IMG/VR virus record: IMGVR_UViG_3300047457_000811
Coordinates: 1-29,138 of that record
Length of the DNA stretch: 29,138 bases
DNA from: a virus
Reading direction: 5' to 3' (one strand)
Part shown: positions 1 to 29,138 of the stretch, in pieces
How the letters are laid out: the number at the start of each line of letters is the position of its first letter
Position numbering within the stretch: the stretch's first letter is position 1
The notes under the pieces: generated by a model
What the model was told of the DNA's origin: nothing
The model's input: the letters and a program-made list of their open reading frames with translations, nothing else
The model's database searches: none
Program-made: the position numbers and the translations under genes

Positions 1-393
1 CGTCTCCGTCCAACACGGGTAGACCTGATTGCACAGCGAGTAGCATTGGGTCGGCCCGCAGAACGGATTTGGTGGGGTGACACCGACATACTCCTCGTAG
101 TTCGGAGCGCCTTGCCCAAGGTGCGAGACGAGCGTGTGCGAGACGGTGCCGACTCCCGCCTCCAGTTCCATGACGCAGCCAAGCAGGTCGTTGCGAAGGA
201 GCCGAACGCCCGTCCACCGGAGCGACTGCGACTCCCGCAGCAGCACCTTCGACGCGGAGCCTTGCAGCCTCATTTCCCGCACGAAGTCGATGGACACGCT
301 CAGGTTGATCGCTTGCGGGAGGCACGCGCACAGGTCTTCGCAGAGGAAGTCCTGCGTGTTGCAGCAGCACGCGGCAGCGACCTCACTTCCCAT
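1..393 (-). CDS. Partial cysteine-rich protein, unknown function (runs off left edge)
   Basis: An open frame of 131 codons reads from an ATG at 393 to base 1 with no stop, so the C-terminus is missing. The ATG lies inside the last codons of the lipoprotein gene before it (stop 385-383), an 11-base overlap like the coupled junctions upstream. The protein is cysteine-rich: six Cys fall in residues 9-24, including three in a row at 9-11, and more Cys occur near the window edge in a CxxxxxCxxxC-like arrangement. I see no signal peptide or membrane segment. I do not recognise the family. Its place just after the lysis genes does not show whether it belongs to lysis or to the virion. Disulfides or metal binding are possible from the Cys content, but this is inference. 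Confidence 0.7.
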   Translation of the reverse strand, partial: MGSEVAAACCCNTQDFLCEDLCACLPQAINLSVSIDFVREMRLQGSASKVLLRESQSLRWTGVRLLRNDLLGCVMELEAGVGTVSHTLVSHLGQGAPNYEEYVGVTPPNPFCGPTQCYSLCNQVYPCWTET

Positions 394-742
394 CCGGCTC
401 CTCCTCGACCCATCGCGGCGACACGAGGTACATGCCCTCCGGGATGGCGACCGTGTTCCCGCTCAATCGCCACTCGCCGCCTTCAAGAGTCCACACGCGG
501 CCCTTGGTCCCCGGCCCCGTCCGAACCGGGCTTTGGTCCGGCACGAACACCACTCTGTTCCCGCCGCAGCCAAGCGCGAATGCGAGCAGCAGCGCGGCGA
601 ATGCGAGCAGGGTCAGGATCGCCGTCCGTGGCGACCTGACCCCGTTCCATGCGGCGCTCAAGCCACGCGAAAAGCGCGAGCGCCACTTGTCCGATGATGC
701 GCTCAAGCATTGATCCATCCAATCGTCGTACCCGTCGTTCAC
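383..742 (-). CDS. Small lipoprotein, o-spanin (Rz1)-like candidate
   Basis: The GTG at 742 overlaps the stop of the preceding gene as GTGA; an ATG at 718 (111 aa) is the alternative start. A hydrophobic stretch, roughly ILTLLAFAALLLAFALGC, ends in a near-consensus lipobox (ALGC). A short polar domain of about 60 residues follows, containing VFVPDQSPVR and AIPEGMYLVSP. Lipidation at that Cys would anchor the protein in the outer membrane of a Gram-negative host, as o-spanins are. The order with two holin-like genes upstream fits a lysis cassette. A second frame (710-483) lies wholly inside this gene, which recalls Rz/Rz1 nesting. The region before the hydrophobic core is long (32-40 residues), so the start is uncertain. 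The family call is by pattern only. Confidence 0.6.
   Translation of the reverse strand: MNDGYDDWMDQCLSASSDKWRSRFSRGLSAAWNGVRSPRTAILTLLAFAALLLAFALGCGGNRVVFVPDQSPVRTGPGTKGRVWTLEGGEWRLSGNTVAIPEGMYLVSPRWVEEEPDGK
483..710 (-). CDS. Nested small basic protein in the lysis region
   Basis: This 75-codon frame starts at ATG 710 (a TTG at 722 is also possible) and is entirely embedded, in another reading frame, in the lipoprotein gene. The N-terminus has a short hydrophobic helix (IIGQVALALFAWL, about residues 4-16). It is followed by ATDGDPDPARIRRAAARIRAWLRR, a strongly amphipathic and basic helix, and a polar Gly/Pro tail. Small proteins with an xTDxDPDxxRxRxAxxRxRxWL pattern are, to my recollection, frequent beside phage lipoprotein genes, which supports a real gene over a chance shadow. 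It could be the inner-membrane partner of the lipoprotein, but the hydrophobic segment is short for a transmembrane helix. GC-rich DNA readily gives spurious open frames, so confidence is moderate. Confidence 0.45.
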   Translation of the reverse strand: MLERIIGQVALALFAWLERRMERGQVATDGDPDPARIRRAAARIRAWLRREQSGVRAGPKPGSDGAGDQGPRVDS

Positions 743-942
743 GGGTTCGTCGCCCCGGCCTGTTCGCTCGTCACGCCGTTGTCGCGTGCAGCTACGAGGC
801 CCACGCCCGCGAGGACGGCGGCGACCACCGCGCCCCAATCCGCGACCGTCGCCGGGTCGCTGTCAAGCGTGGCGATGAGCGCGGAGCCGATTGCGACCAC
901 GATGGCCGCGATACCCGTGACGGTCGTCTTCCAACTCTTCAT
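739..942 (-). CDS. Holin-like protein with two membrane segments
   Basis: This 67-aa protein starts at ATG 942 with an ATGA overlap on the gene before it. Two hydrophobic segments are visible: about residues 8-25 (VTGIAAIVVAIGSALIA) and 33-50 (VADWGAVVAAVLAGVGLV), joined by a short acidic turn (LDSDPAT). The tail is polar and ends in a motif like ARDNGVTSEQAGA. Size, two-helix topology and the position beside a lipoprotein and a coiled-coil membrane protein fit a class II holin. Holins are too diverse for this to be proved by sequence. A structural or regulatory membrane peptide is the alternative. Confidence 0.6.
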   Translation of the reverse strand: MKSWKTTVTGIAAIVVAIGSALIATLDSDPATVADWGAVVAAVLAGVGLVAARDNGVTSEQAGATNP

Positions 943-1127
943 TTCAGCCTCCGAATCTCGTCCAGTTCCTGTTCGATGCGGCGAATACGCTCGCCGTAGT
1001 CATCCAGTTTAGTTGAAAGCACCTCGACCTTGGTGGCAATCCTGTTGAGGGAGGCGTGCAGCCACGCGCTCGCCACGAGGATGGAGGCGATTGGCCCGAG
1101 CATAGTACCGAACTCCGCGAAGGTCAC
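939..1127 (-). CDS. Small membrane protein with coiled coil, holin-accessory-like
   Basis: This 62-aa protein uses a GTG start at 1127 that overlaps the previous stop as GTGA. Residues about 8-27 (MLGPIASILVASAWLHASL) form one hydrophobic helix. The rest is a charged heptad-like helix (VEVLSTKLDDYGERIRRIEQELDEIRRL) typical of a short coiled coil. A single membrane helix plus a coiled coil is seen in phage hemolysin/XhlA-like lysis accessories, and some i-spanins have a similar build. It is translated just before the two-helix holin candidate, so the two probably act together at the inner membrane during lysis. The assignment is from topology and context only. Confidence 0.55.
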   Translation of the reverse strand: MTFAEFGTMLGPIASILVASAWLHASLNRIATKVEVLSTKLDDYGERIRRIEQELDEIRRLK

Positions 1128-1954
1128 AACGCCCCCTTGATTCGCTCAATGAGCATACGAGTGGCGCGTGTTGGAGACACGGGCAGACCGGGGAATGGAA
1201 GGCTGTCCGCGGGCTGCGTCTTCATCAGAACGCCCGCCACATTGGAGATGGCGGCAACGCGAATGCTTTGCGTTTCCGATGTAATAGATACTTCCCCGGC
1301 TAGAGCAAACGGGTGCCAACCTCCCTGTTGACTCTCCACCGTCGTGGCATTGAGGAAATAGTTGTCCTGCGCCGTGTTCCAAAAGCGAAGCCCGACTGTC
1401 GTGCGAAACTGATTCGCGTGATACAGAAGTCCGACAACGGTAACGCGATATGTTCCGGTGATCGTAGGCGTGAGTTGCAGTTCCGAGATATTCGTAAGGG
1501 ATGTCCCGATTGAAGCATCGGCTGACACGCTCGACTGCATTGGATTGGCCGTCTCCAAACGGCCATTCGGAAGCGTGATGAGCGGGCCATCGTTTGCTTG
1601 TACACCTGTGAACGCAGGAAGGATAATCTGCGTTCCGTCGAACTGCGCTTGCCCAAGGATATCCACCGTGCCACTCGACGCGCCTGACGGCTGCGAGAAA
1701 ACCATGTTCCCGCTGCTGTTCGTGACCTGCACGCCCGTCGTGCCGGAATCGTTGCGCGTGTACGGCAGGACGGGATTCCACACGAAGTTGCCCTGCGCGT
1801 TGCGCCCGCCCATCCACATGCGGCCCGTCTTGCTGCATGTGATGATGGAGCCGTAGTTCGCCATCTCAGCCGGACCCGTCGCTGCAATCGTGGGATTCGG
1901 AGAGGCGGCATTAGGGTTCTGATACTGCGTCGGGATGATCGGCCCGGTAATCAT
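1124..1954 (-). CDS. Virion protein of the tail-fibre region, unknown family
   Basis: This 276-aa protein starts at ATG 1954, overlapping the previous stop as ATGA. It is rich in Ser, Thr, Gly and Asn with alternating hydrophobics, as in beta-rich phage fibre proteins. A C-terminal segment of about 130 residues (from ISELQLTPTITGTYRVTVVGLLYH to IRVAAISNVAGVLMK) resembles a jelly-roll-like domain that forms trimeric tips, though I cannot prove this. No signal peptide, membrane helix or enzymatic motif is visible. It is the last structural-type gene before the lysis cassette, the usual place for receptor-binding or fibre-tip proteins. Confidence 0.6.
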   Translation of the reverse strand: MITGPIIPTQYQNPNAASPNPTIAATGPAEMANYGSIITCSKTGRMWMGGRNAQGNFVWNPVLPYTRNDSGTTGVQVTNSSGNMVFSQPSGASSGTVDILGQAQFDGTQIILPAFTGVQANDGPLITLPNGRLETANPMQSSVSADASIGTSLTNISELQLTPTITGTYRVTVVGLLYHANQFRTTVGLRFWNTAQDNYFLNATTVESQQGGWHPFALAGEVSITSETQSIRVAAISNVAGVLMKTQPADSLPFPGLPVSPTRATRMLIERIKGAL

Positions 1955-3063
1955 AGAAGGGACTCCACGGTCGTTTTCTGCTGTAGTTGCTTCGTCTCCG
2001 TCGCGGCATCGTCATCGCGCCAAGCGTTCTGCATCGCGGGCATCGCGTATCCGCGGGAGGCGAAGTACGAACGCACATTGTTGCGCACGAACTGCGGTTG
2101 AAGAGAGAAGTCGTGCGTGGCGAGGAATCCGCTCGCGGTCAGGTCGCCGTATCCGGGTCTTGTCGCGGACAGCGGCTGCGACAGCGTGTAGACGAAGTCG
2201 TTGCTGAACTGCAAATGTGAGGGCAGTAGGCCAAGCACCCCGTCTCCCGCCGCTGCGCTCGTCGGCGGCTTGATCTCGCACACGATTGATGTGCCGCTGT
2301 CGAACTCGTAGAACTGCACGGGGTACGGAAGCGGGTCGCCGTTCGGCATGACCGGATGCATTCCGTATCGGTCAACGCCTCCGACCACGCAGGTAAGGAC
2401 GAACTCCTGCCGGATGATGCGATGGTTGGATTCAAGCATCCACATCTTTTGACCGACAGACATGGTTTGCGTATCGACTACGCTGATCGGCTCGACATTG
2501 ATGTTCCTCGTCGCCTCCCAGATCCCAAGATCCTCGTTCGCGGAGAGGTTGCTCGGAGGATCGGCGCTGTATGGGAGCAGGATCTCCTCGCCCGAAATCT
2601 CGTCCAGTACCTCGTTGTCCGGTCCAAGCCACCGGAGGCATTGCGCGTTGGCGAGGAATGAATCGACCGGGTAGCCGCCGTTCCCTACAAGACGCAGGGC
2701 GGGATTGCGGTTGATGCTCGTCCCGTAGCAATGCTTGCATCCGAACATGAACCGCGGCGAGACGAGCCATTGGTGCATCGGATACGAGTTGGTGAACACC
2801 GGATCGTTTGCCGGATCGTTCGGATCGTTCCATTGCGAATATATGGAGATGTACTGCGCGTCCGCACGCCTCTGCATGATTCGCAGCCGCGTGGTCAGCG
2901 CCTGTAGCGACTTCCGGTACCCGTACAGGGGACTCCCGGGATTCCATGCGACGGGCCGCTTGACCACGGCCTTCCCCGACTCGGGGACGCTCCAAGTGAT
3001 CGCGTAGTCCTCGTAGAGCCAGAGGTCATCGCGGCTCGGGTTGTACGAGTATGGGGTCAGCAT
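1951..3063 (-). CDS. Virion-associated protein, unknown family (370 aa)
   Basis: The start is set at ATG 3063, which overlaps the stop of the preceding gene as TGATG; this is the pattern at the two junctions upstream, and an ATG 15 bases further up is less likely. The protein is rich in aromatic residues (W/Y/F) and Pro and has a CKHC pair near residue 110 (FGCKHCYG) that could bind a metal ion or form a disulfide. The C-terminus is Gln-rich. No family is recognisable. It sits in the distal tail/fibre gene group, so a baseplate or fibre-attachment role is inferred from position only. Confidence 0.6.
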   Translation of the reverse strand: MLTPYSYNPSRDDLWLYEDYAITWSVPESGKAVVKRPVAWNPGSPLYGYRKSLQALTTRLRIMQRRADAQYISIYSQWNDPNDPANDPVFTNSYPMHQWLVSPRFMFGCKHCYGTSINRNPALRLVGNGGYPVDSFLANAQCLRWLGPDNEVLDEISGEEILLPYSADPPSNLSANEDLGIWEATRNINVEPISVVDTQTMSVGQKMWMLESNHRIIRQEFVLTCVVGGVDRYGMHPVMPNGDPLPYPVQFYEFDSGTSIVCEIKPPTSAAAGDGVLGLLPSHLQFSNDFVYTLSQPLSATRPGYGDLTASGFLATHDFSLQPQFVRNNVRSYFASRGYAMPAMQNAWRDDDAATETKQLQQKTTVESLL

Positions 3064-3242
3064 CAGGGCTGCGTCCAAACCTGCCCGCTGAATACAGGCG
3101 GGAACTCTATCGTCTCAATCACGAGTTTCACGGTGCCAAGCAACTGCTGCTGCACTTTCTGCGATGCGATGTCCTGCGCCTCGGAGGATGCCGTCACGAG
3201 GCCGTCCGTGTTGACGGTGATGTTCGGGAGTTCGACGGGCAT
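3063..3242 (-). CDS. Small tail-fibre-like protein, paralogue of the next gene upstream
   Basis: This 59-aa product starts at ATG 3242 within a TGATG junction. It shares its layout with the 86-aa gene at 3242-3502: PNITV near the N-terminus, then a DGLVTASSEAQDIAS segment matching DEYGRVTAASQTNDIAT, and the same last residues WTQP. The bases around both ends are also alike (CAGGGTTGCGTCC against CAGGGCTGCGTCC on the plus strand), so a tandem duplication is likely. The D-x-x-G-x-V-T-A motif is common in phage tail fibres, where it marks short beta-strand repeats. This copy is shorter and lacks the PALTI lead-in. Confidence 0.6.
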   Translation of the reverse strand: MPVELPNITVNTDGLVTASSEAQDIASQKVQQQLLGTVKLVIETIEFPPVFSGQVWTQP

Positions 3243-3502
3243 CAGGGTTGCGTCCAAGTGCCGGACGAGATGCCGCCGGAAAGCAGCGACACGAGCGAGT
3301 CGATGCTCGTCTCAAGCGCATCCTGCGTCGATGCGGTCGCAATGTCGTTCGTCTGGCTCGCCGCCGTCACGCGCCCGTACTCGTCAATCGTGAGCGCGGG
3401 CATGTTGAAGGTGCCGACAGGCGGGTTCGTGAGCGGGGCCGGAACCTCCGACAGAACCACGCGGACGGCTGTGGACGAGACTGTGATGTTCGGATTCGGC
3501 AT
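3242..3502 (-). CDS. Small tail-fibre-like protein with DEYGRVTAAS motif
   Basis: The start is ATG 3502, one base shared with the previous stop (TGATG); a frame extension to 3535 is rejected because the coupled ATG matches the local pattern. The 86-aa product begins MPNPNITVSSTAV and contains ALTIDEYGRVTAASQTNDIA, a motif widely seen in tail fibre and structural repeats of phages. A Ser/Leu-rich helix-prone segment (ETSIDSLVSLLSG) and GTWTQP end it. It looks like a short trimerising fibre segment, and its neighbour at 3063-3242 is a diverged copy. The precise role is unknown. Confidence 0.6.
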   Translation of the reverse strand: MPNPNITVSSTAVRVVLSEVPAPLTNPPVGTFNMPALTIDEYGRVTAASQTNDIATASTQDALETSIDSLVSLLSGGISSGTWTQP

Positions 3503-3840
3503 CAGATATCTCCGACCTTCGGAACCACCTCGCACGCTCCGTTGCCGACAAGACGATCCACGACGCTGTTGGGGAACGCAAGTTCAAAATCGAACCTTCC
3601 GTTGCCAAGCGGCATCGTCGCCGTAGTCGCCGCCGGAATGCGCATGATCTTCTGATTCGCGCCCGTCCCGGCGACAAGCAGCCCGTTGCCCGTCGTAGCC
3701 GTGAGGAAAGGCGCTTCGTTCGGCATCGAACACCGGATCGTCCACCCGGTCGCGTTCGCGATGTTGGGGTAGGCGTTCACGGTGATGACCTGCTCGTACT
3801 GAGCGCCACGCTCAAAGATGATGTTCCACTTGTCGGCCAT
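3502..3840 (-). CDS. Small beta-rich virion protein (112 aa)
   Basis: The chosen start, ATG 3840, lies 5 bases past the stop of the adhesin gene; an ATG at 3858 would overlap it by 13. The product begins MADKWNIIFERGAQYEQVITV and carries a GWTIRCSMP...PFLTATT core and PLGNGRFDFELAFPNSVVDRL. Proteins with this W-R-x-x-x-P / LPLGxGRFDxEL layout are frequent among fibre-region genes of tailed phages, as I recall them. I assign no specific name. It is probably a small beta-sandwich or fibre-adaptor protein cotranslated with the adhesin. Confidence 0.6.
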   Translation of the reverse strand: MADKWNIIFERGAQYEQVITVNAYPNIANATGWTIRCSMPNEAPFLTATTGNGLLVAGTGANQKIMRIPAATTATMPLGNGRFDFELAFPNSVVDRLVGNGACEVVPKVGDI

Positions 3841-3845
3841 GTTTG

Positions 3846-4808
3846 TCACCCGAAGCACATCGTGCGAACTCGCACGAAGCCCGCGCCACCCGCGCCACCC
3901 GCACCGCCCGCCGTCGTGCCTTGACCGCCGCCGCCGCCGCCGCCGCCGCGCACGGCTGCGCCTCCGGCTCCTCCGGCTCCTGCGGTCCCTTCACCGCCGC
4001 CGCCGCCGCCGTGGCCGAATCCCGTCACGGTGTCGTACCCTCCGGCGGTTCCCGCCGTACCCGTGCTGCCGCTCGCGCCACCCGCGCCACCGCCTCCGAC
4101 TTCGGGGATGCCTCCGATTCGCGTCTTGCCGGATGCGGCTAATCCTCCGTCGCCTCCGTTGTCCTGCATCCATGCGGAGGAGCCACCGCAGCCGCCGCCG
4201 CCGGGGCCGAACGGCTCGCCGTGATTCCCATTCATAGAGCCGTTCGACTCCTCTCCTGCTCCGGTTCCAAACACCACAGAACCAGAGACTTGACCCCCGG
4301 TATTCCAATACGGCCCACTCGACGCGGTTCCACCGGATGCGGTGTAACTCGCTGATTCTCCACCCGCTCCGCTAGCGTAGAGGTAAGTCCCGAACTCGCT
4401 GCGGCTCGCAGTCGATGCTATCGCGGTCGAAGCCTGTCCTGCACCACAGGTCACGCTTACCGTGGATGGGAGCGCACTCGCGAGGAATGTCTTTTGCGCC
4501 GTCCGTCCTGCGCCTCCTCCATGTCCAAGGTACGAAATAGTCCCCGGTTGCCCTGCCGCGCCACCACCGCACATCGTCACCTCGACCCAGACCGCGTTCG
4601 CGGGCTTCGTCCATGTGCCGCTCGCGGTGAAGTCCTGCGTGTTGACTGTGAGCGTGCCGCCGCCGCCGGGGCCGACTTCGATGCCGCCCGCCGTCACACC
4701 GTCACCGATGTAGAACATCTTGGTGTCGGTCGTGTAGATCGGCTCTCCCTCCGCGGGGGTGATAAGGAGCCTGTCTGCGTTGGTGCCGCGTCGGAGTAGA
4801 AGTGCCAT
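3846..4808 (-). CDS. Glycine-rich receptor-binding tail protein (adhesin candidate)
   Basis: This 320-aa protein has three parts. Residues 1-45 carry the RRGTNADRLLITPAEGEP / YTTDTKMFYIGDG pattern known from the N-terminus of the major tropism determinant and many tail fibres, which attaches the protein to the virion. Residues about 57-86 carry FTASGTWTKPANAVWVEVTM followed by GGG, the usual entry of the phage glycine-rich domain. Residues 86-310 are dominated by Gly runs (up to eight) interspersed with Ser/Ala/Thr segments. This recalls gp38-type adhesins, where Gly-rich strands pack as a polyglycine sandwich and the loops bind the receptor. The short C-terminal strand FVRVRTMCFG closes it. 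It sits between the large distal tail protein and small fibre genes. The fold is inferred. Confidence 0.75.
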   Translation of the reverse strand: MALLLRRGTNADRLLITPAEGEPIYTTDTKMFYIGDGVTAGGIEVGPGGGGTLTVNTQDFTASGTWTKPANAVWVEVTMCGGGAAGQPGTISYLGHGGGAGRTAQKTFLASALPSTVSVTCGAGQASTAIASTASRSEFGTYLYASGAGGESASYTASGGTASSGPYWNTGGQVSGSVVFGTGAGEESNGSMNGNHGEPFGPGGGGCGGSSAWMQDNGGDGGLAASGKTRIGGIPEVGGGGAGGASGSTGTAGTAGGYDTVTGFGHGGGGGGEGTAGAGGAGGAAVRGGGGGGGGQGTTAGGAGGAGGAGFVRVRTMCFG

Positions 4809-6881
4809 TCAGAAGGTTCCGAAGTCGATGTCAAGGAGCGGAGCGTCGATGGTGCCGAAATCATCGTTCAACGCGCTCGGGGAGTCAATCGTGCCGTAGT
4901 CGAAATCTCCCGTCAGGGGGGTGCAGATGATCTTGACCGCGTTCGGCATTGAGAACCAGTAGCGCCTCTTCCGGTCGTTCCTGCTGTTCTGTTCCGCGTT
5001 GGTCTGCGGAAACTGCTCCGTCATCATCACGACCACGCCAATGTCAATCGGCTTTGCTTGGATGGTCGCCATCGGGAAGTCCGACTGTAGGACACCCGGA
5101 GCGATGCGGATAGGACCGCCCGCTCCCGCGGTGGCATTGTTGTAGCCCTCGCAGAGATTGGTCGCGTACCACCCCGTTGATGTCGTGCTTCGCCCAAACA
5201 GGCCGCACGAAACGATGTTTGGTTGATCGTCCGACAGCGGCTCGACCTCCTCAAACTCGTACTTCCACCGCCATTGGCTCGGGACTTGGATGTACGACTT
5301 GATCCGCGCCGGGAATGTCCTGCACATCGGCGGGGCGCTGTCGATCTGCAACGCTCCGTTGTGGATGCGCCGTGCGTGGATCGTTCCCTGCCCGAACACC
5401 AGTTCCCGCGGATCGTCCGGCAGGAGTCCGTCCGGCCCCAAAATCCAATCGTCCTCGCGGGCCTCCGTGATCGTGACAGGGACATACTCGCCATCCACAT
5501 GCGAAACGGTGTACCGCAGCATTGTGGCGCGATACGCGCCGGGAGGCACGGGTAGCCATCCCGCCCATGCGATGCGACCGAACTGCACCTCGCACCGTGC
5601 CGTCATTTTGTTCCGCGAGTAGATCGTGAGGTTTTCGACATTGCTCTGGGTTGGAGCGCCTTGGCGGTCGTTGGTGTTGGAAATCGTGTCGAGGAACGCG
5701 GCATTCGGCCATGCAACCAACGGGTTCGTCAGGCTTGAAGCGGCGGGGATCGTCAACGGCTCTTTGACTCGCAGCCGTACGCCGCCCCCGTATCGTTGCC
5801 GCGCCGTCAGGATCGACAGGTAGGGGCCGTATTCCTTGTGGAACATGAATGTCTGCTCCGCTGTGGGCAACGGGCCGACCTTCGTGATCAGTTCGTAATC
5901 GTTGTTGTAGTAGGTCTTGGCCTCAACCGTGTGCAGGGGGAACAGCACATCCATCTGCGACGGCGCTCGGTGAATCTGCCGCTCCGGGCTTCCACCGTCA
6001 GCCGCGAGGGTATTGCCGCCTTGCCACAACTGCACAAGTCCGTCTACGGCTCCGGGTGCGCCGCCGATAGACGCTCCGCTTGTCGTGGCGATGCCACCCG
6101 CGGCTGCGTTCTTGAAGTCCTGCATGAACGCATTCAGAGCGACCCAATCGTTCCCGATGGTCTTGTACATGTAGGTGCCGTATCCCATCCATTGGATGAC
6201 GGCCCCGGCGAGGCTAGCGCGGAGGTCATACCACATCGCAGCGGAGCATTCCGGCGTGAGCGACAGATTCGCGAGCCGCTTGATGTATTCCAAGTTCACA
6301 AATGGATCGTCAAGCGGATCGGTCTGCACGCTGTTCATCGGGAGCGACGGGGGAACATCATTGATCTGATTTTCGTTTCCCGGCTGACTAGTGTCTGTCC
6401 ACGAGCGCCCGGTCGAATCGCTCTCCCCGAAGTAATACTCGCTGGGATAGAACGGCGTTCGCTTCCAGTAGTAGCGGCAATCGACCGCCTCCACTAGATA
6501 CACGCCCGCCATGCCCGGGCGCACGAAGATCGGCTTCGGCGGCAGCGGAAACAGCCAAATCTCCTGATATCCAAGTTCGCGGTCGGTTCGCCAACGGAAC
6601 GGGATGCTGTAGTCGCCGTAGGGTCCGAAGCGGTTCTTGTAGATGAAGTCCAGTTGCGACTGCGCCACGACGCACTTGATCCGCGCCTCGCGGCTCGCGC
6701 CCGATGGGATGTCGATGCTGAACAGGTCTTCGATGGGGATGCCCGCGAGCCTCGCGAGGTCGTGCAGTTCCTCGCTCGGCATCAAGCACGGGATGATCCG
6801 ATCCTGCTCCCACAACGGGGAGTTCGGGTCGTACGGGTCAACCCCGCGGTGAGTCGTACCCGCGAACCATGCTTCGATCAT
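4809..6881 (-). CDS. Large distal tail / baseplate protein (690 aa)
   Basis: The start is ATG 6881, overlapping the previous stop as ATGA. The frame stays open to 7166, but the extra residues are Arg/His-rich and overlap the neighbour by nearly 300 bases, so I reject that extension. The N-terminal part is rich in Tyr, Trp and Pro (for example FPLPPKPIFVRPGMAGVYLVE). A mixed alpha/beta middle follows. The C-terminus ends in a short repeat of (D/N)DFGTID (residues about 658-690). No enzyme motif is evident. Position two genes after the tape measure and before the adhesin suggests a hub or baseplate component. I do not recognise the family. Confidence 0.65.
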   Translation of the reverse strand: MIEAWFAGTTHRGVDPYDPNSPLWEQDRIIPCLMPSEELHDLARLAGIPIEDLFSIDIPSGASREARIKCVVAQSQLDFIYKNRFGPYGDYSIPFRWRTDRELGYQEIWLFPLPPKPIFVRPGMAGVYLVEAVDCRYYWKRTPFYPSEYYFGESDSTGRSWTDTSQPGNENQINDVPPSLPMNSVQTDPLDDPFVNLEYIKRLANLSLTPECSAAMWYDLRASLAGAVIQWMGYGTYMYKTIGNDWVALNAFMQDFKNAAAGGIATTSGASIGGAPGAVDGLVQLWQGGNTLAADGGSPERQIHRAPSQMDVLFPLHTVEAKTYYNNDYELITKVGPLPTAEQTFMFHKEYGPYLSILTARQRYGGGVRLRVKEPLTIPAASSLTNPLVAWPNAAFLDTISNTNDRQGAPTQSNVENLTIYSRNKMTARCEVQFGRIAWAGWLPVPPGAYRATMLRYTVSHVDGEYVPVTITEAREDDWILGPDGLLPDDPRELVFGQGTIHARRIHNGALQIDSAPPMCRTFPARIKSYIQVPSQWRWKYEFEEVEPLSDDQPNIVSCGLFGRSTTSTGWYATNLCEGYNNATAGAGGPIRIAPGVLQSDFPMATIQAKPIDIGVVVMMTEQFPQTNAEQNSRNDRKRRYWFSMPNAVKIICTPLTGDFDYGTIDSPSALNDDFGTIDAPLLDIDFGTF

Positions 6882-8803
6882 GTCTGGAAGTTCTCCGGGG
6901 GGACGGCGTACATGTTGCTCGTGCCTGTGTTCCCGAACACGCTGATCGACTGCTGCTGCGAACTCGTGGTCTGCGTCGGGGTCATCGTGGCAGAGAGGTA
7001 GCCGATGGGTGCATTCCAACGCCGGACGATGCCCGCGTATCCGCTCGTGCTGTTGATGAACCCCTGAGCGCCCGTGCCATCGTCGTAGAGGCCGAACTCG
7101 CGCTCGTACACGCCCGTGTACAGGCGGTTGCCCTGCGCGTCGAACTTGCCCGCGGACACATTCCAATCCTCGCGGATGAGGAAAGCCTTCGTCGGCATCT
7201 GCCGGAACAGTCGGCCCGGAGTCGATCCCGCCTTGCAGATTTCCACACGCTCGCGCACGATTGGAAGCGGCTTCTTCGTCTGGAACAGGAGGTCGCCGCC
7301 ATCGTTGTACATGGTGCTGAGACGCACCATTCCCGTGGTGAGGGTGCAGTTCGTGATGGAGGTGTTGTACGAGACGATGTTCGCGTACGGATCGCCGTTG
7401 ATATCCTCGTTCTGCGGCTGATTCTGCTGCGCGGCGTACATGCCCTTGAACTGTTCGTTGATGCCTGAGATGCCCGTCTGGTCATCGAACACGGTGATCG
7501 ACACCGGACCCCAGATATCCCCGGGATTGGTGACGATGGCGACCGCGGCTTGCGGCATCTCGGCGGTGCCGCCTTGGCAATCCATGCCGTTGATGAGGTT
7601 GTTGATGTAGTGCGGCACCATCCGGTACGAGCCGATGACCGGAGGCTCCGATTCACCGATCTGCACCGCGGAGCCGTACGGATCGGGGGCTTCCACCTCC
7701 GTGCGGTTGACCTTGAACTTCGCGCCGACCATGAACGCGATGGGCTTGATCGTCGCGTTCGTCGCGGTGGTGTCGCCCGCGTACGCCTGTGCCTCAAGTT
7801 CAAACCGGATCGCGTAGCGGGACAGCATGTGCTGCTCGGTGATCGCCATGCGCGTGATGAGGATTCGCGAGAACTGCGCGTTGATGCGCGTCTTGGAGAG
7901 CGCGACCGCGGCCTCCACGAGCCTCCGGTTCGGGCCGACCGAACTCGGCCTCCGCTCCTCCCGCATGTCGGCCTCTAGGTCGCAGGTGAACCGCAGGTTC
8001 GCCACGCCCGGGTCTTGCGCGGTGCGCTCGTAGGTGAAGTCCATGTCGCCGGACTTCACGCCGTCCGGCAAGGCGTGCGCGTTCTGCTTGTCCACGAACG
8101 AATACACGAGCGCGGTGCTGTGCATGTCGTAGGCGAACGCCTGAGACTCCCGCCGCCATCCCGCGCCGGGAACGCCGGGGATGATCGCACGCCGGAACAG
8201 GTCCGCTACTGGCTGTCGCAGGTACCAATCGGTCTTGGTCGCCGCCGTGTCCGTCGTGCGGTTGGAGGCCCGCGCAACGCGCAAGATGCCGTTGACCGTG
8301 CGGGTAATCATTCCCACCGCGTCGAGCGACATGGCCTGTGTCCAAGTGTGAGCGACAACCGGGAGGTCGCACGCCGCGCCTTGGTCGGCGCTGTTGAAAC
8401 TCACCTCGTCCTTGAGGTCGAAATGCACGAGCGCGATGTTCGATCCCACGACCTGATTGGCGGTCACATTGATGAACGGCCCGCCGATGTTGCTCCTCTC
8501 GCTCGCGAACTCAATGAGGTGGTTCGCGGTGTAGTTCTGCGTCAGCGACATCTCGGCCTTGTGGACGCGGCCCTGCATCCGGCCAAGGTTGAAGCGGATC
8601 GAATCCCACTCTCCCTCGGCGGTGTTGAGGAGCGCGGTCCCGGTGATGTGGTAGGCGCTGCCCTTCACGGTCATCCCGTCCTCCGCGAGGACGGGCGAGC
8701 ATGAATACGACTCCATGTTCACATTGTTCAGCGTGTACACGAGGTCCGCGCCCTGCGGACTCGACCCTGCGAACAGCGCGATGACCAGATCGCTTTTTGC
8801 CAT
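6878..8803 (-). CDS. Tail structural protein following the tape measure (641 aa)
   Basis: This gene starts at ATG 8803, three bases past the tape-measure stop, and is the first long gene distal to it, the usual place of the distal tail protein. The protein is beta-rich with many Thr, Asn, Val and Gly. It opens with MAKSDLVIALFAGSSPQGADLVYTL and has no signal sequence or membrane helix. The middle has a helical stretch, RLVEAAVALSKTRINAQFSRILITRM. No known fold or catalytic motif is visible to me. At 641 aa it is longer than a typical Dit protein (about 250-300 aa), so a multidomain distal tail/hub protein is possible. The name is kept general. Confidence 0.6.
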   Translation of the reverse strand: MAKSDLVIALFAGSSPQGADLVYTLNNVNMESYSCSPVLAEDGMTVKGSAYHITGTALLNTAEGEWDSIRFNLGRMQGRVHKAEMSLTQNYTANHLIEFASERSNIGGPFINVTANQVVGSNIALVHFDLKDEVSFNSADQGAACDLPVVAHTWTQAMSLDAVGMITRTVNGILRVARASNRTTDTAATKTDWYLRQPVADLFRRAIIPGVPGAGWRRESQAFAYDMHSTALVYSFVDKQNAHALPDGVKSGDMDFTYERTAQDPGVANLRFTCDLEADMREERRPSSVGPNRRLVEAAVALSKTRINAQFSRILITRMAITEQHMLSRYAIRFELEAQAYAGDTTATNATIKPIAFMVGAKFKVNRTEVEAPDPYGSAVQIGESEPPVIGSYRMVPHYINNLINGMDCQGGTAEMPQAAVAIVTNPGDIWGPVSITVFDDQTGISGINEQFKGMYAAQQNQPQNEDINGDPYANIVSYNTSITNCTLTTGMVRLSTMYNDGGDLLFQTKKPLPIVRERVEICKAGSTPGRLFRQMPTKAFLIREDWNVSAGKFDAQGNRLYTGVYEREFGLYDDGTGAQGFINSTSGYAGIVRRWNAPIGYLSATMTPTQTTSSQQQSISVFGNTGTSNMYAVPPENFQT

Positions 8804-8806
8804 GCG

Positions 8807-9799
8807 TCACCTGCCCCTTGGATACTGTCCCGGTGAAGTTCTGCCGATCTGCTTGTACTGCCGCTGCGTGATCGCCTGTACATCCCCGATGTACCAATCG
8901 TTCGCGCCCGCCGTAGTCGCGGGCTTGGTGTTCGCGCCGATGATGCCAAGGTGCTTGAGGATCTGCACAAGGAAGTCGCGGATCATGCTGAACGGGCCGA
9001 AGCCGCTCTTGAACCCGATGAGCGAGTCGAGGAACGCGGTGGCCGGGACGAGGAGAACGCGGGCGATGACCTCTGAGATGTCAACGCCGATGGCTTGCAT
9101 GAAGCGCGTGACCGCGGATACCGCGTCGGCAACGATCCCGACGAGACGGGCGAACGGGTATGCGAGCCGCATTGCGGCGGCGACGAGGGTGTGCCATGCC
9201 TCGGCTCCAAGCGCGTACGCCTTGTTCAACTGCAACTGCACCTCAAAGGTCGCGTCTGCCGCCGCCGTGGCCGCGGTCTGCGCCCTCGCGTACAGCCGAC
9301 CGTTCTCAGCGGCCTCCCGCAGATTGCGCTGCAACTGCCGGACACGCTCCACGACCTGCGCGGACACGACCGCCATGCTGAACCGCCCGACCTCCGCGAT
9401 GCGCTGCGCCGTGCGCTCGGCTGCGTTCTGTAGCGCCTTGAACCCGGCGTACAGGCCCGCGCCCGCAAGGACGAGCGAGCCGACCACGGGGACGAGCGCA
9501 GCGCCCGCCGCGCCAAGCCCCGCGAGAGCCGTCGCCGTAGCGCCGCCGCCCTGTAGGAGTCCGGCAAAGCCCGCCACGGTCGGCCCGGTGACGAACGACC
9601 GGATCTCCCCGGCGATGTTCGTAAGCCCTAGGAGACGATCCAAGCGCGTCGGAGAGGGTGTCGCCGGGGGCGGGGGAACCGGACGCGGCCCGCCACCCGG
9701 CTGACCGCCGCCGCCGCCGGGGCCGGGGCCGACACCGCCGCCTCCGCCCATGCCGCGGAACTCGCGGATGTTGATGTCGATGGCTCCTAGGTTCTCCAT
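8807..9799 (-). CDS. Short tape-measure-like protein
   Basis: The start is ATG 9799, sharing one base with the previous stop (TAATG); a 21-residue upstream extension is rejected for that reason. The 330-aa protein begins ENLGAIDINIREF, passes through a Gly/Pro-rich linker (about residues 17-50), then a long hydrophobic Ala/Gly/Val stretch (about 78-125). Extended helix follows with ERVRQLQRNLREAAENGR and two more hydrophobic helices. These are the marks of tape-measure proteins, which set tail length and carry membrane-active segments for DNA delivery. The place right after the tail chaperones and before the distal tail genes supports the call. It is much shorter than the usual 700-2000 residues. 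Confidence 0.65.
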   Translation of the reverse strand: MENLGAIDINIREFRGMGGGGGVGPGPGGGGGQPGGGPRPVPPPPATPSPTRLDRLLGLTNIAGEIRSFVTGPTVAGFAGLLQGGGATATALAGLGAAGAALVPVVGSLVLAGAGLYAGFKALQNAAERTAQRIAEVGRFSMAVVSAQVVERVRQLQRNLREAAENGRLYARAQTAATAAADATFEVQLQLNKAYALGAEAWHTLVAAAMRLAYPFARLVGIVADAVSAVTRFMQAIGVDISEVIARVLLVPATAFLDSLIGFKSGFGPFSMIRDFLVQILKHLGIIGANTKPATTAGANDWYIGDVQAITQRQYKQIGRTSPGQYPRGR

Positions 9800-10257
9800 T
9801 ACGACTTGACCTCCCAGACCATCTCGTACCCGAAGTCGTAGGTGTCCTTCAGCGTCAGCCACCCGTCGAGTTCAGCGACCGCCTCGACCGTGCCGCCGTT
9901 GCGGAACAGGAGCGGGATCACCATGCCGGGATAGGTGCGCTGCACGAGGTATTCGCGGAGCGTGTCAACGAACTGCTGAATGCCCATCTCCCCGGCGATG
10001 CGCTGCGTGCCGCGCTGCACCGGGTCCATCAGCCCACGCCACCACACCACGACCTCGACCTGCGTGCGGATCAGACCCACGCCGCTGTTCGGGTGGACCG
10101 CCGTATCCGGGCCGGGGACGATCTGAATGGCGTACTGGCCGACCACCTCGTCAATCGGGGCCTCGGAGATGTACACGACATCGCCGTAGCCGCGCTCCGT
10201 CATCCAGTACGCAAGATCGTCGCGCATCTCCGTGAGGATCGCCGCCGGACTGCTCAT
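9799..10257 (-). CDS. Tail terminator/completion-like protein
   Basis: This 152-aa protein starts at ATG 10257 with an ATGA overlap on the end of the frameshifted chaperone frame. It has an N-terminal helix (SPAAILTEMRDDLAYWMTERGY) followed by strands (VVYISEAPI, YAIQIVP, TQVEVVVWWRG) and a helix-strand end (FVDTLREYLVQ, DFGYEMVWEV). That alpha/beta layout with a repeated strand-helix order is like tail terminators (gpU/gp37-type), which cap the tail tube. In most siphoviruses the terminator gene precedes the tube gene, but here this gene lies after the chaperones, which weakens the call. A minor tail protein is the alternative. Confidence 0.45.
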   Translation of the reverse strand: MSSPAAILTEMRDDLAYWMTERGYGDVVYISEAPIDEVVGQYAIQIVPGPDTAVHPNSGVGLIRTQVEVVVWWRGLMDPVQRGTQRIAGEMGIQQFVDTLREYLVQRTYPGMVIPLLFRNGGTVEAVAELDGWLTLKDTYDFGYEMVWEVKS

Positions 10258-10768
10258 TGGTTCATCCCCTGCGCCAACTGCGCCTGTACCTCAATGCGTG
10301 TGGCGAGACGGGGGTTCTCCGTCACGGCGTAGACCGCGCCCGCGAGGCTCTTGCCGTCGCCAAGCGCCATCGCCACGGCACGGGCGACGATCAGCGACTC
10401 GGCGGCTTCGATGGCGGGGATGTTGGCGAACAGGCCCATAGCCGTCTCCGGGTCGAACTCACATGGCAACCGCCCGTAGATGCTTGCGAAGCGGGCGGTT
10501 GCCTTCAGCCGTTTCCCGCGTTGGTCACTCGCTGCGACATACGCGCCCACGCTGCGATCAGATGCGCGTCGGACGCGGCGGCTGCGACCTCGGGGGTGCG
10601 GCTCGCCTTGCGGATCGCCGCCACGATCTCCTCGGACTTCGGCTCCGTGTCTGGAGACATGCCCGCGTGGATCGTGGCGATGACCTCCATGTACTGCACG
10701 ATCAACTGGCCCGCCGGGATCGTCACGGCGAACAGCATCGGGTCGTTGTCTGCGTTGAGTTCGATCAT
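10254..10768 (-). CDS. Frameshifted tail assembly chaperone (gpGT-type fusion, predicted)
   Basis: Translation begins at ATG 10768, follows the short chaperone frame to the GGGAAAC slippery heptamer (10517-10511), shifts -1 and continues to the stop at 10254. This gives about 171 residues: 86 from the first frame and 85 from the second. The second frame has no credible start of its own: a GTG at 10550 lies inside the first gene. Its translation, RLKATARFASIYGRLPCEFDPETAMGLF onwards, is helix-rich and protein-like. In lambda and many other siphoviruses the longer form (gpGT) binds the tape measure and recruits tail-tube subunits before tail polymerisation. Both neighbours, tube upstream and tape measure downstream, fit this role. 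Frameshift efficiency cannot be judged from sequence. Confidence 0.75.
10465..10517 (-). promoter_or_regulatory. Programmed -1 ribosomal frameshift signal (slippery site plus stem-loop)
   Basis: On the minus strand GGGAAAC occupies 10517-10511 in the X XXY YYZ phase (G GGA AAC) of the short chaperone. It is followed by a 7-base spacer containing the zero-frame TGA. Then comes a perfect 12-bp stem, GGCAACCGCCCG at 10503-10492 with CGGGCGGTTGCC at 10476-10465 and a 15-base loop. Slippery heptamer, 5-9 base spacing and a stable stem are the classical parts of a -1 signal, and lambda G/T uses the near-identical GGGAAAG. The stem lies in coding sequence of the -1 frame, so its perfection is not explained by protein sequence alone. 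Confidence 0.85.
10505..10768 (-). CDS. Tail assembly chaperone, short form (gpG-type)
   Basis: This is the zero-frame product, 87 aa, from ATG 10768 (ATGA overlap with the tail tube gene) to TGA at 10507-10505. A frame extension to 10864 is Arg-rich, lies within the tube gene and is not credible. The protein opens with MIELNADNDPMLFAVTIPAGQLIVQYM and continues as helices with KSEEIVAAIRKA and DAHLIAAWARMSQ. No known motif is seen beyond small size and helix content, which is usual for these fast-evolving proteins. The position between tube and tape measure and the slippery site five codons before its stop identify it. Lambda makes gpG and gpGT at a fixed ratio, and the same is expected here. 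Confidence 0.75.
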   Translation of the reverse strand: MIELNADNDPMLFAVTIPAGQLIVQYMEVIATIHAGMSPDTEPKSEEIVAAIRKASRTPEVAAAASDAHLIAAWARMSQRVTNAGNG

Positions 10769-11292
10769 GGCGTGAAGGTCGCCTCGTAGTCGTAGATGTT
10801 CGTGGACTCGTCCTTCTGGATCGCCTTGAAGTTCAAGGCGAGGACGCGCTCGCGGTTGCCCCATTGCGAGTCCGCGACTCCATCGGACACGAGGTACGCG
10901 CAGTTGAATGTGTATCGCCCCGCACCGCTCACGCTCTGGATGCGGAGTTTCACGAAGCCGTATCCCGTCGTGGCGACGAGGAGCCGACCGATCGTGGTCC
11001 GGCCCTGCGTGTTTCCCTGCGCGACCCCTCTCCGCTGATGCGTGAGCAGTTCCTCAAGGAAGTCCTGATCCCACTTCACGAGCGCGAGCGAGATGCGTGC
11101 GGAGGTTCCCGTAAGGACGATCTGCTCAGGCTCCGCGCCGGACAGGACCGTGCGGACCTCGTGCATGTTGTCGGTGAACGAGACGGACGGGAGGTTGTCG
11201 TTGTCGCTGTAGCCCAGTAGATCCCACGCGCTGCCGTTGTTCACGGAGGTGTAGATGACCGATGGGCCGGGGATTTGGAGTGTGGTCGCCAT
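10765..11292 (-). CDS. Major tail tube protein (probable)
   Basis: This 175-aa protein starts at ATG 11292, one base after the stop of the morphogenesis gene (TGA C ATG). It has the make-up of tail tube subunits: an N-terminal arm (IPGPSVIYTSVNNGSAWDLLGYSDNDN), alternating beta-strands (VRTVLSG, QIVLTGTSARISLALVKWD, VKLRIQSVSGAGRYTFNCAYLV) and a C-terminal strand (IYDYEATFTP). Tube proteins polymerise into the channel around the tape measure. No sheath gene lies next to it, in contrast to Mu, so the tail is probably non-contractile. Position directly before the frameshifted chaperones is the strongest support. No residue is diagnostic. Confidence 0.65.
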   Translation of the reverse strand: MATTLQIPGPSVIYTSVNNGSAWDLLGYSDNDNLPSVSFTDNMHEVRTVLSGAEPEQIVLTGTSARISLALVKWDQDFLEELLTHQRRGVAQGNTQGRTTIGRLLVATTGYGFVKLRIQSVSGAGRYTFNCAYLVSDGVADSQWGNRERVLALNFKAIQKDESTNIYDYEATFTP

Positions 11293-11293
11293 G

Positions 11294-11944
11294 TCAGTTG
11301 CCCTTCAGAATCGAACGGAGGCCAAGGTAAATCGACTTTCCTAGCGTCCGCATGTCATCCCGCGTCGGAAGGATAAACGGTCGGGCGGGTACAGTCACGC
11401 CCTTCCACCGCATAATGAAATCCTTGCCGCGCTTCAGCCCCTCGGCGTTCGGATTGTTGCCCGTTCCGTGGCCGCGCTTGCCCTTGAGGGTGAGCGGGAT
11501 GTAGTTCGGTCCCTTGGTCTTGAACCCGCGGTCTTGGTACAGGCCGTACTTGCGGCCCTTCATCGTGAGGACGATCTTGCTGCCCGTAAACCTGCCTGTC
11601 GCGGACAGGCTTCCGGCGAGTTTCCCGGTGTCGCGGAGCGGCTGACCGCCCGCACGGTAGGAGACATGTTCGATCCGGTAGAAGGTCCGCAGCCTCGGCT
11701 TCCCGTTGACGATGACCGTGCGGCGTTGCGAAAACAAGAACTTCCCGTCCTTGGGCTTCCGGTTCACCCAAGTGCGCCCCGCCACCCGCTTGAGCGGCAG
11801 GTGCGGCTCCGGGTTGCCTCCGGGTCCGCGCCCTTCGTTCGCCTGTATGTGGTTCTCCATCCACTCGCCCGCGACCGCGGCGATGCCGTTGACAACCGCC
11901 CGGTTGCGCAGCGCCCTGCGCACCTTGTCGAGCCACTTGCTCAC
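11294..11944 (-). CDS. Phage virion morphogenesis protein (Mu gpG / HK97 gp10-like)
   Basis: GTG at 11944 overlaps the connector stop as GTGA; the product is 216 aa. Features of the family are visible. A basic N-terminal helix carries WLDKVRRALRNRAVVNGIAAVAGEWMENHI. GQPLRDTGKLAGSLSA forms the L-R-D-T-G-x-L core near residue 105. Near the end is the VPARPFILPTRDDM motif, like the V-P-A-R-P-F of virion morphogenesis proteins. These proteins act at the head-tail joint or in tail completion. An internal Gly/Lys-rich segment (TLKGKRGHGTGNNPN) may be an insertion. The gene lies between DUF1320 connector and tail tube, as in Mu-type heads. Confidence 0.7.
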   Translation of the reverse strand: MSKWLDKVRRALRNRAVVNGIAAVAGEWMENHIQANEGRGPGGNPEPHLPLKRVAGRTWVNRKPKDGKFLFSQRRTVIVNGKPRLRTFYRIEHVSYRAGGQPLRDTGKLAGSLSATGRFTGSKIVLTMKGRKYGLYQDRGFKTKGPNYIPLTLKGKRGHGTGNNPNAEGLKRGKDFIMRWKGVTVPARPFILPTRDDMRTLGKSIYLGLRSILKGN

Positions 11945-12429
11945 GGGTAGACCGTTCCCCGGCGCGGCGGGAAGAACGGGCTGTTGCTCGCGTCGGAGTA
12001 CCAGTTGAGGTTCGCCACGGGTACGGCGACCACGCTCGGCTTGCCCGCCTCGACATTGCTTGCGACGCTGCCGAACAGCATCTTGCCGTCCCGCAGCCCC
12101 TCAAGGTACGAGTAGGTCTGCTTGATCCGCTGTTCGATGGCCGGGGTCAGTTTCGACCCTCGGCGCTGAAACAGGAACTCCGTGGCGAGGTCAACCACGA
12201 GGCCCACGAGGAGCGGATCATGCGCCGCGGCGAGCGCGGTGATTTCGTCCTCGCTGTAGATGTCACCCACCCGGATGTACGCACGCACGACAGCCGTCCC
12301 GCGCTCTAGCGCGGCATCGGTCACGGCGTTTGGACCCGGCATCGGGGTGCCGCCGTCCGCGCACAACTGCGCGATGATCGTCCCATCCAGAGCGTGTTCG
12401 ATGTCCGCGTAGGTGGCGTATGCCGTCAT
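11941..12429 (-). CDS. Head-tail connector, DUF1320 (Mu gp36-like)
   Basis: This 162-aa protein starts at ATG 12429. The N-terminus YATYADIEHALDGTIIAQLCAD and the helical part (AALERGTAVVRAYIRVGDIY, DPLLVGLVVDLATEFLFQRRG) follow the DUF1320 pattern: a YxTxxDL-like start, a helix leading to the x-Y-L/I-R segment, and a later LxxLxxDLAxxxLxxRR helix. Members form the connector ring below the portal. The C-terminal 40 residues are polar and Pro/Asn-rich. The neighbours (major capsid protein upstream, morphogenesis protein downstream) match the order in Mu-like heads. Confidence 0.75.
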   Translation of the reverse strand: MTAYATYADIEHALDGTIIAQLCADGGTPMPGPNAVTDAALERGTAVVRAYIRVGDIYSEDEITALAAAHDPLLVGLVVDLATEFLFQRRGSKLTPAIEQRIKQTYSYLEGLRDGKMLFGSVASNVEAGKPSVVAVPVANLNWYSDASNSPFFPPRRGTVYP

Positions 12430-12449
12430 CGTGCGCTCCTAGACTCGCA

Positions 12450-12477
12450 GGGGGAGGAGCGCGAACGCCCCTCCCCC
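12450..12477 (-). terminator. Strong hairpin with TTCG loop downstream of the major capsid gene
   Basis: On the minus strand 12477-12450 folds as 12 bp (one G-T wobble) closed by a TTCG tetraloop, with arms GGGGGAGGGGCG and CGCTCCTCCCCC. It lies 16 bases after the capsid stop. No T-run follows, so it is not a classical intrinsic terminator. It could cause partial termination or protect the 3' end of a processed capsid mRNA. Confidence 0.6.
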
Positions 12478-12493
12478 CAAGCGAGAAGATGGT

Positions 12494-13537
12494 TTAGATC
12501 ACGCTCGTGATGCTGTAGCCCGCGACCGGGGCCACGATCTGAGACACGCTGTTGTCGATGACGCGGCCTTCGATCCGGCGGTTCATCGGATCGTTGAACT
12601 GCTCGACGGTCATGTCCTCGTAGGCGAAAATCTGGAGGGTGCTGAACGAGTTCGCGCCCTCCGTTCCGACGAGGCCACCCGGACGCGACACGAAGTACGC
12701 GCCGTCGCCAAGGACATACGAGAAGGCATCGGTCGCGCCCTTCTTGCTCGTCGCCTTGACGGAATCATCGACCACGACATCCGCGAGTCCGAACAGGGTC
12801 GGCGGGAGTCCCCAACGCGAGAAGGTGTCCGAACCCTGAAGGAACGAAACCGACTGCGCCATGAACTTCACATACTCGCGGACCTCACGCGACTGCGCCA
12901 CGACCTGCGCAATCTTCGGGGAGATGACCATGATGAGTTGGTTCGGGCTGACAGCGCCGCCGCTGCTGTAGCCGACCAACTGCATGACCTGCTGAATGGT
13001 CTTCTGGATGTAGTTGTTGTCCGGGGTCGCTCCGCTCCACAGACCACCGACCGCCGACCAACCCTGCGCGGTGGTGTTCGGAGTGGCGACATAGTTGTTG
13101 CCCCAGTTCGCAGTCGTGGCGAGCGCGGTAGCGGCCTCCATGCTGCGACGGGTCATAGCCAACTGCGCCTTGGAGCGGGCGTGCTGCGCGACCGTATCCC
13201 ACGCCGCCTGATTCGCGGACTCCTGCGGGATGTAGAACGGGAAGGCGTAACGCTTCGTCGTGTACTGGATGAAGTCGAACGAGTTCTGCTTGCCCGTTGG
13301 ACGGTCGTTTCCAAGCGGCCACAGGAACTCCTTCTGGTCGGTCACGCGAACATTGTCGGTGACATCCTGACGGAGGTAGTAGCCCGACATCTTGGTGACG
13401 GGAACGAGGGTGGCGTAGCGCGTGATCGGGAAGGTGTTCACGCTGCGCGTGAACTCGACCTGCAACGCGCCGGATGCGAGGTCGTTCGTGGACGGGATGT
13501 AGGGCGAGTTGCCTCCACCCACAACGGTGTATGCCAT
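12494..13537 (-). CDS. Major capsid protein
   Basis: This 347-aa protein starts at ATG 13537, with AAAGG about 10 bases upstream. It has the layout of HK97-fold capsid proteins. An N-terminal arm (YTVVGGGNSPYIPSTND) is followed by an E-loop-like stretch (RYATLVPVTKMSGYYLRQDVTDN). A long spine-helix region (ESANQAAWDTVAQHARSKAQLAMTRRSMEAA) and a P-domain with SPNQLIMVISPKIAQVVAQSREVREYVKF come next. The C-terminal part is beta-rich and ends in AYEDMTVEQFNDPMNRR, as in many phage capsid proteins. The gene follows the decoration candidate and protease/scaffold and precedes the DUF1320 connector, the standard order. Gaps flank it on both sides (37 and 64 bases), unlike the coupled neighbours, and a strong hairpin follows it. 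Confidence 0.85.
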   Translation of the reverse strand: MAYTVVGGGNSPYIPSTNDLASGALQVEFTRSVNTFPITRYATLVPVTKMSGYYLRQDVTDNVRVTDQKEFLWPLGNDRPTGKQNSFDFIQYTTKRYAFPFYIPQESANQAAWDTVAQHARSKAQLAMTRRSMEAATALATTANWGNNYVATPNTTAQGWSAVGGLWSGATPDNNYIQKTIQQVMQLVGYSSGGAVSPNQLIMVISPKIAQVVAQSREVREYVKFMAQSVSFLQGSDTFSRWGLPPTLFGLADVVVDDSVKATSKKGATDAFSYVLGDGAYFVSRPGGLVGTEGANSFSTLQIFAYEDMTVEQFNDPMNRRIEGRVIDNSVSQIVAPVAGYSITSVI

Positions 13538-13574
13538 GTCTGTGCTGCCTTTCTAGCGAGGTTGGGGTGAAGGA

Positions 13575-13976
13575 TCAGGTGAACGCGGGGCCGCGCTGAC
13601 CGAACCGGAAGGCGCGGATGATTTCGTTCGCCGCGCCCGCCTCAAGCGCGATGTAGTTGCTGACTGCGGTCGCTCCCGCGGCCACGACGGCCTTTCCGTC
13701 GCCGCCCGCCTCGGGCATGAGGTAGTTGCCCGCCGACACGCCGCCCGTTCCGACCATCACCTGCACGGTGTTGGACGGCTGAAGGGTGATCGTGGTGCCG
13801 CTGATCGCGTGTTCCGACTTGTCAAACTGGTAGACGGAGCCATCGGAAACGCCGACAGCGACATTGGTGATGGCGGTCGCGGGACCGCCCGTGAACGCGC
13901 CCGTGAGAGTGACGAAGCGGAACGGAAGCACGCTCGCGCTCGCCTGAAGGTTGGGGGTGAAGCCCATGTCTGACAT
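13575..13976 (-). CDS. Head decoration protein candidate (DUF2190-like)
   Basis: This 133-aa protein starts at ATG 13976, with AGGA about 6 bases before it; an internal ATG three codons on is the alternative. It is small and beta-rich, with many Gly, Ala and Thr: VLPFRFVTLTGAFTGGPATAITNVAVGVSDG, then SGTTITLQPSNTVQVMVGTGGVSAGNYLMPEAGG and the closing IALEAGAANEIIRAF. The GVSDG turn and the A-L-E-A-G-A-x-N-E-I-I end are like decoration or stabilisation proteins of phage heads that trimerise on the capsid surface. The position between protease/scaffold and major capsid protein is typical. The family name is a pattern match only. Confidence 0.65.
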   Translation of the reverse strand: MSDMGFTPNLQASASVLPFRFVTLTGAFTGGPATAITNVAVGVSDGSVYQFDKSEHAISGTTITLQPSNTVQVMVGTGGVSAGNYLMPEAGGDGKAVVAAGATAVSNYIALEAGAANEIIRAFRFGQRGPAFT

Positions 13977-13994
13977 TGGATTCCTGCCTTTCGT

Positions 13995-14627
13995 TTACCG
14001 CTTGATGCGGGAGTGGATTGCCTTTGCGAACTCCTCGGGCTTGCCCGCGAACTGCTTCACGAGGTCGGCCACTTCGGAGCGGTCGATGTCTGACTTGCCG
14101 GGGAGGGATGCGCGGCCCATGTCGATCCGCACGCCCATCGGGTCGCGGGCGAACAGGTCGCGCCAAGTGTCGATGAGGTCGGTCGGATCGTTGCTCGCGG
14201 CGAGTTCCGCGATGAGCCGGGGGCGGCGTGCCGCGGGGATGCGGTAGCCGTCCGACTCCATCGCGTCGAGTTCGCGGCTGAACTTCTCGGCCTGAAGTTC
14301 GGCCTTCATCTCCGCGACCTCTCGGGCCATGCGTGCGTTCTCGCGGCGAAGCGCGAACACATCGGCGCGGCCCGGACGCGAAGCCGGGAACACCGCGTCC
14401 TCCTCGTCCTCCTCGACTTCGATTTCGTCGGGAGCGCCCTCGTGCGAGTCGATGTCGATGTGGACCTCCGCGCCGTCCTCATCGTCCTCCGCGAACTGCT
14501 GCACGAGCATGTCGTCCGCGGCCATCTCCTCCTTGTCTCCCTCGCGCTCGGCGTACTGCGCCTTGAGCGCAGCCATCTCGGCCTTGAGCGAGGCGAGTTC
14601 CTTACGGAGTTCTTCGTCTGCTGCCAT
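13995..14627 (-). CDS. Scaffold protein from an internal start (Mu gpZ-like, predicted)
   Basis: Within the protease-scaffold frame an ATG at 14627 (residue 187, MAADEELRKEL) is preceded on the minus strand by AAGGA with 7 bases between it and the ATG, a strong ribosome binding site. Starting there gives a 210-aa protein that consists only of the coiled-coil and acidic scaffold part. In Mu and lambda the scaffold (gpZ, gpNu3) is made this way, from an internal start within the protease gene, in excess over the protease. The start falls exactly at the domain boundary after the Gly-rich linker (GTVGGGLSTFVPGTK). Confidence 0.7.
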   Translation of the reverse strand: MAADEELRKELASLKAEMAALKAQYAEREGDKEEMAADDMLVQQFAEDDEDGAEVHIDIDSHEGAPDEIEVEEDEEDAVFPASRPGRADVFALRRENARMAREVAEMKAELQAEKFSRELDAMESDGYRIPAARRPRLIAELAASNDPTDLIDTWRDLFARDPMGVRIDMGRASLPGKSDIDRSEVADLVKQFAGKPEEFAKAIHSRIKR

Positions 14628-15185
14628 GTTGGTGTCCTTCGTACCGGGAACGAAAGTCGAAAGACCGCCGCCGACCGTTCCCATGTCGAAGCGGATGTTC
14701 CTGCTGAAGACGATTCGCTCGCCCTTGCGAGTGAAGTGAGTGTCGGGGAGCGGTCGGCGCGGAGTCTCGCGGCCAAGCAGCGCGACTTCCGACAGGTGGT
14801 TCTGCTCCTGCCAGATTTCCGCGCTGCGCCGCGGAAAGGCGTTCGTGGCGAGGAGCCTGTCGAACACGCCGCGCTCCACCTCGCAGTCGCCCACGATGTA
14901 GCCAACGCCGCCGCGCTCCTGATAGCCGATCTTGGTGAAGCGCCCCACGCTCGACTTCGGCTCGTTGCCGTCCTTCTCGTGCATGACCACGAGCCGGGGG
15001 AACGAACCCTTGTTCATGTAGCGGGCGGTTGACTCCACGATGTCGCGCACGCGGTCATTGTCGAACTTGCGCAGTTCCTCGTCGTGGTCGCCGTCGATGT
15101 CCGGGTCGTACGCGCAGAACACCTCAAGGTCGTGGATCACTACCTTGTCGCCGTTGTCCGTGATTCGGTGGGATGGGTTCGTCAT
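13995..15185 (-). CDS. Prohead protease with C-terminal scaffold (Mu gpI-like)
   Basis: This 396-aa protein starts at ATG 15185 (TGATG junction). Residues about 1-180 form a protease-like domain with VIHDLEVFCAYDPD, PRLVVMHEKDGNE and a later RRSAEIWQEQNHLSEVALLGRE. The H and the S-E/S-x-V stretches are the candidate catalytic His and Ser positions of the Mu I protease family. Residues about 187-225 are a coiled coil (ELRKELASLKAEMAALKAQYAERE), then a long acidic stretch (EDDEDGAEVHIDIDSHEGAPDEIEVEEDEEDA) and another coiled coil (ALRRENARMAREVAEMKAELQAE). That layout of protease, charged coiled coil and capsid-binding tail is the protease-scaffold fusion in which the scaffold is degraded on maturation. 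Catalytic residues are tentative. Confidence 0.75.
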   Translation of the reverse strand: MTNPSHRITDNGDKVVIHDLEVFCAYDPDIDGDHDEELRKFDNDRVRDIVESTARYMNKGSFPRLVVMHEKDGNEPKSSVGRFTKIGYQERGGVGYIVGDCEVERGVFDRLLATNAFPRRSAEIWQEQNHLSEVALLGRETPRRPLPDTHFTRKGERIVFSRNIRFDMGTVGGGLSTFVPGTKDTNMAADEELRKELASLKAEMAALKAQYAEREGDKEEMAADDMLVQQFAEDDEDGAEVHIDIDSHEGAPDEIEVEEDEEDAVFPASRPGRADVFALRRENARMAREVAEMKAELQAEKFSRELDAMESDGYRIPAARRPRLIAELAASNDPTDLIDTWRDLFARDPMGVRIDMGRASLPGKSDIDRSEVADLVKQFAGKPEEFAKAIHSRIKR

Positions 15186-15664
15186 CAGATGCCCGTGTAC
15201 ACATTGCTGAAGGTGTCGAGCGTGGCGTTCGCGTCTGAGGTGTTCACCACGGTCACGGTGAAGGTGGATGGGTAGCCGCTGTTCCCGAACGCCACATACC
15301 AGTTGTTCTGCACGGTGAATGTGCCGTTCGTCACAATGCCCGTCATGCCAAGCGCGATTGGATCATCGGGCGTTGACATATCGCCTCCACCGATGCCAAG
15401 CGCATCGGTCGGACCCGCCATGTAGAACATGCCGCCGCCCGTGTAGGTCAGTCGCAGGGTGATCGTCTGGTTGATGCCGGACACCTGCCGCTGCGTGTAG
15501 ATGTACTCTCCGAATACCTCGTTGTATCCGACATTCCCCCAGTTCACCGCGTTCGGAGTCACATCTGCAATCGGCCCGCCTCCATCCGAAATGGTCGGCA
15601 CCAACTTCGCGACCGTGTACGGACGCGACTTCATCTTGGCGATGCGCGAGCGGGCGGGAATCAT
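15185..15664 (-). CDS. Head-region protein, unknown (159 aa)
   Basis: This gene starts at ATG 15664 with an ATGA overlap and ends one base into the protease start. The protein is beta-rich (TITLRLTYTGGGMFYMAG, GTFTVQNNWYVAFGNSG, TFTVTVVNTSDANATL) with a basic N-terminus (PARSRIAKMKSRPYTVAKLV). It has no signal peptide or helix-rich parts. I do not recognise it. The location between minor head protein and protease suggests an accessory head or decoration protein, possibly paired with the preceding 177-aa gene of similar beta-rich, Thr/Pro-rich character. Confidence 0.55.
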   Translation of the reverse strand: MIPARSRIAKMKSRPYTVAKLVPTISDGGGPIADVTPNAVNWGNVGYNEVFGEYIYTQRQVSGINQTITLRLTYTGGGMFYMAGPTDALGIGGGDMSTPDDPIALGMTGIVTNGTFTVQNNWYVAFGNSGYPSTFTVTVVNTSDANATLDTFSNVYTGI

Positions 15665-16194
15665 ACGGTCGCCCAGAACACTCCGCAGAACTGCGCAGTC
15701 GTTGCGTTACTCATTGCGACAGTCACAATCTGCGACCCAAGTGGATCGACCGTGACCTGCGCGGGAGTCTGGAGGCCCACGCCGGGGCTGAATGTCACGG
15801 GTGTCGGCGTGATGGAGGCAGTAGCGGTGATCGTCGCGAACGGATAGATGTCCGCACCATCGACTGTAACACCAAATGGGTTTGTCGGGTAGGCGAGCGA
15901 TGCGTCGAGCAAAAGCCTCGGGAACCAGATCAATCCTCCACCTGACTGAAGGTACGAGGTCCAACCCCATACACGGATCAGATTGGTTGAAGCGTTGCTT
16001 GTTGACTGCCACGGAATGATCGTCAGCAGCGATGGATTCGGAACGAACTCGGTTGCGACCGAACCCGTCGCGTCATAGATCACTCCAACGGTCGGCTTCG
16101 TCGCAGTCGGCGTGCGCTGCGTGAAAGTGATCTGCGAGGTAAGGTTGAGCCTCGTGTATCCGCGTGTTGGAGTTGCAAGCCGTGCTTCAGCCAT
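15661..16194 (-). CDS. Head-region protein, unknown (177 aa)
   Basis: This gene starts at ATG 16194, 12 bases after the minor head protein stop; I see no clear ribosome binding site. The product is rich in Thr, Pro, Ser and Val with short strands (ITFTQRTPTATKPTVGVIYDATG, ATITATASITPTPVTFSPGVG, GSQIVTVAMSNATTAQFCGVFW). Such composition is seen in exposed virion proteins such as head fibres or decoration proteins, but I cannot name a family. It overlaps the next gene as ATGA, so both are probably made together. Confidence 0.55.
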   Translation of the reverse strand: MAEARLATPTRGYTRLNLTSQITFTQRTPTATKPTVGVIYDATGSVATEFVPNPSLLTIIPWQSTSNASTNLIRVWGWTSYLQSGGGLIWFPRLLLDASLAYPTNPFGVTVDGADIYPFATITATASITPTPVTFSPGVGLQTPAQVTVDPLGSQIVTVAMSNATTAQFCGVFWATV

Positions 16195-16206
16195 GCGTTG
16201 ATCGTA

Positions 16207-17313
16207 TCAGCCGGAAATGAAGCCGCTATCCGGCACAAGCCCTTTGTCAATCATTCTCTGCCGCGCACCGTTGTGGCGCTTGATCGCCTCGTAGTCCGGT
16301 TGCCCGTCATCGTCGCACCATCCGTTCGTCACCGCGGTGGCGATGGAGACGGGCGACCACGAGCAACGGCAGTTGAACCCAAGCGGAGTCGGGATTCCCC
16401 ACCCGTCGATCTGCGCGACCGTGGCGATGAATCCATCCATCGCCTTGTGCGTCTCCCGGGTGCGTCGGTCCTTCGTCGCGTTGAACCGCATGAGCGGGAC
16501 GAACCGCTGCACGGTCGGGTCGCGGACGATGTCCAAGCGTCCCTGCGACTGCGCCCGGTTGATGTTCGTCCGGTAGACCGTCTCAAGGCGGGCCGCGGTC
16601 AGGTCGGTTCCGGTGTCAAGCGTGGCTTGCTCCACGAAGTCCCCGACCCCAAGTTCCTCCAGACGCTTCCCGGCAACGCTCCGCGTGACCTCTCCGCGGA
16701 CGGCTTGCGCCACGAGGTCGCGGGTGGCCTCGACCTGCTCCTGCGACATCCCGGTGACGAAAAACGCGCCCTGCGCTACGGCCTGTACCGCCGGGGTGCG
16801 CCGCTTCCGAACCTCCTCGGGCAGTCGCTCGTCCTGCGGCGGGGGCGCGTCTGCCTGTCCCCGGACCACGGCGGCGAGCCGGGGGCTGCGCTCTAGGATG
16901 CGGTCGAGCGCGTCCGCGGCCTCCGTGTCGCGGAGTTCGCCCGCCGCCTCAAAGGCGTGGGCGATCAGCGCCTCCCATCGGTCCCGGGTCATGGGGAGGA
17001 GTCCCCGGAACCGCTTGATGACCTCCCGGGCGGGGCCGGGTTGGAAGCGCAGCGTCACCGCGTCGATGTCGCCGCGGTCGAACTGCGTGGGGAACACCTG
17101 CAAGGCGGCGGGCTTGACCTTGGCCGTGTCGAGGGTCACGAGAGCGCCGGATACCCACGCCGCGATGAGCATGGCCGCGGTGTCGGCCTCCCACTCGTCC
17201 CACGCCTCGGTGGGGTTGTCGCCCCGTATCTGCGCGGCGATGGCATCCCGGTACGCCTGTTGGCTGTGCTTGTAGAGCGCCGGGAACGATGCCGGATCGA
17301 CCGGGGGCTTCAC
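16207..17313 (-). CDS. Minor head protein, Mu gp30 / SPP1 gp7 (MuF) family
   Basis: GTG at 17313 overlaps the portal stop as GTGA; the product is 368 aa. The C-terminal half shows the family marks: ARLETVYRTNINRAQSQGRLDIVRD (the Y-R-T-N helix), MRFNATKDRRTRETHKAMDGF (the D-x-R-T-R-x-x-H-x-x-x-D-G core) and PLGFNCRCSWSP (the conserved N-C-R-C end). The N-terminal part is helical and Ala-rich, with PEEVRKRRTP in the middle. Members sit inside or on the prohead near the portal and are needed for DNA packaging or early infection. Placement right after the portal is the usual order. No toxin domain is fused to it. Confidence 0.85.
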   Translation of the reverse strand: MKPPVDPASFPALYKHSQQAYRDAIAAQIRGDNPTEAWDEWEADTAAMLIAAWVSGALVTLDTAKVKPAALQVFPTQFDRGDIDAVTLRFQPGPAREVIKRFRGLLPMTRDRWEALIAHAFEAAGELRDTEAADALDRILERSPRLAAVVRGQADAPPPQDERLPEEVRKRRTPAVQAVAQGAFFVTGMSQEQVEATRDLVAQAVRGEVTRSVAGKRLEELGVGDFVEQATLDTGTDLTAARLETVYRTNINRAQSQGRLDIVRDPTVQRFVPLMRFNATKDRRTRETHKAMDGFIATVAQIDGWGIPTPLGFNCRCSWSPVSIATAVTNGWCDDDGQPDYEAIKRHNGARQRMIDKGLVPDSGFISG

Positions 17314-18776
17314 GCAAGCGACCTGCGCCGGAACTGCGCGGGTGCGCCGGGTTCGGGCGCGACCCCCTCCGCGGGCTGCGAACCGCCGGACAGGAGGTTG
17401 GCGAGCGCATCGGATGCGCCACCGGGCTGCACCGCGCCTAGCACGCGCTCGCCCTCGGCGGGCTGCGACAGGCCAAGCAGGTCGCGGACCTCGGCCTCGG
17501 ACACCGTGCCGCCCAACTGCACGAACTGAGCGATGGCCTCAAGGCGCTGCTTCGGGTCGGGCCGCTCGGGCGCGAACTGGAAGCGGAGTTTCCCGATCAC
17601 CTCGGCCTTCGCGCCAAGCATGAGCGCGATGACCCGGACGAAATCGTTCGTGAGGCTGTCCGCGAGCGCGTCCGCGTGGTAGCGGATGATGCGGGAGAGG
17701 GTGTCGGCGTGCAGGTTCGCCACGCCGCTGCCTAGCCCGGTCGCCGCCGCCTCGGAGGAGAGGTTCTGCCCAAGGATCGCCTCCTTGATCTTGCCGCTGA
17801 ACCAGTTCACCAACTCCATGAACACCTGTGCGCGGCCCGCGTTCGGCTCCTTGATGTCGATGTCGTAGATTTTCTCCGTCCCCGATTGCGGGAGAAGCAC
17901 GGAGTTGTCGTTCGTGAGGTTCGACAGGACATTCTCCATCATGGCGCGGCCCGCGTCCTGCCCAAGCGGGTAGAAGCCCACGCGGATGCCCATTGCGTAC
18001 CGCTCCGCGTAGGTGATCGCGTCCTGCAAAATCTCCTGCTTCGCCAACCACATGAACCAACAGACATCCCGCGCACCCACGCCGCGGTACATGCTCTCGG
18101 TGCTGTTCGGGTCGTTGAAGTCGGGGGCGTTCACGAACACGCGGTGCAGGATGATCGCCTTGCGCTCGGTGTCGGTGAAGATGTGGACGCGGGCATCGAA
18201 GCCGATGTTCTGCGCACTCGGCCCGTCCGCGCCGTAGGCCGCGCCCACGCGCATCGCGAGGTTGCCCCTCTGGTCGTACGCGAGCGTGTCGGGGTGGAAC
18301 GGATACCACTCCTTCACGGACACGCCAAGCAGCGGGTCTTTCTGGTAGACGAGGTTGCACGCCGCGTTGCCGTACCAGACGGCTTCGTGCATCGCCCGCA
18401 CGAAGTCGGAGCGCCGTGGCATCGCGTCGAAGATCGCCGCGATGCGCTTGGCGTATTCATTCGCCTCCTCGTCCTCCTCGTCGGTCGCCGTCACCGCCCA
18501 CTCAAGGGATGCGAGCGTGACCTGTAGCGAGCGCAGGACACCTTCGATGTCCGCGTCTGCCCGCATCATCTGCTGATACTGCGGGTTCAGCCGATACGCG
18601 AGCGAGGAGTTCCGCAGCAACTTGTCCGCGGTGGTGAAGAACGCACGCTGCACCTCGACCGGGGTGGCGAGCGGTTCCGACATGCCGCGCTCCACGGGAG
18701 CCTTCAGCGGCTTCCGCGGGCGCTTGTCGGGGGTCAATCCGTTCGCCATCGGGTTCGTGTCGGGTGCGTCTGGCAT
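17310..18776 (-). CDS. Portal protein, DUF935 (Mu gp29-like)
   Basis: This 488-aa protein starts at ATG 18776. It shows the DUF935 pattern: an N-terminal region with VQRAFFTTADKLLRNSSLAYRLNPQYQQMMRADADIEGVLRSLQVTLASLEWAV (start of the crown/wing part), WYGNAACNLVYQKDP and KEWYPFHPDTL in the middle. LSNLTNDNSVLLPQSGTEKI and KEAILGQNLSSEAAATGLGSGVANLHADTLSRI mark the later clip/stem region. The dodecameric portal is the DNA channel and docks the terminase. The C-terminal 60 residues are Pro/Gly/Ala-rich and disordered, with a closing QFRRRSLA. The gene lies between a 55-aa gene and the MuF-type gene. Confidence 0.85.
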   Translation of the reverse strand: MPDAPDTNPMANGLTPDKRPRKPLKAPVERGMSEPLATPVEVQRAFFTTADKLLRNSSLAYRLNPQYQQMMRADADIEGVLRSLQVTLASLEWAVTATDEEDEEANEYAKRIAAIFDAMPRRSDFVRAMHEAVWYGNAACNLVYQKDPLLGVSVKEWYPFHPDTLAYDQRGNLAMRVGAAYGADGPSAQNIGFDARVHIFTDTERKAIILHRVFVNAPDFNDPNSTESMYRGVGARDVCWFMWLAKQEILQDAITYAERYAMGIRVGFYPLGQDAGRAMMENVLSNLTNDNSVLLPQSGTEKIYDIDIKEPNAGRAQVFMELVNWFSGKIKEAILGQNLSSEAAATGLGSGVANLHADTLSRIIRYHADALADSLTNDFVRVIALMLGAKAEVIGKLRFQFAPERPDPKQRLEAIAQFVQLGGTVSEAEVRDLLGLSQPAEGERVLGAVQPGGASDALANLLSGGSQPAEGVAPEPGAPAQFRRRSLA

Positions 18777-18783
18777 TCAGCCC

Positions 18784-18951
18784 TCACAGGATCGCGTTGA
18801 GTTGACGGACGATGCGCTTCGCGTCCTCGCCGTGGAAATGCTCCACGCCGTAGTCTGTTGTCACGGTCACGGTGTCACCGAAGAGCGACACGCGCACGAT
18901 GCGATTGTACGGAATCCAGACCTGTTCGCTGACCTGTAGGCAAGCGTTCAT
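18784..18951 (-). CDS. Small protein of 55 aa before the portal, unknown
   Basis: ATG at 18951 overlaps the stop of the module-array gene as ATGA, and the frame ends at TGA 18786-18784, seven bases before the portal start. The translation begins MNACLQVSEQVWIPYNRIVR and ends AKRIVRQLNAIL. It reads as two or three beta-strands (VWIPYNRIVRVSLFG, TVTVTTDYGVEHF) followed by a helix, a plausible small fold. Coupling at the start, tight spacing at the end and a sensible composition support a real gene. The function is unknown. Confidence 0.7.
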   Translation of the reverse strand: MNACLQVSEQVWIPYNRIVRVSLFGDTVTVTTDYGVEHFHGEDAKRIVRQLNAIL

Positions 18952-19550
18952 CGGAGCGCCATCCTCTTCGCGTCATGCGCAACGGCGATGCGCTGCGCGA
19001 GGGTGAGGCCGTTGGACTTCGCGCCGGGGCGGGAATGATGACCGACACGCGATAAGGACGCCGCAGCGGAATCAGAAGTCGAAGCAACCCGCTCAGCGGC
19101 TTCGAGAACACGATCACCAGCACCGCTCATCGCCTCAATGTCATTGCTTTCGTAAGCATGACGGAGCATTCTGAGTTTGACATCGAGGTTCTTGAGTGCG
19201 CTCTCAAGCGACGCAGGGAGAGGATGCGCGAACTTCGCCTTCGCGCCGGGGCGGGAGAACTTTGCTCGGTACGCTTCAATCGCGCTCTTCTTCATCTCCT
19301 GAGACTCCATTCTTGTGATCGCTCCTCCCGAAGCCGCTTCGTCAAGCGAGTACATGAGAGAAGAGAGATGGGTTCTTGCGACAGACCTCACGAAATCGCC
19401 GTCGCCGGGGTCCATCCTCGAAATCCTTTCCTTGAAGTAATCCGTCATCTTCTTCGCCTCAACCGCATCGCTGATGCTCCATGCGAACCTCGCCTTCGCG
19501 CCAGCGCGTGATGCCTTGAACTGCTGCGCGTATCTGTTGCTGCTCTTCAT
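18948..19550 (-). CDS. SRPGAKAKF module-array protein 2 (200 aa)
   Basis: The start is ATG 19550, overlapping the preceding stop as ATGA and preceded by GGAAGGA with 6 bases spacing; a frame extension to 19592 is less likely. The protein has three copies of the linker peptide: SRAGAKARF (R15-F22), SRPGAKAKF (R100-F107) and SRPGAKSN (from R174). Between them lie helical modules of about 75-85 residues, one with SLESALKNLDVKLRMLRHAYESNDIEAMSGAGDRVLEAAERVA, a two-helix hairpin like those of the longer gene before it. The last 20 residues are a basic helix (RIAVAHDAKRMALR). The function is unknown. Position between terminase and portal suggests an internal head or packaging-linked protein. Confidence 0.75.
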   Translation of the reverse strand: MKSSNRYAQQFKASRAGAKARFAWSISDAVEAKKMTDYFKERISRMDPGDGDFVRSVARTHLSSLMYSLDEAASGGAITRMESQEMKKSAIEAYRAKFSRPGAKAKFAHPLPASLESALKNLDVKLRMLRHAYESNDIEAMSGAGDRVLEAAERVASTSDSAAASLSRVGHHSRPGAKSNGLTLAQRIAVAHDAKRMALR

Positions 19551-21091
19551 CGTGCTTCCTTCCGCGATGCGCGGGATTTGGTTGCCTGACACTCATGCCC
19601 CACCTCCTCGGCGAGTTCGAACAGGTCGTCGTCGCCAACGGACTTCGCGTACTTCATCGCCTCCTCCGCGACCTTCATCATCCTGCCGCAGTTCGCGACG
19701 GTGACGGGCTTCATGAGGATCGCGGCGTACTCGTCGGACTTCTCGAACTTCGCCTTCGCGCCGGGACGGGAGAACGAAAGCCGCACACGGTGCGCGTCAT
19801 AGATTTCACGCTCGCATTGATGCAGGAGCGATGAGTTCCGTGTTCGAACCGCCTCATTCATTCGACTGATCGCTTCCGTTACGAACTTCATTGCTTTCGC
19901 GATCTCTCGCTGCTTTTCCTCGCACTTGCCTAGAAGTTCCATTCCTTCGTTGATCCGATCCGCCGCACGCTGCTTGTAATCATATTTCCAATGTGCATCG
20001 AACTTCGCCTTCGCGCCGGGGCGGGACCAATCCTGCGGGTTCTTTTTCATATCGTCTGCATCCCTCCACGCCTCATCACGCAACTGCTTCGCGAAGCCGA
20101 GAAGGTCATGAGAGGCCTCCTTCAAGTCCTCATGATTCTTCTGCTTGAATGCTCTCGCGATCTCATTCAGCAACTGCTTGATGTAATCCGACTTCCTGAT
20201 GTAACCGTCAGGCAGGATTGCGAAACTCGCCTTCGCGCCGGGGCGGGAGAACCCCGCGATCTGCGACTCGCTGTAGCCGAGCGACTTCGCCACGCGCACA
20301 TACCGCTCCCACTCCTCTCGGGTGTGGTCGATGTCAGCGATCTTCGCAGCCAACTTGCGGAGATTCGACTTCGCGAGATCGCGCTGATCGTGAGACTGCG
20401 ATTCGATCTGCGAGAGCATTTCTCCGACCTGTCCGAACTTCGCCGCGCTCCCGGGACGCTGAGTAGCCACCTTGTAGCGACCGCTCATGGGAGCATTCTC
20501 CTTCAACCACTTTTTCGCCTCGCTGTAGGTCATTTGTCCTGGAACGAAGACAATCGATTCGTTCGGAGCGATGAAGGCCCAAGATCCTCGACCTTTAGGC
20601 CTACGGCGATGAACCCACTCGTAGGTATCTTCGCTTCGCTTGTCAACATCTACCTGATTATTCGCGGCCTTCGCCTTCGCGCCGGGGCGGGACATGAACG
20701 CCTTGATGTGGTTGTCGATGTTTTCGACTGCGTACCTCATGCCCGATACGATCCGGCGAGCCTCATCCTTGTTCCCGGAGGAAAGCGCTGCGATCAAATC
20801 CTTTGCGACTAAACGCAAGTGCTGAGCCTTCTTTACTGCGGTAGCGATGAATGGGTTGCTACTGAACTTCTCCGCGCTATTGGGTCGTGAATACGCCCAA
20901 CTCTGTCGAGAGATTTGATGCGCGGTTGCCTTGATCTCGTGTACATCCTGAGCGGTCTTCGCCCAGACTCCACCGAGAGACTTGTCGGGAGATTCCCTGT
21001 ACAGAACGGCTAGCACCTTGTCGCAAAGTGCGACGATGTGATTCATGTGTTCCGAGAGTTTCTGGAACTTCGCCTTCGCGCCGGGGCGGTT
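19017..21091 (-). repeat. Ten dispersed copies of a 27-bp coding repeat (SRPGAKAKF linker)
   Basis: The plus-strand unit is GAACTTCGCCTTCGCG followed by CCGGGGCGGGA. Copies lie at 19017-19034 (3' part only), 19230-19256, 19485-19511, 19745-19771, 20000-20026, 20222-20248, 20435-20461, 20666-20692, 20864-20890 and 21065-21091. Copies 19230 and 20000 are identical, and most others differ at one to four bases; those at 20435 and 20864 are a diverged subtype (SA[AE]KF). All are in frame and in the same orientation, about 200-255 bases apart. The intervening modules are much more diverged than the repeat. Confidence 0.9.
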
Positions 21092-21415
21092 GTTGTCGCT
21101 CTTCATGGATTCGCTCTTTCCGTCGATCTGCTCGACCTTTCGCTTCGCCCATGACTTGCCCGCGTCACCGCCCCACAGCATCCACGCGATGTACCCGGCA
21201 TCGTCCTCCCCACCCGCCTGATTTCCCTCATGGCGGGAGAAGAACGAGTGCATCCGCTTCACCGTTTCGGGTGACAGGTTGGCGCGGTTCTTGATGTCGC
21301 GTGCGCGGGCGACTCCAACGGCGGTGCCGCCCTTGCCGTGCTTCTCGCGCAGTTCAAGCCCGCGGGCTGCGTTCGCCGCCATCTCCGCGGTGGGCTTCAA
21401 GTCGATGTCGGCCAT
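19547..21415 (-). CDS. SRPGAKAKF module-array protein 1 (622 aa)
   Basis: The start is ATG 21415, 12 bases after the terminase stop. Residues 1-98 form an N-terminal domain (GLELREKHGKGGTAVGVARARDIKNRANLSPETVKRMHSFFSRHEG, then YIAWMLWGGDAGKSWAKRK) that I recall as a recurrent phage domain of unknown function. The rest is a chain of modules separated by the linker R-P-[GN]-[AS]-[KA]-[AE]-K-F at residues 110, 177, 243, 320, 391, 465 and 550. Five or six modules are helical hairpins with a pattern like A-L-x-S-G-N-x-D-E-A. One (about 253-319) is different, with WAFIAPNESIVFVPGQMTYSEAKKWLKE. Module DNA is visibly poorer in G+C than neighbours. The role is unknown: a polyprotein cut at the linkers, an internal head protein or an ejected protein are options. 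Confidence 0.75.
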   Translation of the reverse strand: MADIDLKPTAEMAANAARGLELREKHGKGGTAVGVARARDIKNRANLSPETVKRMHSFFSRHEGNQAGGEDDAGYIAWMLWGGDAGKSWAKRKVEQIDGKSESMKSDNNRPGAKAKFQKLSEHMNHIVALCDKVLAVLYRESPDKSLGGVWAKTAQDVHEIKATAHQISRQSWAYSRPNSAEKFSSNPFIATAVKKAQHLRLVAKDLIAALSSGNKDEARRIVSGMRYAVENIDNHIKAFMSRPGAKAKAANNQVDVDKRSEDTYEWVHRRRPKGRGSWAFIAPNESIVFVPGQMTYSEAKKWLKENAPMSGRYKVATQRPGSAAKFGQVGEMLSQIESQSHDQRDLAKSNLRKLAAKIADIDHTREEWERYVRVAKSLGYSESQIAGFSRPGAKASFAILPDGYIRKSDYIKQLLNEIARAFKQKNHEDLKEASHDLLGFAKQLRDEAWRDADDMKKNPQDWSRPGAKAKFDAHWKYDYKQRAADRINEGMELLGKCEEKQREIAKAMKFVTEAISRMNEAVRTRNSSLLHQCEREIYDAHRVRLSFSRPGAKAKFEKSDEYAAILMKPVTVANCGRMMKVAEEAMKYAKSVGDDDLFELAEEVGHECQATKSRASRKEAR

Positions 21416-21427
21416 GCCCTCATCGTA

Positions 21428-22864
21428 TCAGGCGAAGAACGCCTTACGAGGGGCTTTCGCCCCGAACAGTCTACCTATCGCGTCGGGCTTCTCAAAGCGT
21501 TTGACATCCCGATCCGACTTCGTGAGGGAGCCGCGTACCGCCTCCATGCAGAGGTCGACCACGACATCGACCGTATCGTCGTGCGATCCCGCCGGGAAGG
21601 ACATCATCTCGTCCATGACGGGCTGGAAGGACGGGACGAGCGATCCGTCTTTGTCAATCGGGAACATCAACTTGCCGGACTGCACGAACGGCTGCGCGCC
21701 CGCGGCCCTCATGTGCTTGTCGCTCGTCCGCTCGACGGAGAGCATGGGCTGCTTCGTGATCTCCCCGAACTGGTCGAAGATTCCCTTCTGCGGCCCGTTC
21801 GCCTCGGCGAGCACGACCGACACGCCGCGGCGGTCTAGGAGTTCAGCCGCCATGCGTGCGAACACGGGGAACGGCTCCCGTACCCTGATGATCTCGGTGA
21901 GGTACAGCCTCCGCTCGCTGTCGACTTCCCCGACGATGCACACGGAGTAGTCGGGGTCGTCGCGCTCCTGCTCCCTGCGCCCGTATCCCCAATCCAGCGC
22001 TGCGATGGTCCTCGTGATCGCGGGCTTTGACTCCCTGCGGTAGTGTCCGATCCACTCGGGCCGGAACACAAGGAGGTCGGAGGAGAGCGGGACGAGTTCG
22101 TAGGCGCGGGCGTATGCCATCGCTCCCATCTCATCCCTTCGTGCGCGAAGGATGTCCGCTGTGAACGCTTCCGGCCATGGCGACTCGTCTCCGATGCACG
22201 GCGTGCGCAGGAGCGTTCCCTCGGCGTCGTGCAGCCTCCTCCAGTCGGCCGTGATGTCGTCAGTATGGAACGGAGTCGCAGACCGCCATACGCGGGAGGG
22301 ATGCGATGCCGCCGGGTCGAGCATGGGCATCCAGATGTTCGACACGGCTTCCTTCACCTGAGCGCGGAGCGCTGGCTGAAGGACCGAGTTGCGCAGGTCG
22401 CAGATGTCGTCGAACCAGATCACGTCGGCGCGGCCGCCCGTACGCCCGAACACTCCCGAACCTTGAACGGACGGGTCCCTGCGTTCCGGCATTCCCGGAA
22501 CCGTGATCGACCATGCCGTCGTCCTGTCGTCTCCAGACTTGAGTTCGACCTCCGGGAAGGTCGCACGGTATGCGGGGGATCGGATGATCTCCCGGAGGAA
22601 CCTCGTCGTGCTCGTCGCCGCCTCGTCGTTCTGCGAGACGATCTTGAACCTCGTATCGGGCCTGACTCCGAGCCACCATGCGGTCAGGTACGAGAGAGTG
22701 CTCGTCTTTCCGTGTCCACGAGGCAGTTCGGCGTACCAAGATAGGTTCGCCAAGGCGTGTCCGATGAGCTCTTCCTGCAGTGCGCTGACGGTCTTGCCTA
22801 GGCAGAAGGAGATGAACACGGACGGGTCCTGTCTGGCCGCGTCGATGATCCTGTCCGGGGTCAC
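21428..22864 (-). CDS. terL: Terminase large subunit
   Basis: GTG at 22864 overlaps the upstream stop as GTGA; the product is 478 aa. The ATPase part has a Walker A variant at residues 48-55 (PRGHGKTS), a Walker B at 146-153 (ADVIWFDD, with Asp where most have Glu), and a coupling motif at 195-200 (SATPFH). The nuclease part has DWGYG (D291), LAEANG (E354) and SHDDTVD (D429/D430), the three acidic positions of the RNase H-like fold. It packages DNA through the portal and cuts it. The gene follows a small candidate subunit and precedes the module-array genes, then the portal. The protein is complete and about the family's usual length. Confidence 0.9.
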   Translation of the reverse strand: MTPDRIIDAARQDPSVFISFCLGKTVSALQEELIGHALANLSWYAELPRGHGKTSTLSYLTAWWLGVRPDTRFKIVSQNDEAATSTTRFLREIIRSPAYRATFPEVELKSGDDRTTAWSITVPGMPERRDPSVQGSGVFGRTGGRADVIWFDDICDLRNSVLQPALRAQVKEAVSNIWMPMLDPAASHPSRVWRSATPFHTDDITADWRRLHDAEGTLLRTPCIGDESPWPEAFTADILRARRDEMGAMAYARAYELVPLSSDLLVFRPEWIGHYRRESKPAITRTIAALDWGYGRREQERDDPDYSVCIVGEVDSERRLYLTEIIRVREPFPVFARMAAELLDRRGVSVVLAEANGPQKGIFDQFGEITKQPMLSVERTSDKHMRAAGAQPFVQSGKLMFPIDKDGSLVPSFQPVMDEMMSFPAGSHDDTVDVVVDLCMEAVRGSLTKSDRDVKRFEKPDAIGRLFGAKAPRKAFFA

Positions 22865-23262
22865 TTCTTCCTCTTCTTCTTCTTCCCATCCTCTTCCTTC
22901 GGCTTGTCCTGCCCGTCCGTCTCCATCCTTCTCGCGATGATCCTCGCGGCGGCAGACAACTGCGCGTCGCTGATGCTCTGCATTGTCTCCACGCGGTCGG
23001 TCGCCTTGCCGGAATCCAGCCTTTCGATCTTGTCGGCATGGACGAGCGCGGCGATGTTGTCCCTGTTCATGGAGACGAGGACCTCGGCGGCCCGGAGTTT
23101 CTCCCGGTCGTTCCTCGCTCCGACGAGCAATGCGGTCACATGCTTCGGCAACTGCTCAAGAAGGACATCGGGGATGTCCCATCGCCCGTGGATCGCCCTT
23201 CGGATGAGTCGCAGTCCTGCGCGCTCGTGTCCTTCCTCGACAAGTTGCCTAGGGTCCGACAT
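22861..23262 (-). CDS. Small terminase subunit candidate
   Basis: This 133-aa protein starts at ATG 23262 directly after the glycosyltransferase stop (TGAATG). It is helical: GLRLIRRAIHGRWDIPDVLLEQLPKHVTALLVG, then DREKLRAAEVLVSMNRDNIAALVHADKIERL, ending in a Lys-rich tail (GKKKKRKK) that could bind DNA. Overlap with the large terminase gene as GTGA is the typical TerS-TerL coupling. I do not see a clear helix-turn-helix, so the call rests on position, size, helical content and the RLDSGKATDRVE linker. A packaging accessory is the alternative. Confidence 0.55.
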   Translation of the reverse strand: MSDPRQLVEEGHERAGLRLIRRAIHGRWDIPDVLLEQLPKHVTALLVGARNDREKLRAAEVLVSMNRDNIAALVHADKIERLDSGKATDRVETMQSISDAQLSAAARIIARRMETDGQDKPKEEDGKKKKRKK

Positions 23263-24195
23263 TCATTTGCTCCTTGAAGATGGGTCCCTTGCCTCCGGAG
23301 GCTCGTCCGTCACTCCATGCTGCTCGGCGAACTCCCTGAGCGACCCGGACTTGATCCTGCGCTGCGCCGTGAGCCTGAGCCCGTATTCGTTCGGCTTGAT
23401 GGAGTTCAGGTCGATCCCATCCTTCAACTTCAACGGAGTGTCGAACTTCCTCCACGAGTCGCTGACGACATGCTGAGGCCTCTTGAACCGCCTGTCGACT
23501 CCGACGACATGCGGCCACACTCTTTCCAGGCTCCTCGCCATCTTGAGCCTTCCGTCGCCCTTGTACAACTGGTCCGTGTTCCCGCCCTTCATCACCATCG
23601 ACGCCATCTTCTCTATCAGGAAGGCGTTGAACAGCGCGGTGCATTTTCCCGACGAAAGCACTTGGAGGCACAGGTCGGTGTCCTCGTTGTACCTGCCTCT
23701 CCACCTGTGCGGAATGTCGTTCTGGATGAGCAGGCACGAGTACACATGCACATTGAGGAAGAACGGAGGCAACTTCGGATAGCCGAACATGGTGTAGTTC
23801 ATTCCGCTGATCCACAGGTTCTCGTACCTGTCCGTGAAGTCCTCTATCGCGGCGAACGCGGGGCCGGACTCGCAGGGAATCCTCTTGCCCTTGTAGAACC
23901 TCTTCACCTGACGGATGTTGTCGTCCAGTATCCAGTGCCGCTTCGCGCCGATGGAGATGGAATGCTCCCAGCACCAGTTGCGCGCAGGTATGCCTCCAAG
24001 CCCGAGGTTGCTGAACGGCAGGACGAGCATGTTCTCCGCTCCGAATGCGGCGGCGTACTGCTCCGACTCCTGCGGCTCCACGACGATCTTGAACGGAACC
24101 TTGTCGCGCAGCAGGAACTTCGCCGTCAGGCCGTTGTCATGCCTTCCCTTGCTGATGACATAGACGGGGTAGCGCGGGAGAATCCTGTCATCCAT
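23263..24195 (-). CDS. TET-associated-type glycosyltransferase (TAGT family), DNA hypermodification candidate
   Basis: This 310-aa protein starts at ATG 24195 and overlaps the ParB-domain gene by 8 bases. Visible motifs are VYVISKGR (11-18), EPQESEQYAAAFG (40-52), IPARNWCWE (69-77), HWILDDNI (87-94, a D-D-N/DxD-like sugar-nucleotide motif) and RWRGRYNEDTDLCLQ (164-178). MKGGNT (202-207) is also present. These match my recollection of the TET/JBP-associated glycosyltransferases (TAGT) found in phages that hypermodify cytosine. Such enzymes add sugars to hydroxylated bases. A TET/JBP oxygenase is not present in the window. The gene is cotranscribed with the terminase genes, consistent with modification of DNA before packaging. 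The substrate is unknown. Confidence 0.75.
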   Translation of the reverse strand: MDDRILPRYPVYVISKGRHDNGLTAKFLLRDKVPFKIVVEPQESEQYAAAFGAENMLVLPFSNLGLGGIPARNWCWEHSISIGAKRHWILDDNIRQVKRFYKGKRIPCESGPAFAAIEDFTDRYENLWISGMNYTMFGYPKLPPFFLNVHVYSCLLIQNDIPHRWRGRYNEDTDLCLQVLSSGKCTALFNAFLIEKMASMVMKGGNTDQLYKGDGRLKMARSLERVWPHVVGVDRRFKRPQHVVSDSWRKFDTPLKLKDGIDLNSIKPNEYGLRLTAQRRIKSGSLREFAEQHGVTDEPPEARDPSSRSK

Positions 24196-24913
24196 TGCGC
24201 GACTCCGAGAACCGGAGGCTCGACGGGTCCTCCCTCTCCCGCTCGGGCCACCAGATCGACCATGTTCCTTGGTTCTTGAACCTCGTGTGTCCGACTCCGA
24301 TCAACTGCATGAAGTTCCTTCGGTCCTCTTCATCCTCGAACGACACGGTCAGTTTCAGCGGCTCGTCCTGCGCCTCGTATTCGGGCATTCCCACCCATTC
24401 CGCGGCCTCGTTGATGTCGTTGATCTCCGACTGCGGGCGGGTCACCATGACGAGGTTGGCGAGCATCATCGGGTTGAATCCCGTTCCGACGAGTTCGTCC
24501 ATGTCCTTGATGTCCTTGAGGATCTCGCTGAGCATGCGGTCGTCTATCTCCGCAAGCCTTCCGACCTCGTTGTCTCCTGTGAGGATCTTCAGCGCCTTTG
24601 GATCGTCATGGGCGATGTCGATGACGACGGCCGGAATCTCCGACAGCCCCATCCGCTTCGCGGCTTGAACGATCCCGTGTCCCGCGAGGATCGTCCCGTC
24701 CCTCGCGACGACGACCGGCCTGTAGAACCCGTGCTCCTCGATCGACCTCACGAGGTGGTCGATCTGATCCTCCGGGTGGCTGCGGTAGTTCCTCGGATGC
24801 GGCTTCAGTTCCGAGATGTCGTAGTTGATCGTCTCGTGCTCCATCGTCTGCTCCATCCTCAATGCGGCTTCTTCGCCGGGTGCGTTCCGGTCGTTCCGAT
24901 TCTTCCCTCGCAT
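24188..24913 (-). CDS. ParB/sulfiredoxin-fold domain protein
   Basis: This 241-aa protein starts at ATG 24913 with AAGG about 7 bases before it; ATG 24844 with GGAG before it is an alternative start. Residues about 32-100 show the ParB nuclease-like N-terminal domain: ISELKPHPRNYRSHPEDQIDHLVRSIEEHGFYRPVVVARDGTILAGHG. A-G-H-G stands at the usual G-H-R position, followed by AAKRMGLSEIPAVVID. A C-terminal region (about 165-230) has EAAEWVGMPEYE, LTVSFEDEEDRRNFMQLIG and a W-rich end (TWSIWWPERERED). Such fusions occur in phages next to DNA-modification genes. It may act as a nucleotide-binding/hydrolysing or DNA-recognition partner of the glycosyltransferase that overlaps it. No HTH is seen. Confidence 0.75.
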   Translation of the reverse strand: MRGKNRNDRNAPGEEAALRMEQTMEHETINYDISELKPHPRNYRSHPEDQIDHLVRSIEEHGFYRPVVVARDGTILAGHGIVQAAKRMGLSEIPAVVIDIAHDDPKALKILTGDNEVGRLAEIDDRMLSEILKDIKDMDELVGTGFNPMMLANLVMVTRPQSEINDINEAAEWVGMPEYEAQDEPLKLTVSFEDEEDRRNFMQLIGVGHTRFKNQGTWSIWWPEREREDPSSLRFSESRNG

Positions 24914-24983
24914 GAATGACCTTCGTTGCCGGACGGGTCAAGACCGTCCCCTGACCCCATCTTCGGCGCGGCTTGCCCGGGAG
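24914..24983 (-). promoter_or_regulatory. Short gap with a hairpin between regulator and ParB genes
   Basis: This 70-base gap is one of the few in the leftward operon. It holds a 6-bp hairpin at 24949-24931 (GGACGG / CCGTCC). Upstream on the minus strand, near 24979, is TTGACT, 17 bases from a poor -10 match (GAAGAT). No T-run follows the hairpin. It may attenuate or start transcription of the ParB-glycosyltransferase-terminase group, but evidence is weak. Confidence 0.35.
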
Positions 24984-25274
24984 TCAAGACTGCGCTCCCA
25001 TGGGCTTGCGCACAGGCGTCATCGTGATCTCAAGCCCTGCGAGTCGCGCCATCGCGATGGCTGTCCGAAGCGACGGCGTTCTCTCGCCTGTCGATGTTCC
25101 TTGGTCCGCGAGCAGGCATTCGCCCGTATGGACGCTGCACACCTTCCGATCCTCGCATTCTCGGATGAAGGCGTAGCGGCTCATTGCGTTCTGGCGCAAG
25201 TGGTCCTGCATTGCCTTCTTCCACTCCAGCGGGCTTGAGAGTGCGTATGGCTCCTGCTCGGTCGTAGCGTTCAT
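24984..25274 (-). CDS. Small regulator-like protein, unknown target (96 aa)
   Basis: ATG at 25274 is the start (a GTG one codon earlier is possible). The protein has SRYAFIRECEDRKVCSVHTGECLLADQGTST, then GERTPSLRTAIAMARLAGLEITM. This two-part pattern, a helix with a Cys/His-containing turn followed by the R-K/T-P-S-L-x-x-A-x-x-x-A-x-x-A-G helix, I recall from small phage and plasmid proteins resembling a reduced HTH domain. It is the first gene of the leftward unit and follows the hairpin-rich leader, so a late-regulator role is plausible. The three Cys (41, 47, 54 approximately) could bind a metal, but their order with His is not a standard finger. Confidence 0.55.
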   Translation of the reverse strand: MNATTEQEPYALSSPLEWKKAMQDHLRQNAMSRYAFIRECEDRKVCSVHTGECLLADQGTSTGERTPSLRTAIAMARLAGLEITMTPVRKPMGAQS

Positions 25275-25324
25275 CACCGCATGATATGTCCGCGAGGGTG
25301 TTCGATCAACTCGCGACCGCTCGC

Positions 25325-25721
25325 GCCGGGCTTTGGAGGGCCCGGCTTCGCGGATCGGGGTCGTCGTGCCGTCCCTCGCTCGCTTGACTCTGATTCAGCG
25401 TTTGGTGGGAATGCGGGAACACCATGACCCCGCGGATGCGGGGTGCGAGGGCTTCAGCAGTCCGGAGCCGAACGCTGGGTTTCCCAAGGCGCAACTTCCA
25501 CCATTTCGACGGGCCATCCGCTTCCGTTGCGCAGGAGCGAGCCACCGGAATCCATGGCGGCTGCGCCGGGTAGGGTCAACTCCGGCGTCTTGAGCGGCCA
25601 TAGGCCGCACCCTTCGACGCACGGACGGAGCGTGTGCGTTTCCGCTGCAGCGTGGCGTCTGACGCCCTGTTATCCCCGCGGTACGCTGCCACCGCCCGAT
25701 TGACCCTGCACGAATGCAGGG
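25325..25721 (-). ncRNA. Candidate structured RNA or long 5' leader of the leftward operon
   Basis: At least seven perfect inverted repeats lie within about 400 bases (plus coordinates): 25704-25710/25715-25721 (CCCTGCA with a TTCG loop on the minus strand), 25654-25657/25663-25666, 25617-25622/25634-25639 and 25594-25599/25603-25608 (GCGGCC, loop of 3). The others are 25564-25569/25582-25587, 25489-25495/25526-25532 (GCGCAAC) and 25427-25433/25438-25444 (ACCCCGC, loop of 4), with one more at 25325-25331/25340-25346 (GCCGGGC). No coding frame explains them. A leftward promoter candidate at 25901-25929 would make this part of the late-operon leader. The strand is inferred from the promoter and the TTCG loop. 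The family is not recognised. Confidence 0.5.
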
Positions 25722-25900
25722 GTACTCATCCTACACATCTCGGTCGGGCTTGTACATTGGAATCTGGATGGACGGACGAGAATCGTCTTTCCCGGCTATT
25801 CCGAAACAACCGAATCTGAGATGCCCCTCTTGAGTCGAGCGCCCCTATCAGTCTCCAGACGATCTAGCGATTTGCTGACATAAACCCTTGTAGATCATCT

Positions 25901-25929
25901 ATTTGAGGTTTTTGGCGATTTATCGTCAA
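25901..25929 (-). promoter_or_regulatory. Leftward sigma70-like promoter candidate
   Basis: On the minus strand TTGACG (25929-25924) is followed after 17 bases by TCAAAT (25906-25901). The -35 matches five of six consensus bases and the -10 four of six. Its -35 lies only 5 bases from that of the rightward promoter, so the two face away from each other. It would give a leader of about 600 bases before the first leftward gene. Confidence 0.45.
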
Positions 25930-25934
25930 ATGTG

Positions 25935-25963
25935 TTTACACCCTCGTCGGCACAGGTTACATT
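25935..25963 (+). promoter_or_regulatory. Rightward promoter 1 of the amidoligase unit
   Basis: TTTACA (25935-25940), a 17-base spacer and TACATT (25958-25963). It shares TTTACACC and ACAGGTTACA with the promoter at 27750-27778, so the element is duplicated. The start point would be near 25970, just before the leader hairpin. A short palindrome CGATTTATCG (about 25916-25925) just upstream might be a repressor site, but this is tentative. Confidence 0.75.
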
Positions 25964-25969
25964 GTGTAC

Positions 25970-26025
25970 ATGGAGCATGTCGCTCCTCCGATCCGACCGG
26001 AAGTCGGAATGAACGAGGATGAACA
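25970..26025 (+). promoter_or_regulatory. Leader with two hairpins (copy 1)
   Basis: The leader holds a hairpin GGAGC/GCTCC (25972-25976/25982-25986), then CCGATCC, then a hairpin TCCGAC/GTCGGA (25992-25997/26003-26008) with loop CGGAA, followed by TGAACGAGGATGAACA and the ATG at 26026. AGGA serves as the ribosome binding site. Copy 2 at 27785 has the same order, with the same loop CGGAA and a base-pair swap in the stem. Confidence 0.7.
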
Positions 26026-26916
26026 ATGATCGCTCATGAGATGACATATGGAGTGGAGATCGAATGCGGCATCGACCGCAATGTCAACCTTCGGGTCGGT
26101 GGCTACCACGCCGGTACCTCCTGCACGGCCCTCCCGTCCTTCGAAGGGAGGTACTGGAACGCACAGTCGGACTCCTCCCTCCACTTCTCGGAGCGACGCG
26201 CCGTGGAGTTCGTCAGCCCGATCCTCAAGGGAGCCGAAGGACTCGACAACATCCGGGCCGTCTGTGCGCAGATCAAGTCTTGGGGCGGGGTCACCAACAA
26301 CTCCTGCGGACTTCATGTCCATGTCGGAGTCCCCGCGAACCTCTCGGTGCAGCAGATCCGATGCCTGTATCAACTCGTCGGTCGGTTCGAGAACGCCCTG
26401 TATTCGTGCACGGGTACCCCGGAGCGCCGCTTGGGCCGCTACTGCCAGCCGATCAAGACCGATGCGAACAAGCGCATCGACTGGAACCGCCACCGCTGCA
26501 AGGAGGACCTCCGCTACAGCGAGCATACCCGCGAGATGCAGGACAGGTACCGCATCCTCAACGTGACTCCCTTCCTGTGCGGCCGTCAGAACACCGTCGA
26601 GTTCCGCGTGTTCAGCGGCTCGCTGAACCCCGCCAAGATCGCGGCATGGATTCAGGTCTGCCTCTCCCTCGTGGAGATGGCGCTCGACGGAGTGGACAGC
26701 GATTGGGACATCAAGCAGGAGTCGCTCGGCGCGAAGTACGGCCCGACGATGGGCGAGCGCAATGTCTACTACATGTGCAAGTACATGTGGCAGTGGAAGG
26801 TGCGGCGCTCGCGCAACTACGGCGAACTGAACCACACCGTCTTCACCCGCAAGGCGGCCACCAAGATCCTCCGTCAACTCGCCGCCCGTCACGATGAGCG
26901 GGCGGCTTCTCTCTGA
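26026..26916 (+). CDS. Amidoligase (COOH-NH2 ligase, glutamine synthetase-like fold)
   Basis: This 296-aa protein starts at ATG 26026, with AGGA 8 bases before it. Motifs of the amidoligase family are visible: GVEIE (9-13), D49-x-S-L (SDSSLHF), VEFVSP (60-65, with ILKG after), CGLHVHV (94-100), TPERR (131-135) and TVEFRVFSGSLNP (190-202). The E-x-E, E-F-V-S-P, H-x-H and E-F-R residues correspond to the metal/ATP-binding positions of this ATP-dependent ligase fold. It would join a carboxylate to an amine, in peptide or protein/cell-wall modification. The next gene is a class II glutamine amidotransferase, a pairing known for this family. The substrate in this phage is unknown. Its last codons overlap an 8-bp hairpin. 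Confidence 0.85.
   Translation: MIAHEMTYGVEIECGIDRNVNLRVGGYHAGTSCTALPSFEGRYWNAQSDSSLHFSERRAVEFVSPILKGAEGLDNIRAVCAQIKSWGGVTNNSCGLHVHVGVPANLSVQQIRCLYQLVGRFENALYSCTGTPERRLGRYCQPIKTDANKRIDWNRHRCKEDLRYSEHTREMQDRYRILNVTPFLCGRQNTVEFRVFSGSLNPAKIAAWIQVCLSLVEMALDGVDSDWDIKQESLGAKYGPTMGERNVYYMCKYMWQWKVRRSRNYGELNHTVFTRKAATKILRQLAARHDERAASL
26881..26906 (+). terminator. Hairpin at the end of the amidoligase gene
   Basis: GCCGCCCG (26881-26888), a 10-base loop and CGGGCGGC (26899-26906) form an 8-bp G+C stem, followed by TTCTCTCT. It lies in the last codons of the amidoligase gene. It may act as an attenuator that lowers readthrough into the amidotransferase gene, or it may be only codon-driven. The U-run is interrupted, so full termination is unlikely. 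Confidence 0.4.
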
Positions 26917-26942
26917 ACAGCGAACGAACAAGGAGAACGAAC

Positions 26943-27671
26943 ATGTGTGGAATCTACGGTTTCTGGGGCGGATCGCCCTTCAACACGGGTCGGATCAAGA
27001 CCCTTCACTCCGTCGCGCAGTCGCAGGTCGCCCGCGGGCGGGACGCATTCGGAGTCGCATGGCGCACCGACGACGGATGTCTTGAGGCGTTCAAGCGCGC
27101 AGGATGCGTGGCCGACCATCTCGGCGAACTTGAGCGCGCACGCGACGCGACCTGCCTGATCGGACATACCCGCTGGACCACGCACGGCAGCGCGGATCGG
27201 AACGACAACAACCATCCGCATGAGTTCATGTACCGCGATCAGAAGTGCTGGCTCGTCCACAACGGAGTGATCTGCAACTACCGCAGCATCGCCTGGATGA
27301 ACGGACTCGACATGCGCACGGAGTGCGACAGCGAGGTGATCGGACGGTTCATTGAGAATGCGAACGGATCGCTCATCGACCGCGTGCGCGAGTGCGTGGC
27401 GGCGGTCGATCCGTCCGCTCCCTTCGCGGTGGCGATTCTGGCTCCCGGAGGACTTCTGCTCGCACGCCGGGGCAATCCGTTGTTCTGGAGCGAGTCGAAG
27501 GACCGCAACTGGTTCGCCTCGACCCATCACGCGCTTCCGGGCAAGTCCTACGAGGTGCCGAACAACACGGCGTACTGGATTCCGTTCGGGAAGTCCTCCG
27601 TGATCAAGCGCGAACTCGCCGCGCAGCAGCCGTCCTCGGTACGATGGCTTGGAAGCAACCTCTTCGCATAG
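26943..27671 (+). CDS. Class II glutamine amidotransferase
   Basis: ATG at 26943 has AAGGAG 9 bases before it. The protein begins Met-Cys, so after removal of Met the catalytic N-terminal Cys is exposed. Motifs follow the GlmS/PurF-type Ntn-hydrolase fold: RGRDAFGVAW (31-40), GHTRWTTHGS (74-83), NHPHEF (90-95), VHNGVICNYRS (105-115) and CDSEVI (128-133). The enzyme would release ammonia from glutamine. No sugar-isomerase or synthase domain follows, so it is a stand-alone amidotransferase of 242 aa, probably supplying ammonia to the amidoligase made from the same transcript. The unit ends at the strong terminator downstream. Confidence 0.9.
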   Translation: MCGIYGFWGGSPFNTGRIKTLHSVAQSQVARGRDAFGVAWRTDDGCLEAFKRAGCVADHLGELERARDATCLIGHTRWTTHGSADRNDNNHPHEFMYRDQKCWLVHNGVICNYRSIAWMNGLDMRTECDSEVIGRFIENANGSLIDRVRECVAAVDPSAPFAVAILAPGGLLLARRGNPLFWSESKDRNWFASTHHALPGKSYEVPNNTAYWIPFGKSSVIKRELAAQQPSSVRWLGSNLFA

Positions 27672-27683
27672 TCTCCTTGTTCT

Positions 27684-27730
27684 CCCCTCCCCGGACCTCA
27701 TGTAGAGGGCTCCCCGGGGAGGGGATTTTT
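27684..27730 (+). terminator. Intrinsic terminator after the amidotransferase gene
   Basis: CCCCTCCCCGG (27684-27694) pairs perfectly with CCGGGGAGGGG (27714-27724), loop of 19 bases, and ATTTTT follows at 27725-27730. It closes the first rightward transcript, 20 bases before the second promoter. Confidence 0.85.
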
Positions 27731-27749
27731 CGAGGAAACTCAAATCCTA

Positions 27750-27778
27750 TTTACACCTGCGAGGAAACAGGTTACAAT
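27750..27778 (+). promoter_or_regulatory. Rightward promoter 2
   Basis: TTTACA (27750-27755), 17-base spacer, TACAAT (27773-27778). The -10 matches five of six consensus bases and the spacer is ideal. TTTACACC and ACAGGTTACA are shared with promoter 1 at 25935-25963. It lies just after the terminator, so it starts a separate transcription unit. Confidence 0.8.
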
Positions 27779-27784
27779 CCTCAT

Positions 27785-27841
27785 GTCAGGCACGAGGTCT
27801 GACCCGATCCGCCCGGAAGGCGGGTGAACAAGGAACAGGTC
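27785..27841 (+). promoter_or_regulatory. Leader with two hairpins (copy 2)
   Basis: GTCAG/CTGAC (27785-27789/27799-27803) is followed by CCGATCC and a hairpin CCGCC/GGCGG (27809-27813/27819-27823) with loop CGGAA, then TGAACAAGGAACAGGTC and the ATG at 27842. Compared with copy 1 the second stem has a C-G pair where copy 1 has A-T, a compensatory change, and the first hairpin keeps its place while its sequence differs. Confidence 0.7.
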
Positions 27842-29005
27842 ATGCCGACCTCTACAACTGGAATCATCTCGGCCTACGAACTTGCGGACCCGTCGGAGAG
27901 GAATGCGCAGCAGCACTACCTGCTGCAGCGCGAAGAGGCCCGCGGTTCGACTTGGGGTGCGCTCGACGCAACCCACTGCTCGTCGCGCTTTCAGCACTTC
28001 TGCGGACTCGCGGATTCGATCCTGCACAGCATCTCGTGCGGCGACGACACCTTCAACTGGGCGGCGGCGGTGGACGAGTACCTCAAGCACGCGGCATGGC
28101 AAATGCCGTGCGCAATCCACCTCGCGGCCCTGATCGACCGCGACGCCCGCGCCATCGACGCTCGGATCGGAGCCGGTGACTTCGCGGTGCACGCACTTCA
28201 CCTCAACGACGAGGTGCGCGGGACGGTCGCCCGCGCCATCGCGAAGATGATGCGCGACCTCGTCGGGGGCGGCATTCCCTTCACCACCACGAACAGCGAG
28301 CGCATCGTGCTCTCGTTCAGCCGCGCATGCTACCGCTGCAGCCCCGGCCTCGCGATCCGCTACGACAACCGGGTGTTCAGGATGGGGGGTCGGGCGTACA
28401 TCAACGAGATGGTGTTCACCGTGCCGACCCGGCCCGACGCTCCCGCCGGGTCGCAGTTCGTCATGGCCCTGACGGGCGACTCGGTCCTGTTCTCCGACGA
28501 GGACGGATTCTTCTACGCGGTCAACCCCCTCGGCATCGTCGTGTGCTACCGCCGCGAGGCCGGAATCAACACGCTCGTGTGGTGCCGGCACTTCGGCAAC
28601 AGCATCCATCCGCTCTGCCGCATGCTCGCGGAAGGAGTGCGTCCGAACGCTATCCGAATCATGCTCGCGTGCCGCGAGTTCGCCGATGCCAACGGCGGGC
28701 GTGCCGCCTCGCAGGGCAACCCGTTCTGCACCCGTCCCACCGAGCGCCGGATCGGCCTCACCCGCGAGGCGTTCCGGTACATCTTCCGGCTGTACACGAT
28801 GAGCGAGATGGCCGCGGAGATGCCCCGGCTCTCCCGCAACTGGAGGACGGCGGTGGAGACGGTCATGCGCGACAACGGCCTGACTCCCCCCTCGCGGCCC
28901 GTGCGCCGCACTTGGAACTGGAACCGCATTCCCGCAGAGGTGCTCGCGATCATGGAGCGCGACCTCACCCTGCATCTCGACGAACCGATGGAGACGACGC
29001 GATGA
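27842..29005 (+). CDS. Unknown protein of the second rightward unit (387 aa)
   Basis: The start chosen is ATG 27842, with AAGGA and 7 bases spacing; the frame is open from a GTG at 27824, but that lies in the leader hairpin. The N-terminal part is helical and Ala-rich (FNWAAAVDEYLKHAAWQMPCAIHLAALIDRDARAIDARIG). A beta-rich middle has INEMVFTVPTRPDAPAGSQFVMALTGDSVLFSDEDGFFYAVN. The C-terminal 100 residues look helical and basic (REAFRYIFRLYTMSEMAAEMPRLSRNWRTAVETVMRDNG), possibly a DNA-binding helix set. I do not recognise a family. It is the first gene after promoter 2 and overlaps the next gene as ATGA. Confidence 0.6.
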   Translation: MPTSTTGIISAYELADPSERNAQQHYLLQREEARGSTWGALDATHCSSRFQHFCGLADSILHSISCGDDTFNWAAAVDEYLKHAAWQMPCAIHLAALIDRDARAIDARIGAGDFAVHALHLNDEVRGTVARAIAKMMRDLVGGGIPFTTTNSERIVLSFSRACYRCSPGLAIRYDNRVFRMGGRAYINEMVFTVPTRPDAPAGSQFVMALTGDSVLFSDEDGFFYAVNPLGIVVCYRREAGINTLVWCRHFGNSIHPLCRMLAEGVRPNAIRIMLACREFADANGGRAASQGNPFCTRPTERRIGLTREAFRYIFRLYTMSEMAAEMPRLSRNWRTAVETVMRDNGLTPPSRPVRRTWNWNRIPAEVLAIMERDLTLHLDEPMETTR

Positions 29006-29138
29006 ACAGCCGCTTTCAATGCCCCGAGTTCACGGACAACCCGATGGACCTGCCCGACGACCTTTCCTCCCACCCCCGGCCCGACATCGAAGGGGGAATC
29101 CCCCTTGAGGTGTTCGGACGCGTGGCGCACCTTCACAT
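29002..29138 (+). CDS. Partial unknown protein (runs off right edge)
   Basis: ATG at 29002 overlaps the previous stop as ATGA, and the frame is open for 45 codons to the window end. The translation begins MNSRFQCPEFTDNPMDLPDD and is acidic and Pro-rich. Too little remains to assign a family. The antisense frames across this region are shadows. Confidence 0.6.
   Translation, partial: MNSRFQCPEFTDNPMDLPDDLSSHPRPDIEGGIPLEVFGRVAHLH

Follow-up and report, generated by a model that had tools for sequence, protein, structure and literature searches.

In-frame arrays of small protein modules recombined at a coding seam among the head genes of uncultured phages, and their likely role as virion cargo

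Our analysis reveals two adjacent genes of an uncultured phage that encode chains of small modules, joined by a repeated linker at which related phages have exchanged modules in frame. That the array, the shuffling and the seam are real is close to certain. The best explanation, to which we assign a probability of about 55%, is that in-frame cassette arrays, recombined at the coding seam, build variable virion cargo, probably ejected counter-defence proteins. The DNA analysed (hereafter the window) is a complete IMG/VR virus record of 29,138 bases, a contig from an uncultured phage.

The minus strand of the window carries, in order, a TAGT glycosyltransferase, a small gene in the position of the terminase small subunit, the large terminase (21428..22864), array gene 1, array gene 2, a Mu-type portal (17310..18776), a MuF-like protein, two small genes, a putative protease-scaffold (13995..15185), a small head protein, the major capsid protein, and neck and tail genes. 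As the initial annotation had claimed, the array open reading frames, both of them on this strand, lie side by side between terminase and portal, the upstream and downstream borders of their slot. In a search for cultured relatives the best portal matches among known phages were Mu-like, at 18-28%. The protease-scaffold assignment is a putative one, drawn from gene position and from His/Ser motifs resembling those of Mu-I-type proteases; a Pfam search gave no match for this gene, and a PHROG search none that was meaningful. The TAGT gene prompted the idea that the arrays generally go together with hypermodified DNA; since TAGT occurs in only 4 of 32 records and TET/JBP in 2 of 32, such a link is not general.

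Array gene 1 (19550..21415, minus strand, stop codon at 19547-19549) encodes 622 residues (pI 9.6) consisting of an N-terminal domain, seven modules and seven linkers. Array gene 2 (18948..19550, minus strand) encodes 200 residues (pI 10.1) with two full modules, three linkers and a conserved tail of 20 residues; its open reading frame extends over 18948-19592, and translation probably starts at the ATG at 19550, in an ATGA overlap with the gene 1 stop and with AAGGAA upstream. All parts described below are on the minus strand. The head-associated N-terminal domain of gene 1 (GGTAVGVARARDI..., phrog_2859) occupies 21092..21415. Modules 1 (20891..21067) and 2 (20693..20866) are helical hairpins, each without a homologue in the loci. 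Module 3 (20462..20668), of beta type at low confidence, has relatives in L208, L025, L187 and L196. The remaining four are helical: module 4 (20249..20437) with eight relatives at 32-68% identity, module 5 (20027..20224) with relatives in L148 and L048, module 6 (19772..20002) with relatives in L207 and L219, and module 7 (19550..19747) with 11 relatives at 36-74% identity. Both modules of gene 2 (19257..19487 and 19035..19232) are helical as judged by sequence, and the C-terminal tail of this gene (GLTLAQRIAVAHDAKRMALR, 18951..19010) recurs at 100% identity in L151 and at 90% in L152.

All ten linkers counted at the outset were located, seven in gene 1 and three in gene 2. Only four contain the exact string RPGAKAKF, namely linker 1 (NRPGAKAKF, 21065..21091) and linkers 6 (20000..20026), 7 (19745..19771) and 9 (19230..19256), the latter three all SRPGAKAKF. 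The others read SRPNSAEKF (linker 2, 20864..20890), SRPGAKAKA (linker 3, 20666..20692), QRPGSAAKF (linker 4, 20435..20461), SRPGAKASF (linker 5, 20222..20248), SRAGAKARF (linker 8, 19485..19511) and SRPGAKSNG (linker 10, 19008..19034). Modules had been estimated at 65-85 residues; the scale holds, and the measured lengths are slightly shorter (58-77 residues, 66-77 in gene 2), mostly about 60-75. The A-L-x-S-G-N-x-D-E-A turn proposed as common to the modules may be a loose resemblance.

Structure prediction with AlphaFold2 modelled the N-terminal domain of the gene 1 protein at pLDDT 81-95 and modules 1, 2 and 7 as helical hairpins at roughly 75-89. Modules 3-6 were weakly modelled, several linkers fell below pLDDT 50, and the pTM was 0.30. 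The alignment given to this full-length model consisted of relatives of the N-terminal domain only and had no depth over modules 3-6, for which the model is therefore hardly informative. Within that limit it agrees with the proposed layout of mostly helical hairpins plus one beta-type module (module 3 carries predicted strands, at low confidence) and with a flexible, basic linker. A single continuous fold in which the linker forms a buried strand, which would have spoken against the proposal, was not seen, modules 3-6 being weak; the model fits beads on a string better. Compared with the PDB, the whole model returned generic helical-bundle matches only.

Relatives were collected with a degenerate linker pattern in which third codon positions were left free, which matched 68 and 112 IMG/VR stretches, and a portal search contributed 80 further loci. 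The arrays are confined to one clade of uncultured phages (long contigs of about 31-39 kb) and sit in either of two fixed slots, the gap between terminase and portal or the position after the MuF gene. Where the first slot was in view, 45 of 59 portal-selected loci had at least two linkers by the strict pattern, and five of the others, upon inspection, were still chains with diverged or sparse linkers. The linker consensus across related phages is [FMAS]-S-R-P-G-A-K-A-K-[FM]. A linker profile found 500 sites in 99 distinct related arrays, which are not phylogenetically independent, versus one in the same sequences shuffled. Arrays typically hold 4-10 modules in the head-gene slot, and the 401 internal modules of the 99 arrays have a median length of 71 residues, a module being about 50-100 residues long. 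The expectation that the linker motif would recur in metagenomic phages with differing module numbers was thereby borne out. A scan of a genome collection with the linker pattern gave 27 scattered single matches, apparently due to chance except for L235, a phage contig of this clade that had been binned as Nitrospiraceae; two further arrays searched by tblastn against known phages had no match. An assembly error can be dismissed because over 100 contigs, drawn from many metagenomes, carry the arrays. We give practically no weight to the idea that artefact or chance repeats underlie the pattern, in view of these independent contigs, the open frames, the purifying selection described below and the lone match in shuffled sequence.

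The linker marks the crossover points of module exchange. Clustering of the internal modules gave 205 families, 97 of them singletons. Families seen repeatedly have different neighbours nearly every time, and a recurring module order is almost absent; a few families keep their position, F2, F5, F7, F17 and F26 always being first and F0 always last. Where two arrays share a module and not its neighbour, DNA identity drops within the linker from about 0.96 in the module to the background of 0.27 (192 and 231 pairs, one figure for each side). The window and L151 illustrate the pattern: on the portal side they are 97.1% identical over 1,543 bases, and this block starts at 19034, the first base of linker 10. 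Upstream of it only the N-terminal domain (88%) and the terminase (74%) align, besides linker matches of 21-43 bases, and despite the 97%-identical portal region the two phages have no internal module in common. In 103 pairs of phages whose portals are identical at 90% or more, a median fraction of 0.24-0.29 of the slot was shared; with portals below 90% the median was 0. The internal modules are under strong purifying selection (pN/pS 0.07, 108 pairs).

The linker is conserved as DNA. The 24-mer TCCCGCCCCGGCGCGAAGGCGAAG encodes 116 of the 145 exact SRPGAKAK linkers, where codon usage in the modules would predict 0.086%; protein motifs of equal conservation in these arrays vary at synonymous positions to an ordinary degree. 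This 24-mer was found in 17 of 31 lineages distinguished by their portals; at portal residues that are identical between lineages the codons agree only 57% of the time. Other lineages use linker variants of their own (e.g. SRAG[AG]K in L171, with GCT as the alanine codon each time), and in L155, L171, L209 and L211 the arrangement is retained with diverged linkers, so that phages can do without the exact seam. Most simply, the uniformity of the seam would be maintained by recombination itself.

Recombinases suited to such exchange are common in the clade: Erf was found in 22 of 32 records and RecT in 6 of 32, without overlap, so that 28 of 31 relatives have one of them. The window itself, probably an incomplete fragment, gave no Erf or RecT match. 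Annealing recombinases are described as active on short or diverged sequences (PMC3945230, PMC2327257, PMC8093625), and module exchange by such an enzyme is the likely mechanism. The extreme conservation of the seam DNA across lineages would also suit a dedicated site-specific system, in which modules are moved by a phage enzyme with specificity for the 24-mer, in the manner of an integron integrase. We consider this quite improbable: no tyrosine integrase (PF00589) was found in any of the 32 records, no conserved dyad was seen by eye, several lineages have diverged linkers, and the annealing recombinases would suffice.

Several observations connect the arrays to the capsid. The slot lies within the head operon, among the TerL, portal, MuF and scaffold genes. 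The N-terminal domain, which matches phrog_2859 with an E-value of 2e-11, had been taken as a mere sign of phage origin; this undervalued it, as its structural matches are prohead proteases, XkdF-like proteins and portals, and these point to the capsid. In Limnohabitans phage DC31 the same domain is fused to an apparent XkdF-type protease. The scaffold protein of L024 contains an inserted module, 46% identical to array family F25, at its own linker-like ASRP site. The modules are basic, all arrays having a pI of 9.2 or more and each linker contributing about +2.4. Of the functions first suggested, an internal head protein or ejected effectors appears the most plausible, and in the light of the head-gene slot, the domain matches and the basic arrays the array product is likely to be virion cargo.

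The same location could also indicate a factor needed for assembly only (a scaffold helper, a capsid cement or a portal-associated protein) whose modules vary and play no part in the next host. The arrays adjoin the portal and scaffold genes, and the module within the L024 scaffold would suit such a role; hypervariability between phages with near-identical portals, however, is not expected of a partner of conserved capsid proteins, and we hold this explanation to be highly doubtful. Somewhat less unlikely is an internal structural or DNA-condensing head protein made of interchangeable basic helical beads, for which the identity of a module would hardly matter. The charge of arrays and linkers, the many helical hairpins and the head-gene slot are all in keeping with it. 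By contrast, 205 families that include clearly alpha+beta or beta modules, together with the strong purifying selection, suggest specific surfaces, and some modules stand alone as proteins of other phages.

Only about three families are known to occur also as separate, module-length phage proteins. F21 (phrog_9437) stands alone in 29 phages, with 94 residues in Milano and 100 in RHph_Y52; it is modelled, at pLDDT 75 and pTM 0.71, as a compact alpha+beta domain whose structural matches are all viral proteins, with no convincing match in the PDB. F14 corresponds to gp86 of RcPutin. F77 (phrog_7884) is the leftmost of the annotated genes in the T7-like phage PspYZU08, and in uligo it is found upstream of the gene for RNA polymerase. 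The left-end genes of T7-like phages are early genes, and a protein that acts early but is made from a late operon would have to be carried in the virion. Ten arrays searched against Pfam-A and NCBIfam gave nothing above the curated cut-offs; searches of Pfam, NCBIfam and PDB sequences revealed no anti-restriction or other recognised domain, and nothing convincing came from the PDB. The modules appear to be small self-contained proteins, nearly all of them orphans. We consider it somewhat better than even that the array product represents ejected counter-defence proteins.

Whether modules are released from the chain bears on the same question. A linker-like ASR-x-G...FA motif lies in the scaffold protein between an acidic stretch and the scaffold part (ASRPGRADVFA in the window); it is conserved as protein with varied codons, and suggests a protease site common to scaffold and arrays. 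The arrays could accordingly be polyproteins, cleaved by the protease-scaffold at or near S-R-x-G-x-K so that single modules are freed in the head, which is compatible with the cargo explanation favoured here. S-R-x-G-x-K is kept where linkers have diverged, and T4 internal proteins also undergo processing (PMC3012670). On the other hand, the scaffold motif may serve another purpose, its residues after the glycine are acidic or different, the linker is not a recognised protease site, and conservation of the seam at the DNA level explains linker conservation without any protease. Cleavage is a serious possibility, which we rate short of even odds.

Taken together, the two genes would form a cassette array at the protein level in which each module is a small self-contained protein. 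The linker would have two roles, as protein a short, basic, flexible joint, and as DNA an in-frame seam of 24-27 bp serving as recombination point between the arrays of different phages. The enzyme at work on the seam would most likely be Erf or RecT, a single-strand-annealing recombinase of the phage that can make do with short homology, and the outcome would be a nearly private and fast-changing module set for each phage, in a fixed slot among the head genes. Uptake into the prohead would most likely proceed via the conserved N-terminal, and often also C-terminal, domains, the prohead protease possibly cutting at the linkers. By analogy with T4 internal proteins the modules would then be ejected together with the DNA and act at once on host defence or metabolism. 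A fuller version, which we put forward only tentatively, is a dedicated system for combinatorial diversification, with the coding seam fixed across phage lineages as a recombination target and counter-defence mini-proteins drawn from a shared pool, joined in frame, packaged into the head, freed by protease at the linker and ejected as a phage-specific cocktail.

The arrays demonstrate a hypervariable phage locus, with unrelated module sets in phages whose portal genes are 97% identical. They also make it possible to test directly how short in-frame homology, together with annealing recombinases, gives rise to shuffling of phage proteins. Should the modules prove to be ejected counter-defence proteins, about 200 pre-sorted and nearly all uncharacterised mini-protein families, with boundaries readable from the linker alone, would be at hand for cloning and screening.

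Among known systems, the mobile regulatory cassettes of T4-type phages (a 2010 paper) reportedly are stem-loop units that mediate modular shuffling. They likewise use a short conserved DNA element as homology for shuffling small accessory units; their seams, however, are intergenic promoter/stem-loop elements, whereas the seam of the arrays is coding, in frame and at the same time a protein linker. Effectors are also changed combinatorially, by recombination with cassettes, in polymorphic toxin systems and integron cassette arrays. Exchange here is not limited to the C-terminus and takes place anywhere in the chain, no toxin-immunity pairing was seen, and the tyrosine integrase expected of an integron-like system was found in none of the records surveyed.

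The T4 internal proteins (IPI/Ip1, Ip2, Ip3, and the variable ip genes of T-even phages) are closer in concept, being likewise small, highly diverse, accessory, late-made and encoded near head functions. They form a diverse set with only the targeting signal in common (IPI* has 76 residues), and the GmrSD enzymes blocked differ between Ip1, Ip2 and Ip3 (PMC3012670, PMC12373910). Here the modules have a median length of 71 residues, and the arrays are basic and carry common N-terminal domains that may serve in targeting. In T4, however, every effector has a gene of its own and carries an N-terminal targeting peptide, whereas here several modules share a chain with a repeated linker and are shuffled within one open frame. 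Packaging and ejection have been proven for T4; for the arrays both are inferred.

Polyvalent proteins of phages and conjugative elements are the other close relative: they unite several domains in a mosaic polypeptide, are predicted to be injected, and many are likewise encoded beside the portal-terminase system (PMC5512222). The arrays share their two to fifteen domains per polypeptide in a phage/plasmid transfer context. Polyvalent proteins combine disparate, recognisable enzymatic and nucleic-acid-binding domains, none of which the Pfam-A and NCBIfam searches of ten arrays detected, and a text search of PMC5512222 returned no mention of a uniform linker or DNA seam. An exact-string literature search for SRPGAKAKF gave no match, and the initial view that no such layout had been described agrees with the literature searched. 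We judge this organisation, in which complete small proteins are strung together in frame and swapped at a coding seam that recurs along the chain, to be new, because it matches no system found and because a defining feature of each near relative, when tested, was absent from the arrays. Its function, by analogy, likely belongs to a known kind, that of ejected internal proteins and polyvalent proteins (PMC5512222).

Modules are not confined to the arrays, the chains of modules joined by a repeated linker in the head-gene region. In the related phage locus L024, the putative protease-scaffold protein carries an array-type module (9079 onward) inserted at FPASRP, and this module is 46% identical to the array family F25. 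Judged from this insertion, the linker-like site of the scaffold protein evidently accepts modules as well. The linker consensus itself is lineage-specific, as shown by the arrays of L155, L171, L209 and L211, which have diverged linkers of the SRxGxK type; in L171, for example, each of the five reads SRAG[AG]K.

Outside the arrays, the window encodes a TET-associated glycosyltransferase (23263-24195, minus strand; PF20691, E 6e-49), which suggests that the DNA contains glycosylated hydroxymethylcytosine. This gene is present in only 4/32 records of the array-carrying clade; a TET/JBP gene occurs in two of the 32 and adjoins the glycosyltransferase gene in both. According to Pfam matches, an amidoligase (PF12224) adjoins a class II glutamine amidotransferase (PF13522) at 26026-27671 on the plus strand, opposite to the head genes. 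An uncharacterised glycine-rich protein of 320 aa follows the tail genes (3846-4808, minus strand), and a glycine-rich ORF upstream of the portal gene in L224 resembles it.

One phage contig of the clade (OMJK01000020.1; portal 40%, scaffold protein 38%) was binned within a Nitrospiraceae genome, a faint hint at the host that could also reflect a binning error.

Many arrays terminate in family F0, whose two small domains, DACWKGYEAVGTKKKDGKTVPNCVP and KIRTLIAEGKPQKQAVAIALD (phrog_2423, 52 aa), form their C-termini. Cyanophages, among other phages, also encode hypothetical proteins that contain the first of these domains.

Follow-up and report, generated by a model that had tools for sequence, protein, structure and literature searches.

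A predicted free-standing gene for a structured, pseudoknotted noncoding RNA in uncultivated phages

The locus and its hairpins

The window analysed here is the whole of a 29,138-base IMG/VR virus contig from a tailed phage. On its minus strand lie terL, a TAGT glycosyltransferase gene with an adjoining ParB-like gene and, further upstream, a small gene for an HTH-like protein; an amidoligase gene paired with a glutamine amidotransferase gene stands on the plus strand (Table 1). The TAGT glycosyltransferase/ParB-like pair (23263-24913, minus) and the amidoligase/glutamine amidotransferase pair (26026-27671, plus) might represent DNA or cell-envelope modification cassettes.

A first-pass annotation had marked the stretch 25325-25721 as dense in hairpins, devoid of a credible gene and possibly the site of an ornate noncoding RNA, and had named a shuffled-sequence comparison, a covariation analysis on homologues and an Rfam search as checks. 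The hairpin density holds. With perfect arms and loops of 3-8, there are 11 inverted repeats of stem >=5, as against 4.2 +/- 2.3 in dinucleotide shuffles (p ~0.013), a count reached by 0.3% of the other windows of the contig. At stem >=6 there are 6, as against 1.0 in shuffles (p ~0.003), whereas the counts for stem >=4 (18 vs 14.4) show no excess. The excess is real and modest in size. Folding of the single sequence is only weakly better than that of shuffles (z -1.7 on the minus and -1.8 on the plus strand); thus hairpin density alone is insufficient to settle the question. The absence of a credible gene is also borne out, as no open reading frame is maintained among homologues; any single frame is free of stops in no more than 2 of 24, and a protein-coding gene was rejected. 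The minus-strand hairpin with a TTCG tetraloop, singled out in the same annotation, is present and stands where the 5' end of the RNA is predicted (P0).

Table 1. Genes, promoter elements and predicted RNA parts in the window
Feature	Position	Strand	Sequence	Context or support
terL	21428-22864	-
TAGT glycosyltransferase gene	23263-24195	-
ParB-like gene	24188-24913	-		adjoins TAGT glycosyltransferase gene
Small HTH-like protein gene, 97 aa	24984-25277	-		separate gene, not part of the RNA
HTH-like gene promoter	25309-25281	-	TTGATC-17-TATCAT	directly before the start
Predicted ncRNA gene, whole	25325-25722	-		5' end ~25722; nhmmer and covariance-model matches
Conserved RNA core	25402-25695	-
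-35-like hexamer, RNA promoter	25751-25756	-	TGTACA	spacer 17
-10-like hexamer, RNA promoter	25728-25733	-	TAGGAT	ends 32 nt before P1
P0, 5' hairpin	25704-25721	-	CCCTGCA-TTCG-TGCAGGG	hairpin of other sequence at this place in long-leader homologues (by eye)
P1 hairpin	25678-25695	-	GCGGU[GGCAGCGU]ACCGC	covariation
P2 hairpin	25654-25666	-	GGCGU[CAG]ACGCC	5'-domain structure counts; window letters
PK1 3' arm	25647-25653	-	ACGCUGC	partner is the P1 loop GCAGCGU; covariation
P3, crossed by short helix PK2	25617-25639	-	ACGCAC/GUGCGU; PK2 AGCG/CGCU	covariation
P4 hairpin	25594-25608	-	GCGGCC[UAU]GGCCGC	long-leader subgroup only; alignment
P5 hairpin	25564-25587	-	conserved loop UGACCCUA	double changes in 6/6 pairs; 98.9% paired
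P6 hairpin	25541-25561	-	variable in sequence and length	double changes in 5/5 pairs
P7, crosses P8	25519-25539	-	CGCU/AGCG	third pseudoknot; near-invariant, 100% paired; adjoining column pair 134-143 covaries
P8, long-range	25489-25532	-	GCGCAAC/GUUGCGC	encloses P9 and conserved CGAAAUGGUG; double changes in 7/7 pairs; 100% paired
P9	25508-25518	-	GAUGG/CCCGUC	covariation
Highly conserved segment	25462-25485	-	GGGAAACC...GGCUCCG	(near-)invariant in the 15 sequences of alignment A5, which leaves any pairing here without covariation evidence
P10 hairpin	25427-25444	-	ACCCCGC/GCGGGGU	double changes in 3 pairs; conserved U-G pair; followed by conserved GGUGUUCC
3' hairpin	25325-25346	-	GCCGGGC[CCUCCAAA]GCCCGGC	no T-run; possible RNA 3' end, inferred only
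Amidoligase gene	26026-26916	+
Glutamine amidotransferase gene	26943-27671	+		paired with amidoligase gene

The ends of the RNA gene are inferred from its promoter and its last hairpin. The predicted start (~25722) and the end of that hairpin (25325) coincide with the limits of the hairpin-dense stretch as first drawn, and the predicted length is ~330-400 nt. No clear T-run terminator was found.

Homologues and the covarying fold

Do other phages carry this sequence? The TerL protein used as bait gave 56 loci, and in a blastn comparison positions 25402-25632 of the window were matched in a dozen of these, among them L065, where the RNA and terL lie on opposite strands. The aligned homologues show long conserved motifs with variable hairpins between them. 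A degenerate pattern then gave 43 stretches in IMG/VR, and profile searches (nhmmer) confirmed full-length copies, of which 24 remain at <95% identity. Four loci (L158, L159, L161 and L162) were added by a second pattern and a covariance model. When loci of the same contig are merged, the carriers number ~49 including the window, i.e. ~48 other IMG/VR phage contigs. The pattern matches L116, L131, L147 and L160 were left out of this count. The first of them (5436-5552, minus) is matched only weakly by the covariance model (19.7 bits, E 0.003; the E-values of the model are rough), and could be either a very distant relative or chance. Of the other baits, the amidoligase protein found no relatives, and the ParB-like protein led to 47 loci in which ParB stands in other contexts; for that reason none of them showed a DNA match to the RNA.

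All carriers are uncultivated phages. One pattern scan, over 84,980 genomes of bacteria and archaea, produced a single match, which the profile rejected; the RNA was in none of the phage records and plasmids searched, nor did any isolate of the phage collection turn out to carry it. A search of the open-licence literature found no description of it.

For covariation, the 24 homologues were aligned by MAFFT from sequence only, and all column pairs were scored by a G-test with APC and a null of 100 alignments in which substitutions were re-dealt along the tree; the test follows the approach of R-scape but was written for this analysis, and is not R-scape itself. The top 20 covarying column pairs are all Watson-Crick helix pairs, and fall in P1, P3, P5, P6, P7, P8, P9, PK1 and PK2. 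Ten of these exceed every one of the 5.3 million null pairs. Paired fractions were counted on tool-made (sequence-only) alignments, with the pairing slid as control. The default full-length MAFFT alignment (A1) misaligned the 5' half, so the halves were aligned separately, and five short-leader sequences with one extra base in P8 were excluded from model building. In the 3' domain 97.2% of the pairs form, as against 33-42% in the slid controls, with double changes in 24 of 36 pairs; the 5' domain of the short-leader group shows 97.3% and double changes in 16 of 26. For both domains together, ~97% of the proposed pairs form and compensatory double changes are present in 40 of 62.

The fold contains three pseudoknots, as P7 crosses P8, P1 crosses PK1 and PK2 crosses P3. 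All seven PK1 pairs form in the window, and 6-7 of 7 form in nearly all other homologues. The count in single sequences is often no better than in a shuffle, however, and the weight for PK1 therefore lies with covariation. Two helices proposed by RNAalifold, GGGAA/UUCC and GGCU/GGCU, fall in invariant columns, and their pairing is without covariation support. Which strand is the RNA? In minus-strand letters G-U pairs outnumber A-C pairs by 38 to 6, which identifies the minus strand. The fold (P1, P2, P3, P5-P10 and the three crossing arrangements) is under selection on that strand. That 25325-25722 encodes a structured RNA is all but certain, although no transcript has been seen. Covariation, the lack of an Rfam match and a hairpin density above that of shuffles, three of the checks that were named, all support the ornate noncoding RNA of the first-pass annotation.

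Promoter, neighbours and distribution

A sigma70-like promoter (TTGNNN-16..18-TANNNT) is found upstream of the RNA in 18 of 24 homologues, where 0.55 is expected from shuffles. Its distance to P1 is 18-23 nt in a short-leader group and 50-57 nt in a long-leader group, which has an extra 5' hairpin. The window's own copy is off consensus and was missed by a strict scan. Transcription by a host-type RNA polymerase from the RNA's own promoter is strongly suggested and appears likely.

The RNA was said to lie upstream of the whole leftward operon. This is correct for position; nonetheless the next gene has its own promoter (Table 1). Six short-leader carriers (L106, L108, L109, L123, L128 and L145) have a convergent downstream gene; elsewhere neighbours differ, other carriers have downstream genes that are unrelated, and there is no conserved partner gene. 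An RNA with its own promoter, followed by a gene that is separately promoted, convergent or unrelated, is read as a free-standing RNA gene and not as a leader. It is probably an independent transcript, a point inferred from sequence alone.

Two other elements lie near the RNA. Seven loci (L105, L146, L076, L113, L065, L049 and L095) have an inverted repeat just upstream of it, with arms of ~8-9 bp whose sequence varies between phages and whose complementarity is kept; in the long-leader group the repeat overlaps the -35 region of the RNA promoter, and the window is without it. A common early-type protein-gene promoter is present at 25935-25990 (plus) in the window and downstream of the RNA in L049, L105, L111, L112 and L146. 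Its spacer holds an inverted repeat, TTGCACCCT...AGGGTANNNT, and a 5' leader hairpin follows (GGGCATGTCGCCC, loop CATGTCG). The unit is found in the TerL clade and in podophages, and may combine an operator with an element of the boxB or put type.

Among TerL-clade contigs examined whole, those that bear the RNA have exactly one copy each. The RNA is inherited within this one phage clade, with TerL down to 67% identity. The near-full contigs without it constitute one clade nested among RNA-bearing ones, and their state is read as a single loss; a filters-off search of them for divergent copies found only noise upstream of the HTH/terL region. Contigs scored as RNA-less may be incomplete. Loss is evidently tolerated in one clade. 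As a separate observation, RNA-less relatives (L169-L174) have dispersed repeats of ~110-150 bp; each phage has several copies, and these are conserved from one phage to another.

The RNA is also present in contigs that lack the clade's TerL, namely BPP-1-like podophages and a third lineage, which indicates transfer or great age. One carrier, G031, is a BPP-1-like podophage by its portal, major head and terminase matches, and its portal shares 75% identity with the portal of Limnohabitans phage DC33. Hosts are suggested for one subgroup of carriers only, by analogy: portal similarity makes Limnohabitans the first candidate for the podophages. The phages nearest the podophage carriers (Limnohabitans phage DC33, zth2-2, ctEw122, ctQRb9 and BPP-1) are without the RNA. 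The DC33 record (PQ492659.1, L164) is filed as Inoviridae, yet it is a 39-kb genome with a podophage portal, and this taxonomy looks wrong. The third lineage, a poorly known group with hardly any database matches, is represented by G030 (41 kb; L148-L150); its large proteins, one of them of 3,709 aa, have no Pfam or PHROG match, and its terminase match is weak.

Position and orientation of the RNA relative to terL vary; in the window it lies upstream, at a distance of ~2.5 kb, and in L065 and L089 it is inverted. The TAGT glycosyltransferase is found in just 7 of 44 contigs, and the RNA is not linked to it. Of interest is the small HTH-like protein, which has no Pfam or PHROG match and was judged an HTH by eye. 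Close homologues (40-56% identity) are present in most RNA-bearing contigs of the TerL clade, and unrelated podophages (G031, G038 and G045) encode one as well, ~9-11 kb from the RNA. In TerL relatives without the RNA the protein is of a divergent subtype (26-32%). This switch of subtype coincides with the single loss of the RNA, so the link between HTH protein and RNA is merely suggestive.

Possible role and relation to known RNAs

What might the RNA do? The best explanation, and a likely one as a whole, is that ~25722-25325 (minus) encodes, as a gene standing on its own, a structured noncoding RNA that acts in trans. The compact, pseudoknotted product would work on a host machine during infection, as a scaffold or RNP or as an RNA-only complex. 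This is proposed because a single copy is kept through deep phage divergence, because unrelated phages carry the RNA and no partner gene goes with it consistently, and because its long conserved stretches (UGACCCUA, CGAAAUGGUG, GGGAAACCUCG, GGCUCCG and GGUGUUCC) resemble binding or active-site residues. Action in trans is inferred and probable; a purpose in host takeover or counter-defence is a tentative suggestion, with the balance tipped slightly against it. The present evidence identifies no target or activity. A bolder reading is compatible with the evidence but less likely than not, whereby an undescribed RNA machine of ~350 nt with a triple pseudoknot, catalytic or the scaffold of an RNA-only complex, is made early, is common to at least three unrelated phage lineages and acts on a host machine.

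A ribozyme, i.e. a catalytic pseudoknotted core that processes itself or acts on other RNA, would be consistent with the three crossing arrangements and the long invariant stretches around P8-P10, and would resemble other RNAs that combine pseudoknots with many invariant bases. Catalysis is only an inference here, and the idea is unlikely, as no known ribozyme family is matched at E<=10, no flanking substrate or host gene is conserved, and there is no reverse transcriptase or intron-like context. The first-pass annotation had offered a long regulatory leader as an alternative, and a cis-acting element of the leftward genes (attenuator, riboswitch or antitermination site) is suggested by the window and by L050, L052, L057, L073 and L098, where the RNA is just upstream of the co-oriented HTH-like gene. 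This is not supported. The promoters of the RNA and of the HTH-like gene, the convergent or unrelated downstream genes of other carriers and the distant HTH gene of the three podophages make it very unlikely.

Also very unlikely is an element that acts at the DNA level, such as a site for packaging or replication in the form of a folded single strand. Proximity to terL in the window speaks for it, but tolerance of G-U and not of A-C points to RNA, as does the conserved promoter, and the placement relative to terL is not constant. Could the hairpins be chance products of a GC-rich intergenic stretch, or the remains of a degenerate gene? The weak single-sequence folding score (z just ~-1.8) is the one point in favour; against it stand conservation and covariation over 24 distinct homologues, the latter a refutation in itself, and the absence of a maintained open frame, and both are all but ruled out.

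The preferred reading, a free-standing gene for a trans-acting RNA, has a wider bearing. Only a few structured phage RNAs reach such complexity (GOLLD, ROOL), and no function is established for any of them. The present RNA, which is compact, adds another class, with a promoter of its own, a fold that is firmly inferred, a covariance model and ~49 carriers. The clade that lost it offers a natural comparison with carriers, and a cultured carrier phage would make the function of such RNAs testable.

The RNA fits no known family. With cmscan, the whole window had 0 matches to Rfam at the gathering cut-off, and the region and two homologues had only chance matches at E<=10, to other families, so that none of the 4,227 families, GOLLD, ROOL and OLE included, is matched; the view of the first-pass annotation that it is neither GOLLD nor ROOL thus holds. 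It is new as an RNA family, and no new mechanism is claimed. Candidates tied to rRNA were rejected as well. Motifs resembling 23S rRNA in the 5' part of the window copy (GATGTGTAGGAT, GGGGATAACAGG) are not conserved in homologues and match neither E. coli genomes nor the rRNA models of Rfam, and as for an antisense to rRNA, the conserved segments give just a chance 8-mer against E. coli rRNA.

Several known RNAs offer comparisons. Like the IscB/TnpB omega RNAs (HEARO) and the retron and DGR RNAs, this is a structured noncoding RNA of mobile elements; unlike them, it has no Rfam match and no conserved partner gene. A retron or DGR RNA was rejected, since RVT_1 is found in 0 of 32 carriers and control genomes were positive. 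It resembles OLE in being standalone, ornate and strongly conserved, and differs in its phage carriers and in the lack of a covariance-model match; OLE RNA is known from bacteria and not from phages. GOLLD is a structured phage RNA of unknown function, found in metagenomes too, with many members >800 nt and near tRNA islands (PMC12286853). The present RNA is likewise a structured phage RNA known from metagenomes, but has no covariance-model match to GOLLD. ROOL (Rumen-Originating, Ornate, Large) is a big phage-encoded RNA with multiple pseudoknots and no known function or protein partner (PMC12286853). The present RNA shares the phage origin, the multiple pseudoknots and the lack of a known protein partner, whereas it has no covariance-model match, is ~330-400 nt and had no members in the pattern scan of bacterial genomes. 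ROOL is often near tRNA islands, whereas no tRNA or tmRNA gene was found in the 29-kb window, the only sequence scanned for them. Large structured phage ncRNAs of unknown function are a loose kind and not a homologous family; of their features, the present RNA shows an extensive covarying structure with pseudoknots, phage encoding and the absence of a conserved partner gene. In style, though not by homology, the RNA belongs beside ROOL and GOLLD.
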